NCBI GenBank assembly: GCA_002733495.1
Contig: NVVV01000064.1
Coordinates: 1 to 52,719 of the forward strand
Length of the DNA: 52,719 bases
Origin: Robiginitomaculum sp.
GTDB lineage: Bacteria > Pseudomonadota > Alphaproteobacteria > Caulobacterales > Maricaulaceae
Direction: 5' to 3'
In this document: piece by piece, positions 1 to 52,719 of the stretch
How positions within the stretch are numbered: position 1 is the stretch's first letter
Layout: each line of letters begins with the position of its first letter
Translations under genes and position numbers: made by a program
The notes under the pieces: generated by a model
Seen by the model: only the letters and a program-made list of their open reading frames with translations
What the model was told of the DNA's origin: nothing
The model's database searches: none

Positions 1-99
1 GACAGCTAAGTTAACGTTAGCACCTAACAGATTATTATCTTGTTCTAACCCATCGCCAGCGTTTACTTGTCGCGTAGTTCTTACAACAGTGTTATCAAC
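1..99. repeat. Terminal overlap, copy 1 (circular contig end)
   Basis: These 99 bases are identical to 52621-52719. The minus-strand tail fibre frame continues without a break from base 1 into base 52620, so this reads as the overlap of a circular assembly rather than a biological terminal repeat. A biological direct repeat of exactly 99 bp in the middle of a tail gene would be unusual, and 99 is a common assembler k-mer size (inference). A related but diverged 96-bp repeat follows inside the gene. Confidence 0.9.
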
Positions 100-465
100 T
101 GATAGGTTAACGTTAGCGTCTAGCGTGTTGTTATCCTGCTGTAGCCCATCGTTAGCGTTTATCTGACGTGGTGTTCTTACGACTGTATCGTTAACTGATA
201 TCGTTGGGTTATCTAATAGCAATGGATTGGTAACAGTAATCCCGTCACCCTCTGTAACGGACGGCTTTACATACTCCATTAAATCGCCCAGTTCATTAAC
301 GGCCATTATTGAACTAGCAATTTTTTCAGGTGGCGTATCAATTAGAAAATCAATAGACACAGGTATAATGGTGCCGTAAGCATATTCAATTATCGTGGTT
401 ATTATTTTTGCTTCTGGGTCATCATTTATAATTCCAGTTTCTTCATATAAAATTTCAATAGACAT
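1..465 (-). CDS. Tail fibre protein, N-terminal part (gene continues across the contig end to 49732)
   Basis: The ATG at 465 is preceded by an AGGAAC ribosome site. The frame stays open for 155 codons to base 1 and continues in phase at 52620, giving a protein of about 1117 residues ending at 49732. This part holds the virion-attachment end and the first two of three 32-residue repeats, each starting VVRT, with DGL, QDNN and ANVNL motifs. Such repeats are typical of trimeric fibre shafts. A TTG codon at 52512 is inside the gene and is not the start. It lies 10 bp after the small gene ending at 475 and belongs to the tail operon. Confidence 0.85.
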   Translation of the reverse strand, partial: MSIEILYEETGIINDDPEAKIITTIIEYAYGTIIPVSIDFLIDTPPEKIASSIMAVNELGDLMEYVKPSVTEGDGITVTNPLLLDNPTISVNDTVVRTPRQINANDGLQQDNNTLDANVNLSVDNTVVRTTRQVNAGDGLEQDNNLLGANVNLAV

Positions 466-474
466 ATAAAGTTC

Positions 475-927
475 CTATAATTTTGTTTTCTTTGAACTTG
501 TGCTGCTGAATTTAAACCCGCCTACATTTTTTGCGTTTTTCAATCTGCCTTCTTCGACCAGATCGGCAACCACTTCAAAAGTGCCAGATATTAGCGTTCC
601 AGTTTGTTCGTATAATTCGCCGTTATCTGTAGTCGCTTGTATCTCGTATGGAACAGATATTGAATCTTCTGAACCAATCGGCAATAGCGTTTCACCTATC
701 GCTTTTGTTATTGAGAATCCAATAACGCCATTAGCTGCATCTATTTTTGTAATCGGAAATTCAAAAAATAAATTAGACTCATCATGTTTTGCTTGTCCTA
801 ATAAATCCCATTGAGAAACATCTATGGGCTTTCTTGTTCCATCATCAGAAATATTTGTAAGGGTGAATCTATGTTGTGACGTGTCATTTCGTCTTATTGA
901 GATAGGTATTACTGCGGGTGTAATCAT
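475..927 (-). CDS. Putative baseplate/tail-appendage protein, 150 aa
   Basis: A 150-residue protein with an AGGAAT ribosome site before the ATG. It alternates short polar strands and ends in a lysine-rich tail, with no signal peptide or membrane segment. The pattern (an N-terminal isoleucine-rich strand, then a central extended beta region) resembles small Ig-like adaptor proteins encoded just before phage fibres, such as BppU N-terminal domains, but there is no decisive motif. Its place between the tail tip genes and the long fibre suggests it links the fibre to the tail or helps fibre folding. Function is inferred from position. A terminator at 952-978 separates it from the gene upstream. 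Confidence 0.55.
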   Translation of the reverse strand: MITPAVIPISIRRNDTSQHRFTLTNISDDGTRKPIDVSQWDLLGQAKHDESNLFFEFPITKIDAANGVIGFSITKAIGETLLPIGSEDSISVPYEIQATTDNGELYEQTGTLISGTFEVVADLVEEGRLKNAKNVGGFKFSSTSSKKTKL

Positions 928-951
928 TGTTAATTCCTAAATTACAGGCAT

Positions 952-978
952 AAAAAAGGCCGCTAAATTAGCGGCCTT
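952..978 (-). terminator. Rho-independent terminator (minus strand)
   Basis: An 8-bp stem AAGGCCGC/GCGGCCTT with a 7-base loop is followed on the minus strand by six T. It sits after the gene at 994-1593 and probably reduces fibre expression relative to the tail tip. The downstream flank TTTTTTATGCC recurs at other terminators in this genome. Confidence 0.9.
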
Positions 979-993
979 GGTTTTGTTATATTA

Positions 994-1593
994 TTAAACG
1001 TATCTTTCTTTGTACTTATGGGTTAATACAGCCTCTACTATCTCATCGTTGTTTGATTGGTGTTCTTTGAATGATTCTAAAGCAGGTGTAGGTACAGGTT
1101 CATAATTAGAAACGTAACCTTCATCAATGCAATCCCTGTAATAATTTCGTTGATGGTTTAGGTCTGTCCCTAAAAGAAACATTTTTTCAAGTTCTCTTAT
1201 AACCATCCAGTCTGTTTCTCTTAGCATGTGATGATCACTTGAATATCCTTCTGTGTTTTCAGAAGAAAGAATTACTACATTATGTAATGATTTTGATAAT
1301 TCTTGTGACTTGATAAAATCATCTGAAACAATAATATAAATTGCTGATTTAATATTAAGATCGGGTGATGATAAGTCGCCACCCCATTTTATAATATTAC
1401 TTTCACTTCCTGTTGATGGTAGGGGGTCTGAGTAATCAGAATGAATAGTGTTTAAATAGTTAGAGTGATGTTTCTGATATCTTAAACCGATATTTGCACA
1501 CTTATTCCTTTCGCCAATTATAACAATGTCACCATCAGGTATATCGAAATGAATAGGCGTTTCTTTTGAAAGCGTAGTTATTAAATTATTCAT
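994..1593 (-). CDS. Putative tail tip or fibre-associated protein, 199 aa
   Basis: The ATG at 1593 overlaps the stop codon of the J-like gene (TAATG) and has a strong GGAGGTG ribosome site. A longer frame starting 12 codons upstream would lie inside the J gene and is not needed. The C-terminal third (LRETDWMVIRELE, then a tyrosine-rich stretch) resembles the short C-terminal module of tail fibre assembly and XkdW-like phage proteins. The N-terminal part looks like a small alpha/beta domain. Coupled translation after the J-like protein suggests a role in tail tip or fibre assembly. The family assignment is tentative. Confidence 0.55.
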   Translation of the reverse strand: MNNLITTLSKETPIHFDIPDGDIVIIGERNKCANIGLRYQKHHSNYLNTIHSDYSDPLPSTGSESNIIKWGGDLSSPDLNIKSAIYIIVSDDFIKSQELSKSLHNVVILSSENTEGYSSDHHMLRETDWMVIRELEKMFLLGTDLNHQRNYYRDCIDEGYVSNYEPVPTPALESFKEHQSNNDEIVEAVLTHKYKERYV

Positions 1594-4500
1594 TACACCT
1601 CCGACGATACTGTTACTGTTGCTGTACAATCAGTGTCTGACTGTACAGTGTTTCCATACTGACAACAGGTAAATACTTGTATATCAATTTTTTCGTATTG
1701 ACCTTCAAATCTAGTGGGGCATGTTGAATCAGAAAATGAACCTATTTTAACTTTATATGATTCTACTCTCGCGCCACTACTACTAGAAAACCTAGTGATG
1801 ACTATTTCCCATTCACCTATCCAACCAGCTGCTAAATTACCTCTATACGTCCCTGTTCCTAATCGTCCGTAATATATATTGTGTAGAGTATCGTGAGAAA
1901 GTAATGTTTTAGCACCACTAACAGAGACGCCCCATACATATACTCTAGTTTGGAAGTATGTTTGAATTCGGTCATAGTTAGAGCAGCTGCAGTCATCGCC
2001 ACGACCAGCAAGACTCGTATCAATATCAATATCCATATCAACATTAAAGTAATAGTCATATGATCTATTAAAGTTAATAGCGACTTGTTGATCTATACCA
2101 GCGACAGGATATATATCAAAACCTGAATCATGATAATTAGCAGAACACATTGGAAATCTACCAACGTTTGTAAAACCACTGGTAGCGGATAGTGCTGCAC
2201 TTCCTGATGTTTGCGCATAGCACACGTAACGTGGCTGAGCACCCGTATCTGCAACTGTTGGGATTACAATATCTGTACCGGCAACAATAATAGAACCCTC
2301 AATAAAAGAGCCGTAAATATATGAACTTTCAACAGTTCCACGTACAGTAATGTTACTAAATTCAGCAAATCCGCCTGATGTCATTCTGTAACCAGCACCA
2401 GCCAAGCCAGGAACGTAATTAGTACTAACAACTTCGCCTGTTATAAATGCGTCCGTGGCTGTCATCGCACCGTTATTATCAACTATAAAAGGTGCATTAT
2501 GCGCTTGGTCTTCGCTTATTCCACTCCAAAATCGAATTCCATCAACACCTGTACCAGTGCCATCGTCAACGCCGTTCATACCTGCAATCGTTGAATCTGG
2601 AGTGATTGTATACTCTAAAAATTGAACAGATTTGCTTGCGCCAAATAAATTATTTACAGTTGTATTTACATAAATCAATTCGTTATCTATTGAGCGATTA
2701 AAAATGTGAAGCCCACCATCTATAATCATACTTAAACTATCCGGTAGCCCCTCTAAGCTGCTTTCAAATTGCATTTGACTCTGTGATGGATTGCCAAAAT
2801 TAAGAAATGTAGTTAGTTCTGTAATAATATTATTGTATACCGAATAACTGCTTAATGAACCAATGCCATATACTGTAGAAAATCCAACATATGTAACATT
2901 CGGACTTGGTGTATGAGATCCTGATGTGAGGTTTTTTGTTGTTCCTATAATCGGATATGGGTCCGGTGTGTTACCTGCAGTTATTGTAGTGGCGCTAGAA
3001 ATTGTATTGCCTTGGATCGTGTCAAATTCAAGTGAATCACCAACAATAGATCTAACCTGAATATTATCAGAGGTAAGGCTATCAATTACAGCGTTCTTAA
3101 TTAACACGCGCCCATCTTCTTCAACTGAGAATACCGCTTGGTTAACGTTGTTTTGTAATTCAGTCCAGTACGTTGTATTAGTTGGAAGGTTGCCTGTAGT
3201 TGTTGTCTTTGCCTCAAACAATCCAGTAACGGCATTAGCAATAGCTTCACCATAGACATAAAAATCAAACGTAGAACCTGTAGGTTTACTTGAAAATGTA
3301 TTGCCTGCTGTTGGTAATACCCATCTGTCCACGTCTTGTCTTGATAAGTCATATTCAACTGAATCAATAACAGCAGTTAAAACATCAGGTAGAATTGTTC
3401 CTGTGGATGAATCAATAATCATTAACTGTAAATTACCAGAACCATTATCAATAACATTTCTTATTGTTGACGTGTGAAAACTATTATCTGTGATAGAACC
3501 GTATGGTGATAGAGCGTTATAACCAATACTTGATCCTGATTGCCCCGTTGTAATAACACCAGAACAATAAACAGTACCTTTTGATAAAACCTTATCACCA
3601 GTTAAGTACGTTTTATTATTATCATAAAAAGGTCTGCCACCTGCGCCCATTAAGATGTTTTCAGCAGCCATTAATATCGTGGTGTCTTTGGTTGCCTCAT
3701 CAGCATAGATACCGATACCGGCAACGTACTCACCTGATGCAGATTTGAATACCTGCTCTGGCCCTGTTGCGCCGTCTGGGTTTCGTATTTCTTCAAACCT
3801 AGGATCAATAGGCAATAGATCGCCAATGTTATTAGGTGTTGCTGTTATTTCTGCGGATGGTTTTAAATCATCATTACCAAATACATCAACATGTGCAAAC
3901 CTAATATAATGCGGAACACTGTCAGACCATAAATGACTGAATATAGTGCCTACTTGTTCAGTTAAAAAGTTAGCATCGCTAGGTGTGAAATCCTTAGTCA
4001 AAGAGGTATAGAACCTTGTTGCTCTATAATCTGATTCTGGTACTGCATCCCAAGTTATAATTGTATTGCTTAACTCAGTAGATTCTAATACACCCTCTGG
4101 TTCTGAACATTGATTATTAGTTGCGGTGAAAATTGAGCCTGTATCTAACTGTGACTTAGTTCCATCAAGCGCAACGATATAAACATTTGCAGTTATAACT
4201 CTGACTCTGCCTACGTTCTGTTCGAATGTGTAAGTGTATTCATTAGATGCAGCCTGAAATGAATCTATTAGCGTTGATCCGTCTAAAATATCAATTTGAT
4301 AATTTGAAAAATAATCTCTTACCAACGGGTTAGTAGGCGAGCTTGGATCTGCATCAGGTGGTAAAGAAACAGATTCTTCAAGCATGTTATCCCAAGTCCA
4401 TAGTGCATCTTTAGTTGTATAAATACAGCCTAACCCTGTAACCGGCGGGAACGTTCCTAACTGGCTTACAACCTTACCTAGTAACTCTGTCCAATTACTT

Positions 4501-6206
4501 GAACCATATAAATTAGAGTTTGTTCTAACTCTAAAATCGTATGTATCGGGATATAGATTAGGCAGTTTCCACTCTGTTGCTGATGTACGGCCTAGAGTTG
4601 TCCACGCAGCACTAGATTGTGTTTTAAATTCAACATCGAATTGACTGTCTGTTTCATACCAAGTTCGTGACCATGACAGCGTACAAGAACCGGTAGTAAT
4701 CAAATCGTGCAATGTAAAAACTAGGTTAGTCGGGGGTGATACTATCACCGGCTTAATTGGTTTAGCTCCGCCACCGCCACCGTTGCTTGTTCCGGTGTAA
4801 ACTTCTGTTGAATATTCAACGCAGCTCAGTGTAGCGATATTCATCTTTTCAGAGTTAACTGATTTCTTAATACTTGTTACGCGAAATTCTTTTTTATCCC
4901 AATTCAGATTTTCATCTGTAACGGTAATAACTTCGAATATTTTTACGTTATTCACTAATAAATCACAGTCGAACTCTACTTGTTTTTGGAATTTGTTTTT
5001 TAGTAGTGTTCTGTTTGCAAATAACTTAACTGAGCTGTTTGAATCATTGACGCTTGATCCTGCATATCTAGTCATAGGCATAGACAGGGTTTCAGTTTCT
5101 ATGCGCCCATCTTCGATTACAGTTGGATCTGCAGTAACATTCTCTGGCAGTGTGTATGTGTCTTGTTCGTCATTTAGCTCTGTGTTCTTAAACTCAACTT
5201 CAACTACGTTTGAATAGTTAGATGATGATTGCTCTATGATTCCAAACGTGCCGTTGATGATGTTATCAGGGCCGAAGTCGTGTGATACCATTTCGATATC
5301 TTCGTACTTAACTTTAATGAAACCATTCTCTACAAATACGGTTAGGCCGCCTGATTTGCATATTGCATCAATAGCGTTGTTGAAGCTGCTTGAGTTATCA
5401 ATCTGACCGTCTATTTTAATATTTAGCGAGTCGGTCCAGTTGGCCGCTGCAATGAATGAATCAAGATCTATATACTCATAACTTAATGACATCCCGAAAT
5501 ATGTATCGGTCAAATAATCCAACAAAGCCAGCGCAGGATTTCGCCCGCACTGCCTATTAATTGGAGGGACAGAACTATTTGAATGGTAAAATTCTTTTTC
5601 ACCAATAGAGTGAAATCGAGGGTCATATACAGGAAGGCCATCAACAAGCAAGTTCATTTTAAATGAGTCGGATGTTATTCTAATGCCGTCTTGATCTGTG
5701 ATACGTTTTGATTTTACAGCGACAGCACAAACCCTATCGCCTCTCATATTTGAGTTCCATTCGCCATCGCCAAATTCAATAGCTAGACCTAGTGGAATTC
5801 CTGTATCTAAGCCAGCACGAACTTGGATTTCACATTGCTTTTCGAAACCATTTGTTAATCCCTCTTCTGAAAACCTTAACTGACCTGTTCCGCCTGTCGG
5901 TGTTTCTCTGTAGCTTGCTGGAACTGCAAGAACTGCTACATCATCAATATAAACTTGTATTACGTTTGTTACGCCAACACCGCAAGCAAATACATTAACT
6001 AAAACCTCTGAGTTGTTGTTATCAACATTATTCCATACGGGAACCGCGCCGGTGACGCACGTACCATATACAGGGTTTCTACTGGCTGATGTGCCACTCT
6101 TGTTGATGGTAGCGCCGTTATCTTCTGGTTCGTCTGGTGCTAATAATTGAGTTACCGCGAACGATACTGCAGCACTGATAATTGCATATATAACTACGTC
6201 AGGCAT
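1593..6206 (-). CDS. J: Tail tip / host specificity protein (lambda J-like), 1537 aa
   Basis: A very large tail protein following the DUF1833/2163-like and DUF6950-like genes, the usual order for the central tail tip protein of lambda-type siphoviruses. The first ~480 residues form the tail hub. After a poly-glycine hinge near residue 478 come fibronectin type III-like modules (strands with SWSRTWYE and YPDTYDFRVR). A middle region (SVEEDGRVLIKNAVIDSLTSD) resembles the DUF1983/tail-needle segment. The last ~250 residues, rich in Cys and Tyr, are the likely receptor-contacting end. The start ATG at 6206 lies 13 bp inside the preceding gene, implying coupled translation. It acts in adsorption and DNA injection. 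Confidence 0.88.
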   Translation of the reverse strand: MPDVVIYAIISAAVSFAVTQLLAPDEPEDNGATINKSGTSASRNPVYGTCVTGAVPVWNNVDNNNSEVLVNVFACGVGVTNVIQVYIDDVAVLAVPASYRETPTGGTGQLRFSEEGLTNGFEKQCEIQVRAGLDTGIPLGLAIEFGDGEWNSNMRGDRVCAVAVKSKRITDQDGIRITSDSFKMNLLVDGLPVYDPRFHSIGEKEFYHSNSSVPPINRQCGRNPALALLDYLTDTYFGMSLSYEYIDLDSFIAAANWTDSLNIKIDGQIDNSSSFNNAIDAICKSGGLTVFVENGFIKVKYEDIEMVSHDFGPDNIINGTFGIIEQSSSNYSNVVEVEFKNTELNDEQDTYTLPENVTADPTVIEDGRIETETLSMPMTRYAGSSVNDSNSSVKLFANRTLLKNKFQKQVEFDCDLLVNNVKIFEVITVTDENLNWDKKEFRVTSIKKSVNSEKMNIATLSCVEYSTEVYTGTSNGGGGGAKPIKPVIVSPPTNLVFTLHDLITTGSCTLSWSRTWYETDSQFDVEFKTQSSAAWTTLGRTSATEWKLPNLYPDTYDFRVRTNSNLYGSSNWTELLGKVVSQLGTFPPVTGLGCIYTTKDALWTWDNMLEESVSLPPDADPSSPTNPLVRDYFSNYQIDILDGSTLIDSFQAASNEYTYTFEQNVGRVRVITANVYIVALDGTKSQLDTGSIFTATNNQCSEPEGVLESTELSNTIITWDAVPESDYRATRFYTSLTKDFTPSDANFLTEQVGTIFSHLWSDSVPHYIRFAHVDVFGNDDLKPSAEITATPNNIGDLLPIDPRFEEIRNPDGATGPEQVFKSASGEYVAGIGIYADEATKDTTILMAAENILMGAGGRPFYDNNKTYLTGDKVLSKGTVYCSGVITTGQSGSSIGYNALSPYGSITDNSFHTSTIRNVIDNGSGNLQLMIIDSSTGTILPDVLTAVIDSVEYDLSRQDVDRWVLPTAGNTFSSKPTGSTFDFYVYGEAIANAVTGLFEAKTTTTGNLPTNTTYWTELQNNVNQAVFSVEEDGRVLIKNAVIDSLTSDNIQVRSIVGDSLEFDTIQGNTISSATTITAGNTPDPYPIIGTTKNLTSGSHTPSPNVTYVGFSTVYGIGSLSSYSVYNNIITELTTFLNFGNPSQSQMQFESSLEGLPDSLSMIIDGGLHIFNRSIDNELIYVNTTVNNLFGASKSVQFLEYTITPDSTIAGMNGVDDGTGTGVDGIRFWSGISEDQAHNAPFIVDNNGAMTATDAFITGEVVSTNYVPGLAGAGYRMTSGGFAEFSNITVRGTVESSYIYGSFIEGSIIVAGTDIVIPTVADTGAQPRYVCYAQTSGSAALSATSGFTNVGRFPMCSANYHDSGFDIYPVAGIDQQVAINFNRSYDYYFNVDMDIDIDTSLAGRGDDCSCSNYDRIQTYFQTRVYVWGVSVSGAKTLLSHDTLHNIYYGRLGTGTYRGNLAAGWIGEWEIVITRFSSSSGARVESYKVKIGSFSDSTCPTRFEGQYEKIDIQVFTCCQYGNTVQSDTDCTATVTVSSEV

Positions 6207-6589
6207 GTGTCTTTCCTGTATGTTGTTTTGTTCATAAAGTGTTTAGTATCAATCAGCGTATAAACATCATTTGTCATCCCAAGTGTCTTTTCACCTAGGC
6301 AGATACTTGTATGCAACCCACTTACGAATACATCGCCAAACGATGCGAACGCTGCAGGTATCTCTGTGTAGCTTTCGCTTTGCTCAATGAATTCACTTAT
6401 CGATGAGTAACCAAGTTCTTTCTTTGCTACGCGAGCGCCACCAATTGCCGTTGTGTAACGGCCCTTGATGATCTCGTACATTTCAGGTTCATGTACTTCT
6501 AGAAATATAAGGCTGCAGCAGCAACTGCCGTATTCATGCGTCTTGCCTCTGTATTTAGATAGCGTTTTAATTATTTTTGATTTGTTCAT
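6194..6589 (-). CDS. DUF6950-like tail tip assembly protein, 131 aa
   Basis: The sequence keeps the plan of the DUF6950/NlpC-P60-related phage family: an early cysteine cluster (GSCCCSL), then a GRYTTAIGGA-type motif, a glycine/aspartate turn before GDVFVSG, and a C-terminal lysine/arginine end. In other phages this gene lies just before the J-type protein, as here. The ATG at 6589 overlaps the stop of the upstream gene (TAATG) with GGAAA as ribosome site; the in-frame TTG at 6601 is a poorer choice. The likely role is tail tip assembly. Peptidoglycan cleavage is possible but the triad cannot be confirmed by eye. Confidence 0.7.
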   Translation of the reverse strand: MNKSKIIKTLSKYRGKTHEYGSCCCSLIFLEVHEPEMYEIIKGRYTTAIGGARVAKKELGYSSISEFIEQSESYTEIPAAFASFGDVFVSGLHTSICLGEKTLGMTNDVYTLIDTKHFMNKTTYRKDTCLT

Positions 6590-7119
6590 TACGATTTCCA
6601 AATTTCTTCTTGTGCAATTGACGCTACATATTTAAAGAAATCATCACCGGCATGACGGGCTTTGTGTGAGCTTTGGCTTGTTCTGCATAAGTCAGGCACT
6701 TTGTCTAGGTTGCCGAATACTGAGCGTGTGCCGATATTAATACTCATCGTTCCTGACTCGTAATCGATTTCTGTATTTGGCGTGTCGCACGTACCACGAT
6801 GAAAATATGCGGCGGTGCCATCTGGTACTATGTTTGTATTCGCCGGAAGTTGAGCAATTGAAATATCAATAGGGGCATTTAAGAAACCGCCGTTATCAAT
6901 TTCAATTCGATACGCTGGATCGATTCCGCTCAAAGAAAGAGTGGTCCCTATCGATGTTAACTCTGCCATGTTTTCGATATCTTCGAAATTAAGCAGGTCG
7001 CCAACGGCTGAATAGTTATTGCCGTTATATAAAACGTCAAAACTGTTTGATGTAAGCCGGTGTACTGTGCCTGCGGGTGCTTTTGTTAGGTCCAGTGAAA
7101 GCAATACGATATCTATCAT
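6589..7119 (-). CDS. Minor tail protein, DUF2163/DUF1833-like, 176 aa
   Basis: The N-terminal half has the beta-rich plan of DUF2163/DUF1833 tail tip proteins, including SIGTTLSLSGIDP, where related proteins have a TLTLSGVD motif. The C-terminal end (DLCRTSQSSHKARHAGDDFF) matches their cysteine/glutamine-rich end. The ATG directly follows the TAG stop of the upstream gene and has a GGAGGC ribosome site. Position between the distal tail-like protein and the DUF6950-like protein supports a part in building the tail tip. The exact family is uncertain. Confidence 0.7.
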   Translation of the reverse strand: MIDIVLLSLDLTKAPAGTVHRLTSNSFDVLYNGNNYSAVGDLLNFEDIENMAELTSIGTTLSLSGIDPAYRIEIDNGGFLNAPIDISIAQLPANTNIVPDGTAAYFHRGTCDTPNTEIDYESGTMSINIGTRSVFGNLDKVPDLCRTSQSSHKARHAGDDFFKYVASIAQEEIWKS

Positions 7120-7695
7120 CTATAACGCCTCCTTGAAAGAAAGGGTCACTGTTACCATGTGGCCGGTTCCAAAATCAATTGTCTGCATATCTTCATCAAG
7201 ACGAATATTCATAACCGGATTAAGCACTTCAATTTCTGAGTTTATTAACTGTGCTTGCCTAAGTGGAGGGAAAAACGTCATAGTGCCACCGCCTGTAACA
7301 TCGTTTTCAACCACGTATGTTTTATCGTCATTTAAAAACGTTACAACTGAACCTGCATCTATATTCCCGCTAAATGCAGATAGCGTTACGGCTGTTTGCC
7401 CAATGCCTGCAGCTATTGTTATTGTTGGATTTGAAAAAACTGTGTCTGATTTGAAATGCAATGGTAAATCTAATGTGATTGGTTCGCTTCTTCCCTTACA
7501 TTTTATGATGAATGCTTGCCATGCTTTTTGATTTTTCAACCCGTATAGGCTTACGTCCAATGAACCTTCTAGCCGGTGCAAGTTACGATGCTTTGATTTC
7601 TCTTTAAGGTTTAGTGATTCAGTTGTGAAGGTAGGTATGTTGTGCGTCACTGATACGTTGGTAATCATTGCACCGGATGGAAATTCGATAGCCAT
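7120..7695 (-). CDS. Putative distal tail / minor tail protein, 191 aa
   Basis: A beta-rich protein of 191 residues directly after the tape measure gene, where siphoviruses encode the distal tail protein or a gpM/gpL-like minor tail protein. It has a central VTLSAFSGNIDAGSVVTF segment and a conserved-looking C-terminal strand (MVTVTLSFKEAL). No signal peptide or membrane segment. It likely connects the tail tube end to the tip complex. Assignment rests mainly on gene order. Confidence 0.65.
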   Translation of the reverse strand: MAIEFPSGAMITNVSVTHNIPTFTTESLNLKEKSKHRNLHRLEGSLDVSLYGLKNQKAWQAFIIKCKGRSEPITLDLPLHFKSDTVFSNPTITIAAGIGQTAVTLSAFSGNIDAGSVVTFLNDDKTYVVENDVTGGGTMTFFPPLRQAQLINSEIEVLNPVMNIRLDEDMQTIDFGTGHMVTVTLSFKEAL

Positions 7696-7711
7696 TGATT
7701 AGTCTCCTTGG

Positions 7712-10042
7712 TTAGCGTTTTTTGTTTTGTGGACGTTCTTTGTTGGCTTTGTTGACAGAATTTAGAATGGTGTTTCTGTTCTTGACTAACTCTTGCTGAA
7801 ACCACTTCTGGTCCGTTACGTTGCCTGACACGTTCATAGGTGCGTTGATGGTTATGCCTCCACCGCCACCCATAGACATATCGTCACCGAACTTTTTGGA
7901 GTTGTCCTTAGACATAACCATTTCGCCTTTTTCAAGCATGTATGTACCATCGCGGGGAACGCCACCCATAGGCGTACCGTCATCGAATACACCGGCGATA
8001 GATGTACCAGCAATAACACCTGCAGTTGCATAGCCAAGTGCTCTAGCTGTTTCAGCTTGCGCGAGTTTTGCAGCGTAGTTAGGCACTGTTGGATCTACTG
8101 TCGCTTGTGACCAAGCTAAGTTTGCATTAACAATTGCCTGTGCTACTGCCACACCTTGTATAGCTAAGAATGCTAGTTTTTGTGCGTTGCTTGATTCTTC
8201 GTTGGTTTGACCTATGACGCTGGTAACAAGTGCGCCCGCTTCGGCCAAAAGACCTAGTGATACTTGCTGCGATTGAAGTACTTTGTTTTGTTCATCAACT
8301 TGGATTTGCGTTGACGCTTGAGCGTATTTTTTATCGATTTCATTTTTTGCCAACCAGTAAACTTCGTAGTCTATTAGCCCGTCTGAAAACGATGTGTCTA
8401 ACTCTGCTTGTTCTGCTAGCATTACCTCATGTGCTACAGCTCGTCTATCCGTGCTGTATTTCATGAATGCGGCTATGCTTTCTTGATACCTTTTATCCTC
8501 AAGCACTGCTTGCTGGTCGTTAATTGCCTTAGCAACTGCATCACTTGCGGCCATAGCTGTGGCAAGCTGTGCATCTAATTGCGGGGTGTTGGCGTCTTTT
8601 AAAGAGTCTTTTAGCTTGGTTGCTTCTGCAATGAATGCCTTGATGGTGTTCATCTGCAGGGTAAGACGTTTTAATAGTGGATCTTCTTCGCCGGTGTTGA
8701 ATCCGTCGAGAATACCCTTGATTTTTTCAGCCTCAGTACTTAACTTGCCTTCGTCAATAACTACTGTCGTGCCGGTTTTTTTAGATATATCTTCAAGCTT
8801 AACGCTAAGACCTTCAAGCGATTTTTGGGCCTCGACTGAGTACTTGGTTATCACATCAGCAAAATTAAATTCTTCATGTGACTTAATTATGTCTGTTCGT
8901 TCTTTGTTTAGATCATTTGTTTTTGACCTAGAGATTTCTAGCAGTGTATTAAGGGCTTGTTGACGTTTTACAGCGCCTTCTTCCCCTTTGAATGCAGCTC
9001 TTTTAGCATCCTTAATTTGAACTTCTAAATCGCGCCGCTTTAATACTTCATGTGTTAATTGCTGGTCTTGCTTGCTTGTATCTGCATCACCAACACCTTT
9101 GCCTGTAATGCTAGATGGAAGTGAATTTAATAACGATTGTATGCCTTGGGCAACTTGAGATATCGCGCCTAGAACAACTGATGCAAACGTCTTAGCTGCG
9201 ACTAATATCCCCTGCGATAAATTACCGCCACCAAGTTTTTTTAGTGCGGCTTCTGCTTGCGTTACCAATGTTCCAAAAGTCTTCTGAAACGTTGTGGCCA
9301 AGATGCCTAATGTGCTTCTAGATATCTCATCCCATAATATTTTAAGCTCGTAAAAGCTCTCGTACATACCGTTAATTTGACCAATGAACTGTGCGCTAGT
9401 ACCAGCCCCTAATTCTTTGGCTCTATCTTGGAATTCTTGAAGCGATTTACCGGACCGTGAAAGCGTAGTGCTTAGGCGAAACATTGAGTCGTTAATCTCA
9501 TCAGCCCAGAAACTAGCCTCGTTAGTGGTCATCTTATTTAGCTCTGCAGTAAATCGGTCTATCTGCTCTGCAGGCTTTAGGTCCGCCCATGTTTTAGCTT
9601 CTTGGCCTATACGGGTGAAGAAGTTAACCATCGTGCCGCCGCCCTTTGCAGCGTCGATAATACGGGCGTTAAGATCTTTCATGCCATCGGCTAGGTATTC
9701 TGTTTGAAGGCCAAGCGCATTAGTGACGTGTGACATTTGCGTGAACTGAGCTAGGCTAATACCGGCTTGATCTGATAGCCGTTGCATTTCGCGCTGTGCT
9801 TCATATGTCTTTACGGTGAATATACCAAGGGCCACAGCGCCTAGCGTCTTGGAAACAGCAGCGAACTTAGCTATAGACTTAGTAGCACTAGCCGTTTTCT
9901 TGGCTAACGCTTGTGATTGTTTGATCATTTTTTGCAGAGATTTGTTATATGTCTGCTCTGCTTTCTTAACTTGAATTATAAGCTTGTTAGCATTAACGCT
10001 CATGTCAATATTGACTGAGCCAACCGTAACAGTCTTTGCCAT
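7712..10042 (-). CDS. Tail tape measure protein, 776 aa
   Basis: Length, gene position after the frameshifted chaperone and composition identify the tape measure protein, which sets tail length and enters the membrane on infection. The first ~60 residues are a charged helix, followed by an Ala/Gly/Ile hydrophobic segment near residues 55-75, long coiled-coil stretches, a second hydrophobic region around 620-680, and a glycine-rich turn before a basic C-terminus ending PQNKKR. The ATG at 10042 follows an AGGTGGG ribosome site; an in-frame GTG three codons upstream overlaps that site and is less likely. Confidence 0.92.
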   Translation of the reverse strand: MAKTVTVGSVNIDMSVNANKLIIQVKKAEQTYNKSLQKMIKQSQALAKKTASATKSIAKFAAVSKTLGAVALGIFTVKTYEAQREMQRLSDQAGISLAQFTQMSHVTNALGLQTEYLADGMKDLNARIIDAAKGGGTMVNFFTRIGQEAKTWADLKPAEQIDRFTAELNKMTTNEASFWADEINDSMFRLSTTLSRSGKSLQEFQDRAKELGAGTSAQFIGQINGMYESFYELKILWDEISRSTLGILATTFQKTFGTLVTQAEAALKKLGGGNLSQGILVAAKTFASVVLGAISQVAQGIQSLLNSLPSSITGKGVGDADTSKQDQQLTHEVLKRRDLEVQIKDAKRAAFKGEEGAVKRQQALNTLLEISRSKTNDLNKERTDIIKSHEEFNFADVITKYSVEAQKSLEGLSVKLEDISKKTGTTVVIDEGKLSTEAEKIKGILDGFNTGEEDPLLKRLTLQMNTIKAFIAEATKLKDSLKDANTPQLDAQLATAMAASDAVAKAINDQQAVLEDKRYQESIAAFMKYSTDRRAVAHEVMLAEQAELDTSFSDGLIDYEVYWLAKNEIDKKYAQASTQIQVDEQNKVLQSQQVSLGLLAEAGALVTSVIGQTNEESSNAQKLAFLAIQGVAVAQAIVNANLAWSQATVDPTVPNYAAKLAQAETARALGYATAGVIAGTSIAGVFDDGTPMGGVPRDGTYMLEKGEMVMSKDNSKKFGDDMSMGGGGGITINAPMNVSGNVTDQKWFQQELVKNRNTILNSVNKANKERPQNKKR

Positions 10043-10087
10043 CTGTCCCACCTAATTGAAAAAGGATGCCATAAGGCACCCTATTTT

Positions 10088-10749
10088 TTATTTAAAAATA
10101 CTGCGTAACTGGTTGCCTAGAGCTATTTGGTTTTCTTCGTCCAAGTCCTCTAAATCAATATCTTTAGCATCTTTCAAGAAAGGGTATATATCATCGAAGG
10201 CAAGTACCTTTTGATCCTTTTTAGTTCGTTGTGAATTCATTATGCAACTCGCTATTGTGCCGCTCTGAATCCAACTTGAACTAGGTAGGAATGGTTTTTG
10301 TTGTTGTAGTAGGTATAGTTCGTCTAGTGTGCTGTAAGGTACTTCTGAAAACTGCTCTGGGGTTAATCCCCAGAACACCATCAACTCTAATGTGAATTGC
10401 TTGAATTTATCTTTCTTGAAATCGCTTATTACTTTTTTACGGATTTCTCATCAACGGCCACGGTCTGTGATAAATCTAATATTTTTGAGCCTAGCGTGAT
10501 AATGAAATTAAGATTTGATGAGACTGCCAGCTCCTTGGCGTGTTCCGGTTTGAACACCTTTTTACCCTTGTCATCTAGTACGCCGTGGACGATTGCAGTG
10601 GCAAAGAACATGTCCTGGTTATTCGAGTGTTGAGAAGCGTCAAGAAATTCGCTAACTGTAAGACCTACAACGTTAAATTTCCCAAAGCCTTCAACTTCAA
10701 TTGTCTCTTTTTTGCGTTTTAGTGCTTTTAACAGGCTAATTGCATTCAT
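10088..10749 (-). CDS. Tail assembly chaperone, long frameshift product (lambda gpGT-like), ~220 aa
   Basis: Reading the short chaperone frame to AAG at 10432, slipping back one base and continuing gives an open frame to 10088. The join reads KSVKK then VISDFKK and on through LMVFWGLTPEQFSEV. This makes a ~220-residue fusion of 106 + 114 residues, the typical gpG/gpGT arrangement just before the tape measure gene. The extension has no convincing independent start with a ribosome site at its head. gpGT binds the tape measure protein and recruits tube subunits. The coordinates span the whole fusion; the slip is at 10432-10438. Confidence 0.88.
10429..10749 (-). CDS. Tail assembly chaperone, short product (lambda gpG-like), 106 aa
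   Basis: The ATG at 10749 has an AAGGA ribosome site; longer in-frame starts lie within the previous gene. The protein is mostly helical and charged, with MNAISLLKALKRKK at its N-terminus. It ends AAA AAG TAA, exactly at a slippery heptamer, so most ribosomes make this short form and a fraction make the fusion. The ratio of the two controls tail assembly in known siphoviruses. Confidence 0.85.
   Translation of the reverse strand: MNAISLLKALKRKKETIEVEGFGKFNVVGLTVSEFLDASQHSNNQDMFFATAIVHGVLDDKGKKVFKPEHAKELAVSSNLNFIITLGSKILDLSQTVAVDEKSVKK
10432..10438 (-). promoter_or_regulatory. Programmed -1 frameshift site A AAA AAG
   Basis: On the minus strand the zero-frame codons GTA AAA AAG TAA form the classic slippery heptamer A AAA AAG right before the stop. 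The -1 frame is open from here to 10088. I see no strong downstream pseudoknot, so stimulation may come from the adjacent stop codon or an upstream SD-like element. Confidence 0.88.
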
Positions 10750-10924
10750 TTTTTGGTTCCTTAATAAAGCCTTCAACATATAATTGTTTGTGTTCGTCAA
10801 CGTGCGCTTGCTTAGGGTAAAAATCAAAGCCGTTAACGCTTACTAATGTTTTTTTAGAGATAGCCGCAATGACTTCTCGTATGGCCTGTGGGCTAGCCTC
10901 TGTTACTTGCGTAATCTTTATCAT
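10736..10924 (-). CDS. Small tail-module protein, 62 aa
   Basis: A 62-residue protein between the tail tube and chaperone genes, with an AAGGAAC ribosome site and an ATG at 10924. Its end overlaps the chaperone start, so the two are translationally coupled. The N-terminus (ITQVTEASPQAIREVIAAI) is a predicted helix and the rest is beta-like. No family recognised. Its place suggests an accessory role in tail assembly. Confidence 0.6.
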   Translation of the reverse strand: MIKITQVTEASPQAIREVIAAISKKTLVSVNGFDFYPKQAHVDEHKQLYVEGFIKEPKNECN

Positions 10925-10944
10925 GTTTGTTCCTTGATTAATAA

Positions 10945-10960
10945 GAGGGGCGAACCCCTC
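10945..10960 (-). terminator. Hairpin after tail tube gene (partial terminator or mRNA stabiliser)
   Basis: A 6-bp GAGGGG/CCCCTC stem closed on the minus strand by a stable UUCG loop lies just after the tail tube stop codon. Only a short TTATTAAT tract follows, so it is a weak terminator at best. A 3' hairpin of this kind can protect the abundant tube mRNA or limit readthrough. Confidence 0.55.
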
Positions 10961-10969
10961 CGAGTATTA

Positions 10970-11419
10970 TTAAGTTGCATCCACTTTTGTTGCAGCGCCA
11001 TGAACAACGATTGATACTGTGTATCGCACAATGTCATCTGCAGCAGCAGTTACACCGAAAGCTGAAACCTGACCGTCAAACATATAATCACTTGTACCTG
11101 TTCCATCTGTGTATCGAAGGTCAAACGATGCAGTGTCGCCATTTGCATATAATTCTTCTAACGCTGTTTGGCCTGCATCAGTTGTATTAGCCAAGAATTC
11201 AAAATCCAACTGACCGATATTCTTGGTAGTTGTGAAAGTGTTTACATAGCCTTCACCGTATACAGTTACTTCCGTTGTATTTGCTGCGTCTGCTAAGTCA
11301 CCCATCGATACAACGTCACCAACTGCTAAAGTAAATGTTGCGGGTACGATTACACCGGCTGTTAAGCTGTATAAAAGTTTCGTGTTAATGCCGCGTGTGC
11401 CGCGTCCAATACCAGCCAT
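10970..11419 (-). CDS. Major tail (tube) protein, 149 aa
   Basis: Compact, Thr/Ala/Gly-rich beta protein in the major tail protein slot, between the tail terminator and chaperone genes. The N-terminus (MAGIGRGTRGINTKL) is flexible, followed by repeated strands and a segment rich in acidic residues and threonine (YTDGTGTSDYMFDGQVSAF) typical of tube proteins. It polymerises around the tape measure to form the tail tube. The hairpin right downstream fits a highly expressed gene. Confidence 0.85.
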   Translation of the reverse strand: MAGIGRGTRGINTKLLYSLTAGVIVPATFTLAVGDVVSMGDLADAANTTEVTVYGEGYVNTFTTTKNIGQLDFEFLANTTDAGQTALEELYANGDTASFDLRYTDGTGTSDYMFDGQVSAFGVTAAADDIVRYTVSIVVHGAATKVDAT

Positions 11420-11429
11420 TTAAGACTCC

Positions 11430-11798
11430 TTAATTTAATGAGCGAACAGTAAAATCAATAACAAGTTCGAAGTTCTTATTGCTGTTCTGAAATTCCGTAT
11501 AACCGTTCATCGTCGAATCAATTACAGTCACGCCGCCGATATCACCAGAAAAGCCGTCTAAGGCGTCTATGATGGTTTCGCTGTGTGAATGGATGCTTCT
11601 GTAGCTGTTGCCGATTAGGTTGATTTGAATGCCAAAGGTGTAGCCCATAGGCTTGCCTTGGTTGGCATAGATTGGTAAGTCTCTAGATATAGAATTTGAT
11701 ATAACGAATGCGGGGTATGGTGTGTTTTCTGGTTTTCTGATTATGTATCCGTCTATACCTAGCAGGTTGGTTAAATATGCTAGTAGCTCTTGGTTCAT
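11430..11798 (-). CDS. Tail terminator / completion protein (DUF3168, gpU-like), 122 aa
   Basis: The helix at the N-terminus, the GYTFGIQINLIG strand, the helix SHSETIIDALDGFSG, and the final strand LVIDFTVRSLN match the layout of small tail-completion proteins. Order (HK97 gp10-like gene, this gene, tube protein) is the standard one. The ATG overlaps the stop of the preceding gene by four bases (ATGA). It probably caps the tail and joins it to the head. Confidence 0.75.
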   Translation of the reverse strand: MNQELLAYLTNLLGIDGYIIRKPENTPYPAFVISNSISRDLPIYANQGKPMGYTFGIQINLIGNSYRSIHSHSETIIDALDGFSGDIGGVTVIDSTMNGYTEFQNSNKNFELVIDFTVRSLN

Positions 11799-12376
11799 CT
11801 ACTCCCCTTAGTCGCTCTCCTCATGGTTGCAGCCCAACGCTTTTCTAATGTGCTAGCGAAAACGTCATATGCCGGTTGCGCTCCATGAAACAGAGCTTGT
11901 CTTAGGAATGGTTGTGCCTTTGCTCTGCCAATTTTTCTAAACGTTGCTTCGATAGCGCCGTTCACAATCTTGGTCCTAGGCTGCACGAATTCATCACGAC
12001 CATATTCAACGGCTGCAATGTATTGCGATGCGTAACCAGCAGAGCCAACGATACGTCTTGCGACAATACCTTTGCTTTGTAAGCGTCTGCTCATTGCGCT
12101 AGCTTCTCTAAGTCCTGATTTATCTTTAAGGGATATCGCCTTTCGATATGCTGGTTCGGTAGCCCTTATTTCAGATCTAATAGATGGTGCGCGTAACAAG
12201 GCACGTTTATATATAACGTTGTTGGCTAGTCGTAGTGAGTACCGGATATCTAAAAGGCTTCGATTAGTTTTGCTCTTGTAAGACGAACCAACAGCATCCC
12301 ACATCGATTGCATTTCTTTATAAATTTCAGGTAAGCTACGTTTGCCCTTGTAAACCAAGTCGCTGCTGATTTGCAA
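11795..12376 (-). CDS. HK97 gp10-like head-tail / tail component, 193 aa
   Basis: Basic, helical protein with the recognisable plan of the HK97 gp10 family: an N-terminal helix, an arginine-rich middle (RIVGSAGYASQYIAAVEYGRDEF), then a PFLRQALF motif and a basic C-terminal helix. It takes part in joining or completing the tail. Its start lies inside the head-closure gene by 41 bp, so translation is likely coupled. Confidence 0.8.
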   Translation of the reverse strand: MQISSDLVYKGKRSLPEIYKEMQSMWDAVGSSYKSKTNRSLLDIRYSLRLANNVIYKRALLRAPSIRSEIRATEPAYRKAISLKDKSGLREASAMSRRLQSKGIVARRIVGSAGYASQYIAAVEYGRDEFVQPRTKIVNGAIEATFRKIGRAKAQPFLRQALFHGAQPAYDVFASTLEKRWAATMRRATKGSR

Positions 12377-12692
12377 AATGAACTCCCGCTACCATTAATT
12401 CCCTGTCCCGAAAATCAATATTTCGAACACCGGTTATCTGAAATTCCTTACCACGAAACAATATGATCATGTCTTGGTATTCCAGTTCAATGGACCTCGA
12501 ATATCGGATTTTGAAATCAACAAACGTAGCCGCTGAATATTCAGAACCTAATACCATTTCGGAAGCGTCTTTTGCTTTAGCAACGCAATAAACGTTTTTT
12601 CCCCATAGCTCGTACTGTGCTTCGCCGTACTCGTCTTTCGTTGGGCTTGGCCTATACACTTGTACGCGATGGCGCATTTCACCGGCTCTCAT
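12336..12692 (-). CDS. Head-closure / head-tail adaptor protein, 118 aa
   Basis: The start MRAGEMRHRVQVYRP, the segment DEYGEAQYELW, and the ending EFQITGVRNIDFRDRELMV are the signatures of the phage head closure family (SPP1 gp16-like, TIGR01563-type). It sits between the connector and the gp10-like gene, as expected. The ATG overlaps the last base of the preceding stop. It closes the head after packaging and forms the docking surface for the tail. Confidence 0.85.
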   Translation of the reverse strand: MRAGEMRHRVQVYRPSPTKDEYGEAQYELWGKNVYCVAKAKDASEMVLGSEYSAATFVDFKIRYSRSIELEYQDMIILFRGKEFQITGVRNIDFRDRELMVAGVHFANQQRLGLQGQT

Positions 12693-13273
12693 TATCCGAA
12701 TCTCCTAAGCTTGTATTTATCCAATAAATACTTATGGGACATAGACAAGTTCGAGACAGTTACACCCTGACCTACAACGCTATCCTCTCTTGATTCGTAC
12801 ATCGTCCCAATTAGCAACAGAATGGCTTGCTTGATTGGTGTCGGCACTTCATCATCTGCCCAGCCAGTCATAAACGTGACTTGCCATCTAAACGGATATT
12901 CGTTACGGATTGCGTCACGGCCATCCTTGGTTAGATTTAATGAACCTGTAACGTTGTTGAAATTGTATAGCGTAGGGTCTAGAACAAACCTTGATCCGTC
13001 ATCGTCACGTTGGTTTTCGTATGTGACTTCTGAAATTGAGTTAGCCGCGCCTTGGGGCAACTTCATGTCAACTCGATCTGTTTGGATTAATATTTCACTC
13101 TCTAATATGTGACGATTTAGATATTTTTCGGCAACATCTTTAGCAACAACTATTAGTGTCTGGATGTAGTCGTTATCGTAATCGTCTTGTATTCGCAAGT
13201 GATGCCTAGCCTCCTCAAGGGAAACTAGGTAATCCAAATCAGAAGCAGTTGACAATGTAATGTAATCAAACAT
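12692..13273 (-). CDS. Head-tail connector (HK97 gp6-like), 193 aa
   Basis: The N-terminal segment SLEEARHHLRI and the downstream helix DDYDNDYIQTLIVVAKDVAEKYLNR are hallmarks of gp6-like connector proteins that form a ring under the portal. The last third (PTPIKQAILLLIGTMYESRE) is also typical. The ATG at 13273 follows GAGGT by 7 bases; the TTG two codons upstream is a weaker start. It lies directly after the capsid gene. Confidence 0.85.
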   Translation of the reverse strand: MFDYITLSTASDLDYLVSLEEARHHLRIQDDYDNDYIQTLIVVAKDVAEKYLNRHILESEILIQTDRVDMKLPQGAANSISEVTYENQRDDDGSRFVLDPTLYNFNNVTGSLNLTKDGRDAIRNEYPFRWQVTFMTGWADDEVPTPIKQAILLLIGTMYESREDSVVGQGVTVSNLSMSHKYLLDKYKLRRFG

Positions 13274-13291
13274 TGTCAACCTCTTTGAGTG

Positions 13292-14530
13292 CTATGCAGT
13301 TGGTATGTCAGTTGCTTGGATAATTACCTTGATTGCATCGTGATTAAACACGCACTCGCCTAAACGCCATTCATGGTAAAGAATGGTTGTACCTTTAACT
13401 GTGTACGGGTCTTGGATCATGTTGTCTGAACCAGAAACAGGAAGGATACGGAATGCTTGGCTAAGATTACCGAAGATAATCGGAGTTGCGTTCTTTTCAC
13501 CAGCATCAGGCATGTAGTCTTCAATCATGATAGGGAAACCTAGAAGCGTCATACCAAATCCAGCCGTCCAGTTTGACATTAGTAACGGATTGCCATCAGC
13601 GTCTTTGATTTTCATCAGTTCCGCTTGTGTGCGGCGATTCATTACCCAGCTTGAACCCTGCAACCAACGACTGTTAAGGGTCGTAACGCAGTCGATGAAA
13701 AAGTCTAAGATATCGCTTGAGTCAGTACCGAATGAGCCGTTTGTTCCGGTAGGAATTACTTGGTAAATATCTGGTAAGCGATCTGCTGCTCCGCCGTCTG
13801 TTAAGCCATCTTCTTTGAGTGCTTCTGCGAACGTATTAGATAAATCAATACGGCTGTTTAGGATGCCGCGCATATCACCTGCAGTTGTACCGTCACCGAA
13901 TAGAATTTGTTGAGCAACGTAGCGCATTTCTTCATCTGCAAGCAAACGGCGTAAATCAGAAACGATGTTTATATGCGGGTCCAAAGCAGCTTCATTCGAA
14001 TATTGTGGGCTTGAGTAAACTTTAATAAACTCACCAACTACTTCTTTGTATTCTTGTGTGCCTGTTTTACTTGGTGAATCTGCACCAACAACGTTTTCAG
14101 CACCGGCTGCTACTGTTGGGTAGCTTTGTAGAACAGGTTGACGGTATCGCGTTGAGCCAACAGATAACGAACCAACCATACCTGTAATAGAAGTAGGTTC
14201 TCGCATTTGCTCGATTACCATGCGGCCCATTTCTTCATCAATTAACTGATAACCATTTTCAGGGCCGTTGGCAGGGTCGCCGTTACCTACGTGCAAGATT
14301 TTCTGCTGGTTAGCTGAGAATCGTTCGAAGTCCTTTGTGCCATCTTCAAACCATGAACGCAAAGCATCGTCCATCATCTTTTCTTTCTTTTCTTTAGTCA
14401 TTTCAACTTTAGGCTGTGCGTTTAAAGCGCGAGCTTTTTCTGTTGCAAGTTCAGTTTCAACGTGGCCGATTTTTGTTTCTAATGATTTGATGGTCGTGTC
14501 CATACCTTCAAGAATTTCTTTGTATTCCAT
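13292..14530 (-). CDS. Major capsid protein (HK97 fold), 412 aa
   Basis: The N-terminal ~90 residues form a coiled coil (KSLETKIGHVETELATEKA), the delta domain used as an internal scaffold and removed by the protease encoded upstream. The following region begins with an ENGYQLIDEEMGR-type motif and keeps classic HK97 elements, including WVMNRRTQAELMKIKD and GFPIMIEDYMP, where related capsids have a 'G.PV.....MP' motif. An AAGGAAAA ribosome site precedes the ATG. The 108-bp gap to the protease gene holds a 9-bp imperfect hairpin but no clear terminator. Operon order portal-protease-capsid is as in HK97. Confidence 0.93.
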   Translation of the reverse strand: MEYKEILEGMDTTIKSLETKIGHVETELATEKARALNAQPKVEMTKEKKEKMMDDALRSWFEDGTKDFERFSANQQKILHVGNGDPANGPENGYQLIDEEMGRMVIEQMREPTSITGMVGSLSVGSTRYRQPVLQSYPTVAAGAENVVGADSPSKTGTQEYKEVVGEFIKVYSSPQYSNEAALDPHINIVSDLRRLLADEEMRYVAQQILFGDGTTAGDMRGILNSRIDLSNTFAEALKEDGLTDGGAADRLPDIYQVIPTGTNGSFGTDSSDILDFFIDCVTTLNSRWLQGSSWVMNRRTQAELMKIKDADGNPLLMSNWTAGFGMTLLGFPIMIEDYMPDAGEKNATPIIFGNLSQAFRILPVSGSDNMIQDPYTVKGTTILYHEWRLGECVFNHDAIKVIIQATDIPTA

Positions 14531-14638
14531 GTGGAATTTTCCTTATATATTTGAATTGAGTTTTTTCGAGGGGGGTATTACGTTGACTAACCATCGCGGT
14601 TAATCGAGGGGCTTATACACATCGCGTATACAAGGTAT

Positions 14639-15397
14639 TTATTTAAGGTATCGAGAGTACTTAGCCCTGATATCTTGAATTTCTTTCTGGCTTGCCTTTG
14701 CTGCTTCATCTGCAATTACTTGCTGTTCTGCAGCCTTTGTTTCCATCAAGCCGGTTAATTTTTCGTAATGCGCTTCAACGATTTCACCGAGGTTAATTTC
14801 TGTTTCGATTACTTCCGGTTCTTGCATGTACTTGGCTGCAACCGTTTTGGCTTGCTTGTTTGTCATGCCTGAATCTTTAAACAGTTTTTCAATGTCTCTA
14901 CGGCTTGGTAGCTCGTCATGGTCCAGTAATGTTTTAACCACTTCGATTCGAGACTGGTCATTGCATGGCATGGTTACTAGCGATGTTTCGCGTAGCTTTA
15001 GCTCTTGAAGTAAGTTGCACTTACTCAATGAGTCCCATTTCTCTTTAATCACTGAGTAACCGATAGAGATACCGGTAATTGCGCCCTGCTTAACTAATGC
15101 GAGTACTTCTTTACCAAGCGTTGTTTCAGTGTTGATTTTGCCTTTGCCGTACAAGCCGTGATCGTCTTCGTAGATTTCTTCCCATACGCCAAGAACCTGC
15201 TTCTGGTCGTGTTGGTACAGCATCGGTAACTTGCGGCCTGACTCTTGAATTTCTTTAAGTGAGTTTTTAAATGCGGCTGGTTGCGTGTTATCTAGTACGT
15301 GGTCAATGAAGTTAAACGTATTCAAGTAGCCTTCAATGTGGCCCTCGTCTGATACCTGTTTAATATCGAAATTTAGCTCTTTGTTCTTAATTGTCAT
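14639..15397 (-). CDS. Prohead maturation protease (HK97 family, S78-like), 252 aa
   Basis: Catalytic features can be seen: His63 in MLYQHDQKQVLGVW and Ser111 in GAITGISIGY, each in its usual context. A KLRETSLVTMPCN-type strand follows. The C-terminal ~80 residues are helical and charged, as in scaffold-like tails of these proteases. It cleaves the delta domain of the capsid protein inside the prohead. Its start overlaps the portal gene by 11 bp. Confidence 0.92.
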   Translation of the reverse strand: MTIKNKELNFDIKQVSDEGHIEGYLNTFNFIDHVLDNTQPAAFKNSLKEIQESGRKLPMLYQHDQKQVLGVWEEIYEDDHGLYGKGKINTETTLGKEVLALVKQGAITGISIGYSVIKEKWDSLSKCNLLQELKLRETSLVTMPCNDQSRIEVVKTLLDHDELPSRRDIEKLFKDSGMTNKQAKTVAAKYMQEPEVIETEINLGEIVEAHYEKLTGLMETKAAEQQVIADEAAKASQKEIQDIRAKYSRYLK

Positions 15398-16733
15398 TTG
15401 CTGGTCCTTTCGGTTTTGGGGCGTTCATTTCGGCTTCATTCATGACCATCTGTTGATCTGCAGCCATTTGCGTTGTCTCCGCTGCCATGTTTGTCTGGTC
15501 GCGTAGTTCTTGCCTTATTTCCGCCGCTTCTTCCCATGTACCGAATTCGGCATTATTGGTTGCAACTTGGAACACATCGGCCCCTTCTTCTGGGTTCATT
15601 CCAAACTTCTGTCTTATTTCGTTAACTGAAATAGCACCGAGTTTTGCCAAGCCATCCATAACTTGAACTAGGCTTAATGAATCACCACGTAGATATTCGT
15701 TAGTGTCGAATTCAACCACGTAGTTATCAGGTAACATTTCTGTTAGTGCTGTTTCTATCTTTCTTATAAGGGGTAGCAATGCGTGACGTAAGAACTGCAG
15801 ATTGTTGTTTTCAACGTTGGAATACGTTTGTGCAGAGGTATCATTTAACATGTGGACCGGTACACGGAAGATTGACGCTATCTGTTCACGACTGAAATTA
15901 GCCAGTTCCATAACTTGAGCGTCTTGATGGCTCATAGACATAGACTGATATTTAGCGCCGCCTTCCATAATCAGGATTTTGCCTGCTTGGTTTACACCTT
16001 GGAAATCTTTGTATGAGTCCTGTAAACGTGCGTATTGCTCATCGTCTAGCGTGTCGCCTGAATCATTACCCAAACTGACAATACCGCTCATCATTGCTGA
16101 ATTTTCATAGGTCTTAGCTGAATATCGCTGATTCGCTATGCCAAGGCCGATTGCTTCACCGGCTTGCTGGATTGGTGAAAAGCCTTTGATACCATCAGGC
16201 GAAAATAGCTTGATGTGCATAACTTCTTCTTGGGGGAATACTTGATCTCCACCTGTACGATCATTCCGTGTATATGTGTAATAAACGCGCCCTTCTGCGT
16301 TCATATCAACATTGACGTTATTCGGGTATCTGAACGGTACAAGCTGAGAAATCGTACCCCCAACCATTACTTTGTATGCGTAGGCATTACCGAATAGAGA
16401 AAGGTTTGAAATGGTTGTTTCTACGAACTCTTGCATGGTTGACTGTTCGCAAGGTCGCTCTGTAAATAGTTTGTGGAATCTATGGCCACGACTTACTTTT
16501 GTTTTAAGCTCACCATCAATCGAATATACATAAACCGGTAAACTTGCAATCGTTTCGCTTAGGATTCGATTGCATGTGTATACGTCTACCTGTCTCATGC
16601 TTGATGTATAATTTACGTCTACACCGGCATGTTTGTTATTACCTAATCGCCCACCAAGAACAGCATCAATGTAAGGTGAATTCTTGACCTGTGCTTTGGA
16701 TTGAATTGGCTCACCTTTATGATCCAATATCAT
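15387..16733 (-). CDS. Portal protein (HK97 family), 448 aa
   Basis: Several portal motifs are visible: VDVYTCNRILSETIASLP near the start, SLFGNAYAYK, EEVMHIKLFSPDG, GLSPIQ-like GFSPIQQAGEAI, and SREQIASIFRVPVHMLND. The C-terminus is Met/Gln/Ala-rich and flexible. An AAGGAAC ribosome site precedes the ATG. It forms the dodecameric DNA channel at one capsid vertex and contacts the terminase. Confidence 0.94.
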   Translation of the reverse strand: MILDHKGEPIQSKAQVKNSPYIDAVLGGRLGNNKHAGVDVNYTSSMRQVDVYTCNRILSETIASLPVYVYSIDGELKTKVSRGHRFHKLFTERPCEQSTMQEFVETTISNLSLFGNAYAYKVMVGGTISQLVPFRYPNNVNVDMNAEGRVYYTYTRNDRTGGDQVFPQEEVMHIKLFSPDGIKGFSPIQQAGEAIGLGIANQRYSAKTYENSAMMSGIVSLGNDSGDTLDDEQYARLQDSYKDFQGVNQAGKILIMEGGAKYQSMSMSHQDAQVMELANFSREQIASIFRVPVHMLNDTSAQTYSNVENNNLQFLRHALLPLIRKIETALTEMLPDNYVVEFDTNEYLRGDSLSLVQVMDGLAKLGAISVNEIRQKFGMNPEEGADVFQVATNNAEFGTWEEAAEIRQELRDQTNMAAETTQMAADQQMVMNEAEMNAPKPKGPANDN

Positions 16734-16752
16734 AGATGTTCCTTATTGTTAT

Positions 16753-18519
16753 TTAGAAAAGCATTCTGAAACCACGGTCCTTGTATATCGTCTGGACCGG
16801 TTTTTCTTGTATCTCAGCCATTGAGATCGCAATGACAGTAGCGATAACAGCGTCGATTTTGTGTACCCTTGGATTTTCACGAAACAACTTAACGTTGGCC
16901 TTATCATCGACTTTTGCCATCGTGTTAGAACAACACCATTCAAAGGTCTTATCGCCGTTGTAAATAAGCTGTTTACTCTCGATGTACTTAGACATGAGCT
17001 TGGCGGCTTCTGATAAGTTCGCTATTGTTTGAGTAACTGAAACCATCGGGTAACGTTCTTTCTCTAACTGGTTGGCGATTTGGGTTAGATGGTAGGGATC
17101 GTAAGCAATACTTTTTAAATCGTAATTTTCTTTTGCTTCACGTAGTACACCTTCAAGCGTGGCGTGGTCCATCACGTCACCACTCAAGATATTTAGCCAA
17201 CCTTCATCGTCTAATGCGTAATATCGCTGCCTCATCTGCTCTGACACTTTGTCTAATGCAGAATGCGGAAGGAAATTATCGTAAAACACGTTAAAAGTGC
17301 CGTTTTTATTGGGGAAAAGGTAACAAACTGATGCTAAATCCACATATTCCGCAAAATCTATGCCTATATAGCATTCTTGGCCTTTGAAGTTTTCTATCTT
17401 GGCCGTTGGGTCAGCGCAAGCATAAATCTTGTTTTGGTCGAAATATGCCTCTGCGTTATTAACAAATATGTTAAGCCGCTTAGTCAGGAAATTGGGTCTT
17501 TCACTGTTTAGGCGTTCCGCCTTTCGGCATAGCCTTAAAATGTCATCTTCTTGGACTGAGTGTCCGAGACATGGATTTGATTTGCCCCATACAGTAGGAT
17601 CGTTCCATTTATCTTTAGAATCAATGGTATAGTTCATCGTGAAAACTTCTTCTTCACAACCGTAGTCTTGAAGAATACTTAGCCCATCATCAAAAATATC
17701 TTTTCCAACGCCATCGAGTATCCATCCGGCTGTAGAAATTGTGAAGGCGATTGGTTGGGTACGAGAACCAGTGGCCGTTTCAAGTACGCCATACAAATTT
17801 CTGTCTTTCCAAGCGTGAATTTCATCAGCTATGAAGCAATGAATGTTCAAACCATCAAGTGAGTTAGAATCGCTTGAAAGTGGAGTGAACTTAGAAAAAG
17901 TTTCATCACACAGAATTTCGTTTCTGCCCTTACGAATTTTCAGCATGTCTTTAAGTTTTGACATTCCAAGCATACGAACGGCATCGTCCCAGACAATGCG
18001 AGCTTGGTCTATTTTCGTGGCGACACTATAGATTTCTGCGCCCGTCTCATTATCTGCAACTAGCAGAAAAAGGGCCAAGCCAGAGGCGATTGTGGATTTC
18101 CCATTTTTTCGGGCCACCCAAATATTTGCTTGTTTAAATCGTCTTAGGCCATTCTCTTTTTTAACCCAGCCGATAATCGAGCCAAGCAGGAATTGTTGCC
18201 AAGGTAAGAGTTGAATCGGTGTTCTGGCCAGTACGCCCTTGGTGTGTTTTATGAACTTATAGAAGTCTATTATATTTTTTGCTTTGAACTCGCTAAAAAC
18301 GAAAGGAAATGAGTCATCATGCTCTGACCGGTACATGTCGTTAAAATGTCGCTCTGCAGCTAACTTGATCCACTTGCACGACAATATCTTTCCACTAACA
18401 ATATCTGCAGCGTACCGGTGTACTTGCTTAGGGTGTTGGTCCAGCAGGTTGAAATCTGGGATATCTAAGGAATCAATGTATTTGGTTAGTTTCTTATGGC
18501 TTAGTTTTTTAATGGCCAT
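16753..18519 (-). CDS. terL: Terminase large subunit, 588 aa
   Basis: Walker A is seen at residues 136-143 (ARKNGKST), Walker B at 228-233 (CFIADE followed by IHAW), and the nuclease motif I aspartate in YIGIDFAEYVDLAS. A second acidic centre lies in LSGDVMDHATLEG and the HKIDAVIA segment near the end. This is the HK97 gp2-type large terminase, which packages DNA and cuts concatemers. It starts 16 bp after the small subunit, with AGGGGGA as ribosome site. Confidence 0.94.
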   Translation of the reverse strand: MAIKKLSHKKLTKYIDSLDIPDFNLLDQHPKQVHRYAADIVSGKILSCKWIKLAAERHFNDMYRSEHDDSFPFVFSEFKAKNIIDFYKFIKHTKGVLARTPIQLLPWQQFLLGSIIGWVKKENGLRRFKQANIWVARKNGKSTIASGLALFLLVADNETGAEIYSVATKIDQARIVWDDAVRMLGMSKLKDMLKIRKGRNEILCDETFSKFTPLSSDSNSLDGLNIHCFIADEIHAWKDRNLYGVLETATGSRTQPIAFTISTAGWILDGVGKDIFDDGLSILQDYGCEEEVFTMNYTIDSKDKWNDPTVWGKSNPCLGHSVQEDDILRLCRKAERLNSERPNFLTKRLNIFVNNAEAYFDQNKIYACADPTAKIENFKGQECYIGIDFAEYVDLASVCYLFPNKNGTFNVFYDNFLPHSALDKVSEQMRQRYYALDDEGWLNILSGDVMDHATLEGVLREAKENYDLKSIAYDPYHLTQIANQLEKERYPMVSVTQTIANLSEAAKLMSKYIESKQLIYNGDKTFEWCCSNTMAKVDDKANVKLFRENPRVHKIDAVIATVIAISMAEIQEKPVQTIYKDRGFRMLF

Positions 18520-18534
18520 TAATCCCCCTTGTAG

Positions 18535-18861
18535 TTATCTTTTAAGGAATTTAGCTAGTTCGCTTTCTTCTTCCAAAACCTGAGTCTCAATTTTTAATGT
18601 GCGAACGTGAACGTTTATATTTTTAATGGCGGCATCACGCTGAACTACTGACGGATTAGGCACGTATCTGGTTTGTCCTTTGTCGCCTGTTTGAGCTAGA
18701 ACTTGTCCATGTTCATTTACGTGGTGGTTTGCCTTTTCTACCGTGTCCATTAGGATCGCCATGTTTGCGGCCAGCGTGTCATCAATTGCGTTATCGTCAT
18801 TCAAGTGGTTTTTTACTGCATCAAAGAACTCTTTTTGACGCTCTGTCATTTCTGTATACAT
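18535..18861 (-). CDS. terS: Terminase small subunit (P27-like), 108 aa
   Basis: The ATG at 18861 has an AAGGAAT ribosome site 7 bases away; an in-frame start 16 codons further up has none. The protein starts with a MTERQKEFFDAVKNHL helix and has the charged helical middle and basic C-terminal helix (KIETQVLEEESELAKFLKR) of P27-type small terminases. It recognises the packaging site, likely the repeat-rich stretch immediately upstream. Confidence 0.8.
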   Translation of the reverse strand: MYTEMTERQKEFFDAVKNHLNDDNAIDDTLAANMAILMDTVEKANHHVNEHGQVLAQTGDKGQTRYVPNPSVVQRDAAIKNINVHVRTLKIETQVLEEESELAKFLKR

Positions 18862-19284
18862 ATTTATTCCTTGATTTGTTGCGTCTGGGGGAAAAGGGTA
18901 AATTTTCAAATTACGCGGGGACAGCCAAATGGTGCAATCTTATAGGGGTGCAGTCCGCCTCCCACCCTCCCCCGCCTAAGTGCTTGATTTCATTGATATT
19001 ACTGTTCACTCTACTCATAATGGGTGATACCTCATGAGAGGTATTCACAGTTAGATATATTAAATATCATATGATATTGCATTACTCACATAGGGGTACA
19101 CACAGGGCATCACTCATATAACCTGGCATAGGCCATAGTAGGCAGGCATAGCCATCATATAGGGGTGATATATAGGGGGTGCTGTGTGGTGCAAGGGGTC
19201 TATATAGAGGGGGTCTATATGAGGGGGTGCAGATAGACCTGCCTTTATTGACTGTTCAGAAAGCGTACAAATAAAAAAGTTTCT
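18862..19284. other. Non-coding repeat-rich region upstream of terS; candidate cos site
   Basis: About 420 bp with no convincing gene. It holds an inverted repeat ATACCTC-ATGA-GAGGTAT at 19027-19044, a perfect 16-bp palindrome AATATCATATGATATT at 19063-19078, and at least seven GGGG tracts in a TATAGGGG(G)T context (18941, 19089, 19158, 19169, then three in 19193-19229). Direct repeats of GGGTCTATAT occur at 19196 and 19212. HK97-type phages have cos just upstream of terS, so this is the most likely packaging initiation site. The exact cut site cannot be placed from sequence alone. Confidence 0.55.
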
Positions 19285-19515
19285 CTATGCGAGCTGTTCA
19301 CACAGTCGGGTGTATACGGCGTGTATAACGTCACGCTCTAAGGTGGCGCATATAACAGGAATGCGGCTCACTAGGTCGCGCACTGCCAACACTTCACCCT
19401 CTAGGCTAAGGCTATACAACACGCCGTTGATCATGGTCGTGCAGCCGTCATAGTGGTCTAGGTTAATGACCTGTATAGGGGGTGTTGTGGGCGTGTCTGC
19501 TGTGGTGGTGTTCAT
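19285..19515 (-). CDS. Hypothetical protein, 76 aa
   Basis: A small protein with a Thr-rich N-terminus, no membrane segment and two short helices at the end (RDVIHAVYTRLCEQLA). CAGGAG lies 11 bases before the ATG. No family recognised. It sits between a strong terminator and the candidate cos region and may be the last gene of the accessory late block. Confidence 0.55.
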   Translation of the reverse strand: MNTTTADTPTTPPIQVINLDHYDGCTTMINGVLYSLSLEGEVLAVRDLVSRIPVICATLERDVIHAVYTRLCEQLA

Positions 19516-19626
19516 ATGGGTATATGCTCCTGTATGGCTCTGTGAGGCAATAATACTGCTAATTGGTGTAATGGGTAGGGTTATTCGGTACAGTCGCTCT
19601 GATGGCGCTTACTTTATTACAGGCAT

Positions 19627-19651
19627 AAAAAAAGCCACTCGTTAGAGTGGC
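19627..19651 (-). terminator. Rho-independent terminator (minus strand)
   Basis: A perfect 7-bp stem GCCACTC/GAGTGGC with loop GTTA is followed on the minus strand by seven T. It ends the transcript of the small genes at 19708-20488. Its downstream flank is nearly the same 17 bases as at 942-957. Confidence 0.92.
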
Positions 19652-19707
19652 CTTATGTATGGCTGCGGTCTGCTAGATGTTCGCTAGAGCTACGGCTGAA
19701 ATAATTG

Positions 19708-19908
19708 TCACGATGCAGATAACATCGTACCTATGGTGTTTAATAAATTCGACCATGTGTTGATACCCTCTATACTAAAAATTTTGATACCTGCATAAAG
19801 TAAAGCAAATATTTTTGATATGTTCAACCACTTCTCAGTGATCATTTTATTTGTCTCTGCTTCAAGCTTGTCTATGTGCGCTATGCGCTCTGCTTCTTTG
19901 TTGGCCAT
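19708..19908 (-). CDS. Small membrane-associated protein, 66 aa
   Basis: The N-terminal ~28 residues are a charged helix (KEAERIAHIDKLEAETNKMI). The rest is hydrophobic (WLNISKIFALLYAGIKIFSI, then a second amphipathic stretch), suggesting one membrane helix. The ATG directly follows the stop of the preceding gene with AGGAT upstream. Could be a holin-like or superinfection protein, but no specific motif supports either. Confidence 0.55.
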   Translation of the reverse strand: MANKEAERIAHIDKLEAETNKMITEKWLNISKIFALLYAGIKIFSIEGINTWSNLLNTIGTMLSAS

Positions 19909-20118
19909 CTAATATCCTGTTATTTGGCGCTGTATGTTCTTCTGTTCGCGCTTAGGCAAATCAACAAATATACAGGCGGCTTTCTCGTATGCGTTGGCCT
20001 GTGGTGCGCTCATGCTGTCTTGCGTTGCGTCCACTATATCACTATAGCGTTTATCCCACTTTATGAAGCGATTTATCAAAGCTTGGTACTTTGGATTGAT
20101 GGCCGTTATTGTGATCAT
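19909..20118 (-). CDS. Hypothetical protein, 69 aa
   Basis: A small soluble protein, slightly basic, mostly helical. The ATG at 20118 has GGAGA upstream, and its first bases overlap the stop of the preceding gene. It ends in TAG directly before the next ATG. No family recognised; part of a tightly packed four-gene string (20488 to 19708). Confidence 0.6.
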   Translation of the reverse strand: MITITAINPKYQALINRFIKWDKRYSDIVDATQDSMSAPQANAYEKAACIFVDLPKREQKNIQRQITGY

Positions 20119-20357
20119 AGTGCTCTGCTCTCCGAAAGTTTAACGAATTTAACACGCTCTCTAAATCGCGCTGTCATCACCTTGGTATTGTGACCGTGTA
20201 CTACGTTAATAGTGTGTATGCTGTGGCCGACATATCGAGATAATTGCTTATCACCACAATACACGTATTGCCCACGCTGTAACACTAGAGCGCCCGATTT
20301 AATGCGCTCCTCGTTATTGTCAGCCCACAGATCAACGGGTTTCGTAAATTTAGCCAT
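20115..20357 (-). CDS. Hypothetical protein, 80 aa
   Basis: Basic protein of 80 residues with a likely beta-barrel-like middle (ALVLQRGQYVYCGDKQLSRYVG) and a basic C-terminus. Its ATG overlaps the stop of a 43-codon gene upstream (TAATG). Possibly nucleic-acid binding by charge. No family recognised. Confidence 0.6.
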   Translation of the reverse strand: MAKFTKPVDLWADNNEERIKSGALVLQRGQYVYCGDKQLSRYVGHSIHTINVVHGHNTKVMTARFRERVKFVKLSESRAL

Positions 20358-20488
20358 TAGATAGCCGCCTTAGCTTGTAAGCGGTCAATCATGCGCTCTA
20401 ACATGCGGCGCTGTAACTGTGTTACGTGCTTGCTGTTGATAAGATTGCAAGCCCATTCTAATTGCTGTATTCTAGTCAAGTATTTCAT
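20357..20488 (-). CDS. Very small protein, 43 aa
   Basis: ATG at 20488 with a good AGAGGT ribosome site; the stop overlaps the next ATG. The peptide is basic and helical, starting MKYLTRIQQLEWACNLI and ending with RRMLERMIDRLQAKAAI. The coupled stop-start and ribosome site argue that it is real. Its start lies under a possible plus-strand antisense RNA (20480-20564). Confidence 0.65.
   Translation of the reverse strand: MKYLTRIQQLEWACNLINSKHVTQLQRRMLERMIDRLQAKAAI
20446..20473 (+). promoter_or_regulatory. Possible plus-strand promoter for an antisense RNA
   Basis: TTGCAA and TATTCT are separated by 17 bp on the plus strand, matching sigma-70 spacing with 4/6 bases in each box. A transcript would start near 20480, run across the start codon and ribosome site of the 43-aa gene, and stop at the plus-strand terminator at 20532-20564. 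Confidence 0.35.
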
Positions 20489-20531
20489 ATTACCTCTGTA
20501 GCGGTTGTGGTATTAAATATTGATTACTAAG

Positions 20532-20564
20532 CCTCGAATGTTGACGCATTCGAGGTTTTTTTTT
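20532..20564 (+). terminator. Rho-independent terminator (plus strand)
   Basis: A perfect 9-bp stem CCTCGAATG/CATTCGAGG, 6-base loop and nine T on the plus strand. On the minus strand the T-run is missing. No plus-strand gene precedes it, so it implies an unlabelled plus-strand transcript. Confidence 0.9.
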
Positions 20565-20621
20565 ATGCCTGCTTTCTTGGCATGTCCGTAAGATACTACG
20601 AACAGATATTGATTGCAAGCA

Positions 20622-20834
20622 TTATGATTTATTTAATTGCTCTATCTCAATTAAAAGTTTATTCACCTTGGTAACGTAGCGCCTAATCTGAACTTGGGCG
20701 TTTACATCGCCTAGCGTTTCCTTGGCTGCGTTGTAGGCTGTTTCCCCTTCTATCGCTACCTTATAGACAGACAGTCTAAGGTGCTTAGGTACAGCGCAAA
20801 TTAAGATGATACTAATTATTTCTGATTGGTTCAT
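20622..20834 (-). CDS. Small protein with possible helix-turn-helix, 70 aa
   Basis: The middle segment (VPKHLRLSVYKVAIEGETAYNAAKETLG) has the spacing of a TrfB/KorA-like helix-turn-helix, followed by a coiled-coil helix rich in Lys, Leu and Ile. Its ATG lies one base from the stop of the preceding gene, so the two are coupled. It could be a small transcription regulator; the HTH reading is tentative. Confidence 0.5.
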   Translation of the reverse strand: MNQSEIISIILICAVPKHLRLSVYKVAIEGETAYNAAKETLGDVNAQVQIRRYVTKVNKLLIEIEQLNKS

Positions 20835-21380
20835 TTATTTATTCCAGCATATTGAAGCGTATACCCCAGATGCTACTTGATATTCCAAAGCTGATAAACC
20901 CTTTTCGCCTTCAAGGTTATAATAGAAGCATACACCCTCTAGATCTTCTTTAGCGTGAGGCGTCCAACCATGAGTAGTACAAGCCGCTAGGCTGATTTTG
21001 CCGTTGTAGTCTTCGCCCTGTGCCGCTTCGATAAAGTGCATGATCTCGGCTGTGATCTCCTCTGCTACTTCACCCGATATTGAATACCACGCAGTATTAA
21101 CAATTCCGTTTGCTTCTTGCATTAGCGCCTGCATTGAACTATCACAATTTGAGAAATCATTATCTTCTGACTCATAGTCGTTCCAATCAGAACCCGCAAC
21201 AACTTCGAATGCTTCATGGTAGTAGGTAACATCTGCGATACTGTCTTGATGAATGTCGATGCGCTCTTGAACCATGTCACGTACTTCATCGCTGAACATA
21301 TCCGTGTGTACTTCCATGCCGCCTAAATCAAGGCATGATTCGATTGATGATTTGAATGTACGAGGTGTGTAGTTAGACAT
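20835..21380 (-). CDS. Acidic hypothetical protein, 181 aa
   Basis: A strongly acidic protein (clusters such as DWNDYESEDNDFSNCD) of 181 residues with no signal peptide or membrane segment. Acidic DNA-mimic proteins are common among phage anti-restriction and anti-defence factors, and the ~180 aa size and acidity recall ArdA. I do not see the ArdA motifs, so this is only a resemblance. It follows a 359-bp non-coding stretch that probably holds its promoter. Confidence 0.6.
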   Translation of the reverse strand: MSNYTPRTFKSSIESCLDLGGMEVHTDMFSDEVRDMVQERIDIHQDSIADVTYYHEAFEVVAGSDWNDYESEDNDFSNCDSSMQALMQEANGIVNTAWYSISGEVAEEITAEIMHFIEAAQGEDYNGKISLAACTTHGWTPHAKEDLEGVCFYYNLEGEKGLSALEYQVASGVYASICWNK

Positions 21381-21739
21381 AATTTATTACTCTCATTATC
21401 AACGCTGCATGGTTGCCGCGTTTCGATGGAGTGAAGACTAAAGCAAACACATTACGTTTGCAAACACTTTATGTCCTTATCTGCAAATTAGTTATTTGGT
21501 ACTGTCAGCGCCTTAGAGAGTCGTTTCTATATAGGGTAGTTTTTTTCACCCCTTCCAATGCAGCATCAAGCGCACCGATTCGGACCGACAAAACACCATG
21601 ACATATTATGTCAACTACCCATTTAGGGTTACTACCTACTAAGCGGTATTTCGACTTCCACAGAGACTTTTCGAGAAAACGGCCGATTTTAAAGTAAATA
21701 TTTCAGCATATATGAGTTCATTCGACTTATAACTTTTTT
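21381..21739. promoter_or_regulatory. Non-coding region with repeats and a palindrome
   Basis: About 360 bp without a supported gene. It contains GCAAACAC twice (21443, 21460) around GTTTGC, forming the 10-bp palindrome GTTTGCAAAC at 21456-21465, and the 15-bp palindrome TGACATATTATGTCA at 21599-21613. On the minus strand TTGACA lies in the latter. A minus-strand TATATA box occurs near 21530. These probably form the promoter and operators of the 20835-21380 gene set. The 14-base core TGACATATTATGTC also occurs at 26450-26463. Confidence 0.45.
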
Positions 21740-22123
21740 TTATTTCTGTCTGCCTAATTTCTCAAGCCTAGTTTTAACCATATGACAAGACCGGCAAAGA
21801 CAACGCAAGTTAGAATATTGCAGTCGCAATGACCAATTACTCTTGAGTTCTTCCACATGATCCACGTCCATTGCTGGCTTAATTATCTTATTAACTAAGC
21901 AGTCTTGGCATAGTGGGTTAGCTCTTATCTTGATATCTCGTAGCCGCTTCCATTCTGGTGATGAATAGAACGCCTTAAATTTAGGGTCGTAACGCTTGTT
22001 GCTGCTAACCGCTCTTGCCTTGGCTCGCTGCTTGTTTGCCTTCTCTGCTATAACTGCATGTTTAGAACAATGACGCTTAGTTGTAACAGACTTACAACCA
22101 GCAACAGCACATATCTTATTCAT
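21740..22123 (-). CDS. HNH endonuclease, 127 aa
   Basis: The C-terminal half is a standard HNH nuclease: zinc Cys72/Cys75, the catalytic DVDHVEE with His89, Asn105 in YSNLRCLC, then Cys110, Cys113 and His114. The N-terminus has a separate CAVAGC..HCSKH cluster that may bind zinc too. Small HNH proteins encoded near terminase genes in cos-type phages act with the terminase in cutting cos, and that is its likely role here, though about 3 kb separate it from terS. Confidence 0.87.
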   Translation of the reverse strand: MNKICAVAGCKSVTTKRHCSKHAVIAEKANKQRAKARAVSSNKRYDPKFKAFYSSPEWKRLRDIKIRANPLCQDCLVNKIIKPAMDVDHVEELKSNWSLRLQYSNLRCLCRSCHMVKTRLEKLGRQK

Positions 22124-22152
22124 ATTTGATATCCTCCCAGAAAAGGCCGCCC

Positions 22153-22398
22153 CTATTTTTTGGCCGCATCTTCTAATCGAGTTAGACGCTTATCGAATTC
22201 ATACACATATTCAGTACGGATAGTTGATAGCTGGCTTCTAAATAGCATAAGGTCTTTCTGTACCTGAACGATAACTACCTGTTGCTTGATTAGCATCAAC
22301 TGATTGTTACTGACTGTATTGGCAATCCATGCAGACATGGCCAACAGCAATGATATAAACAGTGTTAGTACTATGTTGTTAAACTTACTGTCTGTCAT
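22153..22398 (-). CDS. Small membrane protein, possible i-spanin or holin partner, 81 aa
   Basis: An N-terminal membrane helix (residues ~8-27, IVLTLFISLLLAMSAWIANT) is followed by a long coiled-coil-like soluble part ending in DKRLTRLEDAAKK. This single-pass, N-in plan is that of inner-membrane spanins (Rz). It lies 30 bp before the HNH gene and 10 bp after a 57-codon gene. Role in lysis is inferred from context. Confidence 0.55.
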   Translation of the reverse strand: MTDSKFNNIVLTLFISLLLAMSAWIANTVSNNQLMLIKQQVVIVQVQKDLMLFRSQLSTIRTEYVYEFDKRLTRLEDAAKK

Positions 22399-22407
22399 GG
22401 TTATGGC

Positions 22408-22581
22408 CTATAGCTTGTTGGTCAGTTTGTAGTTATGTTTCACTATGTCTTTAATAGTGTCAGCGTCCTTAATCATGGACGTGTCTCTACGGTCCTTAAT
22501 CATGTCCACTATGCTATCAAGCAGCATCAATAGAATGTCAGAGCCAACAGTTTTCAGTAACATTAAGATGATCGGTTTCAT
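22408..22581 (-). CDS. Small amphipathic protein, 57 aa
   Basis: Gene too short for usual cut-offs but with an AAGGAC ribosome site 7 bases before the ATG and a stop 10 bp from the next start. The N-terminal half is hydrophobic (MKPIILMLLKTVGSDILLML), the second half charged. The DNA contains GTCCTTAATCATG twice, 30 bp apart, giving MIKD repeats in the protein. A pinholin-like or antiholin role is possible but unproven. Confidence 0.55.
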   Translation of the reverse strand: MKPIILMLLKTVGSDILLMLLDSIVDMIKDRRDTSMIKDADTIKDIVKHNYKLTNKL

Positions 22582-22726
22582 AATTAAGTCCTTGTAAGGT
22601 GCGGAAGTGAATCAATCAGGCAGCGCCATGAAACACTTATCAGTCCAGCGAGAACCTATCCGCAAATATGGTGCAGCTTGTGTTTTAAGACGCATTGTAA
22701 AGAGGCATCACAAGACTTACGCATTG

Positions 22727-23143
22727 TTAGAGTCGAACTATTTCTAGTTGCGTTACTTTGTATTTCTTAACCAGTGCATTGATGCTGTCCACTGCATCTT
22801 TACTATCAGCAACACCCCAAGTCTGACTGTTCCACGTTTTGCCCAGCGCGATACAACCTCGTAATTGGCTTGCGTAATTTGCTGAGTGTATATAGCAATG
22901 AGTTCGATGTGATGGACCGGTAACGGTTACACCTAGGTTAGGATTGTGTAGGGCCAACACCAATCCAAACTTAGTAGAGCTGTGCCAACATAAATCATAT
23001 ATACCAGCAGGAATGCAGCTAATATTTTTCTCATTATTCACCCAATCACATTCAACGCTAACCGCAATGCAGTTACCTTTATAGTACAAGTGGCCAAACG
23101 TACCGATACCGGCTAACGTTTTGGTTGTTAATTTAAAGTTCAT
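22727..23143 (-). CDS. DUF5675 family protein, candidate endolysin, 138 aa
   Basis: The sequence matches DUF5675: GTFGHLYYKG near the start, SCIPAGIYD in the middle, then YIHSANY with His86 and RGCIALG with Cys97. The His/GCI pair resembles the active site of YkuD-type L,D-transpeptidases. DUF5675 genes are often found beside small membrane proteins in phage lysis regions, as here. The ribosome site GTGGAGA is strong. Cell wall cleavage is inferred from family context. The gene follows a terminator, so it may have its own promoter or rely on antitermination. Confidence 0.75.
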   Translation of the reverse strand: MNFKLTTKTLAGIGTFGHLYYKGNCIAVSVECDWVNNEKNISCIPAGIYDLCWHSSTKFGLVLALHNPNLGVTVTGPSHRTHCYIHSANYASQLRGCIALGKTWNSQTWGVADSKDAVDSINALVKKYKVTQLEIVRL

Positions 23144-23161
23144 TTATTTATCTCCACGCAT

Positions 23162-23190
23162 AAAAAAAGGCTATCCGATTAGGGATAGCC
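23162..23190 (-). terminator. Rho-independent terminator (minus strand)
   Basis: An 8-bp stem GGCTATCC/GGATAGCC followed on the minus strand by seven T, then ATGC. It lies between the 53-aa gene and the DUF5675 gene. Confidence 0.92.
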
Positions 23191-23213
23191 TTCATGTATG
23201 AGCATGTTTTGTT

Positions 23214-23375
23214 TTAAAGCATTGAGCGTGATATACCGTAAACAATGGTAAGGATTAACACACAAGAAATATAAAGCTTTCTGTCTGATTTATTCGTCTT
23301 CATTAACTCAGCATTAAACTCTATAAGCCTTTTGTTATGATCCATAATCTCTTGCATCAATTCGTCTTTATTCAT
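23214..23375 (-). CDS. Small tail-anchored membrane protein, 53 aa
   Basis: The ATG at 23375 overlaps the TGA stop of the preceding gene. A charged helical N-terminus (MNKDELMQEIMDHNKRLIEF) precedes one C-terminal membrane helix (YISCVLILTIVYGI). A single-pass protein with a short periplasmic end fits antiholins or small phage membrane proteins. It shares its plan with the adjacent 101-aa protein. Confidence 0.6.
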   Translation of the reverse strand: MNKDELMQEIMDHNKRLIEFNAELMKTNKSDRKLYISCVLILTIVYGISRSML

Positions 23376-23677
23376 TTGTAATAATACGCCGTAAACATCA
23401 GCACATTGGCCGCACTAAACAAAAAGCCGCATATTAACAGCGTTCGTGCGTTGACGCTTATCAGGTCCATTAGCTTTTCATTGCCTTTAATCAAAGCAGC
23501 GTTAGAGTTATAAAGCATTTCATTGCGAACCGTGAGCATTTCATTTTTAAGCTTTAAACGTTCTATTTCTTCAACGTGCTTCATAATTACGCCCATGTAT
23601 AATTCAACTATAATGCTATTAAAGCCAAATGTTTTTCCTATCCCAGTATCACCGGCGCTAGTTGTAGCTGTCATCAT
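23372..23677 (-). CDS. Tail-anchored coiled-coil membrane protein, 101 aa
   Basis: A central Glu/Lys/Leu-rich coiled coil (EEIERLKLKNEMLTVRNEML) leads to a C-terminal membrane helix (LLICGFLFSAANVLMFTAYYY). The ATG at 23677 overlaps the stop of the upstream gene; an internal ATG at 23584 is a possible alternative. Together with the 53-aa gene it forms a pair of coupled membrane proteins near the putative endolysin. Holin or antiholin is possible. Confidence 0.55.
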   Translation of the reverse strand: MMTATTSAGDTGIGKTFGFNSIIVELYMGVIMKHVEEIERLKLKNEMLTVRNEMLYNSNAALIKGNEKLMDLISVNARTLLICGFLFSAANVLMFTAYYYK

Positions 23678-23931
23678 CGTCTAGCGATCCACCCTGTAGG
23701 CTCTTTATCGTCTGCAAAGCCATTACCTAACCATTTGCCCAACTCAAACAATGCGCGGTCTTCTGACTCGAAACAGAAGCGAGAACCATAACCAGCACCA
23801 TCTAAATCATGCAGTATGGCCGTTGTGAACATTAAGCTAGTTAAACAGCTATAAGTATCCGATTCTTCATGGTGTACGATGTGGTAATAGTGGTTCGATT
23901 CTAAGAACTCAACGAATTCGGGGTTAATCAT
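23674..23931 (-). CDS. Hypothetical protein, 85 aa
   Basis: An acidic, aromatic-rich small protein with a HisHis/Tyr-rich N-terminus and the end GKWLGNGFADDKEPTGWIARR. Overlaps its neighbours on both sides by four bases, so it is translated as part of an operon. No family recognised. Confidence 0.6.
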   Translation of the reverse strand: MINPEFVEFLESNHYYHIVHHEESDTYSCLTSLMFTTAILHDLDGAGYGSRFCFESEDRALFELGKWLGNGFADDKEPTGWIARR

Positions 23932-24251
23932 GATTCGCCCGACTGCGCATGAATGCGTTCATACTGTGGGCAAGGGAAACCAAGAGATTTAAACCAAGCT
24001 AAAATCTTTTCGTATTCATCAACTTTAAAGTAAAAGCTTTGATGATGCTGCGGGCTTACGTCTGTAATTTTGGTTATATTATGAAAAGCAACTTTAACGC
24101 TATTTACATTATTGCACACTTCAACACCAACGAACTCAGGCGACCATTGCGCGCTTACATCGTGTGAGTGAAGCATTATTAAATCACCAATAAGGCTAAA
24201 TGTTGCCTCTAGTCCGCTTTTATTTTTAATGTGGATTGCATTTACTGTCAT
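23928..24251 (-). CDS. Hypothetical protein, 107 aa
   Basis: A soluble mixed alpha/beta protein with several His and Asp residues; no membrane segment. It starts 17 bp after the zinc-ribbon gene and overlaps the next gene by four bases. No family recognised. Possibly involved in host takeover, judging only by its place in a string of small accessory genes. Confidence 0.6.
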   Translation of the reverse strand: MTVNAIHIKNKSGLEATFSLIGDLIMLHSHDVSAQWSPEFVGVEVCNNVNSVKVAFHNITKITDVSPQHHQSFYFKVDEYEKILAWFKSLGFPCPQYERIHAQSGES

Positions 24252-24268
24252 TTGATCGTTTCCTTGGT

Positions 24269-24619
24269 TTAAGCCGACATGTTAAGCAGAACAGAGCGGT
24301 ATAGCCTGCTGTGCTTAGACTCCGGCGAATTATCAACCTTTGCAGGCGTTGCCGCTAATTTAACTGCTCGCTGCTTGGCTTTATATTGTAACTGATACGC
24401 CGCTATTTTAACTGCGTTTTTAATCCGTGACCGCCTTGCGACTTCGGGATTATATTTACTTCTACCTAGAGTACCACCGGCACCGTAACGTGACTGATGA
24501 TACGCAGCGCAACACGGCTTACACTTATTCTGTAGGCCGTCTATGTTTTTAGTTGCTCTGCTGAATTCTGAATAGTCTTTGAATTCGTGACATGTATTAC
24601 ATGGTTTCTGCTCTAACAT
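24269..24619 (-). CDS. Zinc-ribbon protein, paralogue A, 116 aa
   Basis: The N-terminus has CNTCHEFKDYSEFSRATKNIDGLQNKCKPC, a four-cysteine ribbon spaced CxxC...CxxC with the DGLxxxC motif often found in front of HNH or endonuclease VII domains. No nuclease domain follows. Instead there is a basic linker and a C-terminal HSRLYRSVLLNM motif shared with the next gene. It overlaps that gene by 7 bases. Likely nucleic-acid or protein binding. Confidence 0.7.
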   Translation of the reverse strand: MLEQKPCNTCHEFKDYSEFSRATKNIDGLQNKCKPCCAAYHQSRYGAGGTLGRSKYNPEVARRSRIKNAVKIAAYQLQYKAKQRAVKLAATPAKVDNSPESKHSRLYRSVLLNMSA

Positions 24620-24948
24620 GGCATCATCATTAAAACCTTGCGGTATAGCTCACTGTGATTTAGCAACTTAACCTCATCATTTTTAAGCTTAATGTAATAC
24701 TTACATGAGTCATCGTTGATAACGTTTTTGCGTGGTGGTTTAGCTTGTTTGGCTCTGAGCTTACGTTGATACTCTTTATGGTAAGCATTACGTTTAGTAT
24801 GATCTTGAGGGTTTTTAATCCTGTTGGCCTTAGCTGAAACCTTTGAGCATTCCTTGCAATTGCTTTGCAATCCGTCTGGTCTAGTAGTGCGTTTATAAAA
24901 TTCTGTTACGTTCTTAACCAGATTACAACTGCTGCACTTCTTTTCCAT
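24613..24948 (-). CDS. Zinc-ribbon protein, paralogue B, 111 aa
   Basis: The N-terminus carries the same ribbon (CSSCNLVKNVTEFYKR, then DGLQSNCKEC) as the downstream neighbour, a very basic middle (KEYQRKLRAKQAKPPRKN), and the end HSELYRKVLMMM. The shared N- and C-terminal motifs show tandem duplication. It is the first gene after the tRNA and structured-RNA array. Function unknown; RNA binding would fit the charge and position but is speculation. Confidence 0.7.
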   Translation of the reverse strand: MEKKCSSCNLVKNVTEFYKRTTRPDGLQSNCKECSKVSAKANRIKNPQDHTKRNAYHKEYQRKLRAKQAKPPRKNVINDDSCKYYIKLKNDEVKLLNHSELYRKVLMMMPC

Positions 24949-24970
24949 GTGACAACCTTAATTCGTTTAG

Positions 24971-25039
24971 CAGGTACTAATAGCTCGACCTAAAAAATAT
25001 AATAAAAAGCGCCAATAAGCTGAACGCTATTAGCACCTG
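24971..25039 (-). ncRNA. Structured element sr8 of the tRNA-like array
   Basis: Ends are a 14-bp stem, CAGGTGCTAATAGC pairing with GCTATTAGTACCTG on the minus strand, with one G.U pair that would be A.C on the plus strand. It is 69 nt long, with an AT-rich interior. Longest closing stem in the array. No GCCA end. Confidence 0.5.
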
Positions 25040-25060
25040 ATAAACAAACTTCGGGATACC

Positions 25061-25124
25061 TAGCAGACAACAACTAATAAATCATTTACTGAATGAATCT
25101 ATCCGTCCATGTCATCGTCTGCTA
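25061..25124 (-). ncRNA. Structured element sr7 of the tRNA-like array
   Basis: Perfect 8-bp closing stem TAGCAGAC/GTCTGCTA, 64 nt long, on the 3' side of the CAU tRNA. The interior holds a CATTCAGTAAATG hairpin. No GCCA end. Confidence 0.45.
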
Positions 25125-25134
25125 AATATTTTGA

Positions 25135-25208
25135 TGGGCCTCCCTAGAATTGAACTAGGAGTCTCAACGATTATGAGTCGTGCGATTTAACCGTTTATCC
25201 AGAGGCCC
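25135..25208 (-). tRNA. tRNA with CAU anticodon (Met or Ile2)
   Basis: The minus strand shows a 7-bp acceptor stem GGGCCTC/GAGGCCC with discriminator A, a short D arm, the anticodon arm ACGA-CTCATAA-TCGT (anticodon CAU) and a T arm CCTAG-TTCAATT-CTAGG. No CCA is encoded. Phage CAU tRNAs are often tRNA-Ile2, whose wobble base is modified to lysidine to read AUA; Met cannot be excluded by eye. Confidence 0.88.
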
Positions 25209-25213
25209 AAACT

Positions 25214-25268
25214 TGGCGCACTCCCCTCGCGTTTTAATACGACAATCTTGGTGGATTTTGGGGAATGC
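25214..25268 (-). ncRNA. Structured element sr6 of the tRNA-like array
   Basis: A 9-bp closing stem GCATTCCCC/GGGGAGTGC (one U.G pair on the minus strand) is followed directly by GCCA. Total 55 nt, 5 bp from the CAU tRNA. Shorter than any normal tRNA and lacking a TTC-type T loop. Confidence 0.5.
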
Positions 25269-25274
25269 ATAATT

Positions 25275-25342
25275 TGGCGCACCAACTGTAATCGTGCTGT
25301 TCAGCCCCCATTTTAAAAAAAGGCTAACAAACCAGTCGGTGC
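25275..25342 (-). ncRNA. Structured element sr5 of the tRNA-like array
   Basis: A 10-bp closing stem GCACCGACTG/CAGTTGGTGC with one G.U pair, then GCCA. The interior forms a second stem GTTAGCC/GGCTGAAC with one bulge. 68 nt long, with a 6-bp spacer to sr6. Confidence 0.52.
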
Positions 25343-25354
25343 ATTATTTAAGAT

Positions 25355-25415
25355 AGAAGACAGGACATAGAGAATAATACTTGAGACACCATAGCCCTAT
25401 ATAAACCCGTCTTCT
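25355..25415 (-). ncRNA. Structured element sr4 of the tRNA-like array
   Basis: A 10-bp closing stem AGAAGACGGG/CCTGTCTTCT with one G.U pair on the minus strand, and an inner stem ATAGGG/CTCTAT. 61 nt. No GCCA end. Confidence 0.5.
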
Positions 25416-25420
25416 AAATT

Positions 25421-25490
25421 TGGCGGGACAGCTTCACGCAGATAAACTAACAAGGCAAGAAACGATCAAATAACACCTTGAGACTGTCCC
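25421..25490 (-). ncRNA. Structured element sr3 of the tRNA-like array
   Basis: A perfect 7-bp closing stem GGGACAG/CTGTCCC, tRNA-like in length and position, followed by GCCA. The interior has CAAGG/CCTTG pairing and a TTTGATCG stretch similar to sr2. 70 nt long. Confidence 0.55.
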
Positions 25491-25498
25491 ATTATAGG

Positions 25499-25548
25499 TG
25501 GCGGGATAGTTGCCCAGAGGAATGATCAAAAACCCCTGTACCCCGCCA
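25499..25548 (-). ncRNA. Structured element sr2 of the tRNA-like array
   Basis: A 10-bp closing stem TGGCGGGGTA/TATCCCGCCA (one G.U pair on the minus strand) that includes the GCCA end, and an inner stem CAGGGG/CCTCTG with a TTTTTGATCATT loop. 50 nt. Confidence 0.5.
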
Positions 25549-25565
25549 TAATTCGTTACTTTTAA

Positions 25566-25625
25566 AGTGTCACTGCACGTCATAAATACAGAATCGGAAA
25601 CATTCACATAAAAAACAATGACACT
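25566..25625 (-). ncRNA. Structured element sr1 of the tRNA-like array
   Basis: A 10-bp closing stem AGTGTCATTG/CAGTGACACT with one U.G pair on the minus strand, and an inner GAAT/ATTC hairpin with a 7-base loop. 60 nt, 12 bp from the other tRNA. No GCCA end. Confidence 0.5.
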
Positions 25626-25637
25626 ATAAAAATATTG

Positions 25638-25712
25638 AGCCGGTGATTTGACTCGAACAAATGACCTAACAGGTTTTTAGCCTGTTCGCTCTACCAACTG
25701 AGCTACACCGAC
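25638..25712 (-). tRNA. Unusual tRNA, apparent AAA anticodon, extended anticodon stem
   Basis: The minus strand gives acceptor GTCGGTG/CACCGGC (one T.G), a standard D arm GCTC-AGTTGGTA-GAGC and a T arm ATTTG-TTCGAGT-CAAAT. The anticodon arm is AACAGG-CTAAAAA-CCTGTT: six pairs and a 7-base loop, or five pairs and a 9-base loop. With U33 fixed the anticodon reads AAA (Phe), which is rare because bacteria use GAA. No CCA is encoded. It may be a decoy, a frameshift or suppressor tRNA, or one decaying from a normal gene. Confidence 0.75.
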
Positions 25713-25755
25713 AATATGGATTTATCTTAATTACATTGGGCCTTATAGTCAATTA

Positions 25756-26124
25756 TTATTTTGATAACTGATTACTAAATACCGTTCTGCATCTAAACAG
25801 TCGATCTCTGTACGCTGCTAAGGACAAACCAAGCTCATCAGCGCGTTCTATTTGGTTGTGGAATATGCCATCAATATCTTTAGTTCCGTACTCAATATCG
25901 AAAACTTGGCGCTGCTTTATGGTTATATCGTTTTCGTATATTCTATTTATATATTCAATATGGTCTGATAAAAATAATCCACATGTTCCCTTTTTTCGTT
26001 CGCCTTTATTCTCGCCTGACTGAATAGATAAGCCCTGATTTAATCCGCTGGCTTCACGCGCTGATATACATTTGCCATTGCGCAACCAAAACGCGAACAG
26101 GTCTAATTGGTCCTCAAAGCCCAT
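25756..26124 (-). CDS. Putative late transcription activator / antiterminator (ArpU/Q-like), 122 aa
   Basis: The C-terminal part (ITIKQRQVFDIEYG, then ERADELGLSLAAYRDRLFRCRTVF) looks like a sigma-region-4-type helix-turn-helix found in ArpU/RinA regulators and some Q proteins. Its place, after replication genes and just before the lysis and morphogenesis genes, is where such regulators are encoded. The start at 26124 has GGGG seven bases upstream; a longer start at 26145 lacks a ribosome site. It overlaps the VRR-NUC gene. Several terminators between here and the structural genes would make an antiterminator useful. Confidence 0.6.
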   Translation of the reverse strand: MGFEDQLDLFAFWLRNGKCISAREASGLNQGLSIQSGENKGERKKGTCGLFLSDHIEYINRIYENDITIKQRQVFDIEYGTKDIDGIFHNQIERADELGLSLAAYRDRLFRCRTVFSNQLSK

Positions 26125-26455
26125 AAACTGCCCCGCAACCTGCATTTAACGCAGTTTTAACATCGTCAACGCTACGAACTACCGCCGCCAATCCGCCGTG
26201 CATCGCAACACGTTTTAACCACATTCGCTGATGATCGCTTATTCTACCCTTTGGTGTCTTAACCTCGATTGCTAAAAATTTACCGTTGCAGGTCATCCCA
26301 ATAATATCTGCAGTGCCACGACCTAAACCAAACTCAACCATTCGGCCATTAACTAATGCTTTTCCTGTGTTACATCTGTGTACCCAACCAATGCGATCAT
26401 CCCTGATTAAAAAGTTAACAATGTCCGCCTGAATTCGTGTTTCTAGTCCTGACAT
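26114..26455 (-). CDS. VRR-NUC domain nuclease, 113 aa
   Basis: The catalytic core is visible: Asp50 in GRGTADIIGM, Glu64 and Lys66 in FLAIEVKTPKG, and Gln76 in SDHQRMWL. This is the stand-alone VRR-NUC family, which cuts branched DNA, as phage Holliday-junction resolvases do. It likely resolves recombination or replication intermediates before packaging. The start codon lies inside a TGACATATTATGTC palindrome. Confidence 0.9.
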   Translation of the reverse strand: MSGLETRIQADIVNFLIRDDRIGWVHRCNTGKALVNGRMVEFGLGRGTADIIGMTCNGKFLAIEVKTPKGRISDHQRMWLKRVAMHGGLAAVVRSVDDVKTALNAGCGAVYGL

Positions 26456-26520
26456 ATTATGTCCTCCGCCGTGTCATACGGTGCATATTCCGTATAAGTA
26501 TGTACATGGGATATGACACG
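26450..26520. promoter_or_regulatory. Nested inverted repeats between VRR-NUC and RepA-like genes
   Basis: Three elements: TGACATATTATGTC at 26450-26463 over the VRR-NUC start, a pair CGTGTCATA (26470-26478) and TATGACACG (26512-26520) as perfect 9-bp arms, and ACGG/CCGT arms at 26478-26493. The first palindrome also occurs at 21599-21613. Likely regulator binding sites or a hairpin in the mRNA. Confidence 0.5.
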
Positions 26521-26525
26521 TTTGG

Positions 26526-29390
26526 TTATCTTTTGTGGTAACTGAATTGATGCTGAACAACGTGATCAATCATGCTTTGTTTTTCGTTATTTACCTTCAG
26601 ATATCCCTTGGCTTCTCCGCCTCCTTCCCTGCGTCTTTTCCTGTTGGTCATAACACCAAACCGGATCAATGTTTCTTTGGCAAACTTGATAGGCTTTTTA
26701 GGTGGTGCTTTCTCAACTGACTTTGCCGCGTATCGCTTGGTTGAATACTGAGGTGATAACAGGCCAAGAAATATAAGCCGGTCTTTACGTTGCCACATGT
26801 GATAGATAAGCTTTGCGGCGTTTGGTTCGGTCAGCTCGTAATCGTCCTGATAGTTGTAGCCGATCGAGTTCATAAGCTTACGAACTTCTGCACCACGTAC
26901 TTTGTTAAAACTGTGAAGGCTTGATGCTTCGCTATCGTCTTCTGATAGTTCGGGTAGATACTTAGCCCACATCATTCGTTTAGCCTTCACAACTCCGCGA
27001 TCTTTATAAAATGACAACCAGTCTTCACAAACTGATTCAATGCCGCACGATTTACAAATCACATAACATGCTATCGCTGCATCATCAGCCAGTGTTGGAT
27101 TGCCTAAATCTGTTAACCTGTCGTACTCGTCATCTGTTGGTAAGTCTGCAGCAAGAATGGCCGCTTTGAATTCTTCGTTATATGCTTTGCTGAATTGCTC
27201 AAAGCATTCGTCTTGGTCAACCTTGGCAACATCAATCATATTTACCTTGATTCCGTATACACCCAACATCACATAGAGGTATGCAGAGAAGTTATTTTTT
27301 GCGCGTGATTCTTTAGACTCAATTCTATTTTTGATTCGATCGAAGTCATGGGCGCTAGCCATCACGCCGTAATGTGATTTAGATTCATCGCCTAATATTT
27401 TCTGCTGTTCGTTGAGCAACCACTCATCATCGAGTAATGCGCTGTAAGTTTCTGCAACACCTATGATCCAGTGCTTAACCATCCTTGCCCGCCTTAACAT
27501 TTGAATACAATCTTGTGGAATAATCGAACCGCCGCCGAACAATGCAAAGCCAACATCGAAATGAACGTCTGTAATACTTAGCCCACTTCGAATACTTGGA
27601 CTGTGAATGATGCAATCGTAATTAGCTGCGTCTACATTGGCGTTGGCCATAAACTTGGATGCTGGCTTGTATGGCTTATCTGTTGTCTTGCTCGTAACAA
27701 GTAGAAATCGTTTGTCTGGGTATTCTTTAGATAAGAGGCTGTGAAGTTTTTCAGAGTTGCCGCACCAATCGCAAGCAATGATTGAACGCTGATTATTTTC
27801 GAGTGATGTTTTAATGCTGTTGGTAACATAATCACGATACCCGTCACCGTAGAACCAATCACATGTTAGGCCGGACTCTAATGCTGTTGGATTCGGGACC
27901 GAAATTATATTAAACCGTTCGTTAGGTCTGCACTGCTCTAGAAATTCTAAAGTCGCTGTGTCTAAGTCAGCGTCCAGAACAAGAACGGATGCGGCCCTGC
28001 TTATTATTTGTTTCAGCTTTTCATAGACGGCGATGTTATTCATTCCGCCTAGCTTGGCTGTAACCATTCGTACAACTTGGCTAACCTCATCGATGATTAG
28101 CACCTGTGTTCTATCAACCAGCTTTTCAATGGCCTTAACGATGGATGGTAAGCATGTTGCTATTTCTGTGTACCGGTTGGTGTGTTCTGTAAGTTGTAAA
28201 CCAAGTATTAGAGATTCTTCTTTTACATCGTCGTAATGGTTTGTCTTGAACTTATTAACCAAGTCAGCAACCAGCGTTCGAAGATGAGCAAGCACCGTTA
28301 TATATTCGCCGCGATCCTTTGCTGCTAAAAAAAATGGGATACCAAGAACTGATGTTTTACCCCCTGCATGGGGCGCTTTTACAACTGTTACACCGAAATG
28401 ATTAAGGGCAGAGTTAACAGCACCTGATATGTTTTTATATTTGTTATGGTTATGCCTGCTTAATGCTTCTTTGTTTATGCTGATTTGTTCTTTTGCACAT
28501 CTTGCGATCTCACGACTAACTATTTCGATGCGGCGCTTTAATGATTCAGAAGTTTCAACGGACATAAACGGGTTAAGACATATCAGCCAATTGAAGAACG
28601 GGCGCTCTCCGCCATGTACTGTGAATATGTCTGATTGGCATCTTGCTAGCAGTGTAATGGCCACTCTTGCTATGGCTTCGGGGCTGTCCGGTGACAGTGA
28701 AGAAAATAGCTCAATCATCTTCTTTTTATTGCGGCCATCATCGCTTTCTAGTGGCTTTATTTGCCACATATTGAAATCTGGTAATGGGTGTCTAATATTA
28801 TTCAGTTCTATTTCAACAGCTTGAAGGCCATCGCTGATGTAGATATCACTCCAATCACCAGGATGTGCAGGTGTAACCCAACGGGTTGCAGATTCCATGC
28901 AGACACGCTGTCCGGTTCGTGATTTTGAGTCATTATCTAGGGCTACAATGACAGAGCAATTAGGTCTGATTTGCTTGAGTTGTTTAACGAGGTTTGGTGC
29001 GTTTTTCTCGCCTACAATTGCAAGAACACATATATCATCAGGACAGCCAATAGCATTCCATACAGTGACACCATCTGCAAAACCACCTGTAATAATAAAT
29101 TCATTGTATAGCCCTGCCTGCTGAAAATGACACCCAATAGGTGTAAATCTGGGTGATGTGTCCTGATGCTTTTTGTATTCAGCATCAAGCATTGTTCGCT
29201 TGCCATCAGTGAAAATCCATTCTTCCCCGCACTTGCCATACCCTAGGGTGTAAATCTCCCTTGCTATGTAATTACCTGAAAGGTCGGTCCTACGGTCATT
29301 AGTTGCATCGCTTGCGCGTAACGTAACATTAGACATACTCAGCTTATCAAGCTTCTTTGCAATTATATAATTGTTTGCTAGTATATCCAC
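26526..29390 (-). CDS. repA: Primase-helicase replication initiator (phage-plasmid RepA-like), 954 aa
   Basis: Residues ~95-165 form a Toprim domain (FIITGGFADGVTV, then VALDNDSKSRTG). Residues ~335-700 form an SF2/origin-binding helicase with Walker A at 339-347 (APHAGGKTS), Walker B LIIDE at 431-435, and a late motif QMLRRARMV. The combination of primase and helicase in one large protein is like RepA of N15 and other linear or circular phage-plasmids, where it starts replication from an origin often inside repA. The Toprim Glu expected in the 'EGxxD' motif is Gly here. The start is GTG at 29390; an ATG at 29336 is an alternative. Confidence 0.82.
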   Translation of the reverse strand: MDILANNYIIAKKLDKLSMSNVTLRASDATNDRRTDLSGNYIAREIYTLGYGKCGEEWIFTDGKRTMLDAEYKKHQDTSPRFTPIGCHFQQAGLYNEFIITGGFADGVTVWNAIGCPDDICVLAIVGEKNAPNLVKQLKQIRPNCSVIVALDNDSKSRTGQRVCMESATRWVTPAHPGDWSDIYISDGLQAVEIELNNIRHPLPDFNMWQIKPLESDDGRNKKKMIELFSSLSPDSPEAIARVAITLLARCQSDIFTVHGGERPFFNWLICLNPFMSVETSESLKRRIEIVSREIARCAKEQISINKEALSRHNHNKYKNISGAVNSALNHFGVTVVKAPHAGGKTSVLGIPFFLAAKDRGEYITVLAHLRTLVADLVNKFKTNHYDDVKEESLILGLQLTEHTNRYTEIATCLPSIVKAIEKLVDRTQVLIIDEVSQVVRMVTAKLGGMNNIAVYEKLKQIISRAASVLVLDADLDTATLEFLEQCRPNERFNIISVPNPTALESGLTCDWFYGDGYRDYVTNSIKTSLENNQRSIIACDWCGNSEKLHSLLSKEYPDKRFLLVTSKTTDKPYKPASKFMANANVDAANYDCIIHSPSIRSGLSITDVHFDVGFALFGGGSIIPQDCIQMLRRARMVKHWIIGVAETYSALLDDEWLLNEQQKILGDESKSHYGVMASAHDFDRIKNRIESKESRAKNNFSAYLYVMLGVYGIKVNMIDVAKVDQDECFEQFSKAYNEEFKAAILAADLPTDDEYDRLTDLGNPTLADDAAIACYVICKSCGIESVCEDWLSFYKDRGVVKAKRMMWAKYLPELSEDDSEASSLHSFNKVRGAEVRKLMNSIGYNYQDDYELTEPNAAKLIYHMWQRKDRLIFLGLLSPQYSTKRYAAKSVEKAPPKKPIKFAKETLIRFGVMTNRKRRREGGGEAKGYLKVNNEKQSMIDHVVQHQFSYHKR

Positions 29391-29420
29391 GCGTAAAAAC
29401 CTGTAAGTAAATTAATGTAT

Positions 29421-29450
29421 AGCCCGTCTAGCCGTTGGACGGGCTTTTTT
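29421..29450 (+). terminator. Hairpin with plus-strand T-run (terminator)
   Basis: A 7-bp stem GCCCGTC/GACGGGC followed on the plus strand by six T. It lies right after the YqaJ stop codon; on the minus strand the tail is only TATACATTAATTT, so termination of the operon would be weak. It is most like a plus-strand terminator although no plus-strand gene precedes it. Confidence 0.75.
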
Positions 29451-29455
29451 GTGTT

Positions 29456-30094
29456 TTATTTTGGTGGCTGAATTACGCTTATTGCCTGTGCCATTTCAAA
29501 TATAAAAACGTCTATTCTCTGCTTCATGTCCTGTATGTATTCTTCGTCACGCTCAACACGTTCAATCAGATAATCGCTACCCGTTGGTAGTCGTGGGTCA
29601 TACGATACGAAGTCGCACCACTTGCGGCCTGTGACTAATAAACCAAATTGAATTTGCGGCTTATACTCATCATGAATAGTTTCATGTTTAATAACTAAGT
29701 CGAAGAACCGCTTTAGCTGAGTAGTTGATTTAGGGCATTTAATCTCTAATAACCCATCATCTGAAATTACCCCATCGGGACTATACCCGACATAATCGGA
29801 TAACTCAAAAAACCCGATTTGCGTCACATTATTGGCTGATTCGTACTCGTATCGCTCACGCGCTGTGTCTTCCCAATCGTTGCCCCATTGCATTTCTTTA
29901 GATTTAAACTGCTCCGGTGGCTTTCCGGTTAACGTGTCAGCAATTAATTGAAGCATATAGTTTTTAGTCATTAACGATGGCTTACCACCTCGACCATTAG
30001 ACATAAGATTATGAATCATAGAGCCGGTAACTTTACCAAGGCGAACTTGCAACCATTCAGGTGTACCCTGTTTCAGGGTGTTGTGTACGATCAT
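29456..30094 (-). CDS. YqaJ-type exonuclease (lambda Exo-like), 212 aa
   Basis: The YqaJ signature is clear: EWLQVRLGKVTGS at residues 13-25, WGNDWEDTARERYE near 70-83, SPDGVI with Asp107, and LLEIKCPKS with Glu117 and Lys119. The protein digests 5' ends to leave single strands for an annealing protein. It works with the Sak4-like ATPase and SSB-like protein encoded upstream. Overlaps the preceding gene by four bases. Confidence 0.93.
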   Translation of the reverse strand: MIVHNTLKQGTPEWLQVRLGKVTGSMIHNLMSNGRGGKPSLMTKNYMLQLIADTLTGKPPEQFKSKEMQWGNDWEDTARERYEYESANNVTQIGFFELSDYVGYSPDGVISDDGLLEIKCPKSTTQLKRFFDLVIKHETIHDEYKPQIQFGLLVTGRKWCDFVSYDPRLPTGSDYLIERVERDEEYIQDMKQRIDVFIFEMAQAISVIQPPK

Positions 30095-30333
30095 GAAATC
30101 ACCAACGCATCTTTAATTTTACCGACTAAGCAGAACAACTTATATTTGCTGATGTATTCGTTATCTAAAATGAATCGTCTGTAACGGTTCCCTTTAGTCA
30201 TAATGAATTTAATGCCGGTATTTGTAACGTGAGTTTCAAGGGTGTCAGCGCCAATATCTCTTTTAATATGATCGGTCATTTTTTTTAGTTCAAGCTTCTT
30301 TTCTATCGTCTTGTGATGCTGCTTATTCGGCAT
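30091..30333 (-). CDS. Hypothetical basic protein, 80 aa
   Basis: A Lys/His-rich small protein between the helicase and exonuclease genes. The ATG at 30333 overlaps the end of the helicase gene; longer starts at 30363 or 30354 lie further inside it and have no better ribosome site. Composition suggests DNA binding. It may be an accessory factor of the recombination module. Confidence 0.55.
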   Translation of the reverse strand: MPNKQHHKTIEKKLELKKMTDHIKRDIGADTLETHVTNTGIKFIMTKGNRYRRFILDNEYISKYKLFCLVGKIKDALVIS

Positions 30334-31993
30334 TAAATCGCCCGACTTTTTCATAATGGTCATTGATATTTTCCTCTATTTTGTTCCACCGGCTTTCGTT
30401 GGTTAGGACCATTAAGCAACTGGCTTGGTGCTTACTCATTCGGGTGAAGTGATATTGTTCTGGTAGGCGTAGTAGCTGTGGCTCTGTTGCATGTTCGCGT
30501 AACCATTGGCGCTGCTTACCTGCTAGATCTGGTTGGCCGAACTGTGATACGAAATCATCAGCCGTTGCGAGTGCTTCTACTTTGTTCGGTGTGCAGCCTA
30601 ACAACCGGTGCTTACATTTCTTTTTAGCGCCGACTGTGTAGAACACGTTACCTTTACGATATACAAGCGCCCAAGCATCCCATCCATGAGTAACTAGAAT
30701 GTCGCCGCGCCTAAACGGTTCATAATAAAATCGACACAAGGCGAATATTTCTTTTTCGGTCATCGTGAAGTTGGTTAGGCCGTTCTTGCCGTTATCAATG
30801 ATCTTGCCGTTCGCGTCTTTTTCTATAACGTGTAGGCATTGTGGGCATTGCTTAACTGATGGCTCGATAGCACCGCCGCATACAGGACATTGCAAAGCAG
30901 CATCTATTTCTGCGTCATACTCGTCTTTATCAAATGTCAGCCTGTCACCGGCGTTTAGATTGCCGTGTCGCAATAGCGAGACACCAAAATCTAATATCAG
31001 AGCGTCATGCTTAATTACATCAGGGTATTTATCGGGGTCTATCTTGCGGAGTACACGACCGGCCATCTGGATCAGTGCGCCTTTACTTGATGAGGCACGT
31101 AACAGCAGCAAGCATGATGCAGGCGGACAATTCCAACCTTCTGTTAGCAAGGTCGCGTTGGTTAAAATTCTGTACTCGCCACGGTCAAACGCTTTTAGTC
31201 TGCGCTTGCGTTCGCGTGTTTTCATAGCACCGCTAACATAGGTTGCAGCGATACCGTTTTTATTAAATGCTTCCGCTACGTCTTTAGCGTGATTAACGGT
31301 TTGGCAAAAAGCTACGGTTAAACGTTTTGATGCCCGATCACACCATTCATCAACTATTCGTTGGTTCGTGATATCTGTGTTTAGTATTGCTTCGACTTGC
31401 TCATCGTCTTTTGCGTCAACCGCTGCAGCAATGCCATCTACTGTGACGATAAATGCTTTAGGCGGTACAAGGTAGCCTTGCCTGATTAGGTCATCTAATT
31501 GGACCTGATGAGCAACAACATCAATATATTTAGATAGTGACTGTTGATCTCTGCGTTCGATGGTTGCGGTTACGCCGAACACTTTGCATTTTGAATTTAT
31601 TACGCGAGCGCGGTCTATTATTTTTTGATAAGACGCTGAGATTAAATGATGGCACTCATCAATTATTATCAGGTCATAACTCGTCATGTCATCTAGTCGG
31701 TTAACAACTGTTTGCATCATTCCGAAAGCATATGGTTTATCGAAGTCGTTGTGGTCAGGGTCAATGAAACCATAATCTAAGTTTGGATTTACCCAACCGA
31801 ACGTTTCCGCGTTCTGTTCTTTAAGTTCGTCCAAGTGCTGCAGTATTAATACACGGCCAAACTGTGCGGCAACATAAGTTAAAACAACGGTCTTACCTGC
31901 ACCGGTTGCGGCTATACATGCAACGCCTTGATGATTCATTAGTGCGTCTAACGATTTCTCTACCATTTCTTCCTGATAGCGTCTTAGTTTCAT
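30323..31993 (-). CDS. SF2 DEAD/DECH-box helicase with zinc ribbon, 556 aa
   Basis: Helicase motifs are complete: Walker A AATGAGKT at 28-35, DECH at 112-115, motif III VTAT at 141-144 and motif VI QMAGRVLRK at 309-317. A four-cysteine ribbon follows (Cys369, 372, 383, 386), then a C-terminal domain of ~150 residues. Phage SF2 helicases of this kind (UvsW-like, or related to type III restriction helicases) remodel forks and recombination intermediates. It starts with AGGGGG upstream, after a hairpin at 32004-32026. Confidence 0.9.
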   Translation of the reverse strand: MKLRRYQEEMVEKSLDALMNHQGVACIAATGAGKTVVLTYVAAQFGRVLILQHLDELKEQNAETFGWVNPNLDYGFIDPDHNDFDKPYAFGMMQTVVNRLDDMTSYDLIIIDECHHLISASYQKIIDRARVINSKCKVFGVTATIERRDQQSLSKYIDVVAHQVQLDDLIRQGYLVPPKAFIVTVDGIAAAVDAKDDEQVEAILNTDITNQRIVDEWCDRASKRLTVAFCQTVNHAKDVAEAFNKNGIAATYVSGAMKTRERKRRLKAFDRGEYRILTNATLLTEGWNCPPASCLLLLRASSSKGALIQMAGRVLRKIDPDKYPDVIKHDALILDFGVSLLRHGNLNAGDRLTFDKDEYDAEIDAALQCPVCGGAIEPSVKQCPQCLHVIEKDANGKIIDNGKNGLTNFTMTEKEIFALCRFYYEPFRRGDILVTHGWDAWALVYRKGNVFYTVGAKKKCKHRLLGCTPNKVEALATADDFVSQFGQPDLAGKQRQWLREHATEPQLLRLPEQYHFTRMSKHQASCLMVLTNESRWNKIEENINDHYEKVGRFNAE

Positions 31994-32003
31994 AAGCCCC
32001 CTA

Positions 32004-32026
32004 AAAGCCCCTAATATCGGGGCTTT
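32004..32026 (-). terminator. Intercistronic hairpin (weak terminator or attenuator)
   Basis: An 8-bp stem AAAGCCCC/GGGGCTTT with 7-base loop between the SSB-like gene and the helicase. Only TTT follows on the minus strand, so readthrough should be substantial. It probably lowers helicase expression compared with the SSB-like protein. Confidence 0.55.
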
Positions 32027-32051
32027 ATGCTATTTTGGTAACTGAACCATG

Positions 32052-32624
32052 TTAGAAGTCAGGTTCATCAAAGTTATTAGATGGTGCTGGTTGCTGCCAA
32101 CCTTGGTTAGACGTTGCGCCCATGCTTGTCGGTGTGCGTTCGTCTTTATCTTCAAGTGCGTTAACAATCTCGTCAATGTGCAACGCTGGTTCTTTATTGA
32201 TAGCTTCTTTAAACGTTGCACCGGTACGTGCAGAGAATGGGATCTTAATATCGAACTTGTAACCATCACCGCCGTCTTGCTTGGTGTATAAAACCTTCTG
32301 CAGAACAAGACCGATTTCCAAGCCTAAAAATTCGTTTACTGGTTGTTCGTGGCCTAAGTGGTCAAGCTGGATTTCGTTAAGCTTTAACAGGCCCATCATT
32401 GCTTGAATGATATTAGAACCGCCTTTGATTACATCACCATTAGCTTTTTCATAGTAAACCGATAGGTAATCAATCGACTGTTCTGATGTTGGCCACAATG
32501 AAAACTGAATACCTTTCGTACCTGTACCGGCGATGATTTTCTTAGCTGTTAGCTTGCCAGTGTGCTTGCCTGTTTGAAAACCCTGTTGTCCTGCTCTCTG
32601 TGCTGATTCTGCATTAAATTTCAT
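32052..32624 (-). CDS. Single-stranded DNA binding protein-like, 190 aa
   Basis: The N-terminus (MKFNAESAQRAGQQGFQ) and the beta-rich core resemble phage ssDNA-binding proteins in Exo/Sak4 modules. The last ~30 residues are Gln/Pro/Asn-rich and end in NNFDEPDF, an acidic tip with a terminal Phe like that used by SSB to contact partners. It probably coats single strands for recombination and replication. The start overlaps the homing endonuclease gene by four bases. Confidence 0.72.
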   Translation of the reverse strand: MKFNAESAQRAGQQGFQTGKHTGKLTAKKIIAGTGTKGIQFSLWPTSEQSIDYLSVYYEKANGDVIKGGSNIIQAMMGLLKLNEIQLDHLGHEQPVNEFLGLEIGLVLQKVLYTKQDGGDGYKFDIKIPFSARTGATFKEAINKEPALHIDEIVNALEDKDERTPTSMGATSNQGWQQPAPSNNFDEPDF

Positions 32625-33184
32625 TGTTTAATATCCTTTAGTTTTTTTAAAATGTATTGTTCTTTTGTTATGCCTGTTCTAGTTACAGCTTTACAAATTG
32701 ATGATTGATTAACGCCTATTATTTTAGCCCAATCATTTAATATCATTGATTTACCATCAACGGTTATAAGTGCTTTAGTCTTCTTTTTTATAGCTTCATC
32801 AAATGTCATGCCAGATCTAAATATACGTTGATGCAGTGTTATATATTTAATATTTAGGACGGTTGACCACTCTTTTAAAGTCATTGATTTACCGTCATGC
32901 TTAAAAATAATATTGAACGATCCGCGATTTCTAGTCTGCTCAGTTGCAGTTGACCATTTGCAATTTGATGGCTCGTAATCACCAAGATTATCAACCCTAT
33001 CTATAGAATGCTTATCGCTTGGCGCAAGTCCCATATCTGAAATGAAGTTTTCGAAATTATTAACCCATCTATCGCAAACGGTAATACCATTTTTTTGATA
33101 TGATGATTCAGCATTGCTAGGGCTGTAGCATCTAGATTTCATGGCCTTCCATATTCTATATTCGCGTATCGTTGCTTTGTTCAT
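32621..33184 (-). CDS. HNH/AP2-type free-standing homing endonuclease, 187 aa
   Basis: The N-terminal half shows the well-known phage type: IWKAMKSRCYSPSN, a GITVCDRW motif, the DMGLAPSDKHSIDRVDN motif, and SNCKWSTATEQTRNR. Two similar C-terminal modules (KSMTLKEWSTVLNIKY and KSMILNDWAKIIGVNQ) act as DNA-binding repeats. It is inserted between the Sak4-like and SSB-like genes with 4-bp overlaps on both sides, as expected of a mobile gene that does not disturb the operon. Confidence 0.85.
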   Translation of the reverse strand: MNKATIREYRIWKAMKSRCYSPSNAESSYQKNGITVCDRWVNNFENFISDMGLAPSDKHSIDRVDNLGDYEPSNCKWSTATEQTRNRGSFNIIFKHDGKSMTLKEWSTVLNIKYITLHQRIFRSGMTFDEAIKKKTKALITVDGKSMILNDWAKIIGVNQSSICKAVTRTGITKEQYILKKLKDIKQ

Positions 33185-33834
33185 ATGCCTTCGTATTCTC
33201 GTATTGCAGCGTCAATCACTGCTAAATCGTTATCAACTTCACTATCGTCAAACATACCCATTGGCGTTTTCACGCAGTCAAAGCCGTTTGTTTTAGTGCT
33301 AAAGTAGTGTTTACCTTCACGCTCGTAACAACGAAACACAATGGTAAATAGACCTTCAAGGCAAACCTGATTATCAATCATTTTACCGACTGTTTTAGGT
33401 TTCATGATTCCTCGATCATCTTCCTGAATGTGCGTCATGATATACACGGTTACATCGTCAGGCAATGAGCTACAATGATTTATAAGTTCAATGTAGCTTT
33501 TGGCGATCTCACTAAATTTTGTATAGCCAGTTTCAGCTACACGTCGCAACGATTCGTTTTGCATGAAGTAATTTGAATCGTCAACAATGATTGTCTTCTT
33601 ACCGGCTTTAACCGCTGCATCCATTACTTTATGGACCGTGGTGTAGTTGTCGCTTATATACAGCGATCCGCTAGTATCTTTAGCGTTGAACTTCTTTCGC
33701 CATTCAGTAGATTTGAACGGTAATGATTTGCCTTTATTCGGCTGTATCAGTAGTGATTTTTTAGCATCTTGATTTCTTAATGACGCGCTCTTGCCACTGC
33801 CAGAGCCGCCTATAATTAGCGATAGTACCGCCAT
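33181..33834 (-). CDS. Sak4-like RecA-fold ATPase, 217 aa
   Basis: Walker A at residues 9-16 (GGSGSGKS) and Walker B near 81-86 (TIIVDD, followed by SNYFMQNE). The fold and size match the phage AAA_24/Sak4 group, single-strand annealing or RecA-like proteins that work with an exonuclease and SSB, both encoded nearby. The ribosome site AAGGGGG is strong. First gene of the lytic recombination operon, after the terminator at 33873-33901. Confidence 0.85.
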   Translation of the reverse strand: MAVLSLIIGGSGSGKSASLRNQDAKKSLLIQPNKGKSLPFKSTEWRKKFNAKDTSGSLYISDNYTTVHKVMDAAVKAGKKTIIVDDSNYFMQNESLRRVAETGYTKFSEIAKSYIELINHCSSLPDDVTVYIMTHIQEDDRGIMKPKTVGKMIDNQVCLEGLFTIVFRCYEREGKHYFSTKTNGFDCVKTPMGMFDDSEVDNDLAVIDAAIREYEGI

Positions 33835-33872
33835 TAAACCCCCTTGCTATATTGGTGACTGAATGACACCGA

Positions 33873-33901
33873 CAAAAAAACCAGTAACTAGGTTACTGGT
33901 T
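33873..33901 (-). terminator. Rho-independent terminator (minus strand)
   Basis: A perfect 10-bp stem AACCAGTAAC/GTTACTGGTT with a 3-base loop, followed on the minus strand by seven T. It separates the recombinase-like and regulator genes from the recombination operon. Confidence 0.93.
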
Positions 33902-33910
33902 CTGCGGTGT

Positions 33911-33994
33911 CTACTTTAACTTAAAGCTTTTAATTTTGATTTTCACGCCGAGGTGTTCAATAACAACCTCGTCGTTTTCTGAGTAACAATCCAT
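33911..33994 (-). CDS. Possible tiny protein, 27 aa
   Basis: An ATG-to-TAG frame of 28 codons between the recombinase gene and the terminator. The peptide has an acidic start (MDCYSENDEVV) and a basic end (KIKIKSFKLK). The nearest AGGTG is ~12 bases upstream, so the ribosome site is poor. The 235-bp gap holds little else besides the terminator. Confidence 0.25.
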   Translation of the reverse strand: MDCYSENDEVVIEHLGVKIKIKSFKLK

Positions 33995-34069
33995 ATTTTT
34001 AAAGAACACCTAATCCATAAGTACCCGACTAGACTGCCCCATTAACCACATCTGATCAAGGTGTTTATT

Positions 34070-35608
34070 TTAAGAGATATTAATATTAAGAACCTTATTT
34101 TTAGTTCTGATCACAACATCGCCTTTTGTTTTATTGATATGTATCTCATTATTAATAGATTTTATAAAAATAGAGCCGTCATGATTAAATTCGCATTTAT
34201 CGAATATATTAGATAAATTAATAATAAATTCTGCGCGATTATCGTCATTAGATAGATCTTTAGACAACTGGCCTATCTTTTTATAAATGCCTTCTACGCC
34301 ACCTGATTTATTAATAACAGAAATTTCTGCAAGCGTTTTGTAAATAGTATTTTTTACGGTTTCAAGGTCAATATTCTTGGCCCTTAATGTCTCTTTTATT
34401 ATATCTATATCAAGATCAGATATTAGATCCGCTAACTGTTCGATCTTAGTCTCTAAAGCTTGCTTATCGCTTTCTAATGATTTTAAACGGGCCTTTAGGT
34501 AAGCAACACGCGCTATTGATTCGTTGTCGTGTGGCATACTCTCAAGCAGTCCTGCAACAACAATTATTATCGCTTCAACAAACTTATATCTAAAGCTTGG
34601 CAGTTTGCATTTTTCATTGCTGTATTTGCGGCTAGAACAATTAAGGTAGCGATAGTCTTGGATCTCTCCGCTGTCTAAAACTTGCTTTTTTCCGTGCAAA
34701 TAGAGGTTCATTCCGCAAATTCCGCATTTGGCAATTTTAGTTAGCAGGTTTGATGTTTTTAGGTTGGCTTTTATAGGGTCTGAATTGTGCGACGATCTCT
34801 TTTTTATCTCAGCTTGAACAAGATAAAAAGTGTCCTTTGATACTACCGGTGGGTAAAAGTTATCGTGCTGGAATGTCCTAACGTCGAGTAGACCATAAGT
34901 TGCGTTGTTTATTAATATTTGTCTTACTGATGTTTGGCCCCAAGCTTTAGCGGAACCAAGGGTATTAATGTTCATGTCGTTTAATAGTCTTGCGGTTGCA
35001 GACATTGATTTGTTATCGAGGTACTTATCAAAACACAACTTAACTGATTTTGATAAATCGTTTAATACATACTTCTTGTTCTGTTCGTCATATGTAAACC
35101 AAGCGGGACTTTTTAGTTTTGGGGTCTGTCCGCTTTCTATTAATTCCCTTTTTACATTCCAAACTTTAGCGGCTGAATTAGATTTCTTTATTGAATCCTG
35201 TTTCTCTCCCCAAAGTTCTATAAATCTAAATACTAAGCTGTGGACCATATCGGCGTTCTGAATGGAATAAACATCATCACTATCTGCAATTGAAATGTTA
35301 ACGCCTATGCTTATTAATATTTGTAAATGTGTATGTATGTTTTGAATATCGTTTCTATCAATTTCGTTCATTTCAGAAACTAACAATGTAACGTTCTTAT
35401 ATAAGTATCCACTATCGTCAACGTTTCCGATACTTCCGTTCTGAACCGATCTCTTTATTTCCAATATTGAATCAACGAAGTTATGATTGTGTTTTGAATT
35501 GATATTTATTACTTCTGAATTGTTATCTTTTATCCATTTGGATTCTTTCTTTGATATTTTTGTTCCGTCCACAAAGTTCCTATATAGGATAACGTTGCTA
35601 TCGTTCAT
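34070..35608 (-). CDS. Serine-recombinase-like protein lacking the catalytic serine, 512 aa
   Basis: The middle and C-terminal parts match large serine recombinases: PAWFTYDEQNKKYVL, then a recombinase domain (SMSATARLLNDMNI, WGQTSVRQILINNATYG), then a zinc ribbon (CGICGMNL, LNCSS, NEKCKLP) and a coiled coil. The N-terminal catalytic domain is degenerate: where active enzymes have Y-x-R-x-S, this one reads YRNFVDG, with Val where Ser should be. The usual LDRLSR motif is MNEIDRND. It may be an inactive or regulatory relative, or use another nucleophile. The start has only a weak ribosome site. The protein lies next to a palindromic site at 35631-35648. Confidence 0.72.
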   Translation of the reverse strand: MNDSNVILYRNFVDGTKISKKESKWIKDNNSEVININSKHNHNFVDSILEIKRSVQNGSIGNVDDSGYLYKNVTLLVSEMNEIDRNDIQNIHTHLQILISIGVNISIADSDDVYSIQNADMVHSLVFRFIELWGEKQDSIKKSNSAAKVWNVKRELIESGQTPKLKSPAWFTYDEQNKKYVLNDLSKSVKLCFDKYLDNKSMSATARLLNDMNINTLGSAKAWGQTSVRQILINNATYGLLDVRTFQHDNFYPPVVSKDTFYLVQAEIKKRSSHNSDPIKANLKTSNLLTKIAKCGICGMNLYLHGKKQVLDSGEIQDYRYLNCSSRKYSNEKCKLPSFRYKFVEAIIIVVAGLLESMPHDNESIARVAYLKARLKSLESDKQALETKIEQLADLISDLDIDIIKETLRAKNIDLETVKNTIYKTLAEISVINKSGGVEGIYKKIGQLSKDLSNDDNRAEFIINLSNIFDKCEFNHDGSIFIKSINNEIHINKTKGDVVIRTKNKVLNINIS

Positions 35609-35630
35609 GCTTAAAGCTCATTTTTAATAT

Positions 35631-35648
35631 TATATATAGCTATATATA
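35631..35648. promoter_or_regulatory. 18-bp perfect palindrome upstream of the recombinase-like gene
   Basis: TATATATAGCTATATATA reads the same on both strands and lies 23 bp before the recombinase start. Serine recombinases act at partly palindromic sites near their genes, and repressors bind such sites at promoters; either is possible. AT-richness raises the chance of a random palindrome. Confidence 0.45.
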
Positions 35649-35728
35649 CCACAATAACCATCTGATTAAAAATTTATTTACTTCAAGTATCACAATAGCA
35701 ACGTGCCTATGCGTCATGAAACCATCAA

Positions 35729-36433
35729 TTACTGAGTGATGAATTTGTTATAGCTTTCGTGAGTCATAAGCTTTAGCTTGGCCGGTAATCCCGCTGTCTC
35801 AACTAGAACAGCTCTGAATGCTCTGAATTCTGCAACTCTATACTCATCATTGCAATTAAGTTTTCTAAGTGAATTAGAGTTAACAGCATCAATAAGTTTT
35901 ATAACGTTTTCAAACGTAACACCCTTGCCAACTTCAATTTTTTTAAGGTCAACGCCGCGAGTGTTATTTAGTTTTGATGCTGCTTTGAAGAATACTTTTA
36001 CATAGTGGAACGTTGCAGATGATAGGTTTAATAATGCTTGAATCTCTCTAGATTTTTTACCATTCGCAGCCATTTTAACGGCCTTTTCTCCAAGTTCAAA
36101 TTTATCACTCATGCTTTTAGCAGGGGCATATATTCTTCTAGTAGCTCTTGTTGTTTTTGTCTTTGCAATGTGTGCTGATAGAGTATCAATCTGCGGGGTT
36201 GAATCAACTATGATTTCAGTGGATATATCGCCCATTGATATGCCTAGGGTTTTCATCATGTCTCTGACTTGTTCTATATCAGCGTTTTTATTCTGAGCGG
36301 AGTTTATAGATGTTTTGAAGTGTTCTAGCTGTGTACTATCAAACTTGGTAAATATGCTAGTTAGCTGATCACCTGATAGTAATACGGCCTCTCTAAATAT
36401 AGTTGGTATTGCTGCTCTTACTTCCATCATCAT
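35729..36433 (-). CDS. Putative DNA-binding regulator, 234 aa
   Basis: A 234-residue basic protein with a long charged first half, a central RRIYAPAKSMSDKFELGEKA segment and a likely helix-turn-helix (KMAANGKKSREIQALLNLSSATFHYVKVF). It starts with three Met codons. Its promoter region holds several TGATCAGA-type repeats at 36547-36623, as would suit an autoregulator. Possible roles are repressor of the lytic genes or replication/partition regulator. No family can be named from sequence alone. Confidence 0.55.
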   Translation of the reverse strand: MMMEVRAAIPTIFREAVLLSGDQLTSIFTKFDSTQLEHFKTSINSAQNKNADIEQVRDMMKTLGISMGDISTEIIVDSTPQIDTLSAHIAKTKTTRATRRIYAPAKSMSDKFELGEKAVKMAANGKKSREIQALLNLSSATFHYVKVFFKAASKLNNTRGVDLKKIEVGKGVTFENVIKLIDAVNSNSLRKLNCNDEYRVAEFRAFRAVLVETAGLPAKLKLMTHESYNKFITQ

Positions 36434-36503
36434 TTTTACTCAGTTTGTGTTAGGTGAAAGCACCATAGAGAAAATGTGACCGGTTAGCAAAATTTTAAGT
36501 GAA

Positions 36504-36532
36504 ATAATCGACTTGGCGCATTTGGTGTTCAA
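36504..36532 (-). promoter_or_regulatory. Predicted minus-strand promoter for the 234-aa gene
   Basis: TTGAAC (36532-36527) and GATTAT (36509-36504) are separated by 17 bp on the minus strand, 70 bp before the ATG at 36433. TGATCA-type repeats lie just upstream, at 36547 onward. Confidence 0.5.
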
Positions 36533-36546
36533 ATAGTATGTTAAAA

Positions 36547-36623
36547 CAGATCAGATAATAAACGATACTTGGTCAGATAATATGATCAATATCTGATCAG
36601 AAGTGTGACACAATCTGATCAAA
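36547..36623. repeat. TGATCAGA-type iterons
   Basis: Copies and near copies occur at 36548-36557 (AGATCAGATA), 36571-36580 (GGTCAGATAA), 36581-36590 (TATGATCAAT), 36591-36600 (ATCTGATCAG) and 36614-36623 (TCTGATCAAA). Four of the five contain GATC, the Dam site. The array lies upstream of the promoter of the regulator gene. It may be an operator cluster or plasmid-type iterons. Confidence 0.6.
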
Positions 36624-36733
36624 TGTCGTTTATCTCACGTATGGCTATGATTTCACGATATAAAACAATAAACATCTATAAATTATGTAGTGTCAAGTCG
36701 AGTTTATCACTAGACGCTGGCGCTGGCCCACTA

Positions 36734-36792
36734 CCTAAACCGTGTCGCCTAGATTAGCAAAGGAACGCTAATCACGACACTCTCAGTCAGTC
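36734..36792. repeat. Co-varying hairpin element, copy 1
   Basis: A 59-bp unit: CCTAAACC, stem GTGTCG/CGACAC (36742-36747 and 36775-36780), inner stem GATTAGC/GCTAATC (36752-36758 and 36767-36773), and tail TCTCAGTCAGTC. Identical ends to copy 2, but the inner stem differs by compensatory changes. It lies 36 bp after the small gene at 36829-37083 (minus strand). Confidence 0.75.
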
Positions 36793-36828
36793 CAATATCT
36801 ATTATGTTAGCTGAATAGTAGTTATTTT

Positions 36829-37083
36829 TTAAATCTTCTTTCTATTTCTGCGCGACTTAGATTTTTTACCAGAACCGGTCTGACCGGTAACGTATCTATA
36901 CTGATCTAAATCTTTGATATTATATTTTTTTTGAATTTTGCTAAGCAAGTCAGTTTGCTTTAATGTTTGCTTGAACTTCTGCGCCACAAGACTATTCAAG
37001 AATCTTGATTCATAATCTGTAAGTTTTCCGTGGCATTCCTTTAACAGTGTGAATACTTTTACAAAGTCATAGTTATCATTCAT
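36829..37083 (-). CDS. Small basic protein between two hairpin elements, 84 aa
   Basis: The N-terminal part (VFTLLKECHGKLTDYESRFLNSLV, then KQTDLLSKIQKKYN) resembles the short helical region found in many small phage and plasmid replication-associated proteins. The C-terminus is very basic (GSGKKSKSRRNRKKI), suggesting nucleic-acid binding. It is flanked by two 59-bp structured repeats, one 50 bp upstream of its start and one 36 bp downstream of its stop. A control protein for replication or for the hairpin RNA is plausible but unproven. Confidence 0.6.
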   Translation of the reverse strand: MNDNYDFVKVFTLLKECHGKLTDYESRFLNSLVAQKFKQTLKQTDLLSKIQKKYNIKDLDQYRYVTGQTGSGKKSKSRRNRKKI

Positions 37084-37132
37084 TTAATATTATCCATTTA
37101 AGTAAGCCTTGCAGCGCTTCGCTTGCATCCTG

Positions 37133-37191
37133 CCTAAACCGTGTCGCCTAGATTTGAAAAGTAACTCAAATCACGACACTCTCAGTCAGTC
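37133..37191. repeat. Co-varying hairpin element, copy 2
   Basis: The 59-bp unit is repeated with outer stem GTGTCG/CGACAC at 37141-37146 and 37174-37179, and inner stem GATTTGA/TCAAATC at 37151-37157 and 37166-37172. Compared with copy 1, two base pairs change together (A-T to T-A, and C-G to A-T); the only other change is one loop base. Confidence 0.75.
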
Positions 37192-37618
37192 ACATACCGA
37201 TATGTATTAAGCGCTGGAAATTTTAAGTTTCTTTTTAAAATTGTAAGAGCAAAGCCTCGCGGCTTTAGCGATAAAACAGTTAATACTCTCCCACGAACAT
37301 AGCCACGTTATTTCACATGGACTTACAGTAAGGGGAAGTGATTAACCGGTTAGAATCATTAACGTGTTCTAACTAGAAGCATTACCGACCGTCAAGCCGC
37401 CTGTTTTCCGTTGCTTCTTCCATCTTCTTATCAACCTATGCAACCAAGGGTTAAACCCAATATAGCGCGGCGGTAGAAAACATTTCTGTCTGATAATAAT
37501 ATGGTCACTCTTATGGATTTTGCGCTTTAAACAGTCCGCTAACGCTTTAACCCTTGGCCGCACACTTTAACCTTGTCCGAGGGCGAGGCAAGCACGTTAT
37601 ATATAAGAGTATTTAGAT
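37192..37618. other. Non-coding repeat region, candidate origin or control locus
   Basis: About 430 bp with no convincing gene. It contains a hairpin AAAGCC-TCGC-GGCTTT at 37252-37267, the palindrome TTAACCGGTTA near 37342, and 12-bp inverted repeats CCAAGGGTTAAA (37444-37455) and TTTAACCCTTGG (37546-37557). The first TCACTCTTATGGATT repeat lies at 37505-37519. The layout is plasmid-like and fits replication or copy-number control. Confidence 0.5.
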
Positions 37619-37714
37619 TTGATTTTCAGAAGGGAATTTACTATAATTCGTTCTGTAATCATTCACTCTTATGAAGTGCTTACCGTGTAATCATTTGTTC
37701 ACTCTTATGGATTA
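37505..37714. repeat. TCACTCTTATG direct repeats (three copies)
   Basis: TCACTCTTATGGATT at 37505-37519, TCACTCTTATGAA at 37663-37675 and TCACTCTTATGGATTA at 37699-37714. The last two are also preceded by TGTAATCATT, making a 22-bp shared unit about 36 bp apart. They could be iterons or repeats within the predicted small RNA. Confidence 0.7.
37619..37647 (+). promoter_or_regulatory. Predicted sigma-70 promoter of a plus-strand small RNA
   Basis: TTGATT (37619-37624) and a perfect TATAAT (37642-37647) are separated by 17 bp. No plus-strand gene with a ribosome site follows before the terminator at 37786-37818. Confidence 0.6.
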
Positions 37715-37818
37715 TAAAAGCGTTACCAATCTATCAAGTAGCAGTCCGTCCAAAGAAAGATATTTGATAGATTCAAAAATATTAGCCTCAGTTATTTATT
37801 TAACTGGGGTTTTTTTTT
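37654..37818 (+). ncRNA. Predicted small RNA, about 165 nt
   Basis: Bounded by the promoter at 37619-37647 and the terminator at 37786-37818. It would contain two TCACTCTTATG repeats, a 10-bp stem AATCTATCAA/TTGATAGATT (37729-37738 with 37764-37773) enclosing 25 bases, and the terminator stem. This is the build of a plasmid copy-control or incompatibility RNA. A 57-codon frame from 37672 runs across the terminator but has no ribosome site. Confidence 0.5.
37786..37818 (+). terminator. Rho-independent terminator (plus strand)
   Basis: A 9-bp stem CCTCAGTTA/TAACTGGGG (one T.G pair), loop TTTATT, then nine T on the plus strand. It lies 180 bp before parA and has no plus-strand gene ahead of it. 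Confidence 0.88.
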
Positions 37819-37887
37819 ACTTGCAGCGATCCTACTCGATCTAGAATAATTGATCAAGATCTTTATTTCAGTAAAAAACATCACTTT

Positions 37888-37940
37888 TGACACACATCGG
37901 GTGTCAAACATATCAATTTAGTATACAATGACACACATCG
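37888..37940 (+). promoter_or_regulatory. parA promoter with partition operator/centromere sites
   Basis: TTGACA (37888-37893), 17 bp, then TATCAA (37911-37916). The inverted repeat TTGACAC-ACATCGG-GTGTCAA covers the -35 box and spacer, and a half site TGACACACATCG follows at 37929-37940. Binding there by the small ParB-type protein would repress parA. The same motif recurs after the second gene. Confidence 0.75.
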
Positions 37941-37997
37941 AACACACGTTTACCGTGAAACTCAAACTAATAAACTAACGATAATGGGATCAAGATC

Positions 37998-38636
37998 ATG
38001 ATAATAGTATTTGGAAACCGAAAAGGTGGTGTTGGAAAATCAACATCGAGCGTTAATGAAGCAGTTTATATTTTAAATAAGCTAAGTAGTGATGTTGTTA
38101 TCCTTGATGCAGACAGACAAGAAACTGCAGCAGAGTGGGTTTTAGAGCGTGAAGAAAATGAAATTAATCTAGAAAGGGTTCAGCTCGTACAGAAGTACGG
38201 AAAAATAAAAAATACCATTAATGACCTAGCAAGAAAATATAAACATGTTGTTATTGATGTTGCTGGCCGTAATTCTGATGAAATGAGATCTGCTATGCTA
38301 ATAGCTGATGTTATCGTTATGCCGTTCAAACCATCCACAAGCGATTTCAAAACAATCCCGTCTATGATTGAATCAATAGAAGACGCAAGGGAAGTTAACC
38401 CAAAGCTTAGAGCTGTCGCGTTCCTTAATATGTGTAATACCTCTGTTACTAATCGACATGAAGTTAGAGAATGGCGAGAGGTGCTAGAAGAATTCGGGGC
38501 ATTTGAAATTGCACCTAATATGTATGATCGCAAAGTTTATCGTGATTGCCTTATTACTGGCGAGGGCGTAATTGAAATGAATAATCCGCAAGCTAAAGAA
38601 GAAGTAGCGGGACTTCATGGGGTAATCTTCAAATGA
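37998..38636 (+). CDS. parA: ParA-family partition ATPase (type Ib), 212 aa
   Basis: The deviant Walker A motif KGGVGKST lies at residues 10-17 after FGNR, followed by DADRQETAAEW and a VVIDVAGRNSDEM switch. There is no N-terminal DNA-binding domain, so this is the short type Ib form, as in many plasmids. It moves sister plasmid copies apart by binding the nucleoid. A GGGATC ribosome site precedes the ATG. It overlaps the next gene by four bases (ATGA), the usual parA-parB arrangement. Presence of this pair is the strongest sign that the prophage is kept as a plasmid. Confidence 0.92.
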   Translation: MIIVFGNRKGGVGKSTSSVNEAVYILNKLSSDVVILDADRQETAAEWVLEREENEINLERVQLVQKYGKIKNTINDLARKYKHVVIDVAGRNSDEMRSAMLIADVIVMPFKPSTSDFKTIPSMIESIEDAREVNPKLRAVAFLNMCNTSVTNRHEVREWREVLEEFGAFEIAPNMYDRKVYRDCLITGEGVIEMNNPQAKEEVAGLHGVIFK

Positions 38637-39007
38637 AAAAACCAACATTAAGTGCTGCAGCAATAATGGCTAAACACAATAAAAGATCTGGTAGTGAGAA
38701 TGTCGATGCTGAACGTGAGTTCATGGACAAGTCAGATGATGCTAAGGGTGGATATAATGTCGAGCAGTTCCCTTGGCAGGATAAAACTTTATCCAGAATT
38801 TTCGTACCTAAAAGTGAAGACGGCAATCTTCCTCAAATTGGCACTAGAACAAACATAAGATGCCCAGAATGGGATTATGAAGTAGCAAGATGGTTCGCTA
38901 AACAGAGTCCACTTGCAGCTAATACAACTCATGGTGTTTTAATGCAGGCTGTTGCCATTGGATTAGAGGCTTTAATTGAAAAGCACATGAACGGTGGCGA
39001 GTGGTAA
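38633..39007 (+). CDS. Small centromere-binding protein (ParB-type), 124 aa
   Basis: Second gene of the par operon. The N-terminus is basic and probably disordered (KKPTLSAAAIMAKHNKR), the C-terminal half helical (DYEVARWFAKQSPLAANTTHGVLMQAVAIGLEALIEKH), which fits a ribbon-helix-helix or HTH dimer. Type Ib systems pair ParA with such small proteins, which bind repeats beside the operon. TGACACACATCGTGTGTCA begins right after its stop codon. No sequence family is recognised with certainty. Confidence 0.75.
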   Translation: MKKPTLSAAAIMAKHNKRSGSENVDAEREFMDKSDDAKGGYNVEQFPWQDKTLSRIFVPKSEDGNLPQIGTRTNIRCPEWDYEVARWFAKQSPLAANTTHGVLMQAVAIGLEALIEKHMNGGEW

Positions 39008-39091
39008 TGACACACATCGTGTGTCAATTTATAAAATAATGACACACAAAGTTAATATTTTAATACACATCGTGTGTCAATTGTGTATAAT
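39008..39091 (+). promoter_or_regulatory. Par sites and promoter of the downstream operon
   Basis: Perfect palindrome TGACACACATCGTGTGTCA at 39008-39026, a half site TGACACACA at 39040-39048, and TACACATCGTGTGTCAATTG at 39063-39082 overlapping a TATAAT box at 39086-39091. The sites could serve as a centromere (parS) and as operators controlling the genes from 39184 on. Confidence 0.72.
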
Positions 39092-39115
39092 GGCCCTATA
39101 TTAAATAGCACGTAC

Positions 39116-39150
39116 AAAAAAGCCCCTAGAGTGAACAGACTCTAAGGGCT
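39116..39150 (-). terminator. Rho-independent terminator (minus strand)
   Basis: A 12-bp stem AGCCCTTAGAGT/ACTCTAGGGGCT on the minus strand with one T.G pair (C.A on plus), then six T on the minus strand. No minus-strand gene lies between here and 42733, so it probably shields parAB from readthrough of the tail operon. Confidence 0.8.
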
Positions 39151-39183
39151 AGCTATCAATCAAATTGCCATTGGATTAACAAG

Positions 39184-40350
39184 ATGAATAGTACACAACA
39201 TACTAATGCTTTAAAAGTGTTAATATTTTTAACCGGTGCAACTGTAGCTTATTACAGCGCAACGCTTACTTATCAGTTTATGGCTGGTCTATCGCCTACC
39301 CTTGGTAAGATCGGTGTATTATTTGAATTTATCAAGTTCTTCCTTCCAATGGTCGCGCTGTATGCGTTCCAGACAAACAAAAACATACGTGGTCTAGTGC
39401 TTACTTGCATAGGGTTGCTTCTGGTCGCTATGAGCTTTACAGCTTCATTTATAGCCGTAGATGCCGGTTTTGATGAGAATCGAAAGGAGTCAGCAGAGTT
39501 TTTAGCGATTAATCATCGTATAGAACTACTGTCGGACCAGGCTAAACGTGTGACAGAACAAGCGGACCTATTACCTGTAAACTACATCACCAAGCGTGAG
39601 AAGTTAAACAATCAATCTATTAGCATAGAAAATGATATAGCATTACTAATCGGTGATCGGGCTTCATTAACCACTGATAGCCTAGCTGATCAGTTTGGTG
39701 AACAAATCGCCATCGCTGCAGCTATCATCATTGAACTGCTAACCATCGCCACAACAATTGCGCTAAGTCTTTTAGACAATGTTAAGCCTATTGCCAAAGA
39801 ACAAACTAAAAAATCAAAGGACACTAAAATGAAAAAACTATTAATCGCTACCGGCCTTGTTGCTTTAACATCCTCACCGGCAATGGCTGCTGATAGCTGG
39901 ACCACTTTTACACAGAAAAGCGAAATGACTGGTGTAGCTACTCATTACGCAACATCGCCAGCAGTAGAGTCATTAACCCCTATGAGCTTTCCTTATTCAA
40001 ACACGAAAAGTTGGTTAGTTGTTTCATGTATGAACGGTCTTGAATATGCTTACATTGGATTCTCAAAGAAGCCAAATTTACAGTATGGTAGACGAGATAT
40101 GTTTGGCGAATTAAAGTATAACGAATGGTTTTCATGGGGGGATAAATTTGAGCAATTAGTTTACACGCAAAGTGCAGGCAGTAAGTTTTTGCATTTTGAA
40201 GATAGACAAAACGCTATAGATAATATGATATCGTCAAGCAGCATGACTACTGAATTTTGGTGGTATGGTCAGGGCCAAGTTACATTTAAGTACAGCCTTA
40301 AAGGGTCAACAGCAGCAATCGCTAAAATGCGAAATCAGTGTAAGGGTTAA
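39184..40350 (+). CDS. Membrane protein fused in frame to a periplasmic VasI-like protein, 388 aa
   Basis: Residues 1-215 form a membrane protein with helices at about 11-30, 42-62, 70-92 and 175-197 and a coiled soluble part in between. From Met216 on the same frame encodes a complete signal peptide and a secreted domain. That domain has W, LVVSC, FWWYGQGQVTFKYSLKG and a final C, a pattern like VasI/type VI-associated proteins. Either the whole is one fusion or two proteins are made from nested starts (see 39829-40350). The context beside parAB suggests prophage-expressed superinfection exclusion or host-surface change, which is inference. Confidence 0.7.
   Translation: MNSTQHTNALKVLIFLTGATVAYYSATLTYQFMAGLSPTLGKIGVLFEFIKFFLPMVALYAFQTNKNIRGLVLTCIGLLLVAMSFTASFIAVDAGFDENRKESAEFLAINHRIELLSDQAKRVTEQADLLPVNYITKREKLNNQSISIENDIALLIGDRASLTTDSLADQFGEQIAIAAAIIIELLTIATTIALSLLDNVKPIAKEQTKKSKDTKMKKLLIATGLVALTSSPAMAADSWTTFTQKSEMTGVATHYATSPAVESLTPMSFPYSNTKSWLVVSCMNGLEYAYIGFSKKPNLQYGRRDMFGELKYNEWFSWGDKFEQLVYTQSAGSKFLHFEDRQNAIDNMISSSSMTTEFWWYGQGQVTFKYSLKGSTAAIAKMRNQCKG
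39829..40350 (+). CDS. Nested secreted protein (VasI-like), 173 aa, internal start
   Basis: ATG at 39829 with an AAAGGA ribosome site 8 bases upstream. The first 20 residues are a textbook signal peptide (MKKLLIATGLVALTSSPAMA). The mature part has two Cys that may form a disulphide. The first bases ATGAAAAAACTATTA are identical to those of the adhesin gene at 41687. A signal peptide in the middle of a larger protein makes little sense otherwise, so this is probably a separate translation product. Confidence 0.72.
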   Translation: MKKLLIATGLVALTSSPAMAADSWTTFTQKSEMTGVATHYATSPAVESLTPMSFPYSNTKSWLVVSCMNGLEYAYIGFSKKPNLQYGRRDMFGELKYNEWFSWGDKFEQLVYTQSAGSKFLHFEDRQNAIDNMISSSSMTTEFWWYGQGQVTFKYSLKGSTAAIAKMRNQCKG

Positions 40351-40352
40351 TA

Positions 40353-40733
40353 ATGAACTACGCAAAAATTACGCACGAAGATATGATCAACGAAATCATG
40401 GTCCTTAAATCTAAAGATAAGTACCCGATGGAATGGTTTAATATAACTATTACGTTTGATGGCCTATATATACCGGCTATCGTAACTTACTCTGGCGAAA
40501 CTTCTGAGTTAGATATTGAATGCGGCTCTAGAGGTGAAGCAATGCTTATACTTGGTGAAGCTTGGAGTAACGCAGAAAATCTAATGCCACGTTTGCAGTT
40601 CATTTATAACAACATGCCAACGGACCGTATAGGTTGCCCAAAGTGCTTTCGTGTTAGTTACAATAAAATTGACGTAGTTAATAAATTCTGCATCGTTTGC
40701 GGCTTTCATGATTGCGATGCAGGTGTCGAATGA
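40353..40733 (+). CDS. C-terminal zinc-ribbon protein, 126 aa
   Basis: The last third carries CPKCFRVSYNKIDVVNKFCIVC, a CxxC...CxxC zinc ribbon, after an acidic alpha/beta part with no membrane segment. Its ATG lies 2 bp after the upstream stop (TAATAATG), so it is translated with it. Function unknown; maybe regulation or binding of the neighbouring proteins. Confidence 0.65.
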   Translation: MNYAKITHEDMINEIMVLKSKDKYPMEWFNITITFDGLYIPAIVTYSGETSELDIECGSRGEAMLILGEAWSNAENLMPRLQFIYNNMPTDRIGCPKCFRVSYNKIDVVNKFCIVCGFHDCDAGVE

Positions 40734-40820
40734 TTTGGTTATCACTGCAATTGATTAAACTTATTATTTACTTATACGCCATGTATAAATGTAAATATCA
40801 CATAGATGCAGGTAAAAACG

Positions 40821-41429
40821 ATGTATAAAGTAGATCCTAAACACATCATACCGGCACTAACCGGTGATGCGTTACAGGAAAAGCTAGATGAGTTTTCTAG
40901 CAACACTGTAAGCGATAAGCTGCAGGTTAAATTTCACAAGGTTATTGACTATCTAAACAACAAAGCAGCAGGTAAACCACCTAAAGCTACGTTCAATAGA
41001 ATCTATGGCCTTATAGATAAGGTAATGGAAGAAACTGTATACCCTTACGCAATGTGCCAATCTGGTTGCGCTCACTGCTGCAAGATACCTGTTTCAGTAT
41101 CGGCTATTGAGGCGGGTTATATACATCAAGTGACTGGTAAGAAGTTAATCGGTAAACCGGTTGATGATATTGGTTACTGTCCGTTCCTTGATCTCGATAC
41201 AGCTAAGTGCAGTATATATGAAGTTCGCCCTATCGAGTGTCGTTCATTTGCGTCAATGGATAGCTTGGAAGGCTGCGAAGATCCAACGATAAAACACATG
41301 ATGTTTAATGCTAGGCAGAATGGAATGTTGCTAAGTTTTAAAAAGTGGACTGACTTTCAAAGTAAGGCAATTGCAAAGAAGGAAAATCTACCGGCTGAAG
41401 AAGATATTAGATTTTGGTTTGGCAGTTGA
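40821..41429 (+). CDS. YkgJ-family cysteine-cluster protein, 202 aa
   Basis: The hallmark cluster is present: CQSGCAHCC (Cys79, 83, 86, 87), CPFL with Cys120, CSIYEVRPIECRSF with Cys130 and Cys140. This family is thought to bind iron-sulphur or zinc. The ATG at 40821 has AGGT 8 bases before; the upstream ATG at 40806 overlaps that site and is less likely. Such genes are unusual as phage cargo; a role in host metabolism or metal handling during lysogeny is speculation. Confidence 0.82.
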   Translation: MYKVDPKHIIPALTGDALQEKLDEFSSNTVSDKLQVKFHKVIDYLNNKAAGKPPKATFNRIYGLIDKVMEETVYPYAMCQSGCAHCCKIPVSVSAIEAGYIHQVTGKKLIGKPVDDIGYCPFLDLDTAKCSIYEVRPIECRSFASMDSLEGCEDPTIKHMMFNARQNGMLLSFKKWTDFQSKAIAKKENLPAEEDIRFWFGS

Positions 41430-41530
41430 TTGAAAGGGGCGGCGCTGAGACACCGCCTCTAAACATCAATCAAACGTCATTACTGCCATTGGGAGGTAAT
41501 AACAACGGATTGGAAGATAGCAATACAGAC

Positions 41531-41553
41531 AAGCCATAACAAGGGCTTTTTTT
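41531..41553 (+). terminator. Weak rho-independent terminator (plus strand)
   Basis: A short AAGCC/GGGCTT stem with 7 T after it. It comes about 100 bp after the YkgJ-type gene and before the adhesin promoter. Confidence 0.5.
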
Positions 41554-41581
41554 ATATTTCAAACTTTATTTACATTTTATT

Positions 41582-41609
41582 TCGTTTAGAGAAATTTTTC
41601 TCTAAACGA
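41582..41609 (+). promoter_or_regulatory. 28-bp palindromic operator at the adhesin promoter
   Basis: Arms TCGTTTAGAGAAA (41582-41594) and TTTCTCTAAACGA (41597-41609) are exact reverse complements with a 2-bp centre. A TATATT box follows at 41610-41615, 70 bp before the ATG. A regulator bound here would control the adhesin gene. Confidence 0.7.
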
Positions 41610-41686
41610 TATATTCAGCAAGATCAGACCAGTCTAGAATGCGCCACGTACACCAAACATCATTCTAACTTAACTGAGAAATCAAA

Positions 41687-42676
41687 ATGAAAAAACTATT
41701 ATTAGCTACTATCGTAGCATCTACTTTTTCTTCTACTGCTGTTATGGCTCAAGATGCTGATCGCATCCCGTATTCAACTGATGTGAAAGTATCTGCTTTT
41801 AATAAAGCTTTTGAGCAAGCTGGAAGCACTACACAAATTAACAAAATGGTTGATCTTGTAACTGGTGAAGTATCTTATACACTTATTCAAGATGGTAGCT
41901 CACCTGTTAAGCTAACTTCTGAAAGCGAAGAAAAATTCAAAGCTGCTTTAGGCAAAGCAATTAACGACAACCGTAGCAATGGCGTTAACCCAATTGAAAC
42001 GCCAGTTTCAGAAAAAATTGATATGGTTAACCAGAAGTTCACTGATTTAGGCTTAACGGCTCACGTTACACAATCTGCAGACGGTAAAAGCTACCTAGTA
42101 TATGGTGACGGCGAATCAATCGCACTTAATGATCTAGATGCAGACGGTATCGCTGACATTAAAGAACGTGCAACAAAAGCGATTAAAGAAGACCAGATCA
42201 CACCGGTAACACCTATCGAAGGCGAAAAGCCTGAACCAACACAACTAGATCGTGTTGTTGCTGGTCTTCAAGATAAAGCTGCTGAACTACGTGAAGAATA
42301 TACTGGCGAACGTGCTCAACAATATGTTGAGCAACAGCAAACACGCGATGATGCACAAGATAAAGCATTCAACGAATTCAAATTCGAAACTCAAGCTGAT
42401 ATCGCTAACCTATACAACGAAATAGACCGTCTAGACGAGAAAATGGACGGCGTTATGGCTGGTACTCACGCAATCAATAATGCGCGTCCGTTCCTAACTC
42501 GATCTGGCCAAACTGCTGTAGGTGTTGGTGCTGGTTTCGCTGGTAACAGTGGCGCTATTGCAATCGGTGCTGCTCATAGCTTCAACGAAAACTGGTCTAC
42601 TTCAATGACGGTTAACATCACTACCGGTTCATACAGTGAAGTATCAGGCGGCGCGGGTGTTCAATACATCTTTTAA
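41687..42676 (+). CDS. Trimeric autotransporter-like adhesin (YadA anchor), 329 aa
   Basis: A signal peptide (residues 1-21, cleavage after AVMA), a globular part of ~200 residues with a calcium-binding-like DLDADGIADIKE loop at 149-160, a coiled-coil stalk at ~215-262, and a C-terminal YadA-type beta-barrel anchor at ~265-329 (RPFLTRSGQTAVGVGAGF to GGAGVQYIF, ending in Phe). Such proteins are outer-membrane trimers used for adhesion. In a prophage it would be a lysogenic conversion factor. A terminator follows directly. Confidence 0.82.
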   Translation: MKKLLLATIVASTFSSTAVMAQDADRIPYSTDVKVSAFNKAFEQAGSTTQINKMVDLVTGEVSYTLIQDGSSPVKLTSESEEKFKAALGKAINDNRSNGVNPIETPVSEKIDMVNQKFTDLGLTAHVTQSADGKSYLVYGDGESIALNDLDADGIADIKERATKAIKEDQITPVTPIEGEKPEPTQLDRVVAGLQDKAAELREEYTGERAQQYVEQQQTRDDAQDKAFNEFKFETQADIANLYNEIDRLDEKMDGVMAGTHAINNARPFLTRSGQTAVGVGAGFAGNSGAIAIGAAHSFNENWSTSMTVNITTGSYSEVSGGAGVQYIF

Positions 42677-42701
42677 TTAATACCGTACCTAAATAAAACT
42701 A

Positions 42702-42728
42702 AGCCCGCTATCTAAGCGGGCTTTTTTT
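42702..42728 (+). terminator. Rho-independent terminator (plus strand)
   Basis: A perfect 8-bp stem AGCCCGCT/AGCGGGCT, 5-base loop, seven T on the plus strand. It ends the adhesin transcript and lies 5 bp from the convergent end of the tail operon; on the minus strand the tail is only TTAGTTTTATTT. Confidence 0.93.
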
Positions 42729-42732
42729 GTGC

Positions 42733-45552
42733 CTAACTAAAAGTAGTTACCACCCCCGTTTTAACTGAGTTCGTAAAGTACGCAGCATAAGCACCACCAA
42801 CGGCGGGAACGTTACCGGATACGATAGAACCCCTGTTTGTGTTGCGGTGTGTCACTTGTGGCTGTTGGTCTATCAATACATTAGCTGAACCGTCAGGTCG
42901 GCGTATTATTAAAATAACGGGCAACTCGCTCTCATACTCCACAATGCAGTAAGGGCGCAAATTTCGGTTAGCAGGTGGAACAATAACAAGCGGACGTATT
43001 CCGTATGAGTGAATGATCTTATTTTGCAGAAAGGCATCATCATCAAGAATAACAACGCCGTTATCAGTGAAGCCGATTAACTGAAATAAATTAATATGCT
43101 TCACTGTTCCGACTGTTGTATTTTCTCCGCACGTTGTTCTGAGTGCCGCGTCATAACAGTATTTAGGGTCTGTTGTTCTAAACCCTGTAGTTCCTGACAA
43201 TTCAGGGGAATAAGCGCGGTTTATATAAACCAAAAAAGAACCTGTGCGCGGATCGAAACCCATTGCTAAATCGTTAAACGTGCTACCGAAAACGGGAATG
43301 TTAACCATTTTATCGCCGTCATCAGAGCGTAAAAACAGATCAATACCGGTATCCGGTGCTGTGGCCGTAATTGATTCTATTACAATACCCTGCCAGATTG
43401 GATCTAACCAAACCCAGTTCGTGTTGTCAGTTCCAACAGCCAAGAAATCAGCGCCAACAGTATTTTCAATTATAGTGCCTGTCGAATCATTGATAGCTAA
43501 GTCAAAAACGTGAGTGCCTAAACCATTAGTAAACTTAGCATTTGCGACAATACCATCTAAGTAAGTACCACGATTAGCAGAATAACCTATAGTATTAAAA
43601 CCCCATGAACCGCCTGTATGATTAGGAACCGTATTATCATAACGTGTGATAATACCAGTGTCTAAGTCAGTTTTTATTATATTGGTATGCTCAGTGCCAA
43701 TCGTACCCCGTTGCCATTCAAGCTTAATATTCCAGTTACCACTAACTAAACCTAAAAGACATTCTCCACCGCCTGCATATCCGCCAGTGTTAAACATTTC
43801 AAGATTTCCGAGTGTGGTTATTCCTATGTATGTCTGTGATCCTGCGTTAGTCGAACCGAAGATTGGTTTAGTGTCTGCGTCCCTAACGTAATTCAATAAA
43901 TCGAACTCTAAATAGTTTGTACCATCTTGAGGGTTAAAAGCTGATTGTGCTTGAATTAGCTGGTTTATACCGTCTAGCTGTAGATAAGAGCGAATGCTGT
44001 CATCCCATCTTCGATCCCACGTAATCGCGGTAAAGCCATTACTACCGCCGGCGGGGGCAAGGGTTTCAGAACGGTATAAAATACGCCATAGTCCGCCCCA
44101 GTCAGCAAAGTCTTTATTATCGTCTTCTGTAAAATCGGCCGCTACTGTAGGTGTTTGAGTGGTGGAATTATCAACCATGACGAAAGCAGGACCAAGGCCA
44201 ATGTCATCGTCAATATGTTCTATTACAGAACCTTCACCAAGGTCAACATAAGAATTCATATCAAAGTTTTGAACTCGAATATTACGGCCAGAATTCAAAA
44301 AATCTTCGACAAATAAATCTGTTTTGGTTGTAAAATCTGTCATCGTACCCATCGACCAATGGCTAAGGCCAAGGAATAATTCCAGCAAAGAACCGGTAAA
44401 TGACTGTCTAACGCTAAACCATCCTGCTGTATTTTGGATTGTCCAGTTACCAGCATAAGCACCAGTTGAAGCACAAGTATTGCCCGTCCCCTCATCAATA
44501 TTAAGATATTGGTCTGTTCCTGCTGTTGTACCGGTATTATGAATATCCCAAATAAAACCTTGATAACGAATAGTTCCGGATCTTGAATTTGCATAACCAA
44601 CTTGATCAATTCGCATATCTAAACCACTAATAGCGCCGGCGATTGTAGCCATAACAACACCATTTATTAATATGTTTGTTTCAGTTGCTTTACGCTGTAA
44701 TTGCCATGTTATTTCTTTGTCAAAATTAATAGATGATTTATCGAAAAGTGGGAATGATCCAATATAAGCCCCGTTACGAAATGCCAACTCAACTTGTAAA
44801 TCGTTTCCAACTTCACGAAAACGAATAGCGGTGTCATCATCAGAGTTTGAGCTTGAACCTGTACTATTTCCCATCCACGCCCGCCAGCTACCATCTACTA
44901 TCATTCTGGCAGTTTTCCACTCTATGTAAGACGAATCATTACCGCCACGCCAGTTCCAATCTCCGCCTGTTGATTTATTTAACTCATTATCAACACCATT
45001 AAAATAGTGCTTAGTTAGGCCGTGTGGTGTTGAAACGGTATGTACCTGAAATGGTCCATCATTGAATGTTTTATTTAGATCTGGATGCTCAAAATAATCT
45101 CCGTTATTCATATCATCTCGTCTAAAAAACAAGCGCACATCAGCATCGGGATCACCTTCAAAACCACGCTCTAAACGGATTGTTACTTGTTCGCCATTTA
45201 TGGCTGCGTGTGGCCCCCAAGTTCTTATATCACCACGTATAGACAGTGAGATAGAATTATCAGCATTAACACGAACAAAATTAAGATGATCTGTCGAGTC
45301 TATAAAGTACTGCTGTAAGTTTGGTGTCCAGTCACGAACAGTAAATTCAAACGGGTTTATGGCTACGCTTGGTGCGCCTAAACCCTCAAAAGTTCCGTAT
45401 GACGGCACTAAACCCCAGTTGTAAGAGTAGGGGTCAAATATATTTTCCTGTCTAAAGCCTTGTGCTGTTAAGTCTTGAGAACCATAAGCGGATAGCTCTT
45501 TTTTATCTGCGTTTTCTTTAATTATGCGGTGCTGAGAAGTGAGTAAAGTCAT
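42733..45552 (-). CDS. Large tail appendage / putative receptor-binding protein, 939 aa
   Basis: The last gene of the structural operon. Rich in Gly, Asn, Thr, Asp and Trp, with repeated lectin-like strands (YLQLDGINQLIQAQSAFN; YLEFDLLNYV; GGSWGFNTIGYS), typical of concanavalin/LamG-type carbohydrate-binding modules in phage fibres. No signal peptide or collagen repeat. A strong AGGAGGG ribosome site precedes the ATG. It probably binds host surface sugars. Assignment by composition and place. Confidence 0.68.
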   Translation of the reverse strand: MTLLTSQHRIIKENADKKELSAYGSQDLTAQGFRQENIFDPYSYNWGLVPSYGTFEGLGAPSVAINPFEFTVRDWTPNLQQYFIDSTDHLNFVRVNADNSISLSIRGDIRTWGPHAAINGEQVTIRLERGFEGDPDADVRLFFRRDDMNNGDYFEHPDLNKTFNDGPFQVHTVSTPHGLTKHYFNGVDNELNKSTGGDWNWRGGNDSSYIEWKTARMIVDGSWRAWMGNSTGSSSNSDDDTAIRFREVGNDLQVELAFRNGAYIGSFPLFDKSSINFDKEITWQLQRKATETNILINGVVMATIAGAISGLDMRIDQVGYANSRSGTIRYQGFIWDIHNTGTTAGTDQYLNIDEGTGNTCASTGAYAGNWTIQNTAGWFSVRQSFTGSLLELFLGLSHWSMGTMTDFTTKTDLFVEDFLNSGRNIRVQNFDMNSYVDLGEGSVIEHIDDDIGLGPAFVMVDNSTTQTPTVAADFTEDDNKDFADWGGLWRILYRSETLAPAGGSNGFTAITWDRRWDDSIRSYLQLDGINQLIQAQSAFNPQDGTNYLEFDLLNYVRDADTKPIFGSTNAGSQTYIGITTLGNLEMFNTGGYAGGGECLLGLVSGNWNIKLEWQRGTIGTEHTNIIKTDLDTGIITRYDNTVPNHTGGSWGFNTIGYSANRGTYLDGIVANAKFTNGLGTHVFDLAINDSTGTIIENTVGADFLAVGTDNTNWVWLDPIWQGIVIESITATAPDTGIDLFLRSDDGDKMVNIPVFGSTFNDLAMGFDPRTGSFLVYINRAYSPELSGTTGFRTTDPKYCYDAALRTTCGENTTVGTVKHINLFQLIGFTDNGVVILDDDAFLQNKIIHSYGIRPLVIVPPANRNLRPYCIVEYESELPVILIIRRPDGSANVLIDQQPQVTHRNTNRGSIVSGNVPAVGGAYAAYFTNSVKTGVVTTFS

Positions 45553-45554
45553 GG

Positions 45555-47201
45555 TTAGCCCTCCTTTAGCTCTGTAATTAGGTAACGTTGTGGAGTAACG
45601 CCTACATCTGAATCCTTCGTGATATAGAATTTTCTAAGCTGTTCTGTATTGGTTGGATTGAATGTTATCGTGGTAAGCGGTGCGTCTGTTGATTTGTGTC
45701 GTAGTTGGCCATCAAGACAATTGAAAATAATCGTGGTGTTTTCTAATAGATTTATTTCAACTATTGAACATGCTCTAGCGTTGAAAGCGTCAGCAGTTAT
45801 ATTTAAGTTGACGTTATCAAGTCCAATAATCCCGCCAACAGAATTAAGGTCGAAAGCGGTTTTCCCTATTTCATATTCCCGAAAATCCTCATTCACTTGA
45901 AGCTGAAATATCTTGTGGTACGAATAACGCCATGATGCGCCAGACGCGCCCGACTGAGCACCTAAATGCGTTGCTATTGATGATGAGTCTGTGCGCCACC
46001 AATTTGTAATTGGTGCGCCAATATTCACGCCATCAACTCGCATTTGAGCATCTCCCCAGTTAATACCATCAGGCGATTTTTTTATAACTACAGTCAAATC
46101 GTGATAGGTAGAATCAAAGGTCGCCGTGTGTTCTACTTCCTTTCCTGATTGGTTATACAAGGCCCAACCTAATTGCGTACCCGCCTGTGGGACGTTAACG
46201 TTTGCATCAGTACCAGCCGCCAATAACATGCGGTGCCTTGTTCCCCATCTACGCCATAACGTATCGGTATAATTCATTATTGATATTGTGTTTGATCCGC
46301 CTGTTTCTAACCAAGTACCTGAGCCGTCATTTGATAGTGACCAGTAACGATCTGGCGCGGTTGCATGTTCTTTAATTCGTAGGTTTAAGAAACCCCAACC
46401 ACGGTTAGTTATAAACGCATTACCAGCAGCGCCGATTGTCTCAATTAGAAACGGGGCGTTAGATCCTTTTGGTACTGCTGTTTCTTCTGTACCATCATCA
46501 AATGTAAAAAATACATCTGTGCCACTTCTACGGACTTTTACCTTAGTCGTTCCAATACCGCCGCCAACAGAGTCATCGTTGTTTGAACCTGCAACCTTTA
46601 ATGTAAACTTCTCTATATTATTAAAACCTAAATAAGACGAACCACTACCACCACCTAAAAAAACATCGGTATCACTAGAAGTTTGAAGTCCACGTACTTC
46701 TAATTCAATTTCACCGCCGTTTTCTAAAACTGTGATCGGCGTATCAAAAATGCCAACGGTTCTAACTGTTTCGTTATTGGTAGGGAATGTATAAACGTCA
46801 GGCTTTCTAGGGTCTTTATCTGCATCAATACCCCAAGTAAAAGCCACGCTGCCATCAGTTAACGTTGACGCATATTGTGATGATGAATCGACACGGTGAA
46901 CCATTTTTAACTGGCCGCCGAATTTAAAAGCATCATCAATCTGCTTCTGTGAAAGTGGCTTAGTGATTTGCGGGTTTTCACCCTCATCAGCATCACGCAG
47001 AAATAACGCTGTTTCGTCATCCGGTACTGTGTTTCTAGTGTTTAAAAATTGAATCTGAGCCGTATCGCTTGAGGCCCATCCTTGCAGACCTAAAATCTGA
47101 GCAAGGGTAATATTTGCAACGTCACCGATATTGCAATGAAACCCCTCGAAATCAGCACCGCTAAAAAAAAAGCGGTCCTGTGTGACTCTTTGTATGGCCA
47201 T
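45555..47201 (-). CDS. Tail appendage protein, 548 aa
   Basis: A beta-rich protein with SPRY/lectin-like features (GWGFLNLRIKEHATAPDRYWSLSNDGSG; HDLTVVIKKSPDGINWGDAQMRVDG), also seen in structural proteins that decorate tails. Its stop is only 2 bp before the ATG of the 939-aa gene, so both are made together and may form one complex. No enzyme motif seen. Confidence 0.62.
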   Translation of the reverse strand: MAIQRVTQDRFFFSGADFEGFHCNIGDVANITLAQILGLQGWASSDTAQIQFLNTRNTVPDDETALFLRDADEGENPQITKPLSQKQIDDAFKFGGQLKMVHRVDSSSQYASTLTDGSVAFTWGIDADKDPRKPDVYTFPTNNETVRTVGIFDTPITVLENGGEIELEVRGLQTSSDTDVFLGGGSGSSYLGFNNIEKFTLKVAGSNNDDSVGGGIGTTKVKVRRSGTDVFFTFDDGTEETAVPKGSNAPFLIETIGAAGNAFITNRGWGFLNLRIKEHATAPDRYWSLSNDGSGTWLETGGSNTISIMNYTDTLWRRWGTRHRMLLAAGTDANVNVPQAGTQLGWALYNQSGKEVEHTATFDSTYHDLTVVIKKSPDGINWGDAQMRVDGVNIGAPITNWWRTDSSSIATHLGAQSGASGASWRYSYHKIFQLQVNEDFREYEIGKTAFDLNSVGGIIGLDNVNLNITADAFNARACSIVEINLLENTTIIFNCLDGQLRHKSTDAPLTTITFNPTNTEQLRKFYITKDSDVGVTPQRYLITELKEG

Positions 47202-47210
47202 GTGTACCGC

Positions 47211-47645
47211 CTAAATTGATGCTGATGTTGATAGGATGAAGTTCGCGTAAATAGATTCTGGATCTTCTTTTACGTTGATTATTTGGAAGTAGGGCGCGGA
47301 GGTTTTAACTGATCTGTTTTTATTGATGTTCGTTTGGCGTGAACCTTCAATTGTTACCTCTATCTCATCGTGATTAAAAACGATAACTCTAGAGCCGTAA
47401 TTTGATGTTGATGCTAATGGAAGAAGCAGTTTTATTTTCGTCTTGTCTACGCCTGTGACTGGTATAATTCGAACGATAAAGTTTTTAGAAAATGCGTTAT
47501 CAATCATCAGCCAGTCTTCGTCTGTATTTGTAAGAAGGTTGCACCGGTCCTGATAAACGTCTACGAAGTTAGTTGATGAAGCACCGCCGAAAATTGGATT
47601 GATAATTCCCCTGATAGCGGTTGATATAGTGGTTAGAATTGCCAT
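47211..47645 (-). CDS. Hypothetical tail-associated protein, 144 aa
   Basis: A 144-residue protein, with a hydrophobic Ile-rich N-terminus (TTISTAIRGIINPIFGGAS) and a beta-rich rest. It is encoded between small structural genes in the appendage cluster. No family recognised. Confidence 0.6.
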   Translation of the reverse strand: MAILTTISTAIRGIINPIFGGASSTNFVDVYQDRCNLLTNTDEDWLMIDNAFSKNFIVRIIPVTGVDKTKIKLLLPLASTSNYGSRVIVFNHDEIEVTIEGSRQTNINKNRSVKTSAPYFQIINVKEDPESIYANFILSTSASI

Positions 47646-47656
47646 ATCAAACCCCC

Positions 47657-47965
47657 TTAGTTAAGCGGTTTACAGATTGCTACGATACGGGTTGAACCTG
47701 TGGTACTTGCTACGTTGATAATTAGATTTCGCTTAGTGCCAACAGCAATTTCAAAGTTTGCAACGTCTGTTAGAGTTGCGTTTATATCTGCGATTATTGC
47801 GCTTGGTTCTTCTGTTCCATCTGAGAATGTATAAGACTGTTTAAGCGTCACGGTTGCTGTGCCGAAGTTTCCTGACAGCTCTAGGTTTTCACGGCCTGTA
47901 GGTGAAGACTCAACAATTGTGTATTCGCCATCAGTTGTAATAATTAGTTCGCGTAAGTTAGCCAT
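47657..47965 (-). CDS. Small beta-sandwich-like structural protein, 102 aa
   Basis: The ATG at 47965 has AAGGGATC upstream; an in-frame upstream start (48004) has none. The sequence starts MANLRELIITTDGEYTIVES and continues in alternating strands with Thr and Val. Similar small proteins occur in pairs in phage tails as capping or linker subunits. Function inferred from place. Confidence 0.6.
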   Translation of the reverse strand: MANLRELIITTDGEYTIVESSPTGRENLELSGNFGTATVTLKQSYTFSDGTEEPSAIIADINATLTDVANFEIAVGTKRNLIINVASTTGSTRIVAICKPLN

Positions 47966-48054
47966 TTTGATCCCTTTTGTGTTATAGATCATGGACATAG
48001 TCACGTTTTTGTGCTACGTTCACATGATCGAAGCGAGTGAGTTAAATGACTAAC

Positions 48055-48090
48055 AAAAAAGCCCAGATCTCTAGTCTGGGATTTTTTTTA
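48055..48090. terminator. Bidirectional rho-independent terminator
   Basis: A CCCAGA/TCTGGG stem (48062-48067, 48075-48080) with T-runs on both strands: eight T on the plus side and six T on the minus side. On the minus strand it ends the transcript after the 31-aa gene, right at its stop codon. Confidence 0.85.
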
Positions 48091-48183
48091 CTTATTAACT
48101 TTTACTATCGTTACTCGGCTTACTGTTTTAGTTATCAGCGTTACCCGCTCAACTGGTTTAACCTTCGTTACCCGTTCGGCCAT
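48088..48183 (-). CDS. Tiny repetitive basic protein, 31 aa
   Basis: ATG at 48183 with AGGGGG upstream, 9 bp after the preceding stop. The sequence repeats RVTxV/I three times (RVTKVKPVE, RVTLITKTVS, RVTIVKVNK). Too short for most gene finders, but the ribosome site, spacing and terminator placement support it. Function unknown. Confidence 0.55.
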   Translation of the reverse strand: MAERVTKVKPVERVTLITKTVSRVTIVKVNK

Positions 48184-48192
48184 GTGGCCCCC

Positions 48193-48516
48193 TTAAAAAA
48201 ATGTGTCTTTAACTGTGAGTATCCCGTTTATTAGAACAACGTCTGTGCCGTCTGCGTAATTAACTCGGATACCTAATTTATAATCCTCCGTTTGAAGTGT
48301 TGCTGTGTCAGTTTCACTTAACGATGCTTCCACAGTAAATTCATCAATCGAGGTAAATGTAAGGTCCGCGAATGCTGGTACATTACCTAATCGGATGCCG
48401 CCTGATAGCGTTGCACCGGTGAAGCTCTGCAATACGCCATCGACAGATTCTTGTATTTCAATGGACCAGTCCTCGCCCTTGTATGTGCTGTCTTTGTAGA
48501 ATTTATTTGAGGCCAT
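48193..48516 (-). CDS. Small structural protein, BppU-like beta domain, 107 aa
   Basis: The ATG at 48516 has AGGAAT upstream; the longer in-frame start would run through a terminator. The sequence (MASNKFYKDSTYKGEDWSIEIQ, then TGATLSGGIRLG and YKLGIRVNYADGTDVVLINGILTV) follows the strand pattern of N-terminal baseplate/fibre adaptor domains, and resembles the 150-aa protein at 475-927 in general layout. Confidence 0.62.
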   Translation of the reverse strand: MASNKFYKDSTYKGEDWSIEIQESVDGVLQSFTGATLSGGIRLGNVPAFADLTFTSIDEFTVEASLSETDTATLQTEDYKLGIRVNYADGTDVVLINGILTVKDTFF

Positions 48517-48539
48517 GTTGATTCCTGAATTTTTGGCAT

Positions 48540-48560
48540 AAAAAAACCGCTCTAAGCGGA
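48540..48560 (-). terminator. Rho-independent terminator (minus strand)
   Basis: A 5-bp CCGCT/AGCGG stem and seven T on the minus strand, followed by ATGCC. It ends part of the fibre transcript after the 358-aa gene. Confidence 0.8.
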
Positions 48561-48620
48561 TTACGGGATTTTGTCCTGTCACACGTTTGTCCAGGATGTG
48601 TATTAGCGGGATATTATCCT

Positions 48621-49697
48621 TTATCGTAATTCTACCCATTGTACTAATGGTAGCGTTGACTCAAGCATATATGCAGAGCCTGCTGGGATTATAAGATTGG
48701 CAACCATCCGCGTGTCTGCTGTTGCATGTGCATCTGCTGCAACAATAAATCTAACGCCATCCACAGTAGCGTACATGTAAGCATAAGTACCTGCACCATA
48801 ACGAAGTGCTACAGTTGCGCTGATAGGTGAATCCGTTGCATTGACGTAAGTTGAATTAAATGAGCGTTGACTGGTAACGTCTGTGTAAGTCTGGTTAATA
48901 CCTAGCCCTATGTTAGGCGCTACGCCATCATTACTAATATACTGATCAATCTTCCATACTTTTACACGGCATAAATTGCCAGTTAAGGGGGCTGCTAGTG
49001 CGCCAAATACATGCCCAGTATGGTGTGCATCTCGCTCACATAATGCGACAAGTCCTGTAGCAATTACAATCTTGTCATTTATTACACCTGCTTGAACCCC
49101 ATAACCACCACCGCCTGATGCGAATATCCAGCCAGTTGTACCCCAACCAATTACACCACCTACACCACCATCATTATAAATCTCAGCAGTAACAATAAGG
49201 TCACGGCCAACATAGTCAGTACCTAGCTCTGTTGCAATATCAATTTCATATCGTCGACCAGTAGTAATAGCAGACCCACCATTAACACTAATAATCTTGC
49301 TCATGTTTCGGCTTGAGTAGCGTTTTATATAACCCTTAACTATAACGGTTTGGTATGAAGAAGAAACTCCCCTGCAAGTAAATTGGTTGTTACTAATAGC
49401 TTTCCATTCTAGTGTCCAGTTAGAACCAGATGTATTTAAACCAGTAACCATCAACCATGTCGTAGGTTTTGCTTGTATCTCGTCTGATAGTAATAGCATC
49501 GGTTGAAAAGACCGTAAACTATCACCGAAGATAAACTCTACTCTCTCGAAGTCTGTCCAACTATACCCCTGTGGTAATGAATAAGTACCATTTGGATGTG
49601 CGCCGCCAGTACCTGTACCACCTCTATACGAAAGTATAATTACTTCATCCAAATACTGGTCTTCACCACCAAATAGGGTATTTATATTTTGTGTCAT
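48621..49697 (-). CDS. Tail fibre-associated / structural protein, 358 aa
   Basis: A Gly/Thr/Tyr-rich beta protein of 358 residues directly after the long fibre gene. The N-terminal part (MTQNINTLFGGEDQYLDEVIIL) may fix it to the fibre. Glycine-rich GGVGGVIGWGTTGWIFASGGGGYG is a notable loop. AAGGAAC precedes the ATG, next to a GAAA-loop hairpin. Possibly the fibre tip, a chaperone or a second receptor-binding unit. Confidence 0.6.
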   Translation of the reverse strand: MTQNINTLFGGEDQYLDEVIILSYRGGTGTGGAHPNGTYSLPQGYSWTDFERVEFIFGDSLRSFQPMLLLSDEIQAKPTTWLMVTGLNTSGSNWTLEWKAISNNQFTCRGVSSSYQTVIVKGYIKRYSSRNMSKIISVNGGSAITTGRRYEIDIATELGTDYVGRDLIVTAEIYNDGGVGGVIGWGTTGWIFASGGGGYGVQAGVINDKIVIATGLVALCERDAHHTGHVFGALAAPLTGNLCRVKVWKIDQYISNDGVAPNIGLGINQTYTDVTSQRSFNSTYVNATDSPISATVALRYGAGTYAYMYATVDGVRFIVAADAHATADTRMVANLIIPAGSAYMLESTLPLVQWVELR

Positions 49698-49708
49698 ATT
49701 GTTCCTTA

Positions 49709-49724
49709 TGGGGCTTTCGCCCCA
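49709..49724 (-). other. GAAA-loop hairpin between two tail genes
   Basis: A TGGGGC/GCCCCA stem with a GAAA tetraloop on the minus strand just before the ribosome site of the 358-aa gene. No T-run follows, so it is more likely an mRNA processing, stability or translation-control element than a terminator. Confidence 0.55.
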
Positions 49725-49731
49725 CTATTAA

Positions 49732-52719
49732 TTACTGATGTGCAGTAAGCGTTGGTGTTAGAGAGGTAGCAGATAAAACAAGAACTACAGTTGATGATGT
49801 AGGTATAATTGTAAACACTGGTACATCATCATTTGTACTCGGGCCATAACCCAAACGGAAGCCGTAAGTATTAGATTGATAAGTCGCACCTGAACTAAGT
49901 TTACAAGTGTAATAACCGTTGCCCTGTACTACTACATACATTGGAACACCTATCTTAACGCCTGTGATATTCCAAGTGCCATTACCAGAATGGGTACTAA
50001 CAACAGATACAGCAGCAGCAGATGACTCACCTGCACTCTCACCAATACCATCAACAATCTTCCAACCAACAACCGAATCAATATAACTTAGCGTGATAAC
50101 TGTATTAGCATTGGTTAAAACTAGATCGTCATTTGATCCGTGAATAAATTGAGCTGATGTGATTTTTATTGATTTTACTAATGAAGCAGAGCCATTGTAG
50201 TCGCCAATTGATACCCAATCGCCAGCAATGCCAGTTGGTAATGTTGCAGTTAATGAAGCGGTTGAAACATCAAACAAAATACCTTCTTCACTTGATAGCG
50301 TGTAGTTAGCAGTTTTCTTAATGTAGGTAGGTATTCCAGCACCGCCACCGCCAATAGATCCCCATCGACTGCCGTCATGACCTTCGAATCCATTTGTAGG
50401 ATGGTATCTAAATTGTGCTTGTACGCCTGATGAGCTTGTATCAACTGGAACAGTTAGCTTTGTTATTGCCGAAACTTCACCAATAAGTTTGCCGCTGAAT
50501 GTTGGCGCGTATAACGTACCTGTCATCGTGTCGCCAGTTGCATTAACGAAACGCGTATTACTCTCTGACTCAGTGTAATAACGGCCATCATGGTTATGAC
50601 TATCATCTAAAATAGTTGTATTTACAGTGAACGTTTCGTTACCTGATCCATCAACGGACTGTGTAACTGTACCTGTAGCGTCACCTGTAAGCGTAACCGT
50701 GAAATTACGAGGCGTTGTCCATGTATCAGCAGTTGTCGCGCGTGTGGCTGTTGTAGCGTTTCCTGTAAGATTACCTGTAACGTTACCCGTTAACGCTCCA
50801 ATGAACGTTGGCGCTGTTAACGTGCCCGCTGAACCGTTGTATGTCATACCTGTGTGACTATAAATAACCCCGTTTACATTTACTGTAATAGGATACGTGC
50901 CACTAAAAGTTGTATTTATAGACTTCAAATTAGTGGCCGTTGTTGCATTGCCAGTTAAGTCGCCCTCGAACATGGTTGATTTTAAATTACCTGTTGACGG
51001 GTTGAACGTAAGCTTACTAACTGTGTCTCTAAGCTTGCTATTGTTATCATGCCAAACAATAGGATAGTTAGCATTGTCTGCTGTATGGTCGATTACAGAA
51101 ACGCTTGACGCTATACCAGTTAGATCACCCTCGAACGTGGTTGTTTTTAATGTTCCTGTTGAAGCCTGAAATGTTAGTTTTGAAGCTGAGTGATACAGCG
51201 ATTTATCTGTTGCTATCCATGTAAGAGGGTAGTGTGTTGGCGTTGCTGTATTCTCATTTACTGTAACTTTATCTGCTGTACCGGTTAGATCACCAATGAA
51301 CGTTGGCGCTGTTACACTTGTTGCTGCTATATCAGTCGCGGTTAATTTGGCAACTCTTATACCAGCGAATCCACCTGAATCATCACTAAAAAAATCAATT
51401 CTTGGATCTCCTATGCTAGTGTTATGGTTCATTCTTATAGTATCAGCGCCAGAATGACTCCAATAAATCCAAGAGCCACTATTCATGTAGATATCGCTAT
51501 TGGAATTAAAAACAAGATCACCCGTCATCGTATCGCCAGCTTTACTTACTTTTAACGCGTCCTGTGACGTTACATAATCATATCGAGTTAAACTATCACC
51601 TGATGTTTGCTGTGCTACAACAGAGTAAGGATTGTTAAGGTAAACCTTGCCATTTACTTCAAATCTTGATTCAACTACAGATGAATTATAACCGCGAGGT
51701 CTTATATATACGTGACCAGTTAAAGCGTCAGTTCCAGCACCCATTACCAAATTTCCGGTTGTTTGATTCCGGAAATTTATTCTTGGTGCTCCTCCTGCTG
51801 AACCGCCTATTTCCCAGTCTGTTACGTTGCCGTATAACGAACCGGTCATCGTATCGCCAGATTTTTTAACTCTGTTACCAGTTAGATAATTAAGCGCCTG
51901 TTGTACGTTATTCTCAGCGTTATCAAGGTAGGGAGTATATGCAATCTGTGTTGCCGTATAATCTCCGTTTTCTGCTGTTACCCTGCCTTGTCGATCAAAT
52001 ACAGATATCACTGAATCGCCAAGCTCTAAATGTACGAACGTTCCCATCGAGGCTGAACCTGTCCACTGCAATTGATCTTGGTCGAAAACTATGTAATCAA
52101 TTGGCGAACCAGATATCCCACCCATTCTAACCGTTACACCTGTGGCTTTATCTGCTTCGTCTAACAGCACAACATATGTATAACCTGATGGTTCTACACC
52201 TGTTGGTGCAACGCCTTGTGATATGGTTGCGTTGCTTGGATCGCCTGAAACAGTTAGCGTTTGGTTTGGTGCGCCTGATGGTTTTGGATTTACTGAGCCT
52301 CTAAGCTCCGCACCTCTACCTAGGCCAGCAAATAAATTATCTCGCGTTATTCTCTTCTTATCACCATTAGGTAATTCAATCAATAAAACATCTGATCCGC
52401 TTGCAACAGTCGCTTCAACTGTGCTACCAATATCAACTTTTAAATCAGTACCAGCAGCAAGGCCACTGTTAAGCGGTGTGTTAATGCCTACGTTATCTGA
52501 CGCAATACTCAAGCCACGATCAACGTTTACAGTTAGTGTTCTGTTAGATGCTAAATTACCACCGCCAGATAAACCATTACCTGTCGTTATAGTTCGTGAC
52601 GTTCTTACGACTGTGTTATCGACAGCTAAGTTAACGTTAGCACCTAACAGATTATTATCTTGTTCTAACCCATCGCCAGCGTTTACTTGTCGCGTAGTTC
52701 TTACAACAGTGTTATCAAC
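49732..52719 (-). CDS. Long tail fibre protein, main part (start lies at 465 beyond the join)
   Basis: The reading frame comes from base 1 and runs to 49732. Bases 52621-52719 duplicate 1-99. It holds the third VVRT repeat, then GLSGGGNLASNRTLTV (a motif common in marine phage fibres), GDTMTG repeats at three places, three TFIGDLTG/TFEGDLTG-type repeats, and an NHDGRYYTESESN collar motif. The C-terminal ~250 residues are the likely receptor tip. It forms trimers that bind the host. Confidence 0.87.
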   Translation of the reverse strand, partial: VDNTVVRTTRQVNAGDGLEQDNNLLGANVNLAVDNTVVRTSRTITTGNGLSGGGNLASNRTLTVNVDRGLSIASDNVGINTPLNSGLAAGTDLKVDIGSTVEATVASGSDVLLIELPNGDKKRITRDNLFAGLGRGAELRGSVNPKPSGAPNQTLTVSGDPSNATISQGVAPTGVEPSGYTYVVLLDEADKATGVTVRMGGISGSPIDYIVFDQDQLQWTGSASMGTFVHLELGDSVISVFDRQGRVTAENGDYTATQIAYTPYLDNAENNVQQALNYLTGNRVKKSGDTMTGSLYGNVTDWEIGGSAGGAPRINFRNQTTGNLVMGAGTDALTGHVYIRPRGYNSSVVESRFEVNGKVYLNNPYSVVAQQTSGDSLTRYDYVTSQDALKVSKAGDTMTGDLVFNSNSDIYMNSGSWIYWSHSGADTIRMNHNTSIGDPRIDFFSDDSGGFAGIRVAKLTATDIAATSVTAPTFIGDLTGTADKVTVNENTATPTHYPLTWIATDKSLYHSASKLTFQASTGTLKTTTFEGDLTGIASSVSVIDHTADNANYPIVWHDNNSKLRDTVSKLTFNPSTGNLKSTMFEGDLTGNATTATNLKSINTTFSGTYPITVNVNGVIYSHTGMTYNGSAGTLTAPTFIGALTGNVTGNLTGNATTATRATTADTWTTPRNFTVTLTGDATGTVTQSVDGSGNETFTVNTTILDDSHNHDGRYYTESESNTRFVNATGDTMTGTLYAPTFSGKLIGEVSAITKLTVPVDTSSSGVQAQFRYHPTNGFEGHDGSRWGSIGGGGAGIPTYIKKTANYTLSSEEGILFDVSTASLTATLPTGIAGDWVSIGDYNGSASLVKSIKITSAQFIHGSNDDLVLTNANTVITLSYIDSVVGWKIVDGIGESAGESSAAAVSVVSTHSGNGTWNITGVKIGVPMYVVVQGNGYYTCKLSSGATYQSNTYGFRLGYGPSTNDDVPVFTIIPTSSTVVLVLSATSLTPTLTAHQ
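52621..52719. repeat. Terminal overlap, copy 2 (circular contig end)
   Basis: Identical to bases 1-99; see the first entry. Confidence 0.9.

Follow-up and report, generated by a model that had tools for sequence, protein, structure and literature searches.

On the minus strand of the window, by which we mean the whole 52,719-nucleotide stretch analysed, eight closed-stem units and two tRNA genes lie in an array at positions 24966-25712, in the neighbourhood of two HNH-type endonuclease-like genes and a 107-aa gene that had no match in PHROGs, Pfam or PADLOC at E 0.001 (Table 1). All eight units and both tRNAs of a preliminary description of this DNA were recovered, and the first of the tRNAs (tRNA1) has an abnormal anticodon arm. 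The window is an entire contig of a bacterial bin and holds a 99-base exact repeat at 1-99 and 52621-52719, so the contig is probably a closed circle (phage or phage-plasmid). Among its genes are those for a terminase, a portal, a serine recombinase, a ParA-like protein and a large replication protein remotely similar to that of N15-type phages, a gene content that suggests a temperate phage, perhaps a phage-plasmid. As G+C is 0.41 in the window versus 0.39-0.55 in nine incidentally fetched stretches of the bin, the bin organism may not be the phage host.

Table 1 Features of the array and its surroundings in the window
Feature	Position	Strand	Description
Sigma-70-like promoter TTGACT-17-TAAGAT	25724..25752	-	upstream of the array; 9/12 consensus
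tRNA1, called tRNA-Phe(AAA)	25637..25712	-	ARAGORN call; 19-nt anticodon arm
U1	25559..25632	-	long closed stem, no CCA; loop GAATGTTTCC conserved in 3/3 phages
U2	25499..25547	-	closed stem and GCCA, inner hairpin; 5' end ambiguous; different sequence but same shape in L001
U3	25421..25490	-	8-bp stem and GCCA, inner hairpin; TGATCGTTTC conserved in 3/3 phages
U3 antisense stretch	25457..25475	-	complementarity to a start region
U4	25352..25417	-	11-bp stem, no CCA; missing in L001
U5	25275..25342	-	10-bp stem and GCCA; missing in L001
U6	25214..25268	-	9-bp stem and GCCA, two inner hairpins; identical in L002, almost so in L001
CAU-anticodon tRNA (tRNA-Met)	25133..25209	-	tRNA call
U7	25056..25129	-	closed stem, no CCA; stem sequences differ among three phages
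U8	24966..25044	-	14-bp core stem; upstream of HNH gene
HNH-type endonuclease-like gene	24613..24948	-	phrog_30859; weaker endonuclease VII-like matches; no Pfam match
Second HNH-type endonuclease-like gene	24269..24619	-	protein-family match
Proposed U3 target	24246..24264	-	Shine-Dalgarno, spacer and ATG of gene 23928-24251
107-aa gene, proposed U3 target	23928..24251	-	gene call

Relatives were sought by scanning viral contigs with the replication protein (as sequence and alignment), a helicase alignment, a neighbour-protein alignment and four array or target DNA patterns, together with one genome-contig scan and four possibly overlapping genome draws: 199 relatives for array DNA and, for the replication protein, 398 genomes of the order, 394 of the order of G434 and 385 of the class. 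Across these viral-contig, genome-contig and genome-draw searches only two array-bearing relatives were found, here called L001 and L002. The end repeat is 123 bases long in L001, and none longer than 10 exists in L002, which comes from Moritella sp. PE36 and is the same element as L036. One of the viral-contig scans also gave L051, a 6-kb fragment ending in the helicase, and three remote helicases. In phage records the array region had no DNA match and the HNH protein one weak match. Several candidates were discarded: the 29 array-DNA matches outside the window among the 199 relatives all fell within tRNA parts of the query, 10 of the 12 loci of another viral-contig scan held only 16-23 bases of pattern match, and loci L087-L089 lacked a tRNA and any reading frame of at least 40 codons behind the match.

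The stem cores of the eight units measure 8-14 bp, and seven of the eight contain one non-Watson-Crick pair, each of which is G.U on the minus strand; the exception is U7, whose 8-bp core is Watson-Crick throughout. The preliminary description had counted six such stems, a number that needs raising by one, and had read every imperfect pair as G.U on the minus strand, which holds throughout. Its conclusion that RNA structure of the minus strand is kept is backed by these pairs and by co-variation in the two relatives. The comparison with shuffled sequence that it had proposed gave nine non-overlapping closed units on the array strand of the window, counting the acceptor stem of tRNA-Met besides the eight units; 200 shuffles averaged 1.27 and never exceeded 4. 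The corresponding counts are 6 in L001 and 8 in L002, with shuffle means of 1.00 and 1.37 and maxima of 4 and 5 (200 shuffles each), the figures for the window and L001 taking in the tRNA-Met stem. The opposite strand, which shares perfect stems, holds 4 closed units in the window, 3 in L001 and 6 in L002. A strict scan requiring a stem of at least 8 bp with both a 5' G and RCCA found three matches in the window array, four in that of L001 (one being the inner part of U1) and three in that of L002, against 0.007, 0.003 and 0.005 per shuffle, respectively (400 shuffles each). Extended to the three genomes in full, both strands included, the same scan gave 12 matches. Ten are array-strand matches within the arrays; the remaining two lie on the other strand of L001, and one of these mirrors L001's U1.

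The array occupies the same genomic place in the window, L001 and L002, with eight units in the window and in L002 and six in L001. A tRNA-Ser of L001 takes the position that U4 and U5 occupy in the other two phages, and the spacer AATTAT after the GCCA of this tRNA is the spacer found ahead of U6 in those two. Judged from this arrangement, units and tRNA genes replace one another. Pairing is also kept through change: two-sided changes with pairing retained number 4, 4, 6, 0, 1, 0, 9 and 2 for U1 to U8, a total of 26 pairwise cases against 2, 2, 4 and 4 in four slid controls, although the structures were predicted from the very sequences compared, which favours the unslid count. Co-variation here is a matter of counting in three genomes rather than of a tree-based test. 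Broken cells in the unslid comparison (1, 5, 0, 0, 0, 0, 8 and 1 for U1 to U8) are high only in U2 and U7, two units with sequences that hardly align. The stem of U7 consists of 11 pairs in the window, 11 in L001 and 15 in L002, in unrelated sequences, and that of the window includes two G.U pairs. Loop sequences are conserved in U1, U3 and U6. Together, the compensatory changes and conserved loops suggest selection on the RNAs themselves. The finding withstood both computable refutation tests of the preliminary description, namely want of conservation or co-variation in relatives and equal abundance of such stems in shuffled sequence.

The units do not resemble tRNAs in family searches. As had been remarked earlier, no window unit has a normal T loop: the motif TTCRANY occurs in none of the eight, and in one of the 22 unit copies of the three phages (U3 of L001). 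At the curated thresholds of Rfam the whole window gave no match, tRNAs included. At E up to 5, 7 matches were listed for the window array, 9 for that of L002 and 19 for that of L001, of which only tRNAs (2, 2 and 3, respectively) reached the score of their own family; the others, such as snoRNA or microRNA models over U1, U7 and U8, fell far below threshold. Neither the tRNA model RF00005 (E up to 5, three arrays) nor ARAGORN matched any unit, and the suggestion that the units are degenerate tRNAs finds no support here. A related idea, that they are tRNA-gene remnants or spacers serving mainly as processing signals, would fit their place in a tRNA array and the interchange of units with a tRNA gene. 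It is nevertheless very unlikely, as the units go unmatched by the tRNA model and their compensatory changes and conserved loops speak for selection on the RNAs.

The GCCA reported after the stems of U2, U3, U5 and U6 is present in each, the end of U2 being ambiguous. Among the 22 unit copies, 11 have a closed stem followed by GCCA after a 5' G, and two of these (U2 of the window and of L002) are ambiguous in that their GCC can alternatively pair with the 5' GGC. The nine clear copies, with G after U and with GCCA, are U3, U5 and U6 of the window and L002 and U2, U3 and U6 of L001; U at N-1 says little, since it also precedes three non-unit scan matches and the sequence is AT-rich. Passages of PMC11143913 give RCCA pairing and U-1 among the features of RNase P substrates and list phage M3 and C4 RNAs as such substrates. 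By this measure the CCA units carry end sequences of the RNase P type (5' G and RCCA). Transcription could start at the promoter-like sequence upstream of the array. In that 1-kb region two promoter-like sites were found against a shuffled mean of 2.6, which is what shuffles give; by eye, TTGACG-17-TACTAT and TTGACT-17-TAAGAT are seen upstream of tRNA1 in L001 and L002, respectively.

The anticodon arm of tRNA1, read by eye, has 19 nt in the window, 25 in L001 and 26 in L002 instead of the normal 17, so tRNA1 may not decode. ARAGORN called it Phe(AAA) in the window and Stop(TTA) in L001 and missed it in L002, and the Rfam tRNA model scored it at 54.9 bits in the window, 49.8 in L001 and 40.7 in L002. 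Its anticodon arms had no notable complementary partner in a complementarity search of the phage. CCA-ended stems adjoin this abnormal tRNA in all three phages, and the units could be decoys or substitutes, CCA-ended mimics of acceptor stems that occupy host enzymes of the defence or toxin type directed at tRNA acceptor ends or anticodon arms. Parts of PMC12851939 describe cutting of a CCA-tailed truncated tRNA or hairpin by Cas12a3, bound 62-fold more weakly than full tRNA, and anticodon-loop changes in phage tRNAs have been proposed as nuclease evasion in sections of PMC10264068. Even so, half of the unit copies (11/22) end without CCA, and a generic end decoy would not need the conserved loops of U1, U3 and U6; we regard decoys as unlikely.

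A base-pairing role is suggested by U3. Its antisense stretch and the proposed target are complementary over 19 contiguous positions (17 Watson-Crick and 2 G.U, score 41), which is the best ungapped complementarity of any window unit to the phage itself. In L002, 18 complementary positions (score 37) occur at the matching leader; the gene behind that leader is a different one, corresponding to the gene that follows 23928-24251 in the window. When 71 start regions of the window and 59 of L002 were considered, shuffled U3 sequences reached these scores in 1/1500 and 2/1500 cases and any of eight shuffled units in 8/1500 and 14/1500, respectively, fractions that are optimistic because start regions were singled out only once the match was known to lie in one. 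Genome-wide and unrestricted, 19 of 150 shuffled unit sets reach the U3 score, which is not significant. Judged by gapped duplex energy at start regions the match is weak, being equalled by 8/400 shuffles in the window, 23/400 in L002 and 120/400 in L001. In L001, whose end repeat marks it as circular, a U3 target of this sort is missing, though its U3 keeps TGATCGTTTC; and as the window and L002 are homologous, the matches in these two are not independent. The complementarity of U3 is thus borne out in part. A second, weaker start-region match of U3 in L002 scores 30.

Across the remaining seven units no start-region energy, whether in the window or in L002, was rarer than 7/100 shuffles, the energy of U5 being reached by 7/100 in the window and 8/100 in L002. 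Two ungapped matches of U5 were set aside: in L002 (score 35) the called start was internal to the replication protein, and in the window a match of score 31 just upstream of the 939-aa gene 42733-45552 was at the level of shuffled sets (mean maximum 29.5). Host partners of U2, U3 and U6 complements were searched for in G000 and Moritella PE36, and none was clear; outside the phage itself the host matches had two mismatches, in one case a single mismatch. Among 14 host contexts, one lies over a frame start, two inside frames and eleven at none. The U2-loop complement in L081 of Moritella sp. PE36 falls, with two mismatches, over the start of a 503-codon frame, which may be chance and is a lead at most.

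Known phage RNAs offer several points of comparison. The T5 stable RNAs resemble the array in being non-tRNA RNAs among tRNAs and HNH genes; in the T5 stretch fetched, eight further RNAs are annotated as stable or tRNA-like. Seven of these (RNAI, RNAIII, RNA1, RNA2, RNA2H, RNA3 and RNAIV, with RNAX left out) were folded and all have predicted terminal closing stems that differ in strength. RNAI ends in a 5-bp stem and GCCA and RNA3 in a 6-bp stem and TACCA, as in the CCA units, whereas lengths are 103-172 nt except for RNA3 (73 nt). In an antisense test of the seven there was no significant start-region complementarity apart from self matches: two match only their own opposite strand, and for the other five 49-129 of 200 shuffles do as well. 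T4 species C and D (rnaC, rnaD), to which the preliminary description had likened the units, are likewise small stable RNAs in a tRNA array with a homing endonuclease gene (segB), but they are only two, of 139 and 119 nt, and rnaC has a TTCGAAT T-arm-like hairpin that window units lack. The likeness to T4 was of the right kind, and that to T5 is closer. As non-tRNA RNAs with closed stems that sit in a tRNA array of a phage, close to genes for homing-type endonucleases, the units belong by analogy to the same kind as the T4 and T5 RNAs. In the titles and opening abstract lines of the open-licence matches listed, no such array was described, which is a weak statement.

The array may work like C4 RNA, which has a closing stem, a 5' end made by RNase P and a b' loop partly over ribosome-binding sites, according to excerpts from PMC5320573. 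C4 (P1/P7, with copies in P4 and N15) is a single RNA, in contrast to the many units among tRNAs here. The C4 model RF01695 matched none of the three arrays at E up to 5 and recognised the positive controls from P4 (74.9 bits) and N15 (78.8 bits); the units are not members of that family. M3 of phage phi80 is another phage small RNA and RNase P substrate, as parts of PMC11143913 indicate. Unlike the units, it is annotated as an oop homologue, has 60 nt and ends in a terminator-like hairpin.

Alternatively, the units might be stable RNAs like T4 C/D and those of T5, protein-binding or otherwise structural and free of any function in base pairing. The setting of tRNAs, stable RNAs and HNH genes is that of the T5 array, yet most T4 and T5 RNAs are longer and the U3 complementarity in two phages would be left unexplained; we consider this somewhat unlikely. 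The reading we tentatively favour, at slightly less than an even chance, is that the region encodes a set of RNA cassettes that tRNA enzymes mature and of which one or more act like the C4 antisense RNA of P1 and P4. The region would then be a single transcription unit, read from the promoter upstream of tRNA1 into a polycistronic tRNA-like precursor. Host tRNA enzymes would mature this precursor, with RNase P cutting 5' of the opening G in CCA units and 3' trimming leaving the encoded GCCA as the end. The long-stem units without CCA (U1, U4, U7 and U8) would probably, at a guess, be released by RNase III-type or other endonucleases. The products would be short, presumably stable RNAs with tRNA-like ends and individual loops acting by base pairing. 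U3 would mask the Shine-Dalgarno sequence and start codon of the first gene in the downstream, same-strand run of small genes and so lower its translation, and the remaining units may pair with further targets, be they host RNAs or those of rival phages. The interpretation given in the preliminary description is supported in part.

Perhaps this could be taken further, to a multi-cassette antisense array of a temperate phage-plasmid in which host tRNA machinery cuts and caps interchangeable small RNAs, each with a loop directed at a gene start of the phage, the host or a rival phage. Cassettes would be gained and lost like tRNA genes, perhaps by way of the adjoining HNH enzymes, and this strategy would survive as relics in the stable RNAs of T4 and T5; the scheme is doubtful. 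The non-tRNA RNAs of phage tRNA arrays are annotated as small stable RNAs in T4 and as stable RNAs with unknown functions in T5. The present array offers a compact set of many short units with tRNA-like ends and a structure kept in three phages, and one concrete candidate partner for one unit provides a handle on this long-unexplained class of viral RNA.

U8 perhaps belongs to the leader of the HNH gene rather than to the array. Two pairings are open to its 5' arm in the window, one with the 3' arm and one with a middle segment that is followed by T-rich sequence, and the latter, terminator-like part is predicted at -14.8 kcal/mol, with weaker values in L002 (-7.5) and L001 (-4.4). Upstream of the HNH gene, U8 may alternate between the long stem and this hairpin. 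The three phages also vary around the array. In L002 the promoter-like site and tRNA1 are separated by an additional HNH-type gene (11715-12071). In L001 the second HNH gene is followed by a gene with a pilin-type N-methylation signal (13184-13696), at the position that holds the U3 target leader in the window and L002. A tRNA with the CAU anticodon stands at the same place in each of the three phages on differing tRNA bodies, as if it had been exchanged but was needed.
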